A DNA stretch of 64,000 nucleotides, taken from contig JADHLI010000003.1 of the NCBI GenBank assembly GCA_016780775.1, forward strand, positions 1 to 64,000, in the 5' to 3' direction. Below the pieces are notes generated by a model. It searched no databases and was not told the DNA's origin. It worked only from the letters and a program-made list of their open reading frames with translations. This document shows positions 1-64,000 of this stretch, piece by piece; positions within the stretch are counted from its first letter, which is position 1; each line of letters starts with the position of its first letter. Source of the DNA: Alphaproteobacteria bacterium (GTDB lineage: Bacteria; Pseudomonadota; Alphaproteobacteria; Puniceispirillales; Puniceispirillaceae). The position numbers and the translations under genes are program-made.

Positions 1-990
1 GCATATTTTGCCTGTTGTAATCGTGGCAAACGTTCTGTCAGTCTTGATTTTACAACAGAAGAGGGCGCGCAGACAGCACGTGAATTAGCTAAGGCTGCGG
101 ATATTCTAGTGGAAAATTTCAAGCCGGGCGGTCTGGCAAAATATGGGCTTGATTACGCGAGTTTAAAGAAGATTAATCCGCGCCTTATTTATTGCTCTAT
201 CACCGGCTTTGGCCATTCTGGGCCTTATGCAAACCGGCCAGGCTATGATTTCCTAATACAAGGGATGGGCGGTTTGATGAGCATAACTGGCCAGCCCGAT
301 GGTACGCCCGGTGCAGAGCCAGTAAAGGTTGGGGTAGCAATTTGCGACCTGTTTACAGGTTTGAATTCGGTCAGTGCCATTTTAGCTGCTTTATATTATC
401 GCACCCAGACTGGTGAGGGTCAGCACATAGATTGTGCGCTTTTGGATTGTCAGGTGGCCATGCTGGCGAACCAATCTTCGAACTGGCTAAATTGCGGGAT
501 AACTCCCCAGCGTATGGGCAATAATCATCCAAGTATCGTACCCTACCGCGTTTTTGCAGTTGCTGATGGGCATGTGATTGTCAATTGCGGCAATGATGGT
601 CAGTTTGCGCGGCTTTGCGGTGCGCTTGGCAAACCAGAAATGGCAGAAGACGAGCGCTTTAAAACCAATGAAGCGCGTTGTGAGAACCGCGAGCTAACAG
701 ACCAGATACTGGCAGATTTACTTATCAGCTACGAAAGGCAGGCTGTTATCACCTTGCTCGAGGGGGTCAATGTCCCTTGCGGGCCTATTAATGATATTCC
801 AGCCATATTTGGTGATCCGCATTTACAGCATAGGCAGATGGAAGTGCATTTAAATCGCGAAGATGGCACCGCGTTTAAAGGGGTTGCATATCCGCCAAAA
901 CTATCCAAAACACCAGCACGCTATGCAAGCCCGCCACCAGAATTAGGCGCGCATAATGATGATGTGCTAAAGGAATGGGGGGTTAGCTAG
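1..990 (+). CDS. CaiB/BaiF family (class III) CoA-transferase, 5' end outside window
   Basis: The reading frame is open from the first base, so the N-terminus is missing; an internal ATG at 109 is not the true start. The visible part has the family landmarks: CCNRGKRSVSLD near the start, ILVENFKPG, the GFGHSGPYANRPGYD stretch, and the region around VGVAICDLFTGL that carries the candidate catalytic aspartate (the acyl-anhydride-forming Asp of class III enzymes). These enzymes move CoA between an acyl-CoA and a free carboxylic acid in the cytoplasm. The substrate cannot be read from the sequence. The stop codon overlaps the end of the convergent minus-strand gene by 4 bases, so no separate terminator lies between them. 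Confidence 0.9.
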   Translation, partial: AYFACCNRGKRSVSLDFTTEEGAQTARELAKAADILVENFKPGGLAKYGLDYASLKKINPRLIYCSITGFGHSGPYANRPGYDFLIQGMGGLMSITGQPDGTPGAEPVKVGVAICDLFTGLNSVSAILAALYYRTQTGEGQHIDCALLDCQVAMLANQSSNWLNCGITPQRMGNNHPSIVPYRVFAVADGHVIVNCGNDGQFARLCGALGKPEMAEDERFKTNEARCENRELTDQILADLLISYERQAVITLLEGVNVPCGPINDIPAIFGDPHLQHRQMEVHLNREDGTAFKGVAYPPKLSKTPARYASPPPELGAHNDDVLKEWGVS

Positions 991-1895
991 CCGGAGCTTT
1001 TATCGCTAGAATTTTTAGCGGCAATTTTAGCTTTATCGAAATCTGCACGGCGTCTGGCAATCTCATCTTGTGATAGCTTGTTGATATTGGAATAATCTTC
1101 TTTCCAGTTTGCCGGCCCCTGCCAGCGCAAAGGTGATTGCCATGTAGTGCGCGGTTTTTCCGCCTTAGCTAGCAGGTTTAGCGCGCCTGCTAACGTCTCA
1201 TCCTGCGAAGGCGTATCATCTGGACGCCCGCAGCTATTCCCAAGTGGAAAATCCGAGAAATAAAAGCGCGAAACGCCAACATGTTCCACAATGTCGCGTG
1301 CGCACCCCATTATAACAGTTGGAATGCCAGCTTCCTCTGCGGCCCGGGCTGCAATCGAAACAGATTGATGACAAATAGGACAGTTCGGGACAGCGATAAT
1401 GGCATCTATCTCATCATGTTGCAGGCGCCTAACCAACTCTGGGGCGTCAATTTCGATATTTGTACGTTGGGAGCGGTTGGTAGGAAAACCATAAAGGTTG
1501 CTAGCAACCTCGCCAATTTCACCAATTTTATGCGCGCGCTGCATCGCGGCAAGAGGCAGATAAGTTCTGCTATCTTTAGCGCTAGTGTGGGCGCGGTCGA
1601 TAGCAATATGGGATATACGCAGGTCTGGCTCTGGCTGGATAGGTAGCTGATAGACAGAAAAGAATTTAGCGGCTCCATTATAGGGCGCACCAGGTCCCTG
1701 ATCGCCCTTATCAGGTTGAAACGGGGCAGCTGTCACAATAATAGCTATGCGTGCCCTAGAAATTGGTTTGGATAACTTTGTGAAAGGTACGTTATCAAAA
1801 TACGCCCATTCATAGGGATTGTCGTACCCAAGCCCCAGATAATACTCTCTTGTGCGCTGTAAATAAGCGATAGGCGCGTCTTTATCCTCAGCCAT
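987..1895 (-). CDS. GrdB/PrdB-like reductase-family protein (non-selenium)
   Basis: About 302 residues. The central part has a Rossmann-like alternation and the stretch AVPNCPICHQSVSIAARAAE, followed by GIPTVIMGCARDIVEHVG and FPLGNSCGRPDD. This layout resembles the selenoprotein-B family of glycine/sarcosine/betaine and D-proline reductases, but where those clostridial enzymes carry selenocysteine this protein has an ordinary CPIC. Many aerobic proteobacteria have such homologues of unknown function, so I do not infer glycine or proline reduction. I chose the ATG at 1895 because GGA lies 7 bases upstream and it leaves 4 bases after the rhodanese stop; an in-frame ATG at 1916 would overlap the upstream gene by 17 bases. 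The gene is almost certainly co-transcribed with the rhodanese gene. Confidence 0.6.
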   Translation of the reverse strand: MAEDKDAPIAYLQRTREYYLGLGYDNPYEWAYFDNVPFTKLSKPISRARIAIIVTAAPFQPDKGDQGPGAPYNGAAKFFSVYQLPIQPEPDLRISHIAIDRAHTSAKDSRTYLPLAAMQRAHKIGEIGEVASNLYGFPTNRSQRTNIEIDAPELVRRLQHDEIDAIIAVPNCPICHQSVSIAARAAEEAGIPTVIMGCARDIVEHVGVSRFYFSDFPLGNSCGRPDDTPSQDETLAGALNLLAKAEKPRTTWQSPLRWQGPANWKEDYSNINKLSQDEIARRRADFDKAKIAAKNSSDKSSG

Positions 1896-1899
1896 CTGT

Positions 1900-2343
1900 T
1901 TATCCGTCTTGGTCATCTGTTTTTTTTGTTTGGTCTTTTGGCGGGCGCGGGGCAGGCATTTCTACAGGGGCTTCTGCTGCTAGCCAGCCTGAAAACCCAT
2001 CTGCAATATGTTCCACTTCAAATCCCATATCCAATAAGGTTTCAGCACTTAGTGCTGAGCGCCAGCCAGAAGCGCAATGCAGTACAAAGCGTTTGTCTTG
2101 GCCAAAAATCTCTTTGAAATATGGGCTCTGCGGGTCTACCCAGAACTCCAGCATACCGCGCGGTGCATGAAAACTACCCGGAATAAAGCCTAGCTTTTGC
2201 CGCTCACGCACATCTCTGATATCGACAATGACCACATTTTCATCTTGATAGAAGCCAAGAGCTTCACGTGCGGTTACTTCTTTTATGCGTGATTTAGCTT
2301 GCACTACCATTTCTGCAACAGACGTTGCTAGCTTCTTTGTCAT
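1900..2343 (-). CDS. Single-domain rhodanese-like sulfurtransferase
   Basis: About 147 residues with one rhodanese domain. The sequence shows the CH2A-like start (VVIVDIRDVRERQKLGFIPG), the active-site loop HCASGWRSA with the catalytic cysteine, and the family C-terminal GFEVEHIADGFSGWLAAEAP. Rhodaneses carry a persulfide on the loop cysteine and pass sulfur to cyanide, thioredoxin or a protein partner. The ATG at 2343 is preceded by AAGGGG at good spacing; an in-frame ATG at 2379 has no ribosome site and would add 12 residues. It is the first gene of a two-gene minus-strand unit with the GrdB/PrdB-like gene, which suggests that the persulfide is used by, or delivered to, that cysteine-containing partner. 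This partnership is an inference. Confidence 0.85.
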   Translation of the reverse strand: MTKKLATSVAEMVVQAKSRIKEVTAREALGFYQDENVVIVDIRDVRERQKLGFIPGSFHAPRGMLEFWVDPQSPYFKEIFGQDKRFVLHCASGWRSALSAETLLDMGFEVEHIADGFSGWLAAEAPVEMPAPRPPKDQTKKTDDQDG

Positions 2344-2581
2344 GGCAAATGCCCCTTTTTTTAAAAAACACTCCTGCATTTATAAGACAGGCTAGAGCCG
2401 CGCAGATCAAGTCTACAGATATGGGTAAAATTCCTCAGCAAGGTGTTTGACTCCCCGCAGGCAATTACAGAATATCAAGGTGGGCTGTGGTCTGGCAGGG
2501 ATTTTGCATTTAATGTCCCTGTTCTTACTTGTGGTTGTGCAGACCCGTGATGTGGTAGTATGGATGCGGCGCCTTAATTAT

Positions 2582-5500
2582 ATGAAAAAATTTAATAAAT
2601 CATACCTCTCTTTGGTGTTCTCTGGCCTGTTATTTACCGGGGTGATGGGGTTTGCCGGTTTGACTATCTTTGTAAACGCACCTGCTTTTGCACAAACCAA
2701 CACCGGCAGTGATGCAAACAACCCTCTGATTCCAGAAAAATTTGCGCAGCTGTTAAAGAAAGCAGAAAGCGGTGATGTAAGCGCCCAGAGCCGGATAGCG
2801 CTGATTTATTACAGCGGCATTGGGCTAGATGCAGATTATCAGGCGGCGCGTTACTGGTTTGAGGCTGCTGCAGAACAGGGTCATATCAACGCCCTTTATA
2901 TGCTGAGCCTGATACATCTAAACGGCCTTGGCGTCGAAGAAGATGCGCGCATTGCCGCAAATTATTTAAAACAAGCAAGCAATAAGGGCGATGCGCCTGC
3001 ACAAGCTTTACTTGCTGGCCTTTATGTTGAAGGGCGCGGCGTTGAACAAGATTACATCATGGCCAAAAGCCTATTTAGTAAAGCATCTGCCCAAGATGAT
3101 GCGAACGGACAATTTGGGCTAGGTACCCTGTATCATCAGGGCTTTGGTGTCCCCCAAGATTATGCTGAAGCGGTGCGCTATTATCAAAAGGCAGCTGCCA
3201 AAGGTCACAAAGATGCCCATTACAATATCGCTATGATGCTGGAAATTGGTGAAGGGGTTCAACAAAATACCGCAGAAGCGCGAAAATGGTATGAAGCTGC
3301 TGCAAATCTAGGTGACCCCCACGCTGCTTATCGGCTCGGTCTTCGTTTGCGTGATGAGCCAAAATTTGGTGCTAGCCAGAAAGATATTGCCAACTGGTTT
3401 CGCATTGCCGCAGAGGCTAGAATTCCTGCCGCCCAGCTTGCTTTGGCACATTATCTTGCCGACCCCGAAAATGTTGAGGTGTTCGATGAGGAAACTGCCT
3501 TTCGATATTATACTATGGCAGCCGAGGCAGGCAAGACAGAAGCCCAAATGAAGGTAGCACGCTGGTTAGATATGGGAAAAGCCGCTGGCAAAGACCATGT
3601 TAGTGCATTGCGTTACTATGAAATGGCCGCCCAAGCTGGTGTGCCAGAGGGCCAATATATATTTGGTTTGCGCCTGATGGCAGGCGAACATACCAAAAAG
3701 AACGCTTCCCTTGCCATCTTCTATTTTAAGGAAGCGGCCAGAGGCGGGTCGGTCGCTGCATTAGGCGAGCTTGGCAAAGCTTACTACCTCGCGGAGGGGG
3801 TAGATAAAGATATCCAGCGGGCTGCCGATCTACTCCGCCGTGCTGCTGCCGAAAAGGATAGCGAGGCAAATTATCATTTAGGCCTGTTATATGAAAGCGG
3901 CGAGATAGGCTTCATCGATTTAGATAAGGCTATCCAATTTTATCGCCAAGCTGATGCTATCGCCCGCCCAGACGCAAATCTCCGTCTTGGCAGATTATTA
4001 TTTATGCGGGGGCAGGAAAGCGATATCGCCGAGGCGCCAGATTTTATTCGAAAGGCTGCTGATGCAGGCATTGTGGATGCACAGTTTCAATATGCACGCC
4101 TACTAGATAAGGGTGAAAATGTATCAGCAGATGCTAATTTGGCAGCTGTCTATTATAAGCAGGCAGCAGAAGCGGGTATTTTGCAAGCCCAGCTTCGCTT
4201 GGCTGAATTATATAAAGGGGAACGCCGTGTTGCCATCGATCCAGAAGCAAGCTTTACATGGTATCTAGCTGCTGCTGAGCAGGGCGATGCCAGTGCAGCT
4301 TATGCAGTGGGAGATGCCTATCTAACTGGTAAGGGCGTTAAAGCAAACCGACAGCAAGCTGCTTTCTGGTTTGAAGCGGCTGCGTTGGCGGATTTTGAAG
4401 ATGCCGCTTGGCGTCTTGTTCAGCTGATGCGAAGCGATATAATCGCCGCGTCTGAAAACAACCCTGCTAAGAGCAATAGCGCCTATCCTGACTATCTGAA
4501 ATTAGCAGCAGATAAAAATAACCCTGAAGCTGCTTTGTTGTATGCACAGTTTATTTTGCAAAAAGGGGTAAGTGATGATGCCGCCCGTCAGGCCTCTGCC
4601 TATCTTGCAGATGCAATTGAGGCTGGCATTGCAGAGGCCATGTTCGAGATGGCCGTATTATTGAGCAATAAAAGCCTAGTAATGCATGCACCGAGGCGCA
4701 GCCTAGCGCTATATGAAGAGGCAGCAAGGGCAGGGTATCTTGATGCGCAATTACTACTAGGTGCTGTCTATAGTAACCGTGATACCGCCATTTATGACCC
4801 GCAGCGTGCCTTTGGTTTTTATAGCGCAGCGGCTAAACAAGACCATCCAGAAGCGTTATATCAGCGTGGCGATATGTTGTTAAATGGCCGCGGCACAGGG
4901 GCAAATTTTCCAGCTGCTGCCAAAGACTTGCTTCGTGCAGCAGAACAGGGCCATGCAGGCGCTCAATTTGCGATAGCTGGCCTTTATGAAGAAGGCAAAG
5001 GGGTGGAACGCTCGCTAGATAGCGCCCTTTATTGGCTGCAAGTCTCTGCAATGCAGGATTTTGCACAGAGCTTTTTTCATCTCGGCATAAATCTGCTGGC
5101 ACAGGCTGATAATGATAAAAAGATCGATACAGCTCTGTCATGGATTATAAAGGCTGCAGATAATAATGAGCAGCATGCCCAATATGCCTTGAGCCAGATT
5201 TATCTGAGAGGTAATGGGGTTATAGTGGACATCGAACGCGGCGAAAATTTACTCAAAGCTGCAGCCGACAATGGCCTTGCAGAGGCGCAATTTGGATATG
5301 CCCGCCGCGAAATTGAAAAAGGCAGTGATAGTTCGGTTGTAGCGCCATTTATGGTGGCGGCTGCTGAACAGGGGTTTGTAAGTGCCTTTTTGCAAGCTGC
5401 ACAGTTTTTGCGTGACGGTGAGGGTGTCGAAAATGACCTGAGCCGTGCCGCTTTTTTCTTTAAACAGGCCGCTGATAATGGAGACGCGCACGCACAGCTA

Positions 5501-6034
5501 GAGACTGCTCGTAATTTTGACAATGGCTTTGGTATGCCAAAGGACCGAGAGGAAGCTGTTCGCTATTACCAGCTAAGTGCCGCGCAGGGGCTAATTGAAG
5601 CAGAAATGAAACTTGCTGAGGCATTTAATCAAGGTGATGGAATAAAGGCAGATTTTAAACAGGCCTTTGTCTATTACATGCGGGCGGCAAAAAAGGGTAA
5701 TGTTGATGCTGCGTATAATTTAGGAATGATGTTACAAGCAGGCATTGGTACACAAGTTGACTTGCAATCAGCGGCAAATTGGTACGAAATAGCAGCAAAA
5801 AAAGGTCAATTAGAATCGCAAGTAAATTTGGGGCTATTATATGTTGGCGGAGAGAGCTTTTTGCAAGATTTTGAGCGTGCTCACATGTGGTTTAACATTG
5901 CAGCCGCAAATGGCCATAAAGACGCTAAGGACTTTAGAGACCGACTTAGCATTAAATTAACCAATCAAACGATAGCTTCTGCTCAGAAGAAGGCAAGAAT
6001 TTGTTTGGAGAGTAATTTTTCGAAATGTAACTGA
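2582..6034 (+). CDS. Secreted Sel1-repeat (SLR) protein with about 29 repeats
   Basis: About 1,150 residues. A signal peptide (MKKFNKS, a hydrophobic stretch, then APAFAQT) leads into an almost uninterrupted solenoid of Sel1-like repeats. I count about 29 units with the pattern YxxAAxxG, each followed by A..LG.LY..G.GV..D...A, about 36 residues apart. Sel1 repeats form alpha-helical superhelices that bind proteins; relatives act in the periplasm in exopolysaccharide regulation, host interaction and signalling. No catalytic domain is visible. The open frame extends back to 2447, but the leader-like start at 2582 fits secretion best; an ATG at 2564, adding MRRLNY, is a real alternative. The last repeats become more AT-rich, like the genes that follow. 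The repeat count is high for this family. Confidence 0.85.
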   Translation: MKKFNKSYLSLVFSGLLFTGVMGFAGLTIFVNAPAFAQTNTGSDANNPLIPEKFAQLLKKAESGDVSAQSRIALIYYSGIGLDADYQAARYWFEAAAEQGHINALYMLSLIHLNGLGVEEDARIAANYLKQASNKGDAPAQALLAGLYVEGRGVEQDYIMAKSLFSKASAQDDANGQFGLGTLYHQGFGVPQDYAEAVRYYQKAAAKGHKDAHYNIAMMLEIGEGVQQNTAEARKWYEAAANLGDPHAAYRLGLRLRDEPKFGASQKDIANWFRIAAEARIPAAQLALAHYLADPENVEVFDEETAFRYYTMAAEAGKTEAQMKVARWLDMGKAAGKDHVSALRYYEMAAQAGVPEGQYIFGLRLMAGEHTKKNASLAIFYFKEAARGGSVAALGELGKAYYLAEGVDKDIQRAADLLRRAAAEKDSEANYHLGLLYESGEIGFIDLDKAIQFYRQADAIARPDANLRLGRLLFMRGQESDIAEAPDFIRKAADAGIVDAQFQYARLLDKGENVSADANLAAVYYKQAAEAGILQAQLRLAELYKGERRVAIDPEASFTWYLAAAEQGDASAAYAVGDAYLTGKGVKANRQQAAFWFEAAALADFEDAAWRLVQLMRSDIIAASENNPAKSNSAYPDYLKLAADKNNPEAALLYAQFILQKGVSDDAARQASAYLADAIEAGIAEAMFEMAVLLSNKSLVMHAPRRSLALYEEAARAGYLDAQLLLGAVYSNRDTAIYDPQRAFGFYSAAAKQDHPEALYQRGDMLLNGRGTGANFPAAAKDLLRAAEQGHAGAQFAIAGLYEEGKGVERSLDSALYWLQVSAMQDFAQSFFHLGINLLAQADNDKKIDTALSWIIKAADNNEQHAQYALSQIYLRGNGVIVDIERGENLLKAAADNGLAEAQFGYARREIEKGSDSSVVAPFMVAAAEQGFVSAFLQAAQFLRDGEGVENDLSRAAFFFKQAADNGDAHAQLETARNFDNGFGMPKDREEAVRYYQLSAAQGLIEAEMKLAEAFNQGDGIKADFKQAFVYYMRAAKKGNVDAAYNLGMMLQAGIGTQVDLQSAANWYEIAAKKGQLESQVNLGLLYVGGESFLQDFERAHMWFNIAAANGHKDAKDFRDRLSIKLTNQTIASAQKKARICLESNFSKCN

Positions 6035-6120
6035 TATTTGCTTTTTACTATTTTACGAATAATTTGTTAAATATGTCTAAAATATTGTCGTTTTAAATCG
6101 ATCTTAGTGATTTTAGGCTT

Positions 6121-7584
6121 ATGTTGAAATTTAATTTTTTTTTACTTACTAGTGGTTTGATTTTTTTCTCTGTTGCATTAGCTGCAGAGAAGGTTACCTT
6201 TTGTAAAAAGCCTCCTGAATTTGTTCAGATTCACTATGACTTTAAATGGCCAACCAGCTCTAGGGCAAATTTAGCAAATGTGTTAACCCTGCAATGTGGA
6301 GAGCCTGAGAACATTGATTTTCTTCGTGTTAAGATTGAAAACTATTTACGATTGATTGGGTTAAGTAATGTAAAGGTACAATTACATCCCAAAACTTTTT
6401 CAGAAAATTTAGAATTTCTGGTGCTTTCCAAAAACAACTACCAAAAAGAACAAACGATTTTATTTGAGCTAGAACGGGAGGACGAATCTAGTGATTTGCT
6501 GCCTTTCCTGAAACTTTCAGGTGAACCAGTAGAAGGTGAATTGTTAAAGGCAAACTTCTCTTATGACAAAGAATTTATCAATAATAAAAATCTATCGGTG
6601 GTAGCAAACTGGTTCAGAAATGGCAAACCGATTGATAATGCGAATAAAGCGACATATAAAATCACTGACGAAGATGTAAATCAAGAAATTGGTTTTTTAA
6701 TCACAATAGAAAAAAATGCCCGTATCTTAGCGTACAGAAAAGCTCAGTTTGGCAAAAATATTCAATATGGTCCAAGAGCACCTACGGTAAAAAACGCCAA
6801 AATCATTGGTAGTCCATTTATTGGTAGTGAATTGAATCTTGAGTATGATTTTTTTGACTTTAACCCCACTGATGAAGAGGGAAACACAAAAATTACGTGG
6901 TTACAAAATGGAAAGGCAATTTTTGGGGAAAATAATTTATCATATTTAATTAAAAGAGACGATGTTGGGAGTATTATTTCTGCTAAAATTCGCCCATTTA
7001 CGATCTCTGGCGACGAAGGCGAAGCATCAATAGTATCGTTGAATTCTCCAGTTAAAGACCCCTTTCAGGAAGCTACGCAAAGTTTAAAAACCTCTTTTCC
7101 ACAAACCACGGAATCGGCCGAAAAATTGTTATCGTCTCAAAATAATTTTCTCGTGGTTCCAGACAAAAAAAACCCTTACAGAATAGGGATTCAACAAGAT
7201 GTTTATATTTCAAATAAGATTAAAATTGGTAAGTTTTCTCCAAGACAAATAGCTAGTGTAAAGACTAACTCTTTTTTTGAAAATTCCTACAAAGTTATAA
7301 ATGAACTAGAAAATGAATTTTTTGGATTAGACATTAATGATGCCAATCTTAATAAATTAGCCAAACGAGCGGGGGAATTGGCAACGGTAAATTCGAATAA
7401 CAGATACTTGGTCATATTACCGCAGCAGGAGATAAATAATGGTGTGGTAAAATTAGACTTTTCTGCTAATAATTCGGCAGCCTTAAAAAAAGTCGATAAA
7501 TCTGCAGATGAAAATGAAGTTAGTTCTATCAAACAGCTTTGGCTATGGGGCTTTGTAGCGCACTACCTTCGCCTTTTTTTATAA
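6121..7584 (+). CDS. Secreted protein with two Ig-like modules and a POTRA-like C-terminal segment
   Basis: 487 residues, not confidently assigned. A signal peptide (MLKFNFFLLTSG...ALAAE) is followed by an N-terminal domain with two cysteines. Two Ig-like beta modules lie at about residues 135-215 and 222-308; each shows G..L...(Y/F)..., W...G.(P/A)I and a late DxxxxI motif. The last 120 residues look different: RIGIQQDVYIS..., helix-rich ELENEFFGLD, then YLVILPQQEINNGVVKLDF. That last stretch resembles the P-x-Q-x-(I/L)-x-x-G-x-(V/L) signature of POTRA domains in TpsB-type two-partner secretion pores. No beta-barrel follows: the frame stops 7 bases before the convergent flagellin gene ends. 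It may be a truncated TpsB-like gene or a periplasmic partner. Very AT-rich compared with the metabolic genes. Confidence 0.5.
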   Translation: MLKFNFFLLTSGLIFFSVALAAEKVTFCKKPPEFVQIHYDFKWPTSSRANLANVLTLQCGEPENIDFLRVKIENYLRLIGLSNVKVQLHPKTFSENLEFLVLSKNNYQKEQTILFELEREDESSDLLPFLKLSGEPVEGELLKANFSYDKEFINNKNLSVVANWFRNGKPIDNANKATYKITDEDVNQEIGFLITIEKNARILAYRKAQFGKNIQYGPRAPTVKNAKIIGSPFIGSELNLEYDFFDFNPTDEEGNTKITWLQNGKAIFGENNLSYLIKRDDVGSIISAKIRPFTISGDEGEASIVSLNSPVKDPFQEATQSLKTSFPQTTESAEKLLSSQNNFLVVPDKKNPYRIGIQQDVYISNKIKIGKFSPRQIASVKTNSFFENSYKVINELENEFFGLDINDANLNKLAKRAGELATVNSNNRYLVILPQQEINNGVVKLDFSANNSAALKKVDKSADENEVSSIKQLWLWGFVAHYLRLFL

Positions 7585-7591
7585 TCCTTAA

Positions 7592-10291
7592 TTATTCTAT
7601 TAGAGTAAGTAAGTTTTGCTTGGCTGTATTTGCTTGCAAAATAATGTTTTGAGAACTTTGCATGATTATCTGAGCAATTGCCAACTGGGTTGTTTCAACT
7701 GCAAAGTCACTATCAATTATACGCCCTCTTGAGATTTTTGCTGTTTCCAGATTTTTACTTATCAACTCTAAACTTTTTCGAAGTCTATTTTCACTCGCGC
7801 CCGCATATGCCTGAAACGAATTAATTTGCTCTAATGCTTTGTTTGTAACTAAGACAGCCTGCTGAGCGCCCCTAGATGTTGATATATCTACATCACTAAG
7901 TCGGGGTGAGTTATCAACGACATTATCTACTATATCAATGGTAATATTGTTTTTAAAATTTTTGTCCTCAGCTCTGTACTCTATTATAAAATTATAACTT
8001 CGTTTACGCTCAAAATCGGCATTTTCGTTTAAATATATTGTCCCTGCATGATTAATCCTAAGATGCTTTGAGTCGTCTCCTTTTAAAGCGAAGTCTCCCC
8101 CAGGATAGCTCTCCATAAACGAACGTAGCTGCATACTTGTTAAATCAGGGTCATCCAAAATTGAAAATGACAATATCTTCGCTTCTGTCGCTTGAAATTT
8201 ATTGGAGGCCCGAGAAGTAAAAGTTTCTAAAACTGTTCCATTATCCTCTCTAAATAGACTGGTTGGGGCGTTGTGTGTTGAAGGCGCTAGATTTGAAGCA
8301 TCGTTCTTACAAGGCAGTGAAGGTCTGCCGGTGATTGAAAAATTAGCCGATGTTGTTACAGAATTTGCGCCAACAGAGTATGTTATGGCTGCAGTGTAAG
8401 TACCAGATACAGCGTTATTATTAATAATTAGCTTATTATTTTCTATCGATAGATGGTTCGAGTTGCCACCAGTTGGCGTTGTAATGTTTGCAATGGATAA
8501 AATGCCAATAGGAGCAAAGCCTGAAATCTGATTGATCATAGAAAATTGAGTTACAGGATTTTGAAGGATTGGGATTTCTAAATCCTCGTTACCGAGTGTA
8601 ATGTTTTGAAAAGACGTTTTTGACTTACTCGGCATGGTATCTGATGTGGAAATTGTTACTGAAGGACCATTTCCAGGGTCAGCGAAGAGTTGTAAATCAT
8701 ATATAAATTCTTCGCCTCCTGATGAGTAAACTAACTCGGCAAAATAGTCACCAAAAGGTATGGCGTCTGACAAGGTTGGACCGCCTAATGTAAGTATATT
8801 TCCTGATTCAATTGTAATATTATGAATTAGTGGATCAAATACATTAGGACCATTGTAAGATATATTTCGAATGCTAAAACTTCCACTACTTCCAAAATTA
8901 GATGAAAAATTTTGGAAGAAAGAACCAAAAGTTAAACTGCCATTATCAAGGTCGATAGTTGTCATTTGGGGGTCAAAAACCCCAGGAGTATTTTCCTTTG
9001 TAACGATAGCGTTTAAATCTAAATTTGAACCTGTAACAATTTCTTCTGTTGATACATCGTGTGTGCCAAGGCTGCTAAGTGGGACCGAACTTTGAATTGC
9101 CAAGGTTATTTCTTCAAGAAAGCTATCTCCATTTGGTAAAGAGTATTTTAGAGCAAAATCATAAATATTATTTTGGTCGAGGTCTTGTGGAGAGCTATAA
9201 TTTAAATTTCCAATAACTTTCCCCTCGGAATTTATTGTAAAATTACTTGCATCATCTCCGACAAGGGAAATTGTTCCTCCAGAATTTGTATTCATAAAAT
9301 TTTTTAAGGCAGAACTCAAAATTGAATTATTTGATCCAGATGGAAAATCTATTGCTTGTATGGCTTCATTTTGAGCTTCTTGACTTGTAAGTTGTGAAGA
9401 TGCTGTTTTGATTTCTAAAATTTTTGGCAAAACCTCCTCAACTCTTAATCTCAATAGCTCGGTGATAACAGCGCCAGATGGGGCCTCATAAGAAACATTT
9501 ATTTTATATTTATTTTGATTTTCAGCATTTTTTGTATAAGCCATCGCCTCATTTGAAACTAAGTTTCCATTTTCTGAATTTAGAGAAAATAAGCTAGCAT
9601 CGGGTCCGTTAAGGCTAAATTTTCCATTAGGTAAAGAAGAAACAAAAGTTTGAAAGTCAATACTCATAGTTGATGTGTTAAGGCTAATTTTCTCTGTTTC
9701 ATAAATGGAGATTCTTGTCATATTTTGAATATTAAATGAAGGCTCTACATTTAAGAATTCACTGTTTAAAGTGGAAATCTGCACACCACCTAAGTTATCT
9801 GAAGATAATCTTTCAAAATTCAAAAGCATGTTTTCTGAATTGAGGTTTCCTGTCCTCAGGGATTCATAAAATGTTCCATCTAGTATGTTTTTTTCGTTAA
9901 AGGTTGTGTGGCTAGCATACTGGTCAATTTGGTTTAGCAACGCAAATGCTTCATGTTGGCTATTATTTCGGTCTTCTTCTGTGTAAACGCCATTATGATT
10001 TTGAATAGCCAACTCACGTAGGCGAATTATCATATCAGAAATTTGTGAGGCGGAATTTTGGGCAATTTGAGATAGTGAAATCCCATCTGCGGCATTTTTT
10101 GCAGATGAGTTTAATCCTTTCATAGTTGAGAGTATTTTGTTTGATACTGCAAGCCCAACTGCATCATCAGCAGAACTGTTTACCCGGCTTCCACTTGACA
10201 AGTTTAACATTGAGTTTCGCTGTACTGTCTCAGCACGACCCGAATGATATTGCCCATAGTTTGATGCGATATTAGTATTTACAGATAACAT
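7592..10291 (-). CDS. Giant flagellin with cadherin-like repeats in the variable region
   Basis: 899 residues against 270-500 in ordinary flagellins. Residues 1-170 are the flagellin N-terminal D0/D1 region (MLSVNTNIAS..., LSSGSRVNSSADDAVGLAVS). Residues 810-899 are the C-terminal D1/D0 helices (ALEQINSFQAYAGASENRL, then TQLAIAQIIMQSSQNIILQA). The roughly 640 residues between form about five diverged beta repeats of about 100 residues. Three are clearly cadherin-like (about 198-288, 305-402 and 703-788), with the pattern G.(F/I)(S/A)L.G.D.S..(F/L).IN..G.(V/L/I) and a following Y...(V/L/I).Y. Two more (about 440-538 and 555-655) are weaker. The N- and C-terminal regions should polymerise as a filament, with the repeats displayed outward. 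No other flagellar gene is in the window. The start is ATG with no strong ribosome site. Confidence 0.9.
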   Translation of the reverse strand: MLSVNTNIASNYGQYHSGRAETVQRNSMLNLSSGSRVNSSADDAVGLAVSNKILSTMKGLNSSAKNAADGISLSQIAQNSASQISDMIIRLRELAIQNHNGVYTEEDRNNSQHEAFALLNQIDQYASHTTFNEKNILDGTFYESLRTGNLNSENMLLNFERLSSDNLGGVQISTLNSEFLNVEPSFNIQNMTRISIYETEKISLNTSTMSIDFQTFVSSLPNGKFSLNGPDASLFSLNSENGNLVSNEAMAYTKNAENQNKYKINVSYEAPSGAVITELLRLRVEEVLPKILEIKTASSQLTSQEAQNEAIQAIDFPSGSNNSILSSALKNFMNTNSGGTISLVGDDASNFTINSEGKVIGNLNYSSPQDLDQNNIYDFALKYSLPNGDSFLEEITLAIQSSVPLSSLGTHDVSTEEIVTGSNLDLNAIVTKENTPGVFDPQMTTIDLDNGSLTFGSFFQNFSSNFGSSGSFSIRNISYNGPNVFDPLIHNITIESGNILTLGGPTLSDAIPFGDYFAELVYSSGGEEFIYDLQLFADPGNGPSVTISTSDTMPSKSKTSFQNITLGNEDLEIPILQNPVTQFSMINQISGFAPIGILSIANITTPTGGNSNHLSIENNKLIINNNAVSGTYTAAITYSVGANSVTTSANFSITGRPSLPCKNDASNLAPSTHNAPTSLFREDNGTVLETFTSRASNKFQATEAKILSFSILDDPDLTSMQLRSFMESYPGGDFALKGDDSKHLRINHAGTIYLNENADFERKRSYNFIIEYRAEDKNFKNNITIDIVDNVVDNSPRLSDVDISTSRGAQQAVLVTNKALEQINSFQAYAGASENRLRKSLELISKNLETAKISRGRIIDSDFAVETTQLAIAQIIMQSSQNIILQANTAKQNLLTLIE

Positions 10292-10377
10292 CGATTAAAG
10301 CCCAAGTTTGTAATCTCTTGAACTCTAAGAACGGCAATCACAAATTTAAATTAAAAAAAAACTATTAAAAACAGCAA

Positions 10378-10423
10378 AATACATGGCATTAGATTTGCTA
10401 TTGCAAATCTAATGCCATGTATT
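10378..10423 (-). terminator. Perfect 21-bp hairpin, Rho-independent terminator of the giant adhesin gene
   Basis: The two arms, 10378-10398 and 10403-10423, are perfect reverse complements of 21 bases around a 4-base loop (TATT). Reading on the minus strand, the hairpin lies 57 bases after the adhesin stop and is followed at once by a T-rich run (TTTTGCTGTTTTT, then TTTTTTTTT). That is the expected shape of an intrinsic terminator separating the adhesin from the downstream flagellin gene. The stem is unusually long and perfect. Confidence 0.8.
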
Positions 10424-10480
10424 GGTTCTCACTTTACTAGTTGAAAGGCCCAGTTAAATTGTAATTAAAGCATCTGTTTT

Positions 10481-13400
10481 TTAGAACGTGGTCTTATAGT
10501 TCAAAGAATAAGTCTTTGTCTTTGATATATTTTCATAGCTCAAATTTAAGTCCTGATTGTAATGGTAGGAAGGATGATGGTTTCCTAAGGATAGGGCAAA
10601 TCCATTTCCACAACTTCGCTTGGCATCCCCTTTATATTTCTCGCAGAAATATTTTGGAGTGACTTTCATCAGGTTAAACCCAGACGGCCTAATTAGGTTT
10701 TGCTTGTCACCTATTAGAAATTTAAATTCTGGAGCGAAAGATAACGAATTATATTCATCAGTTCCAAAGTCTACATGTTGTCTTTGGGTGACGTTACCAC
10801 TTTTAACGTCGAAATACGCATTCTTAAATGCCGACTTTCCAACGGTGTAGCTAAAAGTTGGTCTAATTTCGTTATTCTCAAATTTGTAAACCCCTTGAAT
10901 AGATGCTGAGATGGAAGTTGAATTCCGGTCATACTCTCCATTAACGGACTTGCTATTTAAAACACCAGTTATTTCGTTAGTTTCGAGCGTTTTTGCGCCC
11001 AGCAGGTCTACGATGAGGCCCTCAGTCACTTTGTATGAGGCGTAGGTACCAACAGACGCAGACCTGGAAGAGATTGACCCATCTATTACGCCTTTCAGTG
11101 AGGTGTCACCGTACCCAAATCCCAACAAATAGCCAATGGTCGCTCTATCGCCAAATTTGTGGTTAAAATTTAATGCCGTTGATACTGTTGTATTTGTTGT
11201 TCCACTTGCATTTTTTGAATGTGACAAAGAGGTTTCCCAGGAGGTGCTTCTAGTCCCTGTGCTATTTAAGTCATCTATTGCAAATAGGGCATCAAAATTT
11301 CCACCTTTGTCATCCCAATCAGCTCTAAGGTTTTTGAAACCAATCACAGGATCGTTCTGACCACTCTTCCCGTTAAATAGAGCTGTTCTGTTGCGTAAAA
11401 ATAGTCTGCTCATGAATTGTGTTTCAGCTCGTAAAACACTATTTGTTCCTGACAGCAGCGAGCTTTTAATAGACCCAATTTCTGCCGTAGATAGAGCTTG
11501 TGAAGTTTCATTTATTGTTACAATACCAATGGCTTTGACAACCGAAGCATTGGTTGCATTATCGATTATAACTGCAAAGCGCTCAGTCCCCTCAAAATCA
11601 TCATCTGTAATTAACGCTACTTGAACATCTTTAGTGACTTCCCCTTGTGCAAATGATATTGACCCAGCTGTTGCAGTATAATCTTGACCTGCGGTAGCCT
11701 CACCATCCTGTGCGGTATAATTTACTATTACATTCCCAGGTGAAGGGTATGAAAGTGTGATTGCAACGTTGACTGTAGGGTCTGCTTCGCTAACACTTAC
11801 ATCACTTATTGTAACCGTTGGGTCACCATCGTCGTCGAGAATTGTAATTGTATTGCTTGGGTCTGAAATTGTCGCACCTCCTGTTGCATTTGAAATTGCC
11901 AATTCAAAAGTTTCTGGGCCTTCGTTAGAAACATCGTCAACTACAGTAATGGTTAACGGCTGACTGGTTGTTCCCGCGGGGAAAGTCAAAGTTCCAGTGC
12001 CGCTAATGCTATAATCTGCGCCTGAAGCGGTTATGTTATTGGTTACATAATCTACTGTAACGTTATCTGTCGATGCATTAGATAAGTTTACGGTAATACC
12101 ATGCGTTCCAACACCTTCATTAGCAATTGTTAAGTTGTCACTAACGCTTATTGATAACTGGTCATCATCAGGAATTGTGATGACTGGAGCTGACGCCGGA
12201 GCAGACGCATTCGAGGCATTTGTTATGTCCAATGTAAACTGCTCAGTATTCTCGTTAATACTGTCGTTAAGTAAAGTTAAGTCAAATGTTGTTGCGCTTT
12301 GATTAGGGTTAAATGTAATTGTTCCAGTTTCATAAGCGAAATCAGAGCCTGAGACAGCGGTGCCACTCTTAGTTTCATAGTTTGCCGTAACAGTTCTTGA
12401 TGTAGGTGCGGTAAGACTAGCAGTAACGGAAATAGTCCCATCAGCTTCACTATTTGCTGTGAAATCACTGATTACAATCGTGGGTTGACTATCATCATCC
12501 TGGATAGTTAGCGTTCCAGCTGCTCTTGCAATTGTTGCATTTGTAGCACTTGTCAGGGAAACAGTTATAGTTTCGTTATCCTCATCTAAACTATCAGTGA
12601 GAATGCTGATTGGTATTTGTTTACTTTGTGTGTTAGGAGCAATATTTAGCGTTTGAACACCAGCAATAGCGGTGTAGTCAGCGCCGCCTATAGCAGTACC
12701 ATCTGTTACAGTATACTCTACTGTGATAGTTTTTGCGCTGGGGTTGCTTAATTGCAAAACCATGTTAGCTGTTGTTGTTGCCTCAGCTGTACTATTATCA
12801 ACAATTGTAATTGTTGGGTCAGATTCATCATCTGTTATTGTAACCTGGGCAGTTGTAATTGCTCCCAAAGTTGCGTTATCAGGATTGGATATAACAACAG
12901 AAAAAGTTTCCCCGATTTCGACATCACTATCGTCTGTAAGACTTATGGTTATATTGTCGCTAGAATTGCCAGCAGGAATATTTATTGTTCCGTTTGTAGC
13001 AGTGTAATCTTGTCCTGCAACAGCTGTTCCATCACTTGTTTGATATGAGACACTTGTTCCCAGATTTGAGGGACCACTTAGGCTTACAACAAGGTTAACT
13101 TGGCCACCATTTTCGGTCTGAGTATAAGTAGATTGAGCCAAGGAAATAGTTGGAGCCTGATCATCATCTGTAATTGTTACAGTACTTGAATTATCTGTGG
13201 CTGATATTGTTGCATTAACAGGAGAACTGAGGAGCACTTCAAAAGTTTCGTTCAATTCATCTCTATTATCTTGAATAATCACAAGAGGAATATCTTGAAT
13301 TAATGGATCGCCAGGTTGGAACGTCATCACTGTGAGACCAACCGGATTGTAATCATTGTTGGCGAGCGCTGTTCCGTCTTGTGTTTGATATTGAACCTGA

Positions 13401-16400
13401 ACAGTTTTTTCAGAGGCTTCGCTGAGTGAAACGCGTGAAGTTTGCACAGCGCCCACCTCGTTAATGGTTGGAACATCTGCAATAGAGATTACCGGGCCAT
13501 TGTCATCGTCTTGTATTGTTCCAATTGCGGTATCGTCACCCTGCTGAACGTCTTGATAACTTCCCAGAACAACCATAAAGGTTTCATTATCCTCATCAGT
13601 CGTATCGTTGGTGAGCGCTATTGAAATAGTTTTTGATAAGTCACCAGCTGAGAAGTTTAACGTTCCCGTGGCTGGTGTAAAATCTGTTGCCTCAGCAGTT
13701 CCACCAGCCATTGTGCTATAGGTTAGAGACAAGTCTTTTTCAGAAGCGTTGTCCAACGATACAGTGAAGGTTATTGACCCACTACTCTCTGAGGATGCAT
13801 TATCCGCGATTGCTACACTTGGTGGTAAGTCTTCATCCGTTATTTGGACTGTGCCCGTGCTTGTACCAATAACAGCGTTGACAGGGTTTGATAATTGAAC
13901 TGTGAAGTTTTCATTGTGCTCATCAGTAGTATCATTCGTAATTATTACATCAAACGTGGCACTTGTTTGTCCGGCTGCAATGGTTACATTATCGCTAACA
14001 CCGGTAAAGTCCGAACCTGCTAGTGCTGTCCCATTAGCTGTAGAATATGATACTGTCACGTTGTCATCAGATTGGAGGTTTTGCTGAACTGTCAAGGTAG
14101 CTGTTCCAGCTGCCTCACTAACAGTTGCTCCAGCAATTGAAATTTGGGGAAGACCCTCATCGTCAGTAATTGTTACAGTCGCAGTCCCCTGTCCAGCAGC
14201 TACTGTGGTATTTGTTGTATTATCAATGACAACTTCAAAGGTTTCATTTCCTTCAGATAAAGCATCATCAATGATGGGTACTGTAACTGTTTTATTTGTA
14301 TCGCCAGGGGCAAAACTGACAAATGAATCTACTGATTGGTAGTCGGCTGAGGATGCGCTGCCAGTTGACTGTGTTGCATAATCAACTCTAACAGTCTTTT
14401 CCGAGGCGCTTGATAAAGTTATCTGCAATGAGACAGGTAATGATGCTTCACTATTTGTTGAAACATCAGCAATAGAAACGGTTGGTTCCGCGTCATTATC
14501 TGTTATAGTTATTTCACCGATTGCATCTGCGATTGATGCATTTTGAGCACCAAAAAGCTGCAATTGTAAAGTTTCATTATCCTCGTCAATAGCGTCATCT
14601 AAAATACCAATATTGATTGTTTTTGTTTGTTCATTCGGTGCAAATGAAACTTGACCATTAGTTGCGGTATAATCACCAGCCTCTGTAGTATTGTCGATAG
14701 TTGAATAACTCACATCGACTACTTTTCCAGATGGCGCAGACAATGAAATTGTTAAAGTCGAATTTGCATTTGCTTCCGTTATTGTTCCATCTGTTATTGA
14801 AATTGTGGGGTCAACATCGGTATCCGTTATTTGAATTGTTGTTGAGGCGGCACTTCCCAAGGAGGCGTTTTGCGGATTAGATAAAATAATGTCAAAATTT
14901 TCTGTATATTCTGCGACATTATCGTCACTAATCAGAAAGTCATAGTCCTTCGAAAGTGGGTCTACATTAGCAGCAAAAGTGACTGTCGCGTTATCAAACT
15001 GCGTGAAGTCAAGAGGTGAAGATGCAGTTCCAGCAACTGCAGATAAATCGACGCTTACATCGAATGCTGATGCCTGGCTCAGGTGCACCGTAACCGTCCC
15101 GTTATCAGTACCCTCAGCGAAACTATGTGATTGAGACAAGGTCACTTCAGGAAAAGGCTCATCTTCGTTAATTGTAATTGTTGAGGAATTATCAGTTGCT
15201 GACAGAGTCGCATTAACAGCATTCGATAAAGCCACTTCAAAAGTTTCATTACCCTCATAAATACTATCGTTTGGTAGATTAATAGTAATAGTACCTGATG
15301 TCATCCCCGCAGGAATTGTTAAGGTCTGATTGTCAGCACTAAAGTCTCCTGGGGCTAATGCAGTTCCATTTACAGTGGTATAATCTACATCAATGTCCTG
15401 GCCAGAGGCTGGATTTACAGACACGGTTAGTGCAACAGAACCAGCACCTTCATTAACTGATGTATCCGCAATACTGACAATGGGTGGGTTTGTAGATGCA
15501 CTATCGCTGATATTCACCGTGCCCACCATTCGGCTACCTGCTTGCGCATTTTGTGGGTTTGTTAGGGTTACACTTAATTGTTCAGTTGCTTCATCTAAAC
15601 TATCGGTAAGGATGGTAATAGGGATTGAAGTCGAATTGTCGCCTGCCGCTATACTCACAGAGCCATTGGTCGCTGTGTAGTCATCACCCGCTATCGCTGT
15701 CCCGTCAGATGTAGAAAATGTTACTGATGTTACTTTCTCTGATGTGGCTGACAGTGAAATGGTTACATTTACAGTCGCGTTATCTTCACTGCCTGCAGTG
15801 GTTGTTGCGATATTAATAAACGGGTCATCATCATTATCAACGATGCCAACAATTGTTGAGCTATTGGCACCAGTTCCAGAATTATTGTCAGAGTTGGCGA
15901 CTGTTACAGTGAAAGTTTCTAAGTCGGGCTCGGAGATGCTATCATCAACTATTGGCACATTGATTGTCGTACTAGTCTGACCAGCTACGATAGAATAAGG
16001 AGCATTAGTGAATGACGTATAATCATTTCCTGCGTTTGCAGGATTTATAGAGGATGTGCTTGTAGTAAGAGTAAAGTTTGTCGCAAATGCAGATTCTTGA
16101 CTTATATCAACGGTTAAAACCATCGAGCCGTTATCTTCTGCTGTATTAGGTGCACTCACACTCAGAATAGGAAGCGCGTCATCTTCAGTAATTGTTATCG
16201 TTGAAGAATTGTCAGTTACTGAAAGTGTTGCATTTACAGCATTTGATAGGGCTAGTTCGAAATCCTCATCGCCTTCATAAATATTATCACTTGGCAGAGA
16301 AATAGTTATAGTGCCTGAACTTTGTCCTGCAAGAATAGTCAGAGTATCGTTGTCTGCAACATAGTCTCCAACTGCTAATGCAGTTCCATTAATGGTACCA

Positions 16401-18280
16401 TAATCAACATTAATGTCTTGGCCAGAAACAGGCGTCACAGCTACTGTTAAAGCAACAGACCCGGCGCCCTCGTTTACTGAGGCATCAGCAATGCTCACTA
16501 CCGGGGGGGGTGTGGATGCACTATCACTAATGTTTACTGTGCCTGCTAAAGTACCTTGGAGTGCGTTTGTTCTGCTGGTTATGTTAATTTGGAAATTTTC
16601 TGTAGCTTCATCCAAATTGTCGGTTAAGAGGGTTACAGGAATTAAAGTTGAATTATCACCTGCGGGTATTTGCAATGTGCCGGACGCAGCCGTGTAGTCT
16701 TGGCCATCTACCGCAGTCCCGTCTACCATATCATAATTAAATGACACAACTTTCCCGGATGGTGCGGAGAGTGAAACTACAACATTCGCAGTTGTGTTGT
16801 CTTCACTTACTGCTGTAGTAGCAGCTATATTTAATGTGGGGTCACTGTCATCGTTAGTGATCAGCATGGTAGCTGATGCATTGGTACCAATGTCTGAATT
16901 ATTATCGCTGCTTGTTAAAGCAATTGTGTAATTCTCATTCTCTTCTGAAGTGTTGTCAGAAATTATAGTTACAAAAACTGTTTTTGATGTTTCGCCTGCA
17001 GAAAACGTTACATTATCTGATACTGCGACATAATCGGACCCAGCAATTGCTGTCCCGTTGCTGGTGGCATAGTTCACTGTTGTGTCTAATCCGGACGCAG
17101 TAGAAAGAGTTAGTGTGGCTGTTTGGTTGTCACTTGCTTCTGATGCTGAACTACTGGCTATAGAAACTGTAGGCTTTGGGTCATCGCTGATTATCGTTAC
17201 AAGCGAGCTATTATCTGAAATCGTTCCAAAACTTGGATTGCTAAGTAGTACCTGAAATTGCTCATCATTTTCATATAGGGTGTCATTATTGATAGGGATG
17301 CTTATCGTTTTTGAATTTTCGCCGGGCGCAAATGTGATGTTGTTAGTAAAATACGCATAATCAGTGTTTTCTAGAGCTGTTCCGCCCTGAGTACTGGCAG
17401 TGACGCTTACATTTTTTCCAGCAGGTGCGTTCAGGGAGACAACAACGTTTGCGACATCTTCCGATGCAATGGCATCAGCTATTGATATTTGTGGCGCAGG
17501 GTCGTCATCTTCAATAACAAGTACTGCTGTACTGTTGTCTAGGGAAGCGTTTATTGGATTTGAGAGACTTATTATAATAGTCTCATTGTCTTCACTTGAA
17601 CCATCATTAGCAATTGCAATGTCGAAGGTTTCGCTTGTCGAATTAGGAGCAAACTGAATTGTTTGAGAAACCGCTGTGTAGTCAGCGCCGGCGGTTGCAG
17701 ATGAATCTACTGTTGAAACATCAACTCCCACTGTTTTGCTTGATGGATTAGACAAGTAAACTTCAAAAGATACATTTCCTCCTGTGCAATTGGCTGATGA
17801 ACAATCCTCGGCTGATGAATTGTCAGCTACGTTTACAGATGGAGGCAAATCATCATCAGTGATGTAGAGTGTCGCCTGAGATTGGATAATTGTTGAGCCT
17901 GCAGATGGGTTGGAAAGAACAACCGTAACGGTCTCTAAATCTTCATCGATTTCATCCTGTAACACCTCTATCGCAACAGACTGAACAGTGGAGCCTCCAC
18001 TAGCGAAAGTTAGGGTGCCAGTATACGCTCCTGCTTGGTAATCGGCACCTTGAGCCGCAGTCCCAGCGGTAATTGTATAAGTTACCGTGACGTTGCCACT
18101 CGCAGGGGACGAGTCAAGCCAAACAGCAATGGTCTTATTTTCGTTAGTTTCATCTGCAGTTACGGTATCGGAAATAAAAATATTAGACGCATGAGCAGCG
18201 CTAGCAGTCATAGATAGGAAACCTGCTGCAATGAAAAACACAGCGATTATTTGTCTCAATATAAATTTAAGCGTGGTCAT
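10481..18280 (-). CDS. Giant Calx-beta repeat autotransporter-type outer-membrane adhesin
   Basis: About 2,599 residues. A signal peptide (MTTLKFILRQ...ASAAHASN) is followed by 20 tandem Calx-beta domains of about 95-115 residues. Each has a V..(T/S)..GTA..G.DY/F core, then F..G.....(I/V).I..D...E..E.F...L.NP.NA and ends in ITDDD-like acidic strings. Calx-beta modules bind calcium and are common in bacterial adhesins. After the last repeat come an amphipathic helical segment (TAEIGSIKSSLLSG...) and about 300 residues of alternating beta strands ending in a terminal phenylalanine (SLNYKTTF). This fits a type V autotransporter barrel rather than type I RTX secretion. The repeats are cysteine-poor: one CSSANC pair sits in the second repeat. 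The ATG at 18280 is preferred; a TTG at 18295 extends the frame by five residues. Confidence 0.85.
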   Translation of the reverse strand: MTTLKFILRQIIAVFFIAAGFLSMTASAAHASNIFISDTVTADETNENKTIAVWLDSSPASGNVTVTYTITAGTAAQGADYQAGAYTGTLTFASGGSTVQSVAIEVLQDEIDEDLETVTVVLSNPSAGSTIIQSQATLYITDDDLPPSVNVADNSSAEDCSSANCTGGNVSFEVYLSNPSSKTVGVDVSTVDSSATAGADYTAVSQTIQFAPNSTSETFDIAIANDGSSEDNETIIISLSNPINASLDNSTAVLVIEDDDPAPQISIADAIASEDVANVVVSLNAPAGKNVSVTASTQGGTALENTDYAYFTNNITFAPGENSKTISIPINNDTLYENDEQFQVLLSNPSFGTISDNSSLVTIISDDPKPTVSIASSSASEASDNQTATLTLSTASGLDTTVNYATSNGTAIAGSDYVAVSDNVTFSAGETSKTVFVTIISDNTSEENENYTIALTSSDNNSDIGTNASATMLITNDDSDPTLNIAATTAVSEDNTTANVVVSLSAPSGKVVSFNYDMVDGTAVDGQDYTAASGTLQIPAGDNSTLIPVTLLTDNLDEATENFQINITSRTNALQGTLAGTVNISDSASTPPPVVSIADASVNEGAGSVALTVAVTPVSGQDINVDYGTINGTALAVGDYVADNDTLTILAGQSSGTITISLPSDNIYEGDEDFELALSNAVNATLSVTDNSSTITITEDDALPILSVSAPNTAEDNGSMVLTVDISQESAFATNFTLTTSTSSINPANAGNDYTSFTNAPYSIVAGQTSTTINVPIVDDSISEPDLETFTVTVANSDNNSGTGANSSTIVGIVDNDDDPFINIATTTAGSEDNATVNVTISLSATSEKVTSVTFSTSDGTAIAGDDYTATNGSVSIAAGDNSTSIPITILTDSLDEATEQLSVTLTNPQNAQAGSRMVGTVNISDSASTNPPIVSIADTSVNEGAGSVALTVSVNPASGQDIDVDYTTVNGTALAPGDFSADNQTLTIPAGMTSGTITINLPNDSIYEGNETFEVALSNAVNATLSATDNSSTITINEDEPFPEVTLSQSHSFAEGTDNGTVTVHLSQASAFDVSVDLSAVAGTASSPLDFTQFDNATVTFAANVDPLSKDYDFLISDDNVAEYTENFDIILSNPQNASLGSAASTTIQITDTDVDPTISITDGTITEANANSTLTISLSAPSGKVVDVSYSTIDNTTEAGDYTATNGQVSFAPNEQTKTINIGILDDAIDEDNETLQLQLFGAQNASIADAIGEITITDNDAEPTVSIADVSTNSEASLPVSLQITLSSASEKTVRVDYATQSTGSASSADYQSVDSFVSFAPGDTNKTVTVPIIDDALSEGNETFEVVIDNTTNTTVAAGQGTATVTITDDEGLPQISIAGATVSEAAGTATLTVQQNLQSDDNVTVSYSTANGTALAGSDFTGVSDNVTIAAGQTSATFDVIITNDTTDEHNENFTVQLSNPVNAVIGTSTGTVQITDEDLPPSVAIADNASSESSGSITFTVSLDNASEKDLSLTYSTMAGGTAEATDFTPATGTLNFSAGDLSKTISIALTNDTTDEDNETFMVVLGSYQDVQQGDDTAIGTIQDDDNGPVISIADVPTINEVGAVQTSRVSLSEASEKTVQVQYQTQDGTALANNDYNPVGLTVMTFQPGDPLIQDIPLVIIQDNRDELNETFEVLLSSPVNATISATDNSSTVTITDDDQAPTISLAQSTYTQTENGGQVNLVVSLSGPSNLGTSVSYQTSDGTAVAGQDYTATNGTINIPAGNSSDNITISLTDDSDVEIGETFSVVISNPDNATLGAITTAQVTITDDESDPTITIVDNSTAEATTTANMVLQLSNPSAKTITVEYTVTDGTAIGGADYTAIAGVQTLNIAPNTQSKQIPISILTDSLDEDNETITVSLTSATNATIARAAGTLTIQDDDSQPTIVISDFTANSEADGTISVTASLTAPTSRTVTANYETKSGTAVSGSDFAYETGTITFNPNQSATTFDLTLLNDSINENTEQFTLDITNASNASAPASAPVITIPDDDQLSISVSDNLTIANEGVGTHGITVNLSNASTDNVTVDYVTNNITASGADYSISGTGTLTFPAGTTSQPLTITVVDDVSNEGPETFELAISNATGGATISDPSNTITILDDDGDPTVTISDVSVSEADPTVNVAITLSYPSPGNVIVNYTAQDGEATAGQDYTATAGSISFAQGEVTKDVQVALITDDDFEGTERFAVIIDNATNASVVKAIGIVTINETSQALSTAEIGSIKSSLLSGTNSVLRAETQFMSRLFLRNRTALFNGKSGQNDPVIGFKNLRADWDDKGGNFDALFAIDDLNSTGTRSTSWETSLSHSKNASGTTNTTVSTALNFNHKFGDRATIGYLLGFGYGDTSLKGVIDGSISSRSASVGTYASYKVTEGLIVDLLGAKTLETNEITGVLNSKSVNGEYDRNSTSISASIQGVYKFENNEIRPTFSYTVGKSAFKNAYFDVKSGNVTQRQHVDFGTDEYNSLSFAPEFKFLIGDKQNLIRPSGFNLMKVTPKYFCEKYKGDAKRSCGNGFALSLGNHHPSYHYNQDLNLSYENISKTKTYSLNYKTTF

Positions 18281-18422
18281 TGCTCGGAATCCCAATTATT
18301 TTTTTATGACTAACCTTAGGGAAAACGACAATTTTTTTTAATTCTTAAATAAATATTTGATTGAAATCATAACCAAGAATGTTTTTATTAAGGGAACCAG
18401 CAAAAATCCTATAACTCTTACG

Positions 18423-19244
18423 CTAGTTAGAGTTGCCAAAAAAGAGAGTTTTACCGTCTATTTTATAATCAGTGATTAATGTCTGGCCGGCATTACTAGT
18501 CAGCCAATCAATAAAAGTTTGTGCATGGCTTATGTTTGCACCAGGGCATTTTTCTTTGGTTACGCGCATAATGCCGTAAGGATTAAATAAACGCTTATCC
18601 CCTTCCACTAATATCTTGAAATCACTTTTATTAGTAAATTTTAGCCATGTAGCCCGATCGCTGAGCGTGTAAGCCCCAAGGCCAACGGCAATATTGATAG
18701 TTGCCCCCATACCTGTACCGACCTCGCGATACCAATCGCCGGAATGGGCTGTTGGGTCGAAAGCAGCCATCTGCCAAAGTGCACGTTCTTTGATATGGGT
18801 GCCCGAATCATCTCCGCGTGAGATAAAACTATACCCTTTAGCTGCAATTTTCCTCAAGGCAGCTACCGCATCTTGTCCACCCGCCAATTGCGCCGGGTCA
18901 GATTTTGGGCCTATTAGGATAAAATCATTATACATCAATGCATAGCGACGCGGTGCATAGCCGCTAGCAACAAAATCCTCTTCACGTTGCTGGCTATGTA
19001 CCAGCAATACATCGCCATCACAATTCATTGCATTACGCACCGCTGCCCCAGTACCAACCGCTACAACATGCACATCAATACCTGTTTCCTTAGTGAATTT
19101 AGGGAGCAGATAATCATAAAGGCCCGAATTTTTAGTTGATGTGGTGGATTGCACAACAATAGATGGGTTTTCTGCTCCCTTTGCAACACTTCCAAAACTA
19201 ATAAAGATAAGGCCAAGACAGGCGAAGAGTGTTTTCTGTTTCAT
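18423..19244 (-). CDS. tupA: Tungstate-binding periplasmic protein TupA
   Basis: About 273 residues with a clean signal peptide (MKQKTLFACLGLIFISFGSVAKG). The diagnostic oxyanion-binding motifs of the TupA branch are present: QSTTSTKNSGLYDYLLP near the mature N-terminus and SRGDDSGTHIKE in the middle. These motifs separate TupA from ModA-type molybdate binders. It delivers tungstate to TupB/TupC in the inner membrane. An in-frame ATG at 19271 exists just after the tupC stop, but it would place nine extra residues before the signal peptide, so I start at 19244. It is the last gene of a tupB-tupC-tupA unit. No tungsten or molybdenum enzyme is encoded in the window. Confidence 0.9.
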   Translation of the reverse strand: MKQKTLFACLGLIFISFGSVAKGAENPSIVVQSTTSTKNSGLYDYLLPKFTKETGIDVHVVAVGTGAAVRNAMNCDGDVLLVHSQQREEDFVASGYAPRRYALMYNDFILIGPKSDPAQLAGGQDAVAALRKIAAKGYSFISRGDDSGTHIKERALWQMAAFDPTAHSGDWYREVGTGMGATINIAVGLGAYTLSDRATWLKFTNKSDFKILVEGDKRLFNPYGIMRVTKEKCPGANISHAQTFIDWLTSNAGQTLITDYKIDGKTLFFGNSN

Positions 19245-19271
19245 TAAATATTGCCCAACTGCTTGCGCCAT

Positions 19272-19985
19272 CTAAACCAAAATCTGTCCATCAAGATATG
19301 CACGCGCTGCCTGGGATTTTGGAGATTGAAAAAATACTCTAGCAGGGGTGTGCTCACAAAGCGCGCCATGATGCAAAAAAATAACCTCATCTGCTAGCCT
19401 TTTTGCTTGCGCAATATCATGGGTTATCAGGATAATTTTTTGTCCGTCTTTGCAGGCTTGGCGCAATACTTCCTCTATATTGGAAACAGAGGCAGGGTCA
19501 AGATTAGCGCAAGCTTCATCAAGAAATAACATTTGCGGCCGCATCATCAACGCTCGTGCAAGGGCAAGCCGTTGCCGCTCACCACCAGATAGCTGGTTGG
19601 CTGGCTGGCTAGCAAGTTTTGATAACCCAACATTTCTCAAGGCTAATTCAATAGATGCAACGTTATCTGTTCTGTGCAGGTTCCGCACAAATTCCAGATT
19701 TTGCCTTACAGACCGCTTTAGCAACACAGGTTTTTGAAAAATAAGAGCTTGGCTTTTGCGGTGGGTTTGATTTATTTCATCGCCGGCAAAAAGAATGCGG
19801 CCACTATCTGGTTGACTTAGGCCATGCAGACAGCGCATAAACAGGCTCTTGCCCGCACCATTTGGTCCCATAATAACCAAAATGCCGCTGCTAGTGATAT
19901 TCAGGCTGATATTATTTAGCAATGTTTTCTGGCCAGCCGTAAGCGTAAGTTTATCAATTGTGATCGGCAGAAGTGTGCACATCAT
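19272..19985 (-). CDS. tupC: Tungstate ABC transporter ATP-binding protein TupC
   Basis: About 237 residues, one ABC ATPase domain. Walker A is GPNGAGKS, the Q-loop region is LIFQKPVLLKRSVRQN, the signature is LSGGERQRLALARAL, Walker B is MLFLDEACANLD and the H-loop is ITHD. It energises tungstate uptake with the neighbouring membrane subunit. The longer open frame back to 20039 overlaps tupB; the ATG at 19985 sits one base after the tupB stop and behind a strong GGGGGAT ribosome site, so I use it. This tight spacing implies translational coupling with tupB. Confidence 0.88.
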   Translation of the reverse strand: MMCTLLPITIDKLTLTAGQKTLLNNISLNITSSGILVIMGPNGAGKSLFMRCLHGLSQPDSGRILFAGDEINQTHRKSQALIFQKPVLLKRSVRQNLEFVRNLHRTDNVASIELALRNVGLSKLASQPANQLSGGERQRLALARALMMRPQMLFLDEACANLDPASVSNIEEVLRQACKDGQKIILITHDIAQAKRLADEVIFLHHGALCEHTPARVFFQSPKSQAARAYLDGQILV

Positions 19986-19986
19986 C

Positions 19987-20697
19987 TTATCCCCCATATC
20001 GTTGGACAGAGAGGAGTGATTTTGCCTGTTGCGCAGCAAAATTTACAAACAGCGCTAAAATGAGCAATATCAGCCCCAAGGCTAAGGCAAGTGCCAACTC
20101 CCCTTTTGATGTTTCAAGGGCAATAGCGGTGGTCATTACACGGGTCAAATGGTCAATGTTGCCGCCTACGATCATCACCGCCCCAACTTCAGAAATAGCG
20201 CGGCCAAAGCCAGCTAGAATTACCGTTAGCAGAGAATATCGTGCCTCTATCAGATAGGTAAGAAGCGCATTTGGTGGGGGCACTACCAAGCTAATAAATA
20301 AATCACGATATTCTTCGTGCAAATCTTCCAAAATTTGGCTGGAGAGGACAGCAATGATAGGGGTTATCAATATTACCTGTGCGATTATCATCGCTGTAGG
20401 TGTGTATAGAAGCTCCAGAGCCCCAAAAAGTCCTGAACGTGATAGATGCAAATAAACAATGAGCCCAACAACTACCGGGGGCATGCCCATAAGCGCCGTT
20501 AAAATTCCTTTAACCGTGTTTTTAAAAGCAAAATCAAATGTCCCTAGCAGTGCCCCAATTGGCAAGCCCAGAATGCAAGCGATTAACAGCGCGCTTAAAC
20601 TGACTTTCATTGACAGGCCAATGATTTCCAAGAGGTCTGCATTAGCGTTTATAATAAGAGAAAACGCCGTTGCGGTAGCTTCAGCAAAAATGGACAT
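19987..20697 (-). CDS. tupB: Tungstate ABC transporter permease TupB
   Basis: 236 residues with five to six hydrophobic segments and a BPD-transport inner-membrane domain. The cytoplasmic EAA-like loop is visible as EARYSLLTVILAGFGRAISEVGAVMIVGG. The ending GNIDHLTRVMTTAIALETSKGE is typical of the TupB branch. It is the first gene of tupBCA on the minus strand, and its upstream region (20698-21001) must hold the promoter. No good Shine-Dalgarno site precedes the ATG. Confidence 0.88.
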   Translation of the reverse strand: MSIFAEATATAFSLIINANADLLEIIGLSMKVSLSALLIACILGLPIGALLGTFDFAFKNTVKGILTALMGMPPVVVGLIVYLHLSRSGLFGALELLYTPTAMIIAQVILITPIIAVLSSQILEDLHEEYRDLFISLVVPPPNALLTYLIEARYSLLTVILAGFGRAISEVGAVMIVGGNIDHLTRVMTTAIALETSKGELALALALGLILLILALFVNFAAQQAKSLLSVQRYGG

Positions 20698-20826
20698 TAA
20701 TTTGTTTACAAATCTAGAGATAAAGTTGGTGTGATCCTATCATCTAAACTATAAAAGACAACTTTCTGCAAGACATTAGAATTTATATTTTTTCAATTAT
20801 TTTTTGAATATTTCAACTGGAAAAGT

Positions 20827-20880
20827 TTAAAAACAGTATTTTATATTATTATTTTACATAATTTAAAATACTGTTTTTAA
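20827..20880. repeat. 17-bp perfect inverted repeat upstream of tupB
   Basis: Arms at 20827-20843 and 20864-20880 are exact reverse complements (arm TTAAAAACAGTATTTTA), separated by 20 AT-only-to-AT-rich bases. It lies 130-180 bases upstream of tupB and downstream of the znuA terminator. It could be a second terminator, an operator for tungstate regulation, or a cruciform-prone element. The sequence alone does not decide. Confidence 0.6.
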
Positions 20881-20953
20881 TTAATAAAGCATAAATAAAC
20901 TAAAAATTAGTTAATATTTGAAATCTTATTTGAATAAGTTGTAAAATTTAATC

Positions 20954-20993
20954 TGTACAAGCTAATTATCCTGTCAAATAATTAGCTTGTACA
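20954..20993 (-). terminator. Hairpin terminator after znuA
   Basis: Arms 20954-20969 and 20978-20993 are a perfect 16-base inverted repeat around an 8-base loop, starting 8 bases after the znuA stop. On the minus strand the stem is followed by GATTAAATTTTAC, a modest T-rich tail. Its position directly behind znuA supports termination. Confidence 0.65.
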
Positions 20994-21001
20994 TGTTAAA
21001 A

Positions 21002-22114
21002 TTACCCTGCCTGCATCAAGCATTTTTTCAATGAACTTGCCATATTTCTAATAAGTGTAAAATACAGCTGCGGTCCATCATTGATTGATGCCCCCAAAGG
21101 GTCTAGCACGCCTGTTCCTGCATTTGTATTTTCCGTAACTGTGGTCACAAGCTTTGGTTTAAATTGTGGTTCAGAAAATACGCATGTTGCATCAAGTTCT
21201 TTGACCTTGTTTTGCAGTTCTCTTATGCGTTCTGCGCCTGGCAAAACCTCGGGTGAAACTATAATTGATCCAACTGCAGATACTCCAAAACGATTTTCAA
21301 AATATTGATATGCGTCATGAAACACAATATATCCACGACCTTTTACAGGTTTTAGTTCCGCATCAATTTCTTCAATTAGTTCATTGAGGTTGTATATTGT
21401 TGACTTGGCATTTGCTTCATAAGTTGGTTTATTTTTAGGATCCGCCGAGATAAGCGCTTTTTTAATTTCCTCAACAAGAACAATCGCGTTGATTGGGTCA
21501 AGCCATACATGTGGGTCTGCCCCATGGTCGTCATGTTCATCATGGTCTTTGTGGTCATCATGTTTGTCATGCCCATGTTCGTCATGTTCGTCATGGTCTT
21601 TGTGGTCATCATGTTTGTCATGCCCATGGTCGTCATGTTCGTCATGGTCTTTGTGGTCATCATGTTTGTCATGCCCATGGTCGTCATGTTCATCATGGTC
21701 TTTGTTGTCATCATGTTTGTCATGCCCATGGTCATCATGTCCGTGGTCTTCGAATGCACCGCCCTCTCTGAAGTTCAATTTGGCAAGCTCGTTACTCTCC
21801 ATGAGAGGAACAACAATAGAGTTCGTAGCGATGTTATCTATGGAATTTTCAAGAAAAGCCTCGAGGTCCCGGCCCATCCAAAATACAATATCTGCTTGCT
21901 GTAATTCTTTTGCTTGTGAGGGCTTCAATGAATAGGTATGAGGTGAGCCAGCACCTTTAACCAGTAAAATGGGTTCACCTATTCCCTGAGCAACAGCAGA
22001 AACGAGAGAATGTATCGGTTTTATTGAGGCAACAACTTTTATATCTGCATGTGAAAGGGTTGTGCTAGTGATGAGGAAAGTTGTTGCAAGCAGAGTTCGC
22101 TTAAAAAACCGCAT
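21002..22114 (-). CDS. znuA: Zinc ABC transporter periplasmic binding protein ZnuA with expanded His/Asp loop
   Basis: About 370 residues of the cluster A-I metal-binding family. A signal peptide (MRFFKRTLLATTFLITSTTLSHA) precedes VVASIKPIHSLVSAVAQG and the first metal histidine in SPHTYSLKP. After a charged loop come DPHVWLDP and FHDAYQYFENRFG, which carry further metal ligands. The loop, about residues 128-195, is four near-identical 17-residue units (DHGHDKHDDHKDHDEHD) preceded by a partial one, far longer than in common ZnuA proteins. Such loops are thought to collect or sense zinc. The ATG at 22114 has GGAG 8 bases upstream; the frame extends to 22147 without support. It is divergent from znuCB-zur, with a Zur box 37-53 bases upstream. 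Confidence 0.93.
   Translation of the reverse strand: MRFFKRTLLATTFLITSTTLSHADIKVVASIKPIHSLVSAVAQGIGEPILLVKGAGSPHTYSLKPSQAKELQQADIVFWMGRDLEAFLENSIDNIATNSIVVPLMESNELAKLNFREGGAFEDHGHDDHGHDKHDDNKDHDEHDDHGHDKHDDHKDHDEHDDHGHDKHDDHKDHDEHDEHGHDKHDDHKDHDEHDDHGADPHVWLDPINAIVLVEEIKKALISADPKNKPTYEANAKSTIYNLNELIEEIDAELKPVKGRGYIVFHDAYQYFENRFGVSAVGSIIVSPEVLPGAERIRELQNKVKELDATCVFSEPQFKPKLVTTVTENTNAGTGVLDPLGASINDGPQLYFTLIRNMASSLKKCLMQAG
21530..21733 (-). repeat. 51-bp tandem repeat, four copies, inside znuA
   Basis: Four consecutive 51-base units encode the His/Asp-rich 17-residue repeat of ZnuA. The copies differ at only a few bases at the DNA level (for example one Asn for His and one Glu for Asp), so they probably arose by recent slippage or unequal recombination. 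Copy number may vary between strains. Confidence 0.9.
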
Positions 22115-22150
22115 TTTAGTCTCCAAAAAAAGAAAGTGAAAAATCATTTT

Positions 22151-22167
22151 ATGTTATAATATAACAT
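22151..22167. promoter_or_regulatory. Zur box between znuA and znuCB-zur
   Basis: ATGTTATAATATAACAT is a 17-base palindrome with a central base, flanked by T-rich sequence. It matches the known Zur operator core of gammaproteobacteria (TGTTATANTATAACA) at every core position. It lies in the divergent spacer 37 bases from the znuA start and 82 bases from the znuC start, so one site could repress both sides. A degenerate half-site (TATGTTATTAC) follows at about 22184-22194. Confidence 0.85.
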
Positions 22168-22248
22168 TTTGTATTTTGCAAGTATATGTTATTACTCAGT
22201 CACAAATAGTTTTTCCATTGAATTGTAAAAATTTTTAAGGTTAAAAAG

Positions 22249-22983
22249 TTGTTAGTATCATTAGAAAATGTTGGTTTGCGAAGATCAGGAAAGTGGTTGA
22301 TACGCGGAGTTTCGATGAGTGTTTCTTCGGGCGAAATTGTTACTATTATAGGGCCAAATGGTTCCGGTAAGTCGACTACTGCCAAAATCGCACTCGGCAT
22401 TATGAAGCCTGATGAAGGGATTTCTTCCCAACAAAAAAATCTTCGCGTCAGCTATGTTCCACAAAAATTAGAAATTAATTGGACACTTCCTTTGACTGTA
22501 AAGCGCTTTCTTTCTTTAACGAATAAATTAGATAAAACGAATTTGGATACTATTCTTGGTGAAACAGAAATTTCACATTTGTTAGACTCGCAAATGTCTG
22601 AATTGTCTGGTGGAGAATTTCAGAGGACGCTTATAGCGAGAGCGATGATAAGGTCACCAGACCTACTTGTCTTAGATGAGCCGGTTCAAGGTGTAGACTT
22701 TAATGGTGAGATTGCACTTTACAGTATGATTGAAAAAATTCGCAATAAGCTAAATTGTGGAATCCTGCTGATTTCTCACGACCTCCATGTTGTAATGTCG
22801 AAAACAGACCGTGTAATTTGCCTGAATGGTCATATATGTTGTTCTGGTACGCCTGCAAATGTAGCATCTAGTAAGGAATTTATTGAGCTTTTTGGAGTTC
22901 ATGCTGCTTCTAATCTTTCTTTATATGAGCATAAACATGACCATGAGCATCTGCCAGATGGGCAGATAAAGCATAGCGGTTAA
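22249..22983 (+). CDS. znuC: Zinc ABC transporter ATP-binding protein ZnuC
   Basis: 244 residues. Walker A is GPNGSGKST, the Q-loop is VSYVPQKLEI, the signature is LSGGEFQRTLIARAM, Walker B is LLVLDEPVQGVD and the switch histidine is in LISHDLHVV. GGEFQR and DEPVQGVD are typical of the ZnuC branch. The C-terminus is histidine-rich (EHKHDHEH), a common ZnuC trait. Translation appears to start at a TTG, with AAGG 8 bases upstream; no ATG fits. It is the first gene of znuC-znuB-zur. Confidence 0.93.
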   Translation: MLVSLENVGLRRSGKWLIRGVSMSVSSGEIVTIIGPNGSGKSTTAKIALGIMKPDEGISSQQKNLRVSYVPQKLEINWTLPLTVKRFLSLTNKLDKTNLDTILGETEISHLLDSQMSELSGGEFQRTLIARAMIRSPDLLVLDEPVQGVDFNGEIALYSMIEKIRNKLNCGILLISHDLHVVMSKTDRVICLNGHICCSGTPANVASSKEFIELFGVHAASNLSLYEHKHDHEHLPDGQIKHSG

Positions 22984-23039
22984 GATTTTCAAAAAACCGA
23001 GGCTTTATTTAAAGCACATAAGTTAATGGATGAACAACG

Positions 23040-23858
23040 ATGCTGGATGATTTTTTTGTAAGGGCTTTGATTGGTGGAATCGGTGTTGCCCTTGTAGCGG
23101 GGCCACTCGGATGCTTCATTGTTTGGAGGCGCCTTGCATATTTCGGTGATACATTATCTCATTCTGCATTACTGGGAGTTGCAATTGCACTGTTATTTGA
23201 ACTCAACATCACATTAGCGGTATTTTTTATCTCGATAATCGTATCCTTTTTGTTGCTTTTTCTTCAGAGCAAAGCCGCTCTCACCTCTGATGCACTATTG
23301 GGGTTGCTTGCGCATTCCACACTTGCGATTGGGCTCGTGGTTTTAGCATTTATGACTTGGGTAAGGGTAGACCTAATGGGATTTTTGTTTGGTGACATTC
23401 TTGCTATAACTGTTGAAGATTTGGTTCTGATTTGGGTAGGAGGGTTTTTGGCCCTCGCTACTTTGGGTTTTATTTGGCGCTCATTATTTGCAGCGACTGT
23501 GAGCCATGATTTAGCTTTAGCTGAAGGAGTGAAGACTAAATTAATGAATATAATTTTTATGATAGTGATTGCTGCTGTTATTGCTGTATCTTTAAAGCTT
23601 GTTGGAGTGCTTTTAATTACAGCTTTATTAATTATCCCGGCGGCGTCTGCTAGACGTTTTTCAAATTCGCCAGAATTGATGGCTGCTATTTCAGGATTTA
23701 TTGGTGTTCTAGCGGTGGTGCTTGGTTTGAATGGGTCGTTGACATGGGATACTCCAGCGGGTCCAAGTATAGTTGTAGCTGCTCTTGGCTGTTTTGTTTT
23801 TTCAATTCTACCTTTTAAAATTTTGCGTGTTTCAATTTTTAAACAAACAACCAAATGA
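23040..23858 (+). CDS. znuB: Zinc ABC transporter permease ZnuB
   Basis: 272 residues of the ABC-3 metal permease family, with about eight hydrophobic segments. Family landmarks include GPLGCFIVWRRLAYFGDTLSHSALLGVA near the N-terminus, SHDLALAEGVKT in the cytoplasmic loop and LKLVGVLLITALLIIPAASAR toward the end. It forms the inner-membrane channel for zinc with ZnuC. It starts at ATG behind GGATGAAC, 56 bases after znuC. Confidence 0.93.
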   Translation: MLDDFFVRALIGGIGVALVAGPLGCFIVWRRLAYFGDTLSHSALLGVAIALLFELNITLAVFFISIIVSFLLLFLQSKAALTSDALLGLLAHSTLAIGLVVLAFMTWVRVDLMGFLFGDILAITVEDLVLIWVGGFLALATLGFIWRSLFAATVSHDLALAEGVKTKLMNIIFMIVIAAVIAVSLKLVGVLLITALLIIPAASARRFSNSPELMAAISGFIGVLAVVLGLNGSLTWDTPAGPSIVVAALGCFVFSILPFKILRVSIFKQTTK

Positions 23859-23886
23859 GCTGTTGATGGAAAGGTCGTAGGGACTG

Positions 23887-24285
23887 ATGAAAAACGTAAA
23901 CGAAAATTTCAATAGTCTAACTAGAAATCAAACGCTTGTTTTAGATTGTCTTAAGCAGGCTCGGCGACCTTTGGGAGCGTATACATTATTGGAAAGTTTG
24001 CAAAAAAAAGGCATTAAAGCGCCTCTGCAGGTGTATCGAACTCTAAATCAACTTGCTGACAAAGGGATGATTCATAAAATTGAGAGCTTGAATGCATGGA
24101 CTCTATGCTGTGATACAAAGCATGAGGAGACACCAATATTCGTGATTTGCAAAGATTGTGGAGATGTAAAGGAACATCTAGACAAACAATTTTCCAAAAA
24201 TTTGCATAGAATTCCAACTGACCAGGGTTTTAAGCCAGACCATTCCGTCGTGGAAATTTATGGACAGTGCGGAAACTGTTCATAA
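23887..24285 (+). CDS. zur: Zinc uptake regulator Zur (Fur family)
   Basis: 132 residues. An N-terminal winged helix (RNQTLVLDCLKQARRPLGAY...APLQVYRTLNQLADKGMIHKI) is followed by the metal-binding dimerisation half, with CKDCGD and a terminal CGNC pair for the structural zinc. The genome context and the Zur box upstream of znuA/znuC identify it as Zur rather than Fur or PerR. With zinc bound it should dimerise on the box and shut off both transcripts, including its own. It is the only recognisable DNA-binding regulator in the window. Confidence 0.92.
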   Translation: MKNVNENFNSLTRNQTLVLDCLKQARRPLGAYTLLESLQKKGIKAPLQVYRTLNQLADKGMIHKIESLNAWTLCCDTKHEETPIFVICKDCGDVKEHLDKQFSKNLHRIPTDQGFKPDHSVVEIYGQCGNCS

Positions 24286-24400
24286 TTGTGTCAAAAGTGG
24301 ATATAAATTTTTGAAATCAAATTAAACTTAGTAGTTGCTTCTGCAGTAACCAATTATTCTTAAGGTATTTCATATAGCCATTCATCCAATTACATCCGAT

Positions 24401-25288
24401 TTGATATCCAGAACGCCCAGCCGTGCCGATAACTTGAAGGGCGTGGTGCTTATGCTGATGAGTATGTTTATTTTCTCGGCTGTAGATACACAAGCCAAGT
24501 TTTTGACAGCAACAATTGACCCGTTGCAAGTGGTTTGGTTCCGCCAAATGGGATTATTTTTTGGGGCGATTATCTTACTTATCTGGCGTGGCCACCAGAT
24601 CTTGCGCACCGCTAAACTAGGTTTGCAAATTGGCAGAGGCACTTGTGCTGCGCTATCAGCATCCCTTTTCATTATTGGAGTGTCTTATGTACCCCTTGCT
24701 GATGCGGTAGCGGTAACCTTTATTGCGCCCTTGCTGGTTACAATTATGGGTGCGCTCTTGCTTCGTGAATATGTTGGTATTCATCGCTGGACGGCAGTGA
24801 TTGTGGGCTTTGTTGGCACATTGGTAATCATTCGGCCGGGCTTTGACAGCTTTCACCCCGCGCTAATCTTGCCGCTGATTGCTGCCTGCTTATTTGCAGG
24901 ACGGCAGGTTATATCGCGGTTTTTATCTGGCAATGATAAAACCGAAACGACTGTTGCTTATACAGCGATTGCCTCAACCCTTATTTTGAGTTTGCCGATC
25001 CCCTTTGTTTGGATAACGCCGCAAACAAGTACTGAAATCCTATTAATCATTTCTATGGCAAGCATGGCAGCAATTGCAGAATTGTTGGTCATCAAGGCGC
25101 TGGAAATAGCGCTAGCTGTGGTGGTATCACCGATGCAATATACCATCATTATCTGGTCTAGTTTTTATGGCTTTATGGTGTTTGACCAGCTGCCAGATAG
25201 ATATACTGTTGGCGGTACCGCGATAATCCTTTTATCTGGCTTATATACCCTGCATAGAGAGCGGCTAAGAAAGCCTGTTACACGTTAA
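24401..25288 (+). CDS. DMT superfamily (EamA) permease
   Basis: About 295 residues with ten predicted hydrophobic segments in two EamA halves. The first half begins LKGVVLMLMSMFIFSAVD and carries VSYVPLADAVAVTFIAPLLV, a very common EamA signature; the second begins with ALILPLIAACLFAGRQVISR. Such proteins export or import small metabolites; the substrate cannot be read. The frame starts at a TTG with no clear ribosome site. Because the first helix begins near residue 12 there is no good internal ATG, so the exact start is uncertain. It stands alone between zur and the PLP-enzyme gene. Confidence 0.85.
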   Translation: MISRTPSRADNLKGVVLMLMSMFIFSAVDTQAKFLTATIDPLQVVWFRQMGLFFGAIILLIWRGHQILRTAKLGLQIGRGTCAALSASLFIIGVSYVPLADAVAVTFIAPLLVTIMGALLLREYVGIHRWTAVIVGFVGTLVIIRPGFDSFHPALILPLIAACLFAGRQVISRFLSGNDKTETTVAYTAIASTLILSLPIPFVWITPQTSTEILLIISMASMAAIAELLVIKALEIALAVVVSPMQYTIIIWSSFYGFMVFDQLPDRYTVGGTAIILLSGLYTLHRERLRKPVTR

Positions 25289-25439
25289 TAAGCGCTGAAG
25301 GGTGTCTGCAGTTCAGGTGAAAAATTTTACATTATGGTATCTCATCTACTTGTCATCTATGCATTTTTAACCGTAAATTAAAATTCGGCAGTTTTTGCTG
25401 CTGCCGCCCCTTTTGTATCTAGTAGGAATGGATAATTTT

Positions 25440-26693
25440 ATGTCAGCTATTACCCCTGATCTTCTGAGTAGCATTCGCAGCCAATTTTCCCAAATTGATA
25501 GCTGCCCAGTGCAAGGCCAGCGCGTATTTTTTGAAAATGCAGGCGGGGCGCTTACCCTCAACAGTGTAGTAGATTGCTCAAAAACCTATGCTGCCATTCC
25601 TGATAACCAGGGGCGGGATAATCCTGGCTCACATGAATTGGTCAGGGTAATTAATAAAGCTAAAGCGGATTTACGAGTATTCATGAATGCGCCAGAAGGC
25701 CAGTTCTTCGTTGGGGAAAGCGGAACAGAACTCATTTTTCGGCTGGTGATGAATGCCTGTTTAGGTGCCGCACAAGGTGGTATTGCACTTGGCTCTACGG
25801 TTGAGCATCCTGCCACCAGAAGTGCTTGTGAAAGATGGGCAGGTATTTCTGGCAAGACCCATAAAATGATTGCCCATGATGACGCACGTGGCCTGGTTAC
25901 TGCTGAGGACTATGCCGCTGCGGTAACACCAGATACTCGCGTTGCTACAATTTTGCATACATCACCTGTTACCGGGATGGGTATGGACGTTTCAGCTATC
26001 TCTAAAGCTATTCGTGCGGTTGCCCCTGAATGTTTTATCATTGTTGATGGTATACAGCACGCTGCTCACGGGCTGATTGATATTGAGGCTTATAATGTAG
26101 ATGGCTATGTTATATCACCTTACAAGATGTTTTCCCGGCATGGCTTTGGGCTTGCGTGGATCTCAAAGCGCATGACTGAATTGCCGCATGATAGTCTAGT
26201 AGGTGGACCAGAGGGAAACTGGGAGCTTGGCACAAGAGATACTGGCTCTTATGCTACTATGATTGAGGTTATAAACTACCTTAATTGGCTTGGTGGGCAG
26301 GTTGATTCTAAGGCTGAGGGGCGAGATAAATTCGTTGCCGCCGGCAAGGCTATCCACGCATATGAAAAAAACCTGACAGATGCGATGCTACATGGCACTG
26401 GAAATCTAGACGGGTTAGCTGAAATGGAAAAGGTGCATATTATTGGCGGTATTGACAATCCGGCGCGAGAAGGCCTGGTCTCGCTGCATGTTGAAGGTGT
26501 TTCCTCTGTGGATGTAGTGGCCAAGTTAAATGAGCAGGGTATTCGAACACATCTTCGTAAAGCAGACCATTACTCGGGGAATATTTTAGATCCGTTGGGC
26601 CTAGATGGCTGTGTGCGTGTATCTTTATGCCATTATAATTCAACGCATGAAGTTGCACAGTTTCTGGCCGCGATGAAAGATATTGCCTCTTAA
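25440..26693 (+). CDS. Class V aminotransferase / cysteine desulfurase-like PLP enzyme
   Basis: About 417 residues of the fold-type I PLP family. FFENAGGALTLNSVV is the N-terminal substrate/PLP region, STVEHPATRSACERW and ILHTSPVTGMGMDV follow, FIIVDGIQHAAHG carries the PLP-binding aspartate, and the Schiff-base lysine is in VISPYKMFSRHG. The C-terminal small domain ends RVSLCHYNSTHEVAQFL. There is no obvious SufS- or IscS-type catalytic Cys loop and no iron-sulfur gene next to it, so lyase or transaminase activity on another amino acid is equally possible. The ATG at 25440 is 12 bases from AGGA; the ATG at 25428 is an alternative. Confidence 0.8.
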   Translation: MSAITPDLLSSIRSQFSQIDSCPVQGQRVFFENAGGALTLNSVVDCSKTYAAIPDNQGRDNPGSHELVRVINKAKADLRVFMNAPEGQFFVGESGTELIFRLVMNACLGAAQGGIALGSTVEHPATRSACERWAGISGKTHKMIAHDDARGLVTAEDYAAAVTPDTRVATILHTSPVTGMGMDVSAISKAIRAVAPECFIIVDGIQHAAHGLIDIEAYNVDGYVISPYKMFSRHGFGLAWISKRMTELPHDSLVGGPEGNWELGTRDTGSYATMIEVINYLNWLGGQVDSKAEGRDKFVAAGKAIHAYEKNLTDAMLHGTGNLDGLAEMEKVHIIGGIDNPAREGLVSLHVEGVSSVDVVAKLNEQGIRTHLRKADHYSGNILDPLGLDGCVRVSLCHYNSTHEVAQFLAAMKDIAS

Positions 26694-26718
26694 GCTATCT
26701 AAACCTAGCTAGTCTTGA

Positions 26719-27636
26719 TCAGGGGCCAGTTAGTTGTTTCTGCTTAGAAATAATGGCTAGCCCCCCAAAAACGAGTGAACAAGCTATAATATGATAGATA
26801 TGCAAACTCTCATTTAAAATGAGAATACCAAGAGCTGCGCTGTAAATAGGGACAAGATTGCTGAACACACCGGCTCTGGCTGGTCCAATTAAATCTACGC
26901 CCCGCATATAAAAAATCTGACTTAAGAAAGATGGGGCAAGCGCGACATATAAAATCACTAACCAGCTTTGCACGTCATCTGGCCATAACAGCCCAGATGT
27001 CAGGCTTTCTGCTAGTAATAGAGGCAGTGACAAGAGCCAAGCCGCACAGGCTAGAAAGAACATCATGGTAAAATTACTCATTTGTGGGCGTGCACGAAGC
27101 CCTATGGTGTAGCCACTGTAAAACAAGCAAGCCAACAGCATCATCCAATCCCCCTGATTAATAGCAAGCTGGGCCAATATTTGTATATCTCCCTTCGCAA
27201 TAATCGTCACAACACCTATCATCGTAAGTGCTGTTCCAGCCAGTTGAAGCCGGGTTAAATGGGTACGGTAAATTATGGCCGCGCCTAAAATAATATAAGC
27301 TGGCATGGTGCATTGAATAATGCCGAGATTGATAGCTGTGGTATATTGGGCGGCGGTATAAAATAGCGCGTTGAAAAAGGTGAAGCCAAAACCGGCCATC
27401 AAAAACACCCATTTCAGCCGCCCTTTTAATAAGGGTAGCGCTTTTTTCCAGTTATTACGCTGGGTAAAGGCCAGCAAGCTAGCTACAATAGTCCAGCGCA
27501 AAAATACAACAACCATAGGCGATATCTCGCCCACCGCTAGCCGGCCAGCGACGGTATTACCCGCCCATCCAAGTGCGGACAAAGATAATAAAAGTGGCGC
27601 ATTTGAGTAGATATAGCGCCTGAAAAATTCTGTCAT
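26719..27636 (-). CDS. DMT superfamily (EamA) permease
   Basis: About 305 residues with ten hydrophobic segments in two repeated halves. LLLSLSALGWAGNTVAGRLAVGEISP and TTAINLGIIQCTMPAYIILGA belong to the first half, and GPARAGVFSNLVPIYSAALGILILNESL is the classic second-half EamA end. The substrate is unknown. The upstream frame runs to 27717, into the preceding hydrolase gene, so I use the ATG at 27636, 17 bases after that gene's stop. It is probably co-transcribed with the hydrolase. Confidence 0.85.
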   Translation of the reverse strand: MTEFFRRYIYSNAPLLLSLSALGWAGNTVAGRLAVGEISPMVVVFLRWTIVASLLAFTQRNNWKKALPLLKGRLKWVFLMAGFGFTFFNALFYTAAQYTTAINLGIIQCTMPAYIILGAAIIYRTHLTRLQLAGTALTMIGVVTIIAKGDIQILAQLAINQGDWMMLLACLFYSGYTIGLRARPQMSNFTMMFFLACAAWLLSLPLLLAESLTSGLLWPDDVQSWLVILYVALAPSFLSQIFYMRGVDLIGPARAGVFSNLVPIYSAALGILILNESLHIYHIIACSLVFGGLAIISKQKQLTGP

Positions 27637-27653
27637 AGAGAGGGAAAACCTAT

Positions 27654-28445
27654 TTATCGCTGTCCCGTGATAAACGCTGAAAGGGTATCTGCCAGAATAT
27701 GCGGCTGCTCCACGCAAGGAATATGTCCTGCTCCTTTGATCAGCTTGAAGTCAGCACCAGGTATGGTGTTTGCCATATCTAAAACCAGTTCTGGAGGTGT
27801 GGAGCCATCTTCTTCGCCTACTACGCATATAACGGGCACATCAATTTCTTTGGCATCTTCACGGTAATCGGCATCGCGGATAGCGGCGGCCGTGCCTAAA
27901 TACCCCTCAACAGGAAGGCGCAAAAACATATTCGAATAGCCATCTAGTTCCGCGCTGTGGTGGGTATGAAAATTTTGGGTAAACCAGCGTTCCATATTGG
28001 CTTTTACAAGCCCGGCCATGCCTTGCTGGCGAACAACTTCTATACGTTCTTCCCACATCTCGGCACTTCCGATTTTGGGAGCTGTATCGCATAAGACAAG
28101 AGAGGAGACCAAATCAGGGCGCAATTTATATAAGCGCATAGCAATTAGGCCGCCAACTGACAGCCCGCAAATCACTGCATCTGAGATGGCAAGCTTATCC
28201 ATCAGCGCGGCTATGTCATTTACATGATCATCTATATGATAAGGCGCCGTGCCAATGTTAGACAAACCGTGTCCACGTTTGTCATAGCTAAGCATTGGAT
28301 AGGTGCCAGCAAGCTGGATAATTACATCTCGCCAGATACGAAAATCAGTTGCAAGAGAATTGATAAACACCACTGTAGGCGCGTCTTCTGGTCCGCTAAT
28401 TTGCTGATAGTGAAGAGTGATGTTGTTTAGCGATGCAAACTGCAT
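27654..28445 (-). CDS. Alpha/beta hydrolase, 3-oxoadipate enol-lactonase (PcaD)-like
   Basis: 263 residues. The nucleophile elbow is GLSVGG (catalytic serine), the acid lies in GEEDGSTPPE and the histidine in GAGHIPCVEQP; the oxyanion region is FINSLATDFRIW and the strand-5 loop is YDKRGHGLS. This set is characteristic of PcaD, which opens 3-oxoadipate enol-lactone in the beta-ketoadipate pathway. No other pca gene is in the window, so a related lactonase or esterase role is possible. It heads a minus-strand pair with the EamA permease. Confidence 0.75.
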   Translation of the reverse strand: MQFASLNNITLHYQQISGPEDAPTVVFINSLATDFRIWRDVIIQLAGTYPMLSYDKRGHGLSNIGTAPYHIDDHVNDIAALMDKLAISDAVICGLSVGGLIAMRLYKLRPDLVSSLVLCDTAPKIGSAEMWEERIEVVRQQGMAGLVKANMERWFTQNFHTHHSAELDGYSNMFLRLPVEGYLGTAAAIRDADYREDAKEIDVPVICVVGEEDGSTPPELVLDMANTIPGADFKLIKGAGHIPCVEQPHILADTLSAFITGQR

Positions 28446-28480
28446 GAAGTGGCCTTTCTTAAATTAGATCCTAGCTAGAT

Positions 28481-28516
28481 TTTTAAATTATTTTTTAAAT
28501 TATTTTTTAAATTATT
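28481..28516. repeat. 12-bp tandem repeat, three perfect copies
   Basis: TTTTAAATTATT is repeated three times without mismatch, in the spacer upstream of the pcaD-like gene and downstream of the BASS-type permease. It is AT-only and could act as an UP-element, an IHF-type site or a slippage-prone tract. Confidence 0.8.
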
Positions 28517-28626
28517 TTTGAGGAGCTGGCGCGTTTCTTATATCTTTCGGTCGGAAGCAGCGTTGGATTTTGGGCTATGGTCTCACAGAAATTATGTAAA
28601 AACCAGCCTTGATTAGTAGCGCATTC

Positions 28627-29574
28627 TTACCCCTTGCTTTGCGGGTGAAGCCAATTACTTAACCAGCCAATGACGAGCGGGGTTAAATAGAGCGGTATTT
28701 GATACACAGCTGTAAAAAGCGCAAAGATAGGGTCTGCCGGAAGGGCGGCAAAATATAAGCCCACATTCCGGTTTCCAGTTACAATCGCTAGAACCTGTAG
28801 GGTTGGCGTTTGCTGATTAAATATGCGGCTAAAACAAAGCAGGATAATTTGCGCGCCCATATTCATCGCGATAGCCAGTAAGCAAAGATGAGTAGCTAAT
28901 ATTGGCGTTGCAACAATTTTGTCTGCCATACCATTAAAAACAGGCAACAGAAATATTAACATTGCGAGTGCTGATAGCCCGTCAAATGCGTACCGCTTAT
29001 CTTCAATTTTTTTGCGTCCTAAACAGGCTTGCCCAATAAGCGCAATAGCAGTACCCCCGCATATCATCCCAGCTAGCTTGATAAATAGAGCTAATTGGTC
29101 AATCGCAGTAATATCGGATAAAATCCATGCCGCCAAAAAAGGCCCGGTAAAGGGCGCTGCAAGGCTGGTTAGGACAACAACTTCCATCGCCAATGCAGCC
29201 CGAAACCCTAACAGGGTACAAATCCAGACTGTTGAGGCAATAGGTGGCGCAACCGCAAACCAGATTAAGCTTGGAAAATACTGTGCTGTAAGCCCGCCCA
29301 TATTTCCAAGTCCAGCATAAAACATAGGCACCAGACATAATATAAAACCAGCAATGCTAACGCTTAGTGCCAGTCGCCGCGGGGCAAGCGCGGCAAGGCC
29401 AACCGACTTTAGATCTAGCCGGATCATGGAGGCAGCATATATCAAGGTGATGTTCAGCGGCAGGATGATATCCCAGCGCAAAGGAATATCTGGCAAGATA
29501 AGCGCAATCACAATCCCCGCAGGCAACGCAAGGCGCGCATGCCGGCCAAGGCTACTTAAAGCTGTCAGGAGCAA
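28627..29574 (-). CDS. BASS-type (bile acid:sodium symporter-like) membrane permease
   Basis: 315 residues with about ten hydrophobic segments. VAPPIASTVWICTLLGF and AIVTGNRNVGLYFAALPADP resemble the conserved helices of the bile acid:Na+ symporter / auxin-efflux superfamily. A sodium-coupled organic anion symport role is likely, but the substrate is unknown. It starts at a TTG preceded by GAGGGAT at 7 bases, four bases after the racemase stop, so the two genes are coupled. This link suggests the permease serves the same pathway as the racemase. Confidence 0.65.
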   Translation of the reverse strand: MLLTALSSLGRHARLALPAGIVIALILPDIPLRWDIILPLNITLIYAASMIRLDLKSVGLAALAPRRLALSVSIAGFILCLVPMFYAGLGNMGGLTAQYFPSLIWFAVAPPIASTVWICTLLGFRAALAMEVVVLTSLAAPFTGPFLAAWILSDITAIDQLALFIKLAGMICGGTAIALIGQACLGRKKIEDKRYAFDGLSALAMLIFLLPVFNGMADKIVATPILATHLCLLAIAMNMGAQIILLCFSRIFNQQTPTLQVLAIVTGNRNVGLYFAALPADPIFALFTAVYQIPLYLTPLVIGWLSNWLHPQSKG

Positions 29575-29577
29575 TGA

Positions 29578-30309
29578 CTATCCCTCTTCTTGGTGGGGCT
29601 TGGGAAAGGTCCTTGGCACAAGGCTAGCCTGAAACCACACAATAAAATTATAAATCGAAAAAACAGGCAGACTGGTTGCCGCTCTGATATCTGCGGCATA
29701 GGGGACCATATTCGTGCATTCCAGAATAATGGCGCCAATAGATGGGTCAGCTGCCAGCGCCTTTGCTGCGTTTATATTATCGGCTCTGGCGGCGTTTATA
29801 TCCATCTCTGGCTCGCTATCCAGAATAGCGCGCGTAAATTCTGCGCCGCCTTCGGTGGAGGCAATAGGGGTGTTGTCTGGCACATTTGCAGCCAATAAAT
29901 GGGCGGCGGTCAGCGAAGTTGCGCTGATGGTCAGGATGCCGGCGCGTTTATTTGCAGGCAACAGGCTGTTGACCATAGATACCTGCATCAAGCTAGAGCT
30001 AGCAACAGGCACTTTTAACGCTTCTGACAGCTCATTTTGATATAAGGCTAGAAAACCACAATTGGTAGTGATGCCCTCCACCCCATCTGCGATAAGCTCG
30101 CGCCCGGCATCAATGAAATTATCCAGCATATTTTTTTCTTGCCCCCGCACCACTCGATCTGGTGAGGCCTTACGTACAATTTTATAATGCACAGGAAACG
30201 GCCAAGTGCCCGCATTGCCCATATCGCCTAGAATGCGCGGAAACTGGGCATCCAGCATTAAAATGCCAACGGAAGCTCCATATAGGGGTTTGCCGCCTTT
30301 AACACGCAT
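29578..30309 (-). CDS. Asp/Glu racemase superfamily protein
   Basis: About 243 residues. The two catalytic cysteines of the superfamily are visible: TTNCGFLALYQ in the first half and LECTNMVPYA in the second. This pair defines aspartate/glutamate racemases, hydantoin racemases, maleate isomerases and arylmalonate decarboxylases. The long C-terminal form with SIYNFIVWF does not decide among them. The ATG at 30309 has AGGAG 8 bases upstream; an ATG at 30330 lacks one. It is divergent from the TPP-enzyme operon across about 150 bases, which must hold both promoters. Confidence 0.75.
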   Translation of the reverse strand: MRVKGGKPLYGASVGILMLDAQFPRILGDMGNAGTWPFPVHYKIVRKASPDRVVRGQEKNMLDNFIDAGRELIADGVEGITTNCGFLALYQNELSEALKVPVASSSLMQVSMVNSLLPANKRAGILTISATSLTAAHLLAANVPDNTPIASTEGGAEFTRAILDSEPEMDINAARADNINAAKALAADPSIGAIILECTNMVPYAADIRAATSLPVFSIYNFIVWFQASLVPRTFPKPHQEEG

Positions 30310-30459
30310 ATGCCTGTCTCCTATGTTCATCTTTACAGGATAACTATAAGACTAATTTTTTCAGATAGCTATGCAGTTTATACATGGTTGCTAGTGGGCA
30401 TTGACACATTGCGTAAAGCTTTACAGGATAGACAATAGACGTTGGTTCTGGGGGGGATA

Positions 30460-32154
30460 ATGCAGCAAACAAATACGCTAACTGGTGCAGAAGCGGTAGT
30501 GCGCATGCTAGAAGCCTATGATGTGCGCCATATTTTTGGTCTCTGCGGCGATACAACCCTTCCTTTTTATGATGCGCTGGCGCGTCTTGATCACTCGATA
30601 ACCCATCTTCTGACCCGTGATGAGCGCCATGCAGGTTATATGGCAGATGGCTATGCACGGGTAACAAACAAGCCCGGCATTTGCGAAGGTCCATCTGGTG
30701 GCGGGGCAACCTATATCTTGCCCCCGGTTGTCGAGGCGAATGAAAGCTCAATACCGATATTGGCGATCACCACGGATGTAGCGACCAGCTCGCGCGGTAA
30801 ATATCCCCTGACTGAGCTGGATCAAAAAGCGTTATTTTCGAGCATTACAAAATTTAATGATAGTTTAGATAATCCTGTCAGCCTGCCTGCGCAAATGCGT
30901 GCAGCCTTTCGGGCGATGACAACCGGTCGGCCAGGTGCTGCCCATCTGGCACTTCCCTTTGATACGCAAAAAGCAGATGTGAACCCTGAAGATGTGTGGG
31001 CTGAGCCGCGCCATCAGAGCTTTCCAAGTGAACGGATGGCCCCTGACGATGCCGCAATAGTTGAGGCTGCCCAACGTCTGTTAAAGGCTAAAAACCCGGT
31101 GATGGTTTGCGGCGGTGGTCCGGTTATTGCCGGGGCTATGCAGGTGGTTCAAGAGCTAGCAGAAACGCTGAATATGATAATAGCCACAACTGTTTCCGGG
31201 CAAGGCGTGATTGCTGAAACTCATCCTAATGCGCTAGGCGTTGTAGGCACCAATGGGGGCCTTCCAGCAACAAGAGCGGTAATGGACAGAGCTGATCTGG
31301 TGCTGTTTGTGGGGTGTCGTGCTGGTTCTGTGACCACAGAACGCTGGTCAAGCCCAGATAAATCCACCACTATTTTGCATATCGATAGCGATCCGATGGT
31401 GCTGGGGGCAAACTATCGCACGGAAGTTGCCATTTGTGCTGATGCACGTCTTGCGCTTACCGCCCTACTGGCGGCGGTTCAGGCAGAGAGGGGCGATATT
31501 GATTTTGGCGGTGCGGAGATAGCAAGGGCTAGCTGGGCACAAAAACTGGCTGATTTTAGGGTGCTTGCCCAGTCTGATCAGATGCCCATAACCCCCGAGC
31601 GCGTGATCCAAACGCTGTCAAATTGTCTAGATGATGATGCGATTGTGGTGGCTGACCCCGGCACGCCTTGTCCTTATGTGTCTGGCCATTATCGCTGGCG
31701 CAAAGCAGGGCGCAATTTTATAACAAACCGCGCACATGGAGCCTTAGGTTATGCGCTAGCTGCGTCAATGGGCGCGCATATTGGCAGGTCATCTGTAAAG
31801 ACAGTAAATCTCATGGGAGATGGCTCTTTTGGGTTTTGTTGTGGGGAGTTTGAAACCATGACGCGATATAAAATGCCGATCACTTCTATTGTTTTCTCAA
31901 ACGCAAGCTATGGCTGGATTAAGGCCGGACAGAATTCTGGCTTTGATAAGCGCTTCTATAATGTTGATTTTGGCCGGACTGATCATGCCGCTGTGGCTGC
32001 GGCCTTTGGTGTGAAAAGCTGGCGCGTTGAAGACCCAGCCGAGTTGGAAAGCGCGCTAAAAGCGGCGCTTGCACATGACGGACCAAGCTTAGTGGATGTA
32101 ATTGCCCAGCCCCTGCATTTGGCGGCGGCGCCAGTTTCTGAGTGGATAGCTTAA
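30460..32154 (+). CDS. Thiamine-diphosphate-dependent enzyme (acetolactate synthase-like)
   Basis: About 564 residues with the three-domain TPP layout. The N-terminal PYR domain has the activating glutamate in TRDERHAGYMADGYAR, the middle domain has NPVMVCGGGPVIAGA, and the C-terminal PP domain has the cofactor motif beginning MGDGSFGF and running to NASYGWIKAG. It is related to acetolactate synthases and to benzoylformate- or oxalyl-CoA-type decarboxylases; the substrate cannot be fixed. The ATG at 30460 follows an excellent GGGGGGAT site. It starts a probable operon that continues through the enolase, dehydrogenase and TRAP genes. Confidence 0.85.
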   Translation: MQQTNTLTGAEAVVRMLEAYDVRHIFGLCGDTTLPFYDALARLDHSITHLLTRDERHAGYMADGYARVTNKPGICEGPSGGGATYILPPVVEANESSIPILAITTDVATSSRGKYPLTELDQKALFSSITKFNDSLDNPVSLPAQMRAAFRAMTTGRPGAAHLALPFDTQKADVNPEDVWAEPRHQSFPSERMAPDDAAIVEAAQRLLKAKNPVMVCGGGPVIAGAMQVVQELAETLNMIIATTVSGQGVIAETHPNALGVVGTNGGLPATRAVMDRADLVLFVGCRAGSVTTERWSSPDKSTTILHIDSDPMVLGANYRTEVAICADARLALTALLAAVQAERGDIDFGGAEIARASWAQKLADFRVLAQSDQMPITPERVIQTLSNCLDDDAIVVADPGTPCPYVSGHYRWRKAGRNFITNRAHGALGYALAASMGAHIGRSSVKTVNLMGDGSFGFCCGEFETMTRYKMPITSIVFSNASYGWIKAGQNSGFDKRFYNVDFGRTDHAAVAAAFGVKSWRVEDPAELESALKAALAHDGPSLVDVIAQPLHLAAAPVSEWIA

Positions 32155-32169
32155 AAGGGGAGACCAGAT

Positions 32170-33315
32170 TTGCCAGTTCCAGTTAATCCCATCCTCGATG
32201 ATAAAATTGCCTCATTGGACGTCTGGCATTTAAAATTACCTGTTAATTCTGTGCGCGATCACGGTATTGGCGCTGTATCTGATAAGATTGACATCCTGGT
32301 CGTAAAATTAACAACTTCTTCAGGTGCAGTTGGTTATGGGGAAGCTTCACCTTGGTCTGTCTTTACCGGCACCGCAGAAGCCAGCTTTGCAGCCATCGAC
32401 AGATATATGCGCCCACACATCATTGGGTGTCACCTGTCAAACTGGCGTTCTATACTTGCTGTGTGTAGGGATTGTGTTGCCCATTGCACCGAAGCAAAGG
32501 CAGCAGTTGAGACAGCGTTTTATGACCTGGTTGGGCATTGTTCTGGGTTATCTGTAGCGATGCTTTTAGGCGGTGTTGTTAAAACAAAAATTCCGCTTTC
32601 CTGCTCTCTGGCAAACCCAGATTTTGATGCGGATATCGAGTTATGCAAGCGGCTTAGCCAAGACAATGTTAACATTGTTAAGCTAAAAGCAGGTTTTTCA
32701 ACCCACGCCTTTGATATGATGCGGCTTGAGGTGTTGGCTAAGGAATTTCCAGATTTTAAAGTGCGTGTTGATTTCAATCAGGGGCTGCATCCAGATGAGG
32801 CACTGATGCGTGTTCGCGATGTGGCAAGCATGCAGCCTGACTTTATAGAACAGCCTGTCAAAGCCCCGCTTTTTAGTCTGATGGCTGAAATAAGAAACGC
32901 TATAGATATACCGCTTCTGGCAGATGAATCGGTGTTTAATATGCATGATCTATTGCGAGCTATCGATCAGAAAATTTGTGATGGTATTTCGATAAAAATA
33001 ATGAAAACAGGGAGCTTATCAGGCTCTTGCCAGCTTTCAGAAGTCGCTGCTGCGGCTGGGTTGGTATGTTATGGTGGTGATATGTTTGAAACTGGGTTAG
33101 CCCATATGGCAGGCGTGCATATGATAGCCGCTGCGCCGCATATCACTTTGGGTTGTGAGTTTTACCAAGCTAAATATTATCTGGAAACAGATATACTAGA
33201 GAATCCATTTCCAATTGAAGATGGTCATGTACTGGTTCCAGAGACGCCGGGTTTAGGTGTTGTGGTAGATGAAAATAAGGTGCATCATTATTCCATAAAT
33301 CACAGTACTGGCTAG
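32170..33315 (+). CDS. Enolase superfamily, muconate-cycloisomerase-type enzyme
   Basis: 381 residues. The N-terminal capping domain contains [13 protein letters not shown]. The barrel has the KxK base pair (IVKLKAGF), metal ligands in [13 protein letters not shown] and LADES, and the second lysine in ISIKIMKTG. This K-...-K arrangement places it in the MLE subgroup (cycloisomerases, dipeptide or amino-acid epimerases, betaine epimerases, some dehydratases), not the mandelate-racemase or galactonate dehydratase groups. It starts at a TTG behind AGGGGAGA, 15 bases after the TPP gene. Its neighbours (a D-amino-acid-dehydrogenase-like enzyme and a TRAP importer) fit an epimerase step. Confidence 0.82.
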
Positions 33316-33374
33316 GGAAGATAGGGGATAGCAGGTTTTAAAAAAGAGCTACCTAGTAAGGAAAAAGGTGATTG

Positions 33375-34646
33375 ATGAGCAAAAGAGACGCAAGTCGAAC
33401 AGAAAATAAAATTATTGTTGTTGGCGCGGGTATTGTCGGGGTGTCCACTGCAATAGCGCTACAAAATATGGGCAAAAAAGTTGTTCTGATAGATAAGACT
33501 GGCCCTGCGGCTGGTGCTAGCTTTGGCAATGGCGGTGTTCTAGCTTCTTGTTCTGTAGTGCCGGTTACCGGCCCTGGCCTTATTAAAAAAGCGCCCTTGA
33601 TGTTACTGAATAAAAATCAGCCCTTATTTCTGAAATGGGGGTATTTGCCCAAATTAATGCCGTGGTTGGCGCGCTATCTAAGTCATGCTAACGCGGCCGA
33701 TACCAAGCGTATTTCAAACGCTTTGATGCCAATAATTGGGGATTCCTTGAATGATCACCTAGCTCTAGCAAAAGGAACTGGTGCAGAGAAATGGATTACG
33801 CCTTGCGATTATCTTTATTTGTATAATAACAGGGCTGCGTTTGAAGCAGATGCTTTTGGCTGGTCTATTCGGCGCGCCCATGGTTTTGAGTGGGATGAAC
33901 TAGAAGGCCAGAAATTCCGTGATTATGATGATGGTTTTTCTGAGGATATCAATTTTGCTATCTGTATGGGCCAGCATGGGCGCATTACTAGCCCTGGGGA
34001 TTATGTTTCCGACTTAGCTAAATATTTCCAGAAAAATGGTGGCGAGCTGCGCATTTGCGAAGTAGAAGCCATTTTAAGTGAGGGTGGGGCTGTTCGCGGT
34101 ATTCGTGCCGGCGGTGAGGTATTTGAGAGCGATAAGCTTGTTATCACTGCGGGAATCTGGTCAAAGGCGCTAACCGATCAGCTTGGTTTATCTATTCCGA
34201 TGGAAACAGAGCGTGGCTATCATATGGAGTTATGGGAGCCGAATGTCATGCCGCGTGCGCCGGTTATGGTAGCATCTGGAAAGTTTGTTGCCACGCCTAT
34301 GGAAGGCCGCATTAGGCTGGCTGGTGTTGTAGAATTTGGTGGCCTGAAAAAGGCGCCTTCAGAGGCTCCTTTTGCTTTGCTTGAGCAAAATATCAGAGCT
34401 GCTATGCCACATCTGCGCTGGGGAGAAACAACACGATGGATGGGGCATCGCCCTGCGCCATCTGACTCAATCCCTATTATTGGCGAAATGGAAAATAAAA
34501 AAGGTATTTATCTAGGGTTTGGGCATCATCACGTTGGCTTAACGGGTGGGCCGAAAACTGGGCGCTTGCTTGCCTCTTTAGTGGCAGGTTTAACGCCCAA
34601 TCAAAATATGTCTGCATATAAGCCTGAGCGGTTTGCAGTCAGATAA
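33375..34646 (+). CDS. FAD-dependent D-amino-acid dehydrogenase-like oxidoreductase (DadA/DAO family)
   Basis: About 423 residues. The FAD dinucleotide fold is at the start (IIVVGAGIVGVSTAIALQNMG, then DKTGPAAGASFGNGGV), the middle has GRITSPGDYVSDLA and the C-terminus has WMGHRPAPSDSIPIIG and GFGHHHVGLTGGP. Both C-terminal motifs are typical of DadA-type enzymes, which oxidise D-amino acids or N-methylated amino acids and pass electrons to the respiratory chain. The ATG at 33375 lies behind AAGGTGATTG; a TTG one codon earlier is less likely. It is 60 bases downstream of the enolase gene. Confidence 0.88.
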   Translation: MSKRDASRTENKIIVVGAGIVGVSTAIALQNMGKKVVLIDKTGPAAGASFGNGGVLASCSVVPVTGPGLIKKAPLMLLNKNQPLFLKWGYLPKLMPWLARYLSHANAADTKRISNALMPIIGDSLNDHLALAKGTGAEKWITPCDYLYLYNNRAAFEADAFGWSIRRAHGFEWDELEGQKFRDYDDGFSEDINFAICMGQHGRITSPGDYVSDLAKYFQKNGGELRICEVEAILSEGGAVRGIRAGGEVFESDKLVITAGIWSKALTDQLGLSIPMETERGYHMELWEPNVMPRAPVMVASGKFVATPMEGRIRLAGVVEFGGLKKAPSEAPFALLEQNIRAAMPHLRWGETTRWMGHRPAPSDSIPIIGEMENKKGIYLGFGHHHVGLTGGPKTGRLLASLVAGLTPNQNMSAYKPERFAVR

Positions 34647-34667
34647 ACAATAGGAAGGAACGAGCAA

Positions 34668-35648
34668 ATGAAGAAAAACGCAACTAAATGGCTGATGGCA
34701 GCAGCGCTAGCCGCTACTGTTTCAAGCCCGGCAATGGCTGAAAAGTGGGACCTACCGATGGCCTATTCTGGGTCAAACTTCCACTCTGTGACCGGTGCTG
34801 AATTTGCAAAATGTGTTACAACAGGCACTGGCGGTGACATTGAAATTACCACCCATCCATCTGGATCGCTTTTCAAAGGTGCAGATATTAAACGCGCCGT
34901 TCAGACAGGTCAGGTACCTATCGGTGAGAGACTGCTTTCAGGTCACCAGAATGAGGCCGCAATTTTTGGCTTTGATTCAGTTCCATTTCTAGCGACTTCT
35001 TTTGATCAGTCAGATAAATTGTGGAACGCTGCAAAGCCGATATTGGAAGAGACACTGGCAAAGCAAAATCTGACCCTATTATATGCTGTGCCATGGCCAC
35101 CACAGGGGCTGTATTTCAAGAAGGAAATAAATTCAGTTGCAGATATGAAGGGCATTAAATTCCGTTCATATAACAACACCACAACACGCTTTGCTGAATT
35201 AACTGGCATGCTGCCTGTTGTTATTGAAGCTGCTGAAATTTCACAAGCTTTCGCCACTGGTGTTGCAGAATCTATGATTTCATCTGGGGCGACTGGTTAT
35301 GACCGCAAGGTGTGGGAATCGCTAACCCATTTCTATGAAGTAGATGCATGGATGCCAAGAAACTACATGATCATCAATAGTGATGTTTGGAAAGGCACAA
35401 GCCAGGCCAATAAAAATGTGATCAAAGGATGTGCTGAGATTGCTGAATATGCCGGTACTTGGCGTGCGAAAGAATATACAGGCTTTACGCTGGCAGGTCT
35501 GCGCGCAGGCGGCATGACGGTTGAGCCAGCTGGTGCAAATCTAAAAACTGAGTTTGAAGCGATTGGCGAAGTAATGATGGCTGATTGGCTAAAAGCTGCA
35601 GGCAAGGATGGTCAAGCTCTTGTAGATGCCTTTCGCAAAATGAACTAA
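34668..35648 (+). CDS. dctP: TRAP transporter solute-binding protein DctP
   Basis: 326 residues with a signal peptide (MKKNATKWLMAAALAATVSSPAMA). The DctP fold is recognisable from HPSGSLFKGADIKRAVQTGQ in the first domain and DMKGIKFRSYNN, whose arginine normally holds the substrate carboxylate. It therefore most likely binds a carboxylate-containing ligand used by the neighbouring enzymes. It follows the dehydrogenase gene by 21 bases, with GGAAGGAAC as ribosome site. A hairpin after the stop would let it be made in excess over the membrane subunits. Confidence 0.92.
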   Translation: MKKNATKWLMAAALAATVSSPAMAEKWDLPMAYSGSNFHSVTGAEFAKCVTTGTGGDIEITTHPSGSLFKGADIKRAVQTGQVPIGERLLSGHQNEAAIFGFDSVPFLATSFDQSDKLWNAAKPILEETLAKQNLTLLYAVPWPPQGLYFKKEINSVADMKGIKFRSYNNTTTRFAELTGMLPVVIEAAEISQAFATGVAESMISSGATGYDRKVWESLTHFYEVDAWMPRNYMIINSDVWKGTSQANKNVIKGCAEIAEYAGTWRAKEYTGFTLAGLRAGGMTVEPAGANLKTEFEAIGEVMMADWLKAAGKDGQALVDAFRKMN

Positions 35649-35678
35649 CCCAAAATTTGGGCTAAGTAATCAAAAATT

Positions 35679-35723
35679 ACAGAGGAGGGCATAGCGTGTT
35701 TTCCTCTGTTTCTAAGTTTTTTG
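35679..35723 (+). terminator. Hairpin after dctP, partial terminator or attenuator
   Basis: An 8-base stem (ACAGAGGA at 35679-35686 with TCCTCTGT at 35702-35709) around a 15-base loop is followed by TTCTAAGTTTTTT. It lies in the 130-base gap between dctP and dctQ. Such hairpins commonly lower transcription into the membrane subunits of TRAP operons. A short CCCAAAATTTGGG palindrome also sits directly after the dctP stop at 35649-35661. Confidence 0.5.
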
Positions 35724-35780
35724 GCCGCATTATTTTTTATAAATAATCTTTAAAAATTTAAATTTTCATGGGGGGAGTTG

Positions 35781-36314
35781 ATGATGATTTTTATGGAGAG
35801 AATTAGGCGTATCCTAGATGGGCTTTATTTAGCCTCTGGCATTGCGGCAGCATTTTGTCTCATCGCCATTTTGTTTCTAATTGTTATGCAGATGCTTGCG
35901 CGCTGGACTGGCGAGATGTTCCCAGGCGCACCCAATTACGCTGGCTATGCAATGGCGGCGGCAAGCTTTTTAGCGTTCGCAAATGCTTTAAACCATGGCG
36001 CACATATTCGTGTTTCTATTGTGTTAAACGCAGTCTCCCCTTTCTGGAACCGCATCATCAATACAGCATGCTTTATGGTTGGCGTGGCAGTCGCTTGGTA
36101 TTTTGTTTATTACGCAACGCGCTTCACCTACTGGTCGTGGAAATTTCACGAGGTGTCGCAAGGGCAGGACGCCACAGCTTTATGGATACCACAATCCGCG
36201 ATGGTGGTTGGCGCCATTATTCTAGCGATTGCCCTTACCGATAATTTACTGCATTTGCTGTTGCGCGGGGAAGACCGGGTTGTCAGATCTGATTTAGGCT
36301 CAGCAAGTGAGTAA
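35781..36314 (+). CDS. dctQ: TRAP transporter small membrane subunit DctQ
   Basis: About 177 residues with four hydrophobic segments, the DctQ layout. MQMLARWTGEMFPGAPNYAGYAMAAASFLA is the conserved helix-2 region, followed by LNHGAHIRVSIVLNAV. The start lies in an ATGATG pair at 35781/35784 behind GGGGGAG; either is possible. It is 14 bases ahead of dctM. Confidence 0.9.
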   Translation: MMIFMERIRRILDGLYLASGIAAAFCLIAILFLIVMQMLARWTGEMFPGAPNYAGYAMAAASFLAFANALNHGAHIRVSIVLNAVSPFWNRIINTACFMVGVAVAWYFVYYATRFTYWSWKFHEVSQGQDATALWIPQSAMVVGAIILAIALTDNLLHLLLRGEDRVVRSDLGSASE

Positions 36315-36328
36315 GGGGTAAGTATAAC

Positions 36329-37639
36329 ATGGAAAATCTATCTATTATCATTCTCTTTTTATTCATTTTATTCACACTTCTTGGCGCGGGCGTTTGGGTA
36401 GGTCTGGCGCTAATGGGGGTCGCATGGGTAGGGATGGAATTATTCACCTCGCGCCCGGTTGGCGATGTGATGATCACCACCATTTGGGCATCATCATCAT
36501 CATGGACACTTACCGCGCTTCCGCTATTTATCTGGATGGGTGAGATTTTATATCGAACGCGATTATCTGAGGATATGTTTAGAGGCTTATCGCCATGGAT
36601 GGGCGGACTGCCCGGCGGTCTTGTGCATACCAATATTGTTGGCTGTACGGTTTTTGCGGCTGTGTCTGGCTCTTCTGCTGCAACGCTAACAACAGTGGGC
36701 AAGATGTCTATCCCAGAGCTGCGAAAGCGTAAATATCCAGAACCAATTATCATTGGCACTTTGGCAGGTGCGGCAACATTGGGGCTTATGATCCCACCGT
36801 CTCTGACCTTGATTGTCTATGGTGTTACTATCAATGAATCCATTACAAAATTATTCTTTGCAGGCATACTACCGGGTCTTGTTCTGGCGCTTATGTTTAT
36901 GACCTATGTTGCGATCTATTCCAAAATATCCAAAAAATGGAATCCCGACAGTGACCCGGTGATGAATTTTTCTGAAAAGCTGAAAAATTCGCGTTTCCTG
37001 ATACCTGTTTTATGTCTAATTGCAGTCGTTATTGGCTCTATGTATTTTGGATATGCCACTGCAACTGAAGCAGCTGCTTTTGGCGTTATTGGTGCGCTGA
37101 CCCTTGCCGCTGCACAAGGCACTTTAACCCCGCAAACCTTTTCAGCTAGCTTGATGGGTGCCACTAGAACTTCTGCAATGATTGCATTGATTTTGGCGGG
37201 GGCAGCTTTTCTATCTTTGTCGATGGGCTTCACTGGTTTGCCGCGTGGCCTTGCAAATCTGATAGCTGATCTTAATCTTAGCAAATTTGAATTGCTGATG
37301 GTTTTATTGGTGTTCTACATTATTCTTGGCATGTTTTTGGATGGTATCTCTTCGGTTGTTCTGACCATGGCTGTTGTAGAGCCGATGATCCGGCAGGCAG
37401 GCATTGATTTAATCTGGTTTGGTATTTTCATTGTTGTGGTTGTTGAGATGGCACAAATTACACCGCCTATTGGGTTCAACCTATTTGTTTTACAAGGCAT
37501 GACAGGACATGAGATGAGCTTTATTGCTCGGGCTGGATTTGCGATGTTTTTGATTATGGTCTTGATGGTGTTTGTGTTGATAGCCTTTCCTGAGCTGGCG
37601 ACTTGGCTTCCGGAGAATATCCGTAATCAGCCAGGTTAA
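36329..37639 (+). CDS. dctM: TRAP transporter large membrane subunit DctM
   Basis: 436 residues with about twelve hydrophobic segments. DctM landmarks include AVSGSSAATLTTVGKMSIPE, ATLGLMIPPSLTLIVYGV, GYATATEAAAFGVIGAL and QITPPIGFNLFVLQGM. It moves the substrate into the cell with a sodium gradient, using DctP to present it. The dctP-dctQ-dctM set is complete here, unlike the second TRAP locus near 62 kb. Confidence 0.95.
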   Translation: MENLSIIILFLFILFTLLGAGVWVGLALMGVAWVGMELFTSRPVGDVMITTIWASSSSWTLTALPLFIWMGEILYRTRLSEDMFRGLSPWMGGLPGGLVHTNIVGCTVFAAVSGSSAATLTTVGKMSIPELRKRKYPEPIIIGTLAGAATLGLMIPPSLTLIVYGVTINESITKLFFAGILPGLVLALMFMTYVAIYSKISKKWNPDSDPVMNFSEKLKNSRFLIPVLCLIAVVIGSMYFGYATATEAAAFGVIGALTLAAAQGTLTPQTFSASLMGATRTSAMIALILAGAAFLSLSMGFTGLPRGLANLIADLNLSKFELLMVLLVFYIILGMFLDGISSVVLTMAVVEPMIRQAGIDLIWFGIFIVVVVEMAQITPPIGFNLFVLQGMTGHEMSFIARAGFAMFLIMVLMVFVLIAFPELATWLPENIRNQPG

Positions 37640-37700
37640 TTCTACAAAATTCTAATTTTACACAGCATTTATCTCCCTCATTTGCGGGAAGGGGAAAATT

Positions 37701-38624
37701 ATGAGCTATGAAAATAGCGCTATCATCGCCATTGACTGGGGGACAAGCTCGCTTCGGGCATGGCTTCTTGATAGCACAGGAAACGTAAATAATTTTTATG
37801 CCGGCGCGCATGGGATATCCCATGTTGCAGATAAAGATTTTGCTTCTGTGCTAGAATTAGTTGTGGTTAAGCTTGGTGCTGAGGCGAGGAATGCGCCGAT
37901 TATCATGTGTGGGATGATAGGCTCTGCACAGGGATGGCGTGATGCAGGCTATTTGCAAAAATCTGCTGGCATTGCTGAACTCGCCGCCGCTGTCATTCAT
38001 CTAGAACAAAACCCATCTGTCTGGATTGTGCCAGGTGTTCAATCTGTATCAGCAGATGGGCTAGCCGATGTTATGCGCGGTGAGGAAACCGCCTTGGCCG
38101 GAATTATGGCTAGCCAGAAAATAACAGAAGGGCTGTTTTGCCTGCCTGGCACACATTCAAAATGGGTATCTATCAAAGATAGCCAAATAACCAGCCTATC
38201 TACTTTTATGACCGGGGAAGTGTTTCAGCTAATGCGCCAGCATTCCATCCTCAGCCCTCTTTTCCCAGAGGCAGAACAAGGGGTATCAGAGGATAGCAAC
38301 GGATTTATCCGAGGCCTGCAACTCGCTACAGGGGAGCTTGGCCTTTTGCATCAGCTATTTGCTGTGCGTGCTGGCATCTTAACTGGGCAGTTTGCAAAAA
38401 GCTCTGCGTTATCTATTCTGTCAGGTCTTGCGATTGGTAGCGAAATTCAACATATCGCAAAATTAGCGAGCACTCAGCCTGCGCCAACTTTTCTTAATGC
38501 CGCAGGGGTGATGGCGCATCTCTATCAAATGGCCTTTGCACATTTCAATATTGAATACCAGCTCATAGATGGTGAGGAAGCTAGCCGCGCGGGGTTGTAT
38601 GAAATTGCTCGCCATATCCTTTAG
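37701..38624 (+). CDS. dgoK: 2-dehydro-3-deoxygalactonokinase (DgoK)
   Basis: 307 residues. The DgoK family is recognised from AIDWGTSSLRAWLLD, IIMCGMIGSAQGW, RGEETALAG, LPGTHSKWV and TFMTGEVF. The enzyme phosphorylates 2-keto-3-deoxygalactonate in the De Ley-Doudoroff route of galactose and galacturonate breakdown. No KDPGal aldolase or galactonate dehydratase lies beside it; the HpaI-type aldolase and uronate dehydrogenase at 53.8-57 kb may belong to the same metabolism. It starts 61 bases after dctM behind GGAAGGGGA. Confidence 0.9.
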   Translation: MSYENSAIIAIDWGTSSLRAWLLDSTGNVNNFYAGAHGISHVADKDFASVLELVVVKLGAEARNAPIIMCGMIGSAQGWRDAGYLQKSAGIAELAAAVIHLEQNPSVWIVPGVQSVSADGLADVMRGEETALAGIMASQKITEGLFCLPGTHSKWVSIKDSQITSLSTFMTGEVFQLMRQHSILSPLFPEAEQGVSEDSNGFIRGLQLATGELGLLHQLFAVRAGILTGQFAKSSALSILSGLAIGSEIQHIAKLASTQPAPTFLNAAGVMAHLYQMAFAHFNIEYQLIDGEEASRAGLYEIARHIL

Positions 38625-38774
38625 GCGGCGCAGCAGGCGGTCTGTATTCTGCTAGATTTTCTTGTGCATGGTACGGAAAAGTCTGTAAAAATCTTTGCTT
38701 TAACAAACTTATCAGTTCACTCTAAATCTGCCCTTTTATCTGCTAGTCAAATGCTAAAAATTTAGGAAACATAG

Positions 38775-39554
38775 ATGACGCAAATATCACAACCAGATCA
38801 GCAGTTTATCAAAGTCAGCATCTGGCGCGGGGCAGGTGATAAAGGGGGCTATGAGACTTTTGATGTACCCGATCAGGAAAGCCAGACCATCTTGGATCTG
38901 GTTAGCTATATACAGCAATATATTGACCCCTCACTAACCTATCGTTTTGCATGCCGTGTGGGCATGTGTGGTTCTTGTGCGATGATGGTGAACGGTGTAC
39001 CGCGCTGGACCTGCAGAACCCATGTAAAGAAGATTACGGACAAGGCAGGTAGTCTAACCATCGCGCCGTTGCGGAATTTGCCTGTTATTAAAGACCTAGT
39101 TGTTGATATGGATGTCTTTTTTGATAAATGGGTGCGTGCAGAAGCTGTGCATCATCCTACCCGTTCTATTGAACAGGGGGTACAGCCAGTAAGCGAGGAC
39201 ACGGCGGAAAGACAGGCTGCAAATGCGGCGATTGAATGTATCAATTGCGCGGTTTGCTATGCTGCTTGTGATGTGGTTGCTAGCAATCCTGAGTATCTGG
39301 GGCCTGCGGCACTAAATCGGGCATGGTCACTGGTAAATGATGTGCGCGATGGTGGGCGCGAGGCAATATTGGAGGCGGTAAGTGGTACAGGGGGCTGTCA
39401 TAATTGCCACTCGCAGCAATCATGCCAGAAATATTGCCCTAATGAGCTCAATCCAACCGCCTCTATAGCTGGTCTGAAACGCGAAACTAGCAAATTTGCC
39501 CTTAGAAATTTATTGAACCCAGCTAATAAGCATAACCAAGGAGAGCCAGCATGA
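38775..39554 (+). CDS. Iron-sulfur subunit of an SDH/FRD-like complex
   Basis: 259 residues. The N-terminal plant-type [2Fe-2S] site is CRVGMCGSC with a later C, the [4Fe-4S] site is CINCAVCYAAC, and the [3Fe-4S] site is in CHNCHSQQSCQKYCPNE. All three clusters of succinate dehydrogenase / fumarate reductase B subunits are thus present. The ending is long and charged. It is the first gene of an unusual B-C-D-A order and overlaps the next gene by ATGA. The C subunit ATG falls inside its last codons, so translation is coupled. Confidence 0.9.
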   Translation: MTQISQPDQQFIKVSIWRGAGDKGGYETFDVPDQESQTILDLVSYIQQYIDPSLTYRFACRVGMCGSCAMMVNGVPRWTCRTHVKKITDKAGSLTIAPLRNLPVIKDLVVDMDVFFDKWVRAEAVHHPTRSIEQGVQPVSEDTAERQAANAAIECINCAVCYAACDVVASNPEYLGPAALNRAWSLVNDVRDGGREAILEAVSGTGGCHNCHSQQSCQKYCPNELNPTASIAGLKRETSKFALRNLLNPANKHNQGEPA

Positions 39555-39880
39555 TAAATGCCCGTCTTTATATTATGCAGCGGCTGACTGCACTGATAAT
39601 GGCTCCTTTAGTGATTGGCCATATTGGGGTGATGATATATGCGGTTCAAAATGGGTTAAGTGCGGAAGAGATTTTAGGGCGTACGCAAGGCAGCTATTTT
39701 TGGGCGATATTTTATGGCACCTTTGCACTTGCGGTAGCTATCCATGCGGCAATTGGCCTGCGTGCGATTTTACATGAATGGGTGCGCCTTGATGGGATGG
39801 TTTTAAACTTAGTTTGCTGGGCTATTGCTGCGGGGTTGGCAGGTCTTGGATTGCAGGCAGTCTATAGTGTGACAGGATAG
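39551..39880 (+). CDS. SDH-like membrane anchor subunit 1
   Basis: 109 residues with three hydrophobic segments. Histidines in APLVIGHIGVMIY and in AVAIHAAIGLRAILHEW sit where heme b and quinone-site residues are found in SDH anchors. QRLTALIMAPL is a typical anchor N-terminus. It starts at the ATGA overlap with the iron-sulfur gene and would form the membrane part with the next gene. Confidence 0.8.
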   Translation: MINARLYIMQRLTALIMAPLVIGHIGVMIYAVQNGLSAEEILGRTQGSYFWAIFYGTFALAVAIHAAIGLRAILHEWVRLDGMVLNLVCWAIAAGLAGLGLQAVYSVTG

Positions 39881-39887
39881 AGCAGCA

Positions 39888-40241
39888 ATGAAAGTTTCAG
39901 GACATCAAAGACACGGCCTCTGGTTTGCTTATATCTCGCATCGCCTGTCTGGGCTGTTGCTAGCTTTGTTTCTGCCCTTGCATTTCTGGGTGTTGTCATT
40001 GGCTTTAAATGACCGCGCGGCATTGGACGGGTTTCTGTCATGGACAGATTTATGGTATGTTAAGGTAGCAGAATATGGGCTGGTGTTTCTGCTATCGTTA
40101 CATTTCTTTGGCGGGTTGAGGCTGATGGCACTAGAATGGTTGCCATGGTCAGCGCGCCAAAAAACCTATGCCGCTACTGCACTTGCTGCTGGTTTTGCGG
40201 TTTCAACAAGTTTTTTCCTGAGTGCAACTTTTTATGGCTGA
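39888..40241 (+). CDS. SDH-like membrane anchor subunit 2 (SdhC-type cytochrome b)
   Basis: 117 residues with three hydrophobic segments. YISHRLSGLLLALFLPLHFW is the SdhC-type SHRxSG...H motif, whose His and Ser/Arg contact heme b and quinone. LLSLHFFGGLRLMALEW follows in helix 2. Together with subunit 1 it gives a two-anchor, six-helix membrane domain. Its end overlaps the possible early starts of the flavoprotein gene. Confidence 0.82.
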   Translation: MKVSGHQRHGLWFAYISHRLSGLLLALFLPLHFWVLSLALNDRAALDGFLSWTDLWYVKVAEYGLVFLLSLHFFGGLRLMALEWLPWSARQKTYAATALAAGFAVSTSFFLSATFYG

Positions 40242-40248
40242 GATAAAA

Positions 40249-41994
40249 ATGACCGAAATTGAACGGCATGATACCGATATTCTAATCCTTGGCTCTGGTG
40301 GTGCTGGGCTGTTTGCTGCCTTGCATGCACAAAAAGCAGCACCTGATCTTAAAATAACATTGGCGGTCAAGGGGCTGATAGGAAAATGCGGGTGCACACG
40401 GATGGTGCAGGGCGGCTATAATGTTGCGCTTGGCGGCGGGGATACGGTTGAGCGGCATTTCATGGATACCGTTATTGGCGGCAAATGGCTGCCTGATCAG
40501 GATATGGCATGGCGGCTTTGCTCGCTTGCGGTGGAGCGCATCACTGAGCTTGAAAATGAGGTAGGATGCTTTTTTGATCGTAATGCAGATGGCAGCCTGC
40601 ATCAAAAGGCCTTTGCGGGTCAAACCGCTGACAGAACTGTGCATAAGGGTGATTTGACGGGTATTGAGATTATTAGTCGCCTGATGGAACAGGTGCTTCG
40701 CCGTCCAGTTGAAAAATTGCAAGAACATCGCGCTATCGCTTTTATTCCAGCTTCTGGCGGTGACGGGCTAGCAGGGGTGTTGTTTATCGATATGCGTACG
40801 GGCAAATTCAGGTTTGTGCGCGCTAAAACGGTGCTAATGTCGACTGGTGGTGGCCCAACGATGTATCGCTATCACACGCCTTCTGGTGATAAGACGATGG
40901 ATGGGCTGGCGATGGCGTTGCGGCGGGGCCTGCCTTTGCGGGATATGGAAATGGTGCAGTTCCATCCTACTGGCTTGTTGGCAGGCGATCATACCCGAAT
41001 GACCGGCACGGTATTGGAAGAAGGCTTGCGTGGAGCAGGTGGGCATTTGCTGAACAGTTATGATGATAGGTTCATGTTTGGCTATGATGCCCGCGGTGAG
41101 CGTGCTACCCGCGATGTGGTTAGCCGCGGCATTTATGCTGAAATGCGCAAATCTAATGCAAGCCCAAATGGCGGGGTCTACATCTCTATGAGCCATTTAG
41201 GTGAAGATAAGGTGCGTGCGCTGTTCCCTGGAATGGTCAAACGCTGTGCAGATAGCGGCTTTGATCTGGCAGCTGGTAAAGTGGAGGTAGTACCAACCGC
41301 CCATTATTTCATGGGCGGTGTGGTTGTTGATATCGATACCAAAACCCAGATGCCGGGACTTTATGTGGCAGGGGAAGATGCTGGCGGTGCGCATGGATCT
41401 AACCGTCTAGGCGGCAATGGTGTTGCAAATTCCACTGTCTATGGCGGGGTGGCTGGCGATGTGATGGGGCGCGATGCATTGAAAATGGGGGCTTTGCGCG
41501 AACCAGATGAAGGCATATTGCAAGATGAAATTGCGCGCGCCTGCCGACCTTTTGCTAAGACAGGTGGTGATTTAAACAGCTTGCGCCGGGACTTGCGCCA
41601 GACCATGTGGGATGATGTGGGCGTGATGCGCGATGCGGCTGGCCTAAAAACTGGCTTGCAAAAATTAGAACAGATTAAGCGTGATTTATATGAAATTGGC
41701 GTTGAAGATGGCGTTCGTGCCTTTAACCTGACGTGGCATGATTGGCTTAATCTAGATAATCTTATTGAGATATCACAAGTGATAGGCGAAGCTGCCTTAG
41801 CGCGTGAAAACTCGCGTGGTGCGCATTTCCGTGAAGATTTCCCAACTGAAGGGGATTTGGACAACTCCTATTTCACGCTGGCCAAGCAAATTGGTGATAA
41901 GCTTGAGGTTACCCGTGAGGATGTTGTGTTCTCTATCGTGCGTCCTGGTGAAACTATCTTGCCAGAAGATGCTCCTGAAACACTGGTGTCCTAA
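40249..41994 (+). CDS. SDH/FRD-like flavoprotein lacking the covalent-FAD histidine
   Basis: About 581 residues. The FAD fold (ILGSGGAGLFAALHA) and the dicarboxylate active site are intact: MVQFHPTGL, EEGLRGAGG, RATRDVVSRG with the proton-shuttling arginine, AHYFMGGVVVD and GSNRLGGNG. The usual SHTxxAQGG motif, whose histidine covalently binds FAD in succinate dehydrogenase and fumarate reductase, reads CTRMVQGG, with Cys49 (40393-40395) at the histidine position. So FAD is probably bound non-covalently, as in L-aspartate oxidase. The enzyme may prefer fumarate reduction or another dicarboxylate. I use the ATG at 40249, behind GAGATAAAA; the frame also opens at 40222 and 40234, overlapping the anchor gene. 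Confidence 0.85.
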   Translation: MTEIERHDTDILILGSGGAGLFAALHAQKAAPDLKITLAVKGLIGKCGCTRMVQGGYNVALGGGDTVERHFMDTVIGGKWLPDQDMAWRLCSLAVERITELENEVGCFFDRNADGSLHQKAFAGQTADRTVHKGDLTGIEIISRLMEQVLRRPVEKLQEHRAIAFIPASGGDGLAGVLFIDMRTGKFRFVRAKTVLMSTGGGPTMYRYHTPSGDKTMDGLAMALRRGLPLRDMEMVQFHPTGLLAGDHTRMTGTVLEEGLRGAGGHLLNSYDDRFMFGYDARGERATRDVVSRGIYAEMRKSNASPNGGVYISMSHLGEDKVRALFPGMVKRCADSGFDLAAGKVEVVPTAHYFMGGVVVDIDTKTQMPGLYVAGEDAGGAHGSNRLGGNGVANSTVYGGVAGDVMGRDALKMGALREPDEGILQDEIARACRPFAKTGGDLNSLRRDLRQTMWDDVGVMRDAAGLKTGLQKLEQIKRDLYEIGVEDGVRAFNLTWHDWLNLDNLIEISQVIGEAALARENSRGAHFREDFPTEGDLDNSYFTLAKQIGDKLEVTREDVVFSIVRPGETILPEDAPETLVS

Positions 41995-42052
41995 TGGTTT
42001 TGAGGTATGTTAGCCTAACAGGCAGGCCGCATGGGCCTAAGGAAGCTTTAAG

Positions 42053-43021
42053 ATGATATCCACTAACCTTATTCAACAGACAGCTGAAACCTTGATGGAA
42101 AAGGCGGCCATTGAAATTCCGCAAGACTATCTAGAGGGGCTAAAGGGTGCAGCCTCTAAAGAGGATGGCGATCTATCTGCTTTTGTATTACAGGCGATGC
42201 TGGAGAATTATGAAGCGGCTAAAGAAGACAGACGGGCAATGTGTGGGGATACTGGCACGCCGCGTTGGTATGTAAAAATGGGTAATGAGGCAGCGATAGA
42301 GGGCGGGCCAGTAGCGATGGAAACGGCCCTTAGGCGTGCAACCGCGAATGCAACGCAAAATGTCCCGCTACGCCCAAACCGTGTGCACCCGCTTTGGCGC
42401 ACCGATCATAATAATAATGTTGGTATTGGCGCTCCGGAGATTGAATATGCGTTTGAGCCAGATGGGGACTGGATAGACCTGACAACTGTACATAAGGGCG
42501 GCTTGTTTGGCACAGACTACAGAATGTTGTTCCCATCTGACGGTATTGCGGGGATAAAGCGGTTTTACCTAGATAGTCTTGTTGCTTTTGGCAAGCGCGG
42601 CCTTGCCTGTCAGCCGGCAATCATCGGTATTGGTTTAGGCGGGACAAAAGATGCATGTATGGTTCTAGGCAAGCGAGCCGCCTGTTTGCGGGTAGTAGGG
42701 GACAAAAACCCAGATCCTAAAATAGCCGCGTTAGAAGCTGAATTTACTGAGCTTGGCAATAATATCGGCATGGGGGCAATGGGCTTTGTTGGCAGCTCTA
42801 TGGTGATCGATTGTAATATCGAAGTAGGCTATTGCCACACTGGCGGAATGCAGATGTCGGTGCATGCATTTTGTCTGTCATCTAGGCGAGCGGTAGCTCG
42901 TATTTATAGTGATGGCCATGTTGAATATCGCACAGACCCTAACTGGTTCACCCCTTATCAGCGCCGGGAAACCGTAGAATGGGAGGACAGCGCATGGCTG
43001 GAAAAAGCCCACGCAAATTAA
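42053..43021 (+). CDS. Class I fumarase / tartrate dehydratase alpha subunit
   Basis: 322 residues of the iron-sulfur hydro-lyase alpha subunit. Three cysteines in family positions would ligate the [4Fe-4S] cluster: MCGDTGTPRWYV, GTKDACMVLGK and EVGYCHTGGMQMS. Class I two-subunit enzymes hydrate fumarate, dehydrate tartrate, or act on mesaconate. Because it follows the SDH-like genes, a fumarate/malate role is likely. The ribosome site AAGGAAG lies 9 bases upstream. The beta gene starts inside its 3' end. Confidence 0.88.
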   Translation: MISTNLIQQTAETLMEKAAIEIPQDYLEGLKGAASKEDGDLSAFVLQAMLENYEAAKEDRRAMCGDTGTPRWYVKMGNEAAIEGGPVAMETALRRATANATQNVPLRPNRVHPLWRTDHNNNVGIGAPEIEYAFEPDGDWIDLTTVHKGGLFGTDYRMLFPSDGIAGIKRFYLDSLVAFGKRGLACQPAIIGIGLGGTKDACMVLGKRAACLRVVGDKNPDPKIAALEAEFTELGNNIGMGAMGFVGSSMVIDCNIEVGYCHTGGMQMSVHAFCLSSRRAVARIYSDGHVEYRTDPNWFTPYQRRETVEWEDSAWLEKAHAN

Positions 43022-43668
43022 GGTTAAGCACAAACCCCACCCACGAAGCGCTGTCCGAATTGCGGCTTGGCGATGTGGTGTATTTGGATGGCACACTCTA
43101 TACAGCACGTGAAGGCGTTTATATGCGCGCGTTAGAGGAAAAGGCCAATATACCTATGGAGCTACCTGCTAAGAGTGCGGCAAACTTTCACTGCTCTCCT
43201 GCGGCCAGCATTAATAGTGATGGTTCTTTTAACCTAGGTGCAGTCACCGCTACGGCTTCATTTCGATTTTCGAAATGGATTGGCGACTGGATGGCAGCTT
43301 CTGGCGCAAAGCTCATTATTGGCAAAGGCGGAATGAGCGCAGAAGACTATAAGCAGCATTTTGTGCCGAACGGCGCTGTCTATCTGACCACAGTTGGCTA
43401 TGGCACTGGCGCATTATTAGGGCGCGGGGTGAAAAAGGTGGTAGATGTGCATTGGCATGAAGAGCTTGGCCTAGCTCAGGCTATGTGGGTAATTGAAGTT
43501 GAGAATATGGGCCCGTTCATTGTGGAAAGCGACTTGAAAGGCAATAGCCTGTTTGAGCGAGAAAATGAGAAGATCGCGCGTAATCTTGAAGCCTTGTATG
43601 AAGGTACCAAGCCTGCGACATTGAAACGCTATGGCGAGACAGATGATCGTAAAGATGAGCTGATTTAA
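42994..43668 (+). CDS. Class I fumarase / tartrate dehydratase beta subunit
   Basis: About 224 residues. The swivel domain is seen in LRLGDVVYLDGTLYTAREGV and the C-terminal GYGTGALLGRGVKKVVDVHWHEELG. This subunit closes the active site over the alpha subunit. The ATG at 42994 has GGAGG 7 bases upstream, overlapping the alpha gene by 28 bases, so the two are translationally coupled. The frame extends to 42979, before that ribosome site. Confidence 0.88.
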   Translation: MAGKSPRKLRLSTNPTHEALSELRLGDVVYLDGTLYTAREGVYMRALEEKANIPMELPAKSAANFHCSPAASINSDGSFNLGAVTATASFRFSKWIGDWMAASGAKLIIGKGGMSAEDYKQHFVPNGAVYLTTVGYGTGALLGRGVKKVVDVHWHEELGLAQAMWVIEVENMGPFIVESDLKGNSLFERENEKIARNLEALYEGTKPATLKRYGETDDRKDELI

Positions 43669-43678
43669 GCCATATTTA

Positions 43679-44428
43679 TTATAGCCCCGTCAGGCTACGC
43701 AGAATAAGCATTAGGCCAGAGACAAACATCAAAATGATTAATAGCCGCCTAAACTGTTCATTATCCAGCCTTTTAAACAGCCAAATGCCAGTTTGTGCCG
43801 CAATAAGACCAGCTGGCATCACCACCGCCAAATGAACAAGGCTATTCAGGCTATAGGCGCCGTTAACAGCAACCATCAAAACTGACAAGCCGAGAACTGC
43901 AACATTATAGGGTTGCAGCACTGCGCGTGTTTCATTCTTACTGTAGGGCCGCATTGACAGCCAGACAGTGATGATAGCGCCAGATAGCCCAGCAGCCCCG
44001 CCCAAAACCCCGCCAATTAATCCAACCATCCTATCAATAACAGGCGCGCGCTTGCTTAAGACAGGTAAATTCGCGCGCAAGGCAAAAAACCCGCCATAAA
44101 ATAGCATGAACAAACCAATGAGCGTTTTCAGGATAGTGGTATCAATAAAGCTAAGACTATAGACGCCCAGCGGGATACCAAATAGCGCGGGCAATAAAAA
44201 GCGCAAAAGACGCTTTTGGTTATCGAAAATTTGTTGGCGTACAATCCATAACCCTTGCAAACCGCTAAAAACAGACAGCACTAACACTAATCCAACAGCC
44301 TCAAGGGGAGGTAATATCTGCAACAAAAACCCTAGCGCAAATAAAGCGGTGCCAAACCCTGCTAGGCCGTTTATGAAGCCGCCAGCGAGGCCTGCTAGCA
44401 GCAGATAGATAAGCATTTCGCCAGTCAT
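43679..44428 (-). CDS. TauE/SafE family membrane permease
   Basis: 249 residues with about eight hydrophobic segments. GGFINGLAGFGTALFALGFLL and GGVLGGAAGLSGAIITVWL are the two repeat signatures of the TauE/SafE (sulfite exporter) family. These proteins move small anions such as sulfite, sulfoacetate or organosulfonates; the substrate here is unknown. It starts immediately after the preceding 81-residue gene and converges on the fumarase gene. Confidence 0.85.
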   Translation of the reverse strand: MTGEMLIYLLLAGLAGGFINGLAGFGTALFALGFLLQILPPLEAVGLVLVLSVFSGLQGLWIVRQQIFDNQKRLLRFLLPALFGIPLGVYSLSFIDTTILKTLIGLFMLFYGGFFALRANLPVLSKRAPVIDRMVGLIGGVLGGAAGLSGAIITVWLSMRPYSKNETRAVLQPYNVAVLGLSVLMVAVNGAYSLNSLVHLAVVMPAGLIAAQTGIWLFKRLDNEQFRRLLIILMFVSGLMLILRSLTGL

Positions 44429-44674
44429 TTATTTCATTTCTACCAGCACACGCTTTTGATACATGCCCCATAAATCTGATAGCAGCTTTTCATCAAAACT
44501 TGCAAAAATAGCAGCCCCAGCAGGATCATCTGAGAAAACCAATCTCAATAATTCATTAAAGCCTGTCTGATCGCCGGGCGGATCTAGCTCATGGCGGGCG
44601 CGAAATTCGTCTGTTTTCGCAAATATCGCTTCGATCATATCACGCATTTGGTCAGGCGAGGGATTGCGGCTCAT
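44429..44674 (-). CDS. Small conserved-looking protein of unknown function
   Basis: 81 residues, not recognised. It is acidic and probably helical, with no signal peptide, no membrane segment and no cysteine. The stop codon abuts the TauE/SafE start without a gap, which argues for a true co-transcribed gene. It may be cytoplasmic and linked to the permease or to the DUF952 gene upstream. Confidence 0.6.
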   Translation of the reverse strand: MSRNPSPDQMRDMIEAIFAKTDEFRARHELDPPGDQTGFNELLRLVFSDDPAGAAIFASFDEKLLSDLWGMYQKRVLVEMK

Positions 44675-44695
44675 TTTATTCTCACTTTATTCGAA

Positions 44696-45040
44696 TTAGT
44701 TTTGGCGTAACGGGGGCAGGATATGAATTTTGTCCTCATCAAGGGCAAGCGGCCATACAGCACTAACCGCAGATAAAGGCAGGCTATCATAAAGATGCGG
44801 GAATAGCTGGCCACCTCTAGATGTCTCCCATCTGATATCTAAAGTACTTGCATCTACCTCAATCAGCAACAAATCTGTCTGACTTGTAAAATGCAAGCTG
44901 AGTGTCCGCGCAACTTGCTGGTCCGTGGAGAAGTGAATATAACCATCTGTTAAATCAATTTCTGCGCCATTGAAAACGCCTGTTTTTTCTGCTTCTTCCC
45001 ATAAAGGGCGGGCACAAATTTTATAGATAAAGCGCTGCAT
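44696..45040 (-). CDS. DUF952 family protein
   Basis: About 114 residues. The family is recognised from IYKICARPLWEEA, DGYIHFSTDQQVARTL and RGGQLFPHLYDSLPLSAV. The function is unknown; the fold is compact with a conserved IHFS motif. The ATG at 45040 is preferred; the frame reaches a TTG at 45049. It heads a short minus-strand group with the 81-residue and TauE genes. Confidence 0.8.
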   Translation of the reverse strand: MQRFIYKICARPLWEEAEKTGVFNGAEIDLTDGYIHFSTDQQVARTLSLHFTSQTDLLLIEVDASTLDIRWETSRGGQLFPHLYDSLPLSAVSAVWPLALDEDKIHILPPLRQN

Positions 45041-45193
45041 CTTATCCAAGCTTTCCCAAACCTAATACTTTCTGTTTCATAACAGTCGAGAAGAGCAGGG
45101 GCAATGCTGTCTGTGCGCATTGACTATTTCCCTTAAAATACCAGTTAAAACGATAAGACAGGAACATCTAAAAACCAGCTTAGGGGCTAAAAT

Positions 45194-45565
45194 GTGACGA
45201 CTGTTTATTTTGACGGCAAATGCGGGCTATGCTCGAAAGAAATCAGCTATTATCAAAAAATAGCCCCTAAAGGCGTTTTTGAATGGCAGGATATCGCCCA
45301 TGATGCTTCTGCGCTTAAGCCCCTCAATATATCGCAAGCAGATGCGCTTAGGCTCTTGCATGCAAAAGATAAAAAGGGGGAGATGCATATCGGCGTCGAT
45401 GCCTTTATCCTGATCTGGAACGAATTGTCTATTGGCTGGCGGTTTTTGTCTGTATTGGCTGGCCTGCCTATAATTCGGCCTATTTTAGGCTGGGTCTATC
45501 GCCGATTTGCCAGCTATCGTTTTGCCCGACTGGAGCATTGCCAGATAGCTGCCAAAGGTTCATGA
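45194..45565 (+). CDS. DCC-motif (DUF393) thiol-oxidoreductase-like protein
   Basis: 123 residues. It starts MTTVYFDGKCGLCSKEISYYQ with the DxxCxxC motif that defines the DCC family, a thioredoxin-like group. The C-terminal half (GLPIIRPILGWVYRRFASYRFAR) is typical as well. The start is a GTG behind AGGGG. It stands alone on the plus strand, with a 29-codon open frame 45 bases downstream. Confidence 0.85.
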   Translation: MTTVYFDGKCGLCSKEISYYQKIAPKGVFEWQDIAHDASALKPLNISQADALRLLHAKDKKGEMHIGVDAFILIWNELSIGWRFLSVLAGLPIIRPILGWVYRRFASYRFARLEHCQIAAKGS

Positions 45566-45610
45566 TGGGCGTGGATATAACCATGCAAAATTTTTAAAAG
45601 GTGAACGCAG

Positions 45611-45700
45611 ATGAACCTTGAGCCGCTCATTTATCTGATTATCGGAATTGGCTGTATTTTTATTTATCGTTTGATGAAGAAAAGATGGTCTGGAAAATAG
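45611..45700 (+). CDS. Putative 29-residue single-pass membrane peptide
   Basis: A short frame, MNLEPLIYLIIGIGCIFIYR followed by LMKKRWSGK and a TAG stop. One hydrophobic helix is followed by a positively charged tail, the positive-inside layout of small membrane proteins. AAGGTG lies 7 bases before the ATG. It follows the DCC gene on the same strand. The function is unknown; the ribosome site and composition make it a reasonable candidate, not a certain gene. Confidence 0.45.
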   Translation: MNLEPLIYLIIGIGCIFIYRLMKKRWSGK

Positions 45701-45727
45701 CTGCCAGCAGGATTGTTTAAGGCCGTC

Positions 45728-46699
45728 CTAGCGCTGATATAGCCAGTCATCTATCAGACGGCGTGATATGGAAAGCTGGCGCGGTAGAAACTTGCCTTGT
45801 GCCTCAAAGTTCAACAGCTCATCTCTGGTAAACCATTGGGCATCCTCGATCTCATCATGGTTGATCTGTAATTCAGTGCTCAGCGCTTTTGCATGTAAGC
45901 CTAGCATGAGTGACGAAGGGAAAGGCCATGGCTGGGAATGCTGATAGCGGATATCGCCAACCTGAACGCCAACTTCCTCATACACTTCTCGTGCAGTTGC
46001 ATGTTCTATTGTCTCGCCTGGCTCAACAAACCCTGCAAGCGTAGAATACATACCCTCTGGCCAGATAGCTTGCCTGCCTAGTAATACCCGCTCCCCATCA
46101 CGTACTAGCATAATTACGGCTGGGTCTGTACGCGGAAAATGCATTTCCCCGCAGCTAGCAGAGCCACATTTCCTTTGATGCCCTAATTTTTGTACAATCG
46201 TTTTTTGTCCACATCGTCCACAATAAATATGCCGATAATGCCAATAGAGCATCGCGCGTGCATAGGCCATAACAGAGCCATCGCGCCCATCTATCATGGG
46301 GCCTATTTCGCGTAATTCGGCAAAGTAGCTTTGTTGGGAAAACTGGCTGGCTAACCGCTCTTCTGGCAGGTCAGATACATCTAATGCAAATAGATAGCGT
46401 GCCTCGGCAGCATCAGCGCGCTTGCCAAGATAAATAAGCTGGCGATGCGGGGCAACCAGCCCTGCTGCCTCTGTTGCCGCCAAAAATATAGGCTCAGGCT
46501 TGCCATGCTGTTCTGCCTCGCCAGCAAATAGGCCGCGATATTGCCAATGCGGGGTTATCAGGGCACTAGCCACATTTCCATGCAGAAATTCATGTGGGTT
46601 ATGATGGGCATCACGCGTTAGCGCATCTCGGTCAAGTCCACCAAAACCTAAATGATTAGGGACATATTCAGTTAAACGGTAAGCATCAAAATCAGTCAT
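45728..46699 (-). CDS. nudC: NAD+ diphosphatase NudC (Nudix, zinc-ribbon)
   Basis: 323 residues. The zinc ribbon is CGRCGQKT...CGSASCGE, followed by FPRTDPAVIMLV. The Nudix box is GFVEPGETIEHATAREVYEE, continuing into VGV, and the NADH pyrophosphatase tail SQPWPFPSSLMLG identifies the NudC branch. It hydrolyses NAD(H) or removes NAD caps from RNA. It is a separate unit from the purine genes because a strong terminator precedes it. Confidence 0.93.
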   Translation of the reverse strand: MTDFDAYRLTEYVPNHLGFGGLDRDALTRDAHHNPHEFLHGNVASALITPHWQYRGLFAGEAEQHGKPEPIFLAATEAAGLVAPHRQLIYLGKRADAAEARYLFALDVSDLPEERLASQFSQQSYFAELREIGPMIDGRDGSVMAYARAMLYWHYRHIYCGRCGQKTIVQKLGHQRKCGSASCGEMHFPRTDPAVIMLVRDGERVLLGRQAIWPEGMYSTLAGFVEPGETIEHATAREVYEEVGVQVGDIRYQHSQPWPFPSSLMLGLHAKALSTELQINHDEIEDAQWFTRDELLNFEAQGKFLPRQLSISRRLIDDWLYQR

Positions 46700-46765
46700 A
46701 ATCTAGCTACTTTAGAAATAAATAATGATGCATGCAATGGAAATAGCCAGAGCTATGTATAAGGG

Positions 46766-46803
46766 TAGAAAAATACAGGCGCAAAAGGTAGTGGCTGCGC
46801 CTG
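46766..46803 (-). terminator. Rho-independent terminator after the NCS2 permease
   Basis: Arms CAGGCGCA (46776-46783) and TGCGCCTG (46796-46803) form a perfect 8-base GC-rich stem around a 12-base loop. On the minus strand it is followed by TATTTTT. It lies 15 bases after the permease stop and separates the urate operon from nudC. Confidence 0.8.
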
Positions 46804-46817
46804 CATCTCCTTTAATT

Positions 46818-48095
46818 TTAGTCAATTTCCTCTGGCAGCATTAGGTTTAAAACCACGGCCAATACAGCAATAGGTAATAAACCAGAGACCATCAATCTTT
46901 CAAGACTATCTGGCAGATGTTGCATAGATTGCGGCACTGCCTGAAGGCCAAGTCCAACAGAGAGCGAAATGGCCATGATAATCATGTTTCGGCGATTCCA
47001 ATTCACATCTGAAAGCATATTGATACCAGCCGATACCACCATGCCAAACATCAAAATGACGCCCCCACCAAGTACCGAGATAGGCATTGCTGCTACAACC
47101 GCACCAATCTTTGGAATAAGTCCGCAAGCAATAAGGAACAAGCCAGCAATCGTTACTACTCCGCGGCTCATCACCCCGGTCATGGAGATCAGGCCAACAT
47201 TCTGGCTAAATGAGGTGTTCGGCAGACCACCAAAAACGCCTGCAACTGCACTGCCTAGACCATCTGCATAGGTGCCGCCTGACAGCTCTTTGTCCTTTGC
47301 TTCACGCCCGCTGCCCCCTTTGGTAATTGCCGAGATATCGCCAACTGTTTCAATTGCACTGATGATAGAGATAAGACACATGCTAACAATGGCAAAGGCT
47401 TGAAATTCAATACCATATTTGAACGGCTCTGGTAGGGCAAACCACGCCGCGTTGCTAACAGCATCAAAATTAACCGCACCTGTGAAAATGCCAGCTACAT
47501 AACCAGCAACCAGACCCAGCAAAATAGCTGCAGAATTAGGCAAGCCCTTGGAATAAAACTTAAAGCCAAGCGCAACAATGATCACCAAAATAGCGAGGCC
47601 CCAGCGGCTGAAATCACCCCAAGCTGGATTTTCCATCTGGAAGCTTGCGGCGCCACCTGCAGCGTATTTTATTCCCACTGGCAACAGATAAAGACCAATT
47701 GCCATAATGATCATGCCGGTAACAAGTGGCGGGAACCAATGGCGTATTTTGCCAATAATACTGCCAAGTAGGGCATGGAAGATACCCGCTACGACAACGG
47801 CACCAAATAGCGCGGCAACCCCGCTTGTTTTCACGATAGTTATCATAATTGGCACGAAGGCAAAGCTGGTACCCTGCATCACTGGCAGACGCGCACCCAC
47901 AGGCCCAAAGCCAATAGTTTGCATTAAAGTTGCTATACCGGCAAAAAGCATTGCCATCTGGATTAAAAAGACAGTGTCGGTTCCGCCAAAGGCAAATCCG
48001 GCAGCGCCTGCGATTATGATGGAAGGTGTTACGTTACTAGCAAACATAGCTAGAACATGTTGCATACCAAGTGCAATGCGAGGCCCCATTGGCAC
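46818..48095 (-). CDS. NCS2 family purine (urate/xanthine) permease, leader interrupted by a stop codon
   Basis: About 425 residues from the GTG at 48095. QHVLAMFASNVTPSIIIAG, QTIGFGPVGARLPVMQGTSF with its substrate-contact QG, and the late SAIETVGDISAITKGG and GGLPNTSFSQNVGLISMTGV are core motifs of the nucleobase:cation symporter-2 family. About 14 hydrophobic segments are present. Its position next to urate-degrading genes points to urate or xanthine import. The better upstream start (ATG at 48152, behind AAGGGGGA) is followed in frame by 13 codons, a TAG, then codons joining this frame. If the TAG is real, translation must start at the GTG 48095 or the ATG 48089, where GAGG gives a modest ribosome site. 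Confidence 0.85.
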   Translation of the reverse strand: MPMGPRIALGMQHVLAMFASNVTPSIIIAGAAGFAFGGTDTVFLIQMAMLFAGIATLMQTIGFGPVGARLPVMQGTSFAFVPIMITIVKTSGVAALFGAVVVAGIFHALLGSIIGKIRHWFPPLVTGMIIMAIGLYLLPVGIKYAAGGAASFQMENPAWGDFSRWGLAILVIIVALGFKFYSKGLPNSAAILLGLVAGYVAGIFTGAVNFDAVSNAAWFALPEPFKYGIEFQAFAIVSMCLISIISAIETVGDISAITKGGSGREAKDKELSGGTYADGLGSAVAGVFGGLPNTSFSQNVGLISMTGVMSRGVVTIAGLFLIACGLIPKIGAVVAAMPISVLGGGVILMFGMVVSAGINMLSDVNWNRRNMIIMAISLSVGLGLQAVPQSMQHLPDSLERLMVSGLLPIAVLAVVLNLMLPEEID

Positions 48096-48152
48096 CTCAT
48101 AGTTTGGATACTACAATTGTGCTGCAGTCCCCAGATCTTTATCATTAGTCAT
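48096..48152 (-). other. In-frame leader of the NCS2 permease containing an amber codon
   Basis: From ATG 48152 the frame reads MTNDKDLGTAAQL, then TAG (48111-48113), then YPNYE directly into the annotated permease frame. The ATG has a strong ribosome site and lies 48 bases after the allA stop, exactly where an operon partner should start. NCS2 proteins normally have an N-terminal tail of this length before the first helix. So the TAG looks like a nonsense change in an otherwise intact gene. Confidence 0.75.
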
Positions 48153-48199
48153 AATTTTCCCCCTTATTACTAATGTTAAAATTATCTGGTTTGTATTCC

Positions 48200-48682
48200 C
48201 TACTTTTCTATAACCATATCCTCATCAAACCAGAACTCTTCAAGGTTCTTGTCATTGCCAATTCTATCGACAACAGCAAAAAGCCCCGGAGCCTCTAATG
48301 GCGTTAAAACGCCATGCCAAATATTACAGTGGTAATTCACCCCAACTGATGGCGGGGTAATGAAAGCCTGCACATTGCTAGGCTGGCCATTATCATCTTC
48401 TGCAACCACGACTAAAAAGGGATGTTCGTGAAGCGGCAAGAAGGCTTGCGAGCCAAGTGGATGTCGCTCCATCATCTCCAGCCGATAGGGCAGCGCTCGT
48501 GGCTCGGCATCAAATAGGCTGATACCAGCCCTCCCATCACCAACAAAATCTAGCTTTGCCAAATTGTGATAGCGTGCGCATTTCCCTTGATTAATCATTT
48601 TGTCAGGCATTTGACGCGCACAAATAACATCACCAAACTGGGCAAAAATCTGGGCATCAAAAGGTTTTGCTTGCAGTCTCAT
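48200..48682 (-). CDS. allA: Ureidoglycolate lyase AllA
   Basis: 160 residues. FAQFGDVI near the start, FLPLHEHPFLVVVA, AFITPPSVGVNYHCNIWHG and FAVVDRIG are the conserved AllA cupin-type motifs. It splits ureidoglycolate into glyoxylate and urea, the last step of allantoin breakdown. The start ATG is separated from the allE stop by 8 bases, and the purine permease follows. Confidence 0.92.
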   Translation of the reverse strand: MRLQAKPFDAQIFAQFGDVICARQMPDKMINQGKCARYHNLAKLDFVGDGRAGISLFDAEPRALPYRLEMMERHPLGSQAFLPLHEHPFLVVVAEDDNGQPSNVQAFITPPSVGVNYHCNIWHGVLTPLEAPGLFAVVDRIGNDKNLEEFWFDEDMVIEK

Positions 48683-48690
48683 ATCTTTTA

Positions 48691-49527
48691 TTACCTCAAA
48701 CCCAAGGGGGTGAGGGGCATATGCCGGTTCACATCTTTATATAACAAATAGCGGAAAGGTTCTGTGCCAGCGGCATAGCAAGCTTGCGGACAAAAAGCAC
48801 GCAGCCACATATAATCCCCTTCCGATACCTCTATCCAGCGCCCATTTAAATAATAAACACCCTTGCCTTGCAACACATAAAGCCCATGTTCCATCACATG
48901 CGTTTCCGCAAAAGGGATGCAGCCACCCGGCTGAAAAGTGACAATATTGACATGCATGTCGTGGCGCAAATCATCTGGCGCAACAAAGCGTGTGGTAGCC
49001 CAAATACCATCTGTATCTGGCATTTCTATTGCTGGTGTATCGCTATCTGTGGTTACAAACGCATCTGGGGCATCAACACCTTCTACCACTTGATAACGCT
49101 TTCGTATCCAGTGAAAATGACAGGGGCTGCTCGCGCTATTCTCTAATCGCCAATTAAGGCCAGCAGGAAGATAGACATAGCTACCGCTGCGCAAGTCTGC
49201 CTCGCTATCGCCATAATATAATTTAGCTTGTCCACCGACCACAAATAGAACCGATTGTGCAGATAAGTCGTCCTCTGGCTTTTGGCTGCCACCGCCCGCG
49301 CCAACTTCCATCAAATAGTGCGAAAAGGTTTCCGCAAAGCCGGTCATAGGACGGGCGAGCACCCATAGGCGCGTTGCCTGCCAATGGGGCAAAAAGCTGG
49401 TCACAATATCTGTTTGAACGTCGCTTGGCATAAAAGCAAAGCTGTCTGTGAATATAGCCCTGTCGGCTAATCTCTCAGATTGTGGCGGCAGGCCTCCTTG
49501 AGGCACATGATAATTTGTATAGGACAC
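48691..49527 (-). CDS. allE: (S)-ureidoglycine aminohydrolase AllE (bicupin)
   Basis: 278 residues with two cupin halves. The ligand-binding half has ETHVMEHGLYVLQGKGVYYL and GDYMWLRAFCPQACYAAG, the manganese-site region of the UGlyAH family. AllE converts ureidoglycine, made from allantoate, into ureidoglycolate. Its presence implies that an allantoate amidohydrolase (AllC) exists elsewhere, since none is in the window. It lies between the allantoinase fusion and allA. Confidence 0.92.
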   Translation of the reverse strand: MSYTNYHVPQGGLPPQSERLADRAIFTDSFAFMPSDVQTDIVTSFLPHWQATRLWVLARPMTGFAETFSHYLMEVGAGGGSQKPEDDLSAQSVLFVVGGQAKLYYGDSEADLRSGSYVYLPAGLNWRLENSASSPCHFHWIRKRYQVVEGVDAPDAFVTTDSDTPAIEMPDTDGIWATTRFVAPDDLRHDMHVNIVTFQPGGCIPFAETHVMEHGLYVLQGKGVYYLNGRWIEVSEGDYMWLRAFCPQACYAAGTEPFRYLLYKDVNRHMPLTPLGLR

Positions 49528-49577
49528 CTATTTACAAAGACTCCGTCTGTTTTTTACAAAATCTCGTTCCGCTCCAG

Positions 49578-50999
49578 CTAAAGCTTATCACGTAAACGCA
49601 AAATAGCAATCTTTTGAACTTGGTTGCAGGCTTCGGCAAACTCTGCATCTGGATTATGTTCTAGTCTTGTCTGGAAGGCGTGTAGAATTTCCTGCTTATT
49701 CAGGCCTTTGACCGCGATAATAAAGGGATGGCCAAATTTTTCTATATAGGCAGTATTTAAATCTGTGAATTTTGCAATTTCTTGGGCATTGAGATTGTCA
49801 AGGCCAGCAGAAGCTTGCTCTTGAGTGCTACTCTTGGTTAGTTTTCCCTGCTGGGCAAGCTTTCCAGCTAGGTCAGGATGGGCGCGCAATACAGCGAGCT
49901 GTTTCTCATAACCAGCTGCCCGAAATGCGCGGCAAAGGGCGCTATGCACCCCCTCGGCACTGTCATGAGCGGGGCCTAGCTCAAGGGCAAAGGCATCCTC
50001 AGCAACCCATGCAGAATCTTCAAAAATACCCCCGAAAGCTGTTATAAACTCCTGCCTATTCATGGCACTAGGGCGGTTTGCATGGGCCTTAGCATCAAAT
50101 GGGTGGGCTTTTTGCCAATGACGTGCAATATCCAGACGCCGCGTAACCCACACCTTTTCATGCGATTGCACATAGTCAAGGAAGCGGCGCAAAGCCTGAA
50201 TACGCCCTGGCCGCCCAACCAAGCGGCAATGCAAGCCCACAGTAAGCATTTTTGGCGCACCTGCCATGCCTTCTGAATAAAGCGCATCAAAGCTATCTTT
50301 TAAATAGCTATAGAACTGGTCGCCTGAATTAAAGCCTTGCGGGGCGGCAAAGCGCATATCATTAGCATCTAGCGTGTAGGGAATTATCAGTTGAGGCTTG
50401 TTATCTTCTACATGCCAATAGGGCAGGTCGTCCGCATAGCTATCTGATATATACTCAAAACCGCCTATCTGGCTTATCAGCGAGACGGTATTTACCGAAC
50501 AGCGTCCTGTATACCAGCCGCGTGGTTTCTCGCCCGTTACTTGATAGTGAAGCTCTATCGCAGCCTCAATATGTGCGCGTTCCTCTTCAATAGAAAAATC
50601 CTTATATTCAATCCATTTATAGCCATGGCTGGCAATTTCCCAACCTGCTTGCTGCATGGCCAGAACCTGATCAGGATTACGCGCCAGCGCAGTTGCAACC
50701 CCATAGATAGTTAACGGAATATCCGCATCTAAAAACAAATCATGCAACCGCCAAAATCCAGCTCTAGCGCCATATTCATAGATAGATTCCATATTCCAAT
50801 GACGCTGGTTATCCCACGGCTGGGCACCAACAATTTCAGACAGAAAAGCTTCGGAATGTGTATCGCCATGGAGCAGGCAATTCTCGCCGCCTTCTTCGTA
50901 ATTCAACACAAACTGCACCGCGATATGCGCGCCATTTGGCCAGCTTGGATGCGGCGGCCGGCCTCTATAGCCTGCCATATCACGGATATATCGTGTCAT
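49578..50999 (-). CDS. PuuE allantoinase fused to OHCU decarboxylase
   Basis: 473 residues, two domains. Residues 1-305 form a polysaccharide-deacetylase-fold allantoinase of the PuuE type: HIAVQFVLNYEEGGEN, GVATALARNPDQVLAM, EIASHGYKWIEY and RGWYTGRCSVNT. After a short linker, residues about 315-473 are 2-oxo-4-hydroxy-4-carboxy-5-ureidoimidazoline decarboxylase: FEDSAWVAEDAF, LRAHPDLAGKLA with the catalytic histidine and FGHPFIIAVKG. The fusion thus carries the last step to S-allantoin and its ring opening. The ATG at 50999 has AGAGGG 5 bases upstream; the longer start at 51047 has none. First gene of a minus-strand operon, divergent from the HIU hydrolase. Confidence 0.93.
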   Translation of the reverse strand: MTRYIRDMAGYRGRPPHPSWPNGAHIAVQFVLNYEEGGENCLLHGDTHSEAFLSEIVGAQPWDNQRHWNMESIYEYGARAGFWRLHDLFLDADIPLTIYGVATALARNPDQVLAMQQAGWEIASHGYKWIEYKDFSIEEERAHIEAAIELHYQVTGEKPRGWYTGRCSVNTVSLISQIGGFEYISDSYADDLPYWHVEDNKPQLIIPYTLDANDMRFAAPQGFNSGDQFYSYLKDSFDALYSEGMAGAPKMLTVGLHCRLVGRPGRIQALRRFLDYVQSHEKVWVTRRLDIARHWQKAHPFDAKAHANRPSAMNRQEFITAFGGIFEDSAWVAEDAFALELGPAHDSAEGVHSALCRAFRAAGYEKQLAVLRAHPDLAGKLAQQGKLTKSSTQEQASAGLDNLNAQEIAKFTDLNTAYIEKFGHPFIIAVKGLNKQEILHAFQTRLEHNPDAEFAEACNQVQKIAILRLRDKL

Positions 51000-51160
51000 A
51001 TTGCCCTCTTGATAGCGTGTTTGTAAAAGTGGGAACGCTGTGTCCATTTCAAAGTATCTCTAAAAACAGGATTGATCTCAAATATAAAATCAGTGAGATT
51101 TACAAATGGACGCTTTTGAACCTGCGCCCGATTTTATGCTTTAAGGGGGAAAAGCTAAAA

Positions 51161-51517
51161 ATGGCTAAAGGCTTTTTAACAACGCATGTTCTGGATACTG
51201 CTAGAGGCTGTCCAGCTGCTGGCCTCACTATCCGCTTATTCAGCGTGGATGGCCAGCAACTTACCGAAATCGCTGCGATGATCACCAATGAAGATGGCCG
51301 AACCGATGGCCCAATATTGCCAGCTGATAATTTCAGAACGGGTGGATATCAGTTAGCTTTTGCAGCTGGGGACTATTTGCGCCGACAAGGGCATGATGAT
51401 GATATTTTGTTTCTGGATGAGGTTATTGTGCGCTTTGGCATCAATAATGCGGATCAGCATTATCATGTGCCATTACTGCTATCACCTTATGGCTATTCGA
51501 CCTATAGAGGTAGCTAG
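51161..51517 (+). CDS. 5-hydroxyisourate hydrolase (transthyretin-like)
   Basis: 118 residues. The transthyretin-like ends of the HIUase family are intact: FLTTHVLDTARGCPA at the N-terminus (catalytic His), a central NEDGRTDGP and the C-terminal signature YHVPLLLSPYGYSTYRGS. It hydrolyses the product of urate oxidation to OHCU. The ORF is open much further upstream, but AAGGGGGA before the ATG at 51161 fixes the start. The stop codon touches the PuuD start. Confidence 0.94.
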   Translation: MAKGFLTTHVLDTARGCPAAGLTIRLFSVDGQQLTEIAAMITNEDGRTDGPILPADNFRTGGYQLAFAAGDYLRRQGHDDDILFLDEVIVRFGINNADQHYHVPLLLSPYGYSTYRGS

Positions 51518-52774
51518 ATGGATGTAGGGCTTCTTACAACTTTCCTGACAAGTTGGGCAGAATTTGCGGTGCGCTGGCTACATGTGATAACCGCAATTGC
51601 ATGGATTGGTTCTTCTTTTTATTTTATCGCGCTGGATTTGGGCTTGCGTAAACATGACCAATTGCCTGCGGGTGCTGCTGGTGATGAATGGCAAGTGCAT
51701 GGTGGTGGGTTTTATCATATCCAGAAATATTTAATCGCGCCTGCACATCTGCCAGAACATCTGACGTGGTTTAAGTGGGAATCTTATGCAACGTGGCTGT
51801 CTGGTTTTGCGCTGTTGGCGATAGTCTATTATGGCAGTGCTGATTTATATCTAATCGATGCTGAAAAGCTAGAACTTACAACTCTTGCGGCGATAGCATT
51901 ATCCATAGGCTCGCTTGTTCTGGTTTGGGGTATTTACAGCCTGTTATGCCGCTCCTCTCTAGGCCAGAACGCTACGTTGCTTATGGTGATATTATATCTG
52001 TTTTTAGTCGCCCTTTCATGGGGATTTCACCAGATTTTCACAGGCCGTGCTGCGTTTATCCATCTTGGCGCGGTAACCGCAACTATTATGTCTGCTAATG
52101 TGTTTATGGTGATTATCCCAAACCAGAAAATTGTGGTTGCAGATTTAAAAGCTGGACGCACGCCAGATGCAAAATATGGCCAGATTGCAAAGCAACGATC
52201 TACCCATAATAACTATCTGACTTTGCCTGTGATATTCCTGATGCTATCGAACCATTACCCGCTAGCCTTTGCGACCGAATATAGCTGGATTATCGCGAGT
52301 TTAGTGTTTTTGATGGGTGTAACAATACGCCATTATTTCAATACGCGTCATGCCCGCAAAGGTAACCCGCGCTGGACATGGGCGGCAACTGCACTCATCT
52401 TCCTTGTGATTATGGCCTTATCGCTTGCGCCGCTGATGCATAGAGATGATTTAGCAGAGACACAAACGCGCGCAAACGTTATGACGCTTAGCCCAGAGTT
52501 GCAAAAAAGGGCAAATCACCCCCTATTTGAAGAGGTGGGATATATTGTTGAAGGGCGCTGTAGTATGTGTCACGCAGCAGAGCCTTTATGGGAGGGGATA
52601 ATCGTTGCGCCAAAGAACCTGCATTTGGAGACGAGCGCAGATATTCTAACCCAAGCAGAGGCAATCTATCTGCATTCAGCCATATCCCATGCTATGCCGC
52701 CTGCAAATATCACCTATATGGAAGAAGGGGAGCGCGCACTAATTCGGCGCTGGTATCACGGGCAAAAAAAATAG
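51518..52774 (+). CDS. puuD: Membrane urate hydroxylase PuuD with C-terminal cytochrome c
   Basis: 418 residues. About eight membrane helices begin with RWLHVITAIAWIGSSFYFIALDLGL and contain SFYF-, WESYATWLSG- and HFN-type regions of the PuuD family. The last 70 residues are a periplasmic c-type domain with one heme motif, CSMCH (348-352), and a distal methionine in HAMPPANITYM. PuuD oxidises urate and passes electrons to the respiratory chain, so this organism does not need a soluble urate oxidase. The gene begins directly at the HIUase stop, forming a two-gene plus-strand unit. Confidence 0.94.
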   Translation: MDVGLLTTFLTSWAEFAVRWLHVITAIAWIGSSFYFIALDLGLRKHDQLPAGAAGDEWQVHGGGFYHIQKYLIAPAHLPEHLTWFKWESYATWLSGFALLAIVYYGSADLYLIDAEKLELTTLAAIALSIGSLVLVWGIYSLLCRSSLGQNATLLMVILYLFLVALSWGFHQIFTGRAAFIHLGAVTATIMSANVFMVIIPNQKIVVADLKAGRTPDAKYGQIAKQRSTHNNYLTLPVIFLMLSNHYPLAFATEYSWIIASLVFLMGVTIRHYFNTRHARKGNPRWTWAATALIFLVIMALSLAPLMHRDDLAETQTRANVMTLSPELQKRANHPLFEEVGYIVEGRCSMCHAAEPLWEGIIVAPKNLHLETSADILTQAEAIYLHSAISHAMPPANITYMEEGERALIRRWYHGQKK

Positions 52775-52822
52775 GTAAAGACCAAAATAAGCGCAAAATT
52801 AGCAGCAGGCTTTTTTGCATGT

Positions 52823-52870
52823 ATTAAATCAGGCTGGTATTAAATTAGGCTGATATTAAATAAAGCTGGG
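52823..52870. repeat. Three imperfect 16-bp direct repeats before the hydrolase gene
   Basis: ATTAAATCAGGCTGGT, ATTAAATTAGGCTGAT and ATTAAATAAAGCTGGG follow one another without a gap. They lie 33 bases upstream of the hydrolase start. The repeat could be regulatory or simply slipped sequence. Confidence 0.7.
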
Positions 52871-52902
52871 CGACAGATTAGAAGAAGGTGTATGTGGCGT
52901 GA

Positions 52903-53790
52903 ATGGATAATATATCAAAACCAGCAGATTATATTTCAAATAATAGTGGTTTTTGCTTTGCAGATACACCTATTACCGATTTTGATACTGCCTATGATAA
53001 CGCTCTGGCAGTACCAACAACTGCAAGCTATATCAGCGCTTGGGAAGAAAAGGCACCGGCATTTCGGGCTAGGTGGCCAAGCAGTCAGCTTGATTTGGCT
53101 TATGGGATGGGCACGCGAAATCGCTATGATATGTTTCTGCCTGACCAGACGCCAAAAGGCACTCTTGTTTTTATTCATGGCGGCTATTGGCGCCGATTTG
53201 ATAAATCATACTTCTCCCATCTAGCTAGGGGTGCGCTGGAACAAGGCTGGCAGGTCGCTATCCCCAGCTATACGCTAGCTCCTGATGTCCGCATTACCGA
53301 TATTGTAGCAGAGATGGCCGCAGCCATTAATCATATCTGCAAGGCTGGAGAAGGGCCCATTGCGCTGGCTGGACATTCAGCAGGGGGGCATCTGGTGAGC
53401 CGTCTTGCCTGCGCAGATACCGCCTTGTCAGCTGAAGTTCAGGCGCGCTTGTGCCATGTTACGTCTATTAGCGGGGTGCATGATTTGCGTCCAATCCTCA
53501 AACTGGAGATTAACGCAGATATTCGTCTAGACCCTGAAGAAGCCCTTGCGCAAAGCCCGGCTCTGTTAGAACCGCTGGCAGATCTAGCGTTCTCTTGTAT
53601 TGTGGGTGCCGACGAATTACCTGAGTTCGTGCGCCAAAGCGGCGTTCTGGCAAATATCTGGTCAGGCTTTGGTATAGATACGGGTAGCTGGCAGGTTAAA
53701 GGCCGACATCATTTTGATATTATTGATGACTTGCAGAAAGGGAATGCAGCCCTTACGCTTCATATATTGGGGATAGAGACGCTGTCCTAA
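52903..53790 (+). CDS. Alpha/beta hydrolase, kynurenine formamidase (AFMID)-like
   Basis: 295 residues. The oxyanion-hole motif FIHGGYWRRFDKSYFS and nucleophile LAGHSAGGHLVSRL are typical of the AFMID-like esterases, with a possible catalytic Asp near GADELPEF and His in GRHHFDIIDDL. It may hydrolyse N-formylkynurenine or another formamide or ester. The ORF has no clear ribosome site, so the start at 52903 is provisional. It stands between the urate operon and the aldolase gene. Confidence 0.78.
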   Translation: MDNISKPADYISNNSGFCFADTPITDFDTAYDNALAVPTTASYISAWEEKAPAFRARWPSSQLDLAYGMGTRNRYDMFLPDQTPKGTLVFIHGGYWRRFDKSYFSHLARGALEQGWQVAIPSYTLAPDVRITDIVAEMAAAINHICKAGEGPIALAGHSAGGHLVSRLACADTALSAEVQARLCHVTSISGVHDLRPILKLEINADIRLDPEEALAQSPALLEPLADLAFSCIVGADELPEFVRQSGVLANIWSGFGIDTGSWQVKGRHHFDIIDDLQKGNAALTLHILGIETLS

Positions 53791-53828
53791 GGCTTATAGT
53801 TTTCTGATTTTAAGAGAGGGTTAGGGAT

Positions 53829-54584
53829 ATGAAACTAACAAAATTGCACGATAGATGGGCAGCTGGTAAGCCAGCCCTAAATGGCTGGTGTTCTATTCCA
53901 AGCACGGTAACGGCTGAAATTATGTCAAACCATGATTATGATAGCCTGACTATCGATTTACAACATGGTTTAGTAGACTACCAAACCGCGCTAACCATGC
54001 TACAAGCAATGAACGCGTCAGGCATCACGCCGATGGCACGCGTGCCTTGGAATGAACCAGGCATTATAATGAAACTTCTGGATGCGGGATGTTTGGGTAT
54101 TATATGTCCAATGATTAATACAGCCGAAGATGCTGCTGCTTTTGTTGGTGCGATGCGTTATGCCCCTGATGGATATCGCAGCTCTGGTCCAACCAGAGCG
54201 ATTATGGTGCATGGCGCGGATTATCACCATCAAGCAAATGAAACGCTCGTATCCATGGCAATGATCGAAACGGTCGAAGCTTTTGGGAATGTTGATGCGA
54301 TTTGTGCTACAGAAGGGCTGACTGGGCTTTATGTAGGCCCATCTGATCTGGCAGTATCCATGGGGCATAATCCGGGACTGGATCGCCAAGAAGAAGATGT
54401 GGACGCCGCAATCGGCAAGATACTAGAAACTGCAAAAAAACATGGGCTGAAAGCTGGTATTCATTGCGGCTCACCAGATTATTTGAAATCTGCTTATGAA
54501 CGCGGCTTTGATTTTGCAACCATCGCGTCTGATATTCGTCTAATTGGTCAGGCGATCGCAATGAATATCAACGCTATCCGCTGA
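53829..54584 (+). CDS. HpcH/HpaI-family class II aldolase
   Basis: 251 residues. The HpaI barrel is recognised from TIDLQHGLVDYQTA (catalytic His), ARVPWNEPGIIMKLLDAGCLGI (substrate Arg), MIETVEAF (metal Glu) and LYVGPSDLAVSMG (metal Asp). Such enzymes split 2-keto-3-deoxy or 4-hydroxy-2-oxo acids to pyruvate and an aldehyde. With the dehydratase and uronate dehydrogenase on the other strand it would complete a non-phosphorylated sugar-acid route. AGGG precedes the ATG. Confidence 0.88.
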   Translation: MKLTKLHDRWAAGKPALNGWCSIPSTVTAEIMSNHDYDSLTIDLQHGLVDYQTALTMLQAMNASGITPMARVPWNEPGIIMKLLDAGCLGIICPMINTAEDAAAFVGAMRYAPDGYRSSGPTRAIMVHGADYHHQANETLVSMAMIETVEAFGNVDAICATEGLTGLYVGPSDLAVSMGHNPGLDRQEEDVDAAIGKILETAKKHGLKAGIHCGSPDYLKSAYERGFDFATIASDIRLIGQAIAMNINAIR

Positions 54585-54598
54585 CCAGGGGTCGTCAG

Positions 54599-54623
54599 GT
54601 GGGGGCTGGCCCTAAGCCCCTAC
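54599..54623. terminator. Hairpin between converging aldolase and uronate dehydrogenase genes
   Basis: GTGGGGGCT and AGCCCCTAC form a 9-base stem with one G-U pair around a 7-base loop. It sits in the 44-base gap of two convergent genes and could stop both transcripts. The T-rich tail is weak on both sides, so confidence is limited. Confidence 0.4.
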
Positions 54624-54628
54624 CGCCT

Positions 54629-55465
54629 TTAAGTATCATCTGGGGATAGGCCAAGCTTGGCAACGCCGCTTTCACCTAAATCAGTGGTGGCAAACGGGCC
54701 GCCATGCATCATCTGATCTGGGTCGCGCGGGTTGGGCATGGGCGCATCTGCGAAAATCTGATCTGCAAATATTTCTGCATTATCGCGTGGGCAATAGCCT
54801 AGGTAAGTGGCAGCTGAATTATCCACAGGTGCGCGGTCATTGTTGGAAACCCCATAAATAACCGTAAAGCCTGTGACAGGTGTATCCACCGACCGCTCCA
54901 CTAAATGGATAAGGTCATCATAAGATAACCAGCTACCAAGAGCCCGTAGATTGGTCACATGCGCACAAGAAAGGATGCGTAAACATACCGCCTCTAATCC
55001 CTTTTTATCCCAATAGAGTTTTGCCATATCTTCAGCAAAGCATTTAGCCAGCCCATAAAAACTATCTGGGCGATGCGGTGTTTCTGCATGTATAGCTTGC
55101 GTCTTTGGATGCAGGCCTACCGCATGGATAGAGCTTGCATAGACAATTCGGCGCACACCCGCTTTATGGGCTGCCTGCCAGACATTATAGCAGCCGATAA
55201 TATTAGCATGTAGGATGTCATCAAAAGGCTTTTCATCTGGGTGACCGCCAAAATGCACGACCATCTCTGCCCCTTCAATTAACTCTGCCATTTTTGCATA
55301 ATCTGCTAGATCGGCCTGAATAAAGCGCTCCCCTTCAATAAGGGGCTCTGTTAATGGCGCTATATCTGTGGAGACCAGCTCTGTGCATTTAGCAGCTAGA
55401 GGCGCGCGCAAATACCCGCCAAGCCGGCCAGCAGCGCCCGTTAGGACAATTTTTTTCAGCTTCAT
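54629..55465 (-). CDS. udh: NAD-dependent uronate dehydrogenase-like SDR
   Basis: 278 residues. The NAD fold is TGAAGRLGGYLR, the uronate dehydrogenase signature is HFGGHPDEKPFDDILHANI, the catalytic Ser/Tyr/Lys are seen in YASSIHAVG and FYGLAKCF. Uronate dehydrogenase oxidises D-galacturonate or D-glucuronate to the aldarolactone. The stop is 44 bases from the aldolase stop; the start is 21 bases after the dehydratase stop with GGAG at 9 bases. A related sugar-acid dehydrogenase cannot be excluded. Confidence 0.82.
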   Translation of the reverse strand: MKLKKIVLTGAAGRLGGYLRAPLAAKCTELVSTDIAPLTEPLIEGERFIQADLADYAKMAELIEGAEMVVHFGGHPDEKPFDDILHANIIGCYNVWQAAHKAGVRRIVYASSIHAVGLHPKTQAIHAETPHRPDSFYGLAKCFAEDMAKLYWDKKGLEAVCLRILSCAHVTNLRALGSWLSYDDLIHLVERSVDTPVTGFTVIYGVSNNDRAPVDNSAATYLGYCPRDNAEIFADQIFADAPMPNPRDPDQMMHGGPFATTDLGESGVAKLGLSPDDT

Positions 55466-55486
55466 CTATTTAACTCCATAGAGATT

Positions 55487-57217
55487 TTAGAAAATATCTG
55501 GCTCTTTGGCAGTTTTACCAAAGCTGGTTTCAAGGAAGTCAAAATCGCAACCTGTATCTGCCTGCTGGATATGTTGGGCAGACATCCATTGATATCCGCG
55601 TCCTGTCTCTTGTTTTGGCGGGCTCCAATTAGCTTTCCGTTTTTCAAGTTCAGCCTCATCCACCAGCAGGTTTAAGCTTCGTGCTGCAATATCCACCTCG
55701 ATCATATCGCCATTTTGTACCAGCGCTAATGGCCCGCCAATATAGGCCTCTGGGGCAACATGCAGGATACAAGCACCGTAGCTCGTTCCGCTCATCCGTG
55801 CATCTGATATACGGATCATATCGCGCACACCCTGTTTTACTAGCTTGGTTGGGATAGGCAGCATGCCCCATTCTGGCATGCCTGGTCCACCAACAGGTCC
55901 GGCATTTCTGAAAACCATGATATGATCGCCTGTTACCTCCAGATTTTCATCATCCACAGCAGCTTTCATTTCAGGATAGCTGTCAAAGACAATGGCGGGG
56001 CCTGTATGTTTGTGCAAGCGTGCCTCAGCCGCAGCAGGTTTCATCACCGCCCCATCAGGTGCAATATTGCCGCGCACAACGGCTAACGATCCCTGATGAT
56101 AGACCGGGTTAGATAGGGGGCGAATAACATCGTCATTATACACCTCAGCATCTTTGATACACTCACCCAAAGTTTTGCCATCTACAGTCATCACAGACAG
56201 ATCAAGCTCGCCTTCAATCTGTTTGAGCAGTGCGGGCAGGCCGCCAGCATAATAAAAATCTTCCATCAGATAGGTATCGCCAGTAGGCCGGATATTTGCC
56301 AGCACTGGAATTTCTTTTGATAGCCGGTCAAAGTCATCTAGCCCAAGTTCGAGGCCTGCACGGCGTGCAATCGCAATCAGATGGATAATGGCGTTAGTCG
56401 AACAGCCAGATGCCATCGCAACTTTAACCGAATTTTCAACAGAAGCTTGCGAGATAATCTTATCTAATGTTAGCCCTTCTAGAACCATTTCTACGGCCCG
56501 GCGCCCACACGCAGCAGACATACGTTTATGGTTGGAATCAGGAGCTGGGATAGCTGAAGATCCTGAAAAACAGACGCCCAAACCCTCAGCAATCGACATC
56601 ATCGTAGCAGCAGTACCCATCGTCATACAGGTGCCGTAAGAGCGTGCAATACCTGATTCTAGCTCATGCCACTGTGTATCGGTAATATTACCAGCGCGTC
56701 TTTCGTCCCAATATTTCCAAGCATCAGAGCCTGAACCAAGCGTTTTGCCTTGCCAATTGCCGCGCAACATCGGCCCTGCCGGCAGGTAAATGGCTGGCAA
56801 TCCGGCACTGATAGCCCCCATTAGGAGCGCAGGGGTGGTTTTATCACATCCGCCCATCAATACCGCCCCATCAACGGGGTGTGAGCGCAACAATTCTTCC
56901 ACTTCCATTGCCATCATATTGCGGTAGAGCATAGTGGTTGGTTTTACAAATTGTTCGGATAAAGACAGGGTAGGCAGTTCTAGCGGGAAGCCGCCTGCCT
57001 GCAAAATCCCGCGCCGAACATCTTCTGCTCTGGATTTAAAGTGAGAGTGACATTGATTTATATCTGACCAGCTATTGATAATCGCAATCACTGGCTTGCC
57101 TTGCCAATCTTCAGCGCTATAGCCCATCTGCATGGCGCGTGACCGATGGCCAAAAGAGCGCAGATCATCAGGGCCAAACCATCTTTCGCTGCGCAGGTCT
57201 TTTTTATCTTTGCTCAT
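55487..57217 (-). CDS. IlvD/Edd-family sugar-acid dehydratase
   Basis: 576 residues. The iron-sulfur/metal motifs of the family are GGCDKTTPALLMGA, GSYGTCMTMGTAATM-like (seen as RSYGTCMTMGTAATM) and ASGCSTNAIIHLIA, with DARMSGTSYGACILHV near the C-terminus. The SYGAC form at this site is common in pentonate and hexonate dehydratases such as L-arabinonate or D-galactonate type, rather than in IlvD. It most likely forms a 2-keto-3-deoxy acid. GGGGAAGAGAG precedes the ATG. The uronate dehydrogenase gene follows on the same strand. Confidence 0.88.
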   Translation of the reverse strand: MSKDKKDLRSERWFGPDDLRSFGHRSRAMQMGYSAEDWQGKPVIAIINSWSDINQCHSHFKSRAEDVRRGILQAGGFPLELPTLSLSEQFVKPTTMLYRNMMAMEVEELLRSHPVDGAVLMGGCDKTTPALLMGAISAGLPAIYLPAGPMLRGNWQGKTLGSGSDAWKYWDERRAGNITDTQWHELESGIARSYGTCMTMGTAATMMSIAEGLGVCFSGSSAIPAPDSNHKRMSAACGRRAVEMVLEGLTLDKIISQASVENSVKVAMASGCSTNAIIHLIAIARRAGLELGLDDFDRLSKEIPVLANIRPTGDTYLMEDFYYAGGLPALLKQIEGELDLSVMTVDGKTLGECIKDAEVYNDDVIRPLSNPVYHQGSLAVVRGNIAPDGAVMKPAAAEARLHKHTGPAIVFDSYPEMKAAVDDENLEVTGDHIMVFRNAGPVGGPGMPEWGMLPIPTKLVKQGVRDMIRISDARMSGTSYGACILHVAPEAYIGGPLALVQNGDMIEVDIAARSLNLLVDEAELEKRKANWSPPKQETGRGYQWMSAQHIQQADTGCDFDFLETSFGKTAKEPDIF

Positions 57218-57247
57218 ATCTCTCTTCCCCTATTAAAAAATTCGTCT

Positions 57248-58657
57248 TTAACGTCCACCTGTCAGAATAAAAAATACCATAGACAAGGTTACTAATGCCA
57301 GTGCTGAAAAAGAAGTGTTCCAGCCAACACTGAGCTTCAAGGGGCGCGCCCCGCTAAGATTGGACACCATCAACACCACCGTAGCAAACGGAGAGGTAGT
57401 CATAGATAGTGCCCAGCCAGATGAAATAGATAAAGCTGCAAGTGTGGGGTCTACAGGCAGGACAGGCAGAGCCCCCAAAATACTGCCAAAAAATACTGCC
57501 ATCATTATCGGACTTACCCCTAGATAAGAGACAGGCACCATGATAAAGGCCATCATCGTCAAGAACAGATAATCAGGCATCGCATAGCGCTCAATGAGGC
57601 TCGCTACAAAATCTATTGGCACCATTTCTGCACTTAAGCGGCCAATATAACCAGAGGCAGAAAGCGCAAATATAATCCGTCCATTATGCGGTAACTCACG
57701 GTGGCAAATATGGATAGCTTGGCGCGCTGCGGCACTAAAGCGTGCGCTGCCTTGATGCCAGTGTTGGGCAGTCAACCAGCCAAGCATAATCACAGGGCAC
57801 GCCACCAACAGACCAAACACAATTGTATCATCTGCCCAAACAGAAACAGCTATGGTGATTGTGAACAGGGCAAATAGAACAAACAGGAAGCGCAAAATCG
57901 CTGCCTTTGGAAAGGCAGGTTGATTGCGTGCTGAGGCCGGGTTGCGCTGTATTTTGCGAAACCGCCATATATCTTCTAGCCAGCCAACACATAAAATCGC
58001 AGCGGTGCAGATAAGCCCATAGGCTGTCCATAGCTCGCGGCTGATCCCGTCTATTAATTCCATTACCGCAAGAGGCGCCATCGCAGTTGGCGACCAAACC
58101 ACCCCCCATGAGAAGCCACGTAACAAGGCTGTGAGTTGTCTGCGTTCTCGCAAAGCAGCAATAGCTGGCTCTGTTGCTTCATCCCTGACCCCTTTTTTTA
58201 TAAGCGGGGTTAACAGCGAGACGATGCCAAGATTGAACAAAACCGCCATGAGGTTAGTGCCGCTGAAAATGGCTAAATAGCGCTGTTTAGGCGGCTGTTT
58301 TGTTAGGTAATGCCCGCATTCACTTATTGTGGGTGACGTCATAGCGGCCTCATGCAGCAAGGCCAATAACAATAAAAACGCCATCAGGAAACTGGCTTGG
58401 GCAAAGGCTGCTTCATAGACTTCCAAGGGCATATCAAAGATGAAAAAGGCAAGCCCGCTCAATACGGCACAAACCCCAAGAAGATAAATTTCACGAAAAG
58501 CGATTAGCCGCCAACATAGGAAATATAACATGCCAGCCGCAAAATAGGAGGCAAGCTCAAAGCCCCTGATATCGGTTGCCCGTGCCAGTAAAGTCATCGC
58601 CATCAATAAGACCATAAAGGCCCCTGTGGCACTATGTGTTCGTATTTCTGTGCTCAC
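57248..58657 (-). CDS. Multi-pass permease of the ion-transporter type, unassigned
   Basis: 469 residues with about eleven to twelve hydrophobic segments. The late LSISSGWALSMTTSPFATVVL and the matched LFNLGIVSLLTPLIKKGV earlier resemble the repeated hairpin helices of the ion-transporter superfamily, which includes DASS and ArsB-type carriers, but I do not recognise the family. It starts at a GTG with a poor ribosome site, 30 bases upstream of the dehydratase gene, so it probably brings in the sugar acid used by these enzymes. That role is inferred from position only. Confidence 0.6.
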   Translation of the reverse strand: MSTEIRTHSATGAFMVLLMAMTLLARATDIRGFELASYFAAGMLYFLCWRLIAFREIYLLGVCAVLSGLAFFIFDMPLEVYEAAFAQASFLMAFLLLLALLHEAAMTSPTISECGHYLTKQPPKQRYLAIFSGTNLMAVLFNLGIVSLLTPLIKKGVRDEATEPAIAALRERRQLTALLRGFSWGVVWSPTAMAPLAVMELIDGISRELWTAYGLICTAAILCVGWLEDIWRFRKIQRNPASARNQPAFPKAAILRFLFVLFALFTITIAVSVWADDTIVFGLLVACPVIMLGWLTAQHWHQGSARFSAAARQAIHICHRELPHNGRIIFALSASGYIGRLSAEMVPIDFVASLIERYAMPDYLFLTMMAFIMVPVSYLGVSPIMMAVFFGSILGALPVLPVDPTLAALSISSGWALSMTTSPFATVVLMVSNLSGARPLKLSVGWNTSFSALALVTLSMVFFILTGGR

Positions 58658-58878
58658 GCGGAAACCGGAAATAAACTAAATGAAGAATCCCAAAAATAGC
58701 AAACAAGGACACGGAAACGCGCTATGCTAACTAACCTTAATTTAGTTTACGCGTTTACACCAAGAGGGCAAGCACCTTGACAAGGCAAGGGCAGTAAACT
58801 TTGATAAAAGTATCGCTAGAACATAGCTTTGGAATAATAGCTTTTGCTAGTAACGCCAAGAAAGGTTAGGGGAATATC

Positions 58879-60255
58879 ATGGATCGGGATGTTTATATCG
58901 CCAATGGCGCTGGTTTTTCTGGTGATAGGTTTGACGCGGCTGTGCCCCTAGTGGCCCATTTAGCCACCTGTAGCGGCCCGCGCTATCTGATGTTTGAAGT
59001 CCTAGCAGAGCGCACGATTGCCCTTGCTCAAAACGCAAAGGCAAAGGACCCTAGTTCGGGCTATTCGCCTTACCTTGAAAATTATTTGCGCCCAATATTA
59101 CACGATGTTCAAAAACACCAGGTAAGAATTGTGTCAAATATGGGGGCAGCCAACCCTGCGGCAGGGGCGCGTCATATTCACCGTCTGGCTGAGGAGATGG
59201 GGCTAAAGCCTTTTAAAATTGCAGTTCTAACAGGGGATGACGTTACCAGCTATCTGGACAGGCAAGCCATCATAGAAGCAGAGACAATGGAAGGCACCTC
59301 GCTTGCTGGCCGTGATTTATGTGCAGCCAATGCCTATCTTGGCGGGGATGCGGTAGCAAAGGCCTTAGACACTGGCGCTGATATTGTTCTTGTCGGGCGG
59401 ACCACGGATAGCGCGTTGGTATTAGGGCCATTAATCCATGAATTTGGCTGGCAAGAAGAGGCCCTAGATAAGCTGGCGGCGGGTACAATTTGCGGGCATT
59501 TATTGGAATGTGGTGGGCAGGTGACAGGCGCGTATTTTGCTGACCCCGGTTTTAAAGATGTGCCAGATTTAGCAGGAGTAGGCTTCCCGCTAGCAGAGGT
59601 GCGCGCCGATGGGCAATTTACGATAACTAAGGCTGATGGAACAGGTGGGTGCGTGACAAAAGCGACAGTTACCGAACAGCTTTTATATGAAATGCATGAC
59701 CCTTCTTGTTATTTAGTGCCGGATGTGAGTGCAGATGTAACAGAAATGCAGCTGATAGAAGAAGCCCCTAACCGGATTAAGGTGGTTGGCATCAAAGGGC
59801 ATGAGCGGCCTGAAAAGTTGAAAGTTACTGTTTGTGTCGATGGCGGCTATATGGCTGAAGCGGAGATGAGTTATGCTGGTCTCAATGCGCTAAAACGGGC
59901 CAAGCTAGCTGGTGAGGTGGTGTTGAGCCGGATGCGGGCAAGCGGCTATAATGAAGAAATTCGTATGGATATTCTGGGCGCTTATTCTGTATTGGAAGGC
60001 GGTAGGGCTGAACGCATGGAAGGTAAAAACCTCCCCTTTGATGGGGATTACCGCGTGCGGCTTGCGCTAATCTCCGAAGACAGGGACAAAGCCCAGCTAT
60101 TATGTAATGAGTTGCAGCATTTATATTGTTCTGGGCCTGCGGGAGGGGGAGGCTACCGCGCTGCTGTGACAGAGCAGATGGCGTCAGCGTCTATCTTGCT
60201 AGACAGAGCGCTAATAGCCCCGCACGTGAAAGCAGAGGTGATAGCCCATGACTAA
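58879..60255 (+). CDS. AtuA-family (DUF1446) acyclic terpene utilisation-like protein
   Basis: 458 residues. The family is recognised from IANGAGFSGDRFDAAVPLV, RPILHDVQKHQVRIVSNMGAANP, VGRTTDSALVLGPLIHEFGW and the C-terminal CSGPAGGGGYRAAVTEQM. AtuA-type proteins occur in terpene catabolism and more widely in organic-acid pathways; the reaction is not well defined. GGGGAAT precedes the ATG. Its stop overlaps the next gene's start by 8 bases. The upstream 221 bases separate it from the divergent permease. Confidence 0.85.
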   Translation: MDRDVYIANGAGFSGDRFDAAVPLVAHLATCSGPRYLMFEVLAERTIALAQNAKAKDPSSGYSPYLENYLRPILHDVQKHQVRIVSNMGAANPAAGARHIHRLAEEMGLKPFKIAVLTGDDVTSYLDRQAIIEAETMEGTSLAGRDLCAANAYLGGDAVAKALDTGADIVLVGRTTDSALVLGPLIHEFGWQEEALDKLAAGTICGHLLECGGQVTGAYFADPGFKDVPDLAGVGFPLAEVRADGQFTITKADGTGGCVTKATVTEQLLYEMHDPSCYLVPDVSADVTEMQLIEEAPNRIKVVGIKGHERPEKLKVTVCVDGGYMAEAEMSYAGLNALKRAKLAGEVVLSRMRASGYNEEIRMDILGAYSVLEGGRAERMEGKNLPFDGDYRVRLALISEDRDKAQLLCNELQHLYCSGPAGGGGYRAAVTEQMASASILLDRALIAPHVKAEVIAHD

Positions 60256-60637
60256 TATTAAGACCCGCGAGTTACCGTTGCACGCTATTGCGCATGCAAG
60301 GGCTGGGGATAAAGGTAATGTTAGCAATATATCGCTGATTGCTTATCTGCCAGAAGCTTATGATTTTTTAAAAAGAGAGGTAAGCGAGGCTAAGGTTGAA
60401 GCCTTATTTGCCCATTTAGGGGCAGGGGCAGTGAAACGCTATGAGTTGCCCAATCTGTATGCGTTTAATTTTGTTATACAAGATGCGCTTGATGGCGGGG
60501 TAAACGCATCACGCTCGCTAGACAGACATGGCAAAACTTTAAGCTTTATTCTGCTTAGTCGCCTGATATTGGATATCCCAGAAGCGTTGATACCGCCAAG
60601 CTCACCCTACCGCGATCCAGAATTTAACTGGCGATAA
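60248..60637 (+). CDS. AtuA-like C-terminal (ferredoxin-fold) domain protein
   Basis: 129 residues. AHARAGDKGNVSNISLIAYLPE and the ending LPNLYAFNFVIQDALDGGVN, then SRSLDRHGKTLS, are the signature of the small domain that follows AtuA. In some genomes it is fused to AtuA; here it is a separate gene in an 8-base overlap. The two proteins should act together. It converges on the dehydrogenase gene, 5 bases away. Confidence 0.85.
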   Translation: MTNIKTRELPLHAIAHARAGDKGNVSNISLIAYLPEAYDFLKREVSEAKVEALFAHLGAGAVKRYELPNLYAFNFVIQDALDGGVNASRSLDRHGKTLSFILLSRLILDIPEALIPPSSPYRDPEFNWR

Positions 60638-60642
60638 GATTG

Positions 60643-61614
60643 TCAGATATGGTCAGGTGAATATACCTCAAGGGCGTAGATATTGCGCGTTGGCACGCCG
60701 CCTGCGAACCTATCAACAATATTTTGCGCCGCTTGCGTGGACATGCGCTCCAGCGATTCAGCAGTGAATGCAGCGGTATGCGGGCTAAGCCAGCATCGCT
60801 CTGCCTCCAGTAAGGGGTTATCTGCAACAATGGGTTCAACCGAAAACACATCAAATCCAGCGCCGCCTAAATGGCCAGCCTTAGTCAGCTCGCGAACTGC
60901 CCCTTCATCGACAATGCCGCCGCGTGCGCAATTAATTACAAACCCACCTTTTGGCATTTTCAACAAACGTTCTTTGGTGAATAGATGATGGGTTTTATCG
61001 GTCAGCGGTACATGCAATGTCAGGAAATCTGCCTGTGCTAGCCCTTCATCTAGATTGTGGATAATCTCAAACCCGTCCTGTTGTTTTGTTTCGGGGGAAA
61101 ATTTTTCATCCGCGATAATAACACGCATCCCAAAAGCTTTACATAGCGCGGCCACCCGCACCCCAATCCGCCCATAGCCAAAAACAAAGACACAGCGCGC
61201 GCCAATATCAAAGGCCTTAATCGACGTACGAGTGCTATAATCGCCGCGCACCACTCTATCCATGTGATAAGGCGTTTTTGCGCAATTTAGCATCATCATC
61301 AGCGTATGCTCAGCTACGGACGGCGCATTACCATCACTTGCAATAGCAACCGTGATATCATTGGCTCTGGCATAGGCAACATCAATGGTATCACAGCCAA
61401 CCCCATGCTTTGATACAACCTTCAAATTAGGCATTTTTGCCATAAATTCGGCCGTTAAGGTGCCAATACGCACAAAGATAGCCTCGATACTGTCATAATG
61501 GGTAGCGAGTTCTGCCTCGCTTAGTTCCCATTTAGGTATAAGGGTGAAACCGTTTTCCTTGAGCAGGGTTAATCCATTTTCATGCACTGGCTCGGTGACT
61601 AAAACCTTTGTCAT
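60643..61614 (-). CDS. D-2-hydroxyacid dehydrogenase (NAD-dependent)
   Basis: About 323 residues. The NAD-binding motif is FVFGYGRIGVRVAALCKAFG with an aspartate at the end of the second strand (IIADEKF), pointing to NAD. Catalytic residues are in NCARGGIVDE (Arg), GFDVFSVEP (Glu) and LSPHTAAFT (His). It is a phosphoglycerate dehydrogenase-like member, able to act on a range of 2-oxo/2-hydroxy acids. The ATG at 61614 lies behind AAAAGGGAA; the frame extends to 61629. A terminator separates it from the TRAP gene. Confidence 0.88.
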   Translation of the reverse strand: MTKVLVTEPVHENGLTLLKENGFTLIPKWELSEAELATHYDSIEAIFVRIGTLTAEFMAKMPNLKVVSKHGVGCDTIDVAYARANDITVAIASDGNAPSVAEHTLMMMLNCAKTPYHMDRVVRGDYSTRTSIKAFDIGARCVFVFGYGRIGVRVAALCKAFGMRVIIADEKFSPETKQQDGFEIIHNLDEGLAQADFLTLHVPLTDKTHHLFTKERLLKMPKGGFVINCARGGIVDEGAVRELTKAGHLGGAGFDVFSVEPIVADNPLLEAERCWLSPHTAAFTAESLERMSTQAAQNIVDRFAGGVPTRNIYALEVYSPDHI

Positions 61615-61656
61615 TTCCCTTTTCCTCATTTGCTTTATTATAACTGGGTACTGTTA

Positions 61657-61690
61657 ATAAAAAGCCCTTGCCTGAGATACAGACAAGGGC
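61657..61690 (-). terminator. Rho-independent terminator after the TRAP QM gene
   Basis: Arms GCCCTTG (61664-61670) and CAAGGGC (61684-61690) make a perfect 7-base stem with a 13-base loop. On the minus strand it is followed by TTTTTATT. It sits 29 bases after the TRAP stop. Confidence 0.8.
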
Positions 61691-61719
61691 GGGTATGTTT
61701 TTAAGTTATGTAGCCCTTA

Positions 61720-63771
61720 TCAACTCAATATCTTGGGCAGATATAGCGCTATCTCTGGAAAGAACATCACCAAGAGCATGCCGATAATCTGCATCGCGAT
61801 AAAGGGCAGAACAGAGCCAAAAATCTCTTGTAGCGTAATATCTGGCGGCGCTACTGATTTTAGCCAGAAACAAGCTGGGCCAAAGGGTGGTGATAGGAAG
61901 TAAATCTGGATGTTCATCACAAACAACACGCCAAACCACACCGCAGCCCATTCTGGCTCAAGGCCTAGCTCTGGTGCCATACCCACGACCACCGGTGCAA
62001 AAACAGGCACGGTAATAAAGGCGATGGCAATCCACTCCATGAAGGTACCCAAGACGACCAGAATAGCCATCATCACAAACACGATACCAAGAGCTGGCAG
62101 GCCAAGATTGGCGAATAAGGAGCGCAAGAAGTCGCCGCCGCCAATCAAATTATAGATACCAACAAAGGAAACCGCACCCAGAATAAGCCAGACAATTGTG
62201 CCAACCGTAGACATGGTTCCAGCAAGCGCCACTTGCAGCAAATTCCAGCTAAAGGAGTTTCGAACAAAGGCAACAATAATGGCACCAACCACGCCAACAG
62301 AGGCAGCTTCGGTAACGGTTGCTACCCCGCCATAGATCGAACCCATCACACAGAAAATAAGGAAAATGCTGAGGCCAACCGCGCTCATTTTCTCGCGTGA
62401 TAGCTTCATCTCCGTGCCGCGAGCCTCACCAAACTCTTCGGCTGTTGGCGCCATCTTATGGTTCAGATTACATCTGACCAGAACATAAATTCCATAGAAG
62501 GTTGCGAGCATCAGCCCCGGCACAGCCCCTGCCATAAACAAATCGCCAATGGCTACCTGCGCTGCAAGGCCGTAAATGATCATAATAATACTTGGCGGGA
62601 TAAGAGTAGCCAGAGAACCAGCCGCACAAATCAAACCGATAGACATCTTTCGATCATACCCAAGGCGTAGCATTTGCGGCAAAGCTACTAGGCCCAGCAT
62701 AACAATTTCGCCGCCCATAACCCCAGACATCGCCGCTAGAATAACTGCCACGATAATTGTCTGAATAGCTACACCGCCCCGCAATTTACCGGCAAAGATA
62801 GACATGGCATCAAACAAGTCTTCTGCCACACCTGCTCGTTCTAAGATGGAGGCCATCAGCACGAAAAGGGGTACCGCAATCAGTGGGTATTTTTCTAGCA
62901 AACCAAAAGCGTTTGTGGATACCAGATACATCCCGCCATAGCCAAAATAGAACAACGCACTAAGGATAGACACAATCAAAGTAACGATACCAAGTGGCAT
63001 GCCCGTCATCATGAGGAGAATCATCAATCCGACGATAAGCATACTTGCAGACGCAATGCCCATCTCGCGCATATCGATCATAGATGATGGGTCAATAACC
63101 GAGCCAACACTGGCATAAAGATGGTTGATAGTGCCAAAAACTATGTTCGCATCGCCAAGGAAATGGGCGCCTGCAACAGAAATAAGCCGGAGAAAAATAA
63201 GACCGACGGCAAGGAGAACAAGGTTTTTACCAAGGGATGAGGATACATGCCGGTGCAGATTAACCATAAGCTGTATCAGATACATAATCGCGCCGATTAC
63301 CAGCATGCTTTTCAGCAATAGCGGTTGTGGTGAGTTCCAAGCAGAACCCATTTTCTCGTTCATTCGTATCGATTCGAGGGCGCGTACAATCGCATCATCT
63401 GCTAGCAACCAAAGAGCGATAATACCAACAATGTAGGCGAACATATCAAGACGCCATTTGCCCTTATCGCCTGCCATCAAATACAAAACATTAATCGCAA
63501 TATGCCGTTTATGTAGGGTGATATAGCCAGCTGATAACATCCAAGCGGTGGCACATAATACCATTACCACTTCAAATGCCCACTGGGTTGGCGCGTTAAA
63601 TACATAACGAGAAATAACTTCATAAATGGTGCAGAGTGCCGCTATCAAATAAAGTTGTGATACCGCCAAACCTGAAAATTTACTAAAATGATCGATAAGC
63701 CGAAAAGGCCCCTTTTCTGGCTCATAAACCGTATCATCTCTGCGTTTTGCTATATTTGCTAACACTGCCAT
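61720..63771 (-). CDS. TRAP transporter fused DctQ-DctM permease
   Basis: 683 residues. Residues 1-180 are the small-subunit domain with four helices (YEVISRYVFNAPTQWAFEVVM and HKRHIAINVLYLMAG). The rest is the large-subunit domain with MSGVMGGEIVMLGLVALPQM, LATLIPPSIIMIIYGLAAQ, TEAASVGVVGAIIVAF and a late STVGTIVWLILGA. Fused QM proteins are a known class. No DctP-type binding protein gene is next to it inside the window. A divergent gene begins 176 bases away. Confidence 0.93.
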   Translation of the reverse strand: MAVLANIAKRRDDTVYEPEKGPFRLIDHFSKFSGLAVSQLYLIAALCTIYEVISRYVFNAPTQWAFEVVMVLCATAWMLSAGYITLHKRHIAINVLYLMAGDKGKWRLDMFAYIVGIIALWLLADDAIVRALESIRMNEKMGSAWNSPQPLLLKSMLVIGAIMYLIQLMVNLHRHVSSSLGKNLVLLAVGLIFLRLISVAGAHFLGDANIVFGTINHLYASVGSVIDPSSMIDMREMGIASASMLIVGLMILLMMTGMPLGIVTLIVSILSALFYFGYGGMYLVSTNAFGLLEKYPLIAVPLFVLMASILERAGVAEDLFDAMSIFAGKLRGGVAIQTIIVAVILAAMSGVMGGEIVMLGLVALPQMLRLGYDRKMSIGLICAAGSLATLIPPSIIMIIYGLAAQVAIGDLFMAGAVPGLMLATFYGIYVLVRCNLNHKMAPTAEEFGEARGTEMKLSREKMSAVGLSIFLIFCVMGSIYGGVATVTEAASVGVVGAIIVAFVRNSFSWNLLQVALAGTMSTVGTIVWLILGAVSFVGIYNLIGGGDFLRSLFANLGLPALGIVFVMMAILVVLGTFMEWIAIAFITVPVFAPVVVGMAPELGLEPEWAAVWFGVLFVMNIQIYFLSPPFGPACFWLKSVAPPDITLQEIFGSVLPFIAMQIIGMLLVMFFPEIALYLPKILS

Positions 63772-63946
63772 TTCCCCCCTTGAATGAACCTTTGCTAAAA
63801 AGTTTGATAGAAAAATAAACGCTGTTTTAAGCCAACGATAAAATAATGATCTAACCTTTTAGTTATTTTTAGGCTTGCAGTTTTTTAAATTCTATTCAAG
63901 CATTATAATTAACAACTGCTCAAAATTGGCAAGGGGGGATTTTCCC

Positions 63947-64000
63947 ATGAGTGATACCGGACGTGTAGACAGCGTGACTACCTATGGTCATAAAACGGCT
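63947..64000 (+). CDS. Start of an unidentified gene, cut by the window end
   Basis: An ATG behind the strong ribosome site AAGGGGGGAT opens a frame of 18 codons, MSDTGRVDSVTTYGHKTA, that continues past the window. It is too short to recognise. It is divergent from the TRAP permease, so it may be co-regulated with it. Confidence 0.6.
   Translation, partial: MSDTGRVDSVTTYGHKTA

Follow-up and report, generated by a model that had tools for sequence, protein, structure and literature searches.

Translational restart after an early nonsense mutation is known in bacteria, the classic case being the early amber mutants of lacI, which were tested genetically. The NCS2 permease gene described here shares with these mutants an early stop, an in-frame start codon with an SD-like site shortly downstream and a complete core domain, but it is a natural allele of an uncultured lineage that is known from sequence, whereas the lacI cases were approached by genetics. 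It also resembles early nonsense pseudogenes, as it carries a single, lineage-specific stop in a gene that is deleted or broken in relatives, while it differs from them in having no further inactivating change and a plausible restart site. Compared with the NCS2/NAT permeases UraA (3QE7/5XLS) and UapA (5I6C), the complete core is shared and the fold is predicted to be the same, as modelled on the 90% identical homologue of a relative from the same genus, G001 (Z 42.3 to 5i6c and 42.0 to 5xls over nearly the whole length), whereas the N-terminal tail is cut off by a TAG codon. In fungal UapA, a motif in the N-tail is required for ER exit, and this motif is absent from prokaryotic NATs (PMC6597760).

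The window, i.e., the whole stretch of 64,000 nucleotides that was analysed, comes from a marine host of the SAR116 group (Puniceispirillales); the relatives that public records name are SAR116 cluster bacteria and Candidatus Puniceispirillum. The permease gene lies downstream of a urate-degradation operon encoding a PuuE/OHCU decarboxylase fusion, an ureidoglycine aminohydrolase and an ureidoglycolate lyase (allA), and its original start codon follows the end of allA by 47 nt (Table 1). The remaining urate pathway genes are all open frames. The permease passes the curated cut-offs of both TIGR03173 pbuX (451.2 bits, cut-off 414.15) and TIGR00801 ncs2 (348.8 bits, cut-off 291.8), and the host genome has no other NCS2 match. 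Xanthine or urate is suggested as its substrate by the operon context with urate degradation genes, which is the basis of this assignment. The ribosome site, the ATG at 48152, the 13 codons, the TAG and the open NCS2 frame reported in a preliminary description of this DNA are all in place, as are the two restart codons that it named, GTG 48095 and ATG 48089; after the TAG the sequence continues as YPNYEVPMGPRIALGMQHVLAMF..., and the frame stays open down to a TAA at 46818.

Table 1. Features of the interrupted permease leader and of the adjoining operon genes in the window.
Feature	Coordinates	Strand	Remarks
Ribosome site AAGGGGGA of the original permease start	48158..48165	-	Predicted pairing -11.0 kcal/mol; kept in G001 and G002
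Original permease start ATG	48150..48152	-	Matched by an aligned ATG in G001 and in nearly all homologues
13-codon leader MTNDKDLGTAAQL	48114..48152	-	Remnant of the permease N-terminal tail; homologous to the leaders of G001 and G002
In-frame TAG	48111..48113	-	Sense codon (R, K, S, A, Q, others) in 101/101 homologue rows
Untranslated rest of the tail, YPNYE	48096..48110	-	First codon Tyr where 98 of 101 homologues have D/N
GAGGTG, putative ribosome site for ATG 48089	48093..48098	-	In the window only, among 99 loci
Likeliest restart codon ATG	48087..48089	-	Lies 21 nt past the TAG; equivalent to residue 22 of the modelled G001 homologue, where helix 1 begins
NCS2 xanthine/urate-type permease core	46818..48095	-	Open frame, 425 codons; TIGR03173 and TIGR00801 matches
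Ureidoglycolate lyase gene allA	48200..48682	-	Upstream of the permease in the operon; own stop is TAG
(S)-ureidoglycine aminohydrolase gene	48691..49527	-	Same urate-degradation operon
Fused allantoinase PuuE / OHCU decarboxylase gene	49578..51047	-	Same operon; own stop is TAG

An in-frame start upstream of the permease core was present in 97 of 100 distinct homologous loci, the exceptions being the window and the loci L009 and L024, indicating that the leader belongs to the permease. In G001 (L002/L031), the closest relative still carrying the gene, the same ribosome site and ATG precede the leader MANDNKLGSAKQL, which has Gln at the column of the TAG and Asp directly after it. Since the leader, ribosome site and start codon of the window are homologous to this intact leader, the TAG interrupts what was formerly coding sequence. 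The comparison with close relatives that the preliminary description had proposed thus bore it out: the leader is conserved, and the TAG column holds a sense codon in all 101 aligned rows (R in 44, K in 24, S in 11, A in 10, Q in 7, and others). Gln or Lys had been guessed as the original codon, and the nearest relatives have Gln. The column after the TAG is D or N in 98 of the 101 rows and Tyr in the window, and the core is immediately preceded by a motif, [DN]-P-[DN]-Y, that hardly varies (P in 96 rows of 101, Y in 87). This conservation, together with the ribosome site, ATG and leader kept in G001, places the pattern beyond chance. That all homologues start at the position of GTG 48095, with nothing conserved upstream, was rejected because 97 of the 100 loci have an in-frame start codon further upstream and [DN]P[DN]Y is conserved before this codon. 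A conserved upstream ORF or leader peptide was likewise rejected, the leader being continuous with the permease in relatives. The main relevance of the finding is for annotation, as an automatic caller would put the start at GTG 48095 or ATG 48089 and thereby hide the stop. A second leader nonsense case was seen in L024, which belongs to a genome of another family (G040); around position 1441 of this locus, codons 1 and 2 read ATG TGA behind a good ribosome site, and the permease body is intact.

The probable nearest relative of the host is the species represented by G002, because the gene at 57248-58657 of the window is 93% identical in G002 and 79% identical in G001. G002 has the operon genes in the same order and the permease body is absent, owing to a clean deletion of ~1.3 kb that removed the equivalent of window positions 46750-48074; positions 48075-53414 and 42623-46749 of the window align to adjacent G002 stretches that lie 20 bases apart. 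What is left at this locus (L203, contig C10, near 4119-4260) is the ribosome site and the ATG, followed by some 20 decayed codons of the leader that now run into downstream sequence, and this leftover leader contains no TAG and reads Gln-Asp in place of the TAG-Tyr of the window. As both G001 and G002 have Gln-Asp, the TAG and the Asp-to-Tyr change arose in, and are specific to, the lineage of the window or its assembly. Divergence from G002 varies along the operon: over window positions 48691-51047, which hold the aminohydrolase and PuuE/decarboxylase genes, L203 is almost the same (dS 0.04-0.06), in contrast to a dS of about 0.65 for allA and, across the permease from it, the nudix gene; this difference marks a recent exchange tract between the two species. 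It was also observed that the gene matching window positions 51518-52774 has a second copy in G002, on contig C63 (18702-19929), besides that on C10.

The alternative that the TAG is a consensus error or a minority strain variant, so that the true population would have a sense codon and a normal leader, is in our opinion unlikely. It draws on a single assembly representing the species, on two unusual changes falling within four bases (TAG TAT) that are absent from both G001 and the G002 remnant, and on the finding of no second copy of the allele in the collections searched, where the search of the genus gave no further copy from the same species and the search of viral contigs gave nothing. 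However, the assembly is 99.56% complete with 0.7% contamination in 44 contigs, the TAG lies far from the contig end, the other operon genes are open, and the extra substitutions in the permease body described below point to a real relaxation. Substitution errors are also rarer than indels in modern assemblies, which weighs against an error at this site. The TAG is most likely a real, recent nonsense mutation, and it is of an ordinary type.

A further option of the preliminary description, amber readthrough, by which the TAG would be decoded and a full-length permease made, found no support and strikes us as highly improbable, although the frame after the TAG does run into a still recognisable tail sequence. 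Release factor 1 (RF1) is present in the host (515.9 bits, above the cut-off), and 12 of the 51 ORFs of the 64-kb window on which stop-codon usage was assessed end in TAG, including those of the ureidoglycolate lyase and PuuE of the same operon. No tRNA with a CUA anticodon was found among 29 tRNAs detected by covariance model and ARAGORN, a list that lacks some tRNA species, and in a pattern search for the anticodon arm of a CUA tRNA the sole tRNA matched was Arg(TCT). Moreover, the TAG is conserved in no relative and the residue following it has changed non-conservatively. In this host TAG is a normal stop, and the finding involves neither a change of the genetic code nor a new recoding device.

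Of the options that had been listed for this stop, the one with the best support is a genuine nonsense mutation with possible rescue by restart; the stop interrupts sequence that is coding in relatives. Our preferred explanation, which we hold tentatively, is that the recent mutation in the N-terminal tail is accompanied by reinitiation at ATG 48089, by which transport is kept. Ribosomes beginning at ATG 48152 would reach the TAG after 13 residues and terminate there, and a part of them would then restart at ATG 48089, 21 nt downstream, by means of the intervening GAGGTG. The restart product would lack the 21-residue tail and keep all transmembrane helices, and the shortened permease may retain transport, perhaps at a lower level. 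After termination, bacterial ribosomes are reported to reinitiate at start codons that follow an SD-like sequence, with a reach of over 40 nt (PMC5972666); in the window, an in-frame start codon with an SD-like site lies within about 40 nt of the stop. We infer both that restart occurs and that the shortened protein works.

The two restart codons that had been proposed fared differently. The predicted pairing with the 16S tail is -6.9 kcal/mol for ATG 48089, a stronger value than the -6.4 kcal/mol that marks the 5% point among random window sites, whereas GTG 48095 is far poorer at +0.7 kcal/mol; the original start reaches -11.0 kcal/mol. An ATG occupies the restart column in 20 of 99 loci, but GAGGTG precedes it in the window alone, and the next best site among these loci has -3.3 kcal/mol. 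As modelled by AlphaFold, the G001 homologue has its helix 1 starting at residue 22, which matches the restart Met; the pbuX profile match begins at residue 9 of the protein when counted from GTG 48095. Counting against restart, the lost tail holds [DN]P[DN]Y, which hardly varies among homologues. Residues 11-20 of the G001 homologue were modelled with a mean pLDDT of 85; the lost tail is hence no clearly disordered stretch and may be important for the permease. One synonymous difference from G001 is what makes the internal ribosome site stronger, and it could have arisen by chance (1 in 20). That the permease has adapted to the nonsense mutation, the synonymous change having created GAGGTG such that termination and reinitiation behind a 13-codon leader peptide throttle purine uptake at the level of translation, seems very improbable to us.

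Compared with restart at ATG 48089, it is nearly as likely, and thus a real possibility, that the gene is an early pseudogene, i.e., that the permease has been silenced by the nonsense mutation, yields little or no useful protein and is heading for loss. The permease body is gone and the leader decayed in G002, the probable closest species, and in a sister genus the gene is damaged: the G033 copy (L155) carries an internal TGA and has lost its leader, and that of G028 (L154) is heavily broken. One SAR116 transporter gene is thereby caught at several stages of loss across genomes, from intact (G001) through leader nonsense (the window), early pseudogene (G033) and heavily broken copy (G028) to clean deletion (G002). 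Silencing is further favoured by the D-to-Y change directly after the TAG, at a column that is otherwise D or N, and by changes in the body of the window permease at near-invariant columns, which number 12 compared with 1 in G001. In contrast, the 425 codons of the body contain no further stop or frameshift, its dN/dS to G001 is 0.04, which indicates strong overall constraint, and the site at ATG 48089 is a good one for restart. At 0.05-0.1 substitutions per site, neutral drift should have left 1-3 stops in the body, where a second stop was not found. Since allA and the nudix gene differ from those of G002 by a dS of about 0.65, neutrality of the permease could only be very recent. The preliminary description had called the permease otherwise intact, which held in so far as there is no second stop, but needs qualifying in view of the excess of substitutions at conserved sites and the deletion of the gene in a close relative.

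For this comparison of conserved sites, columns were counted as conserved when invariant in nine near relatives, and the Asp-to-Tyr change is additional to the 12 changes in the body. In the control genes, the changes in the window and in G001 were balanced and numbered 1:4 (allA), 4:5 (puuE) and 4:5 (the gene at 57248), and the 12:1 of the permease differed from the pooled 9:14 of the controls (Fisher p 0.004). As the genes were compared with different outgroup sets and recombination has made the operon a mosaic, this excess is no more than suggestive of relaxed constraint at conserved sites of the permease body. The gene at window positions 2447-6034 was dropped as a control because it is repeat-rich and multi-copy; it encodes a repeat-type protein of 1195 aa, with partial matches in relatives that number up to 43 per genome.
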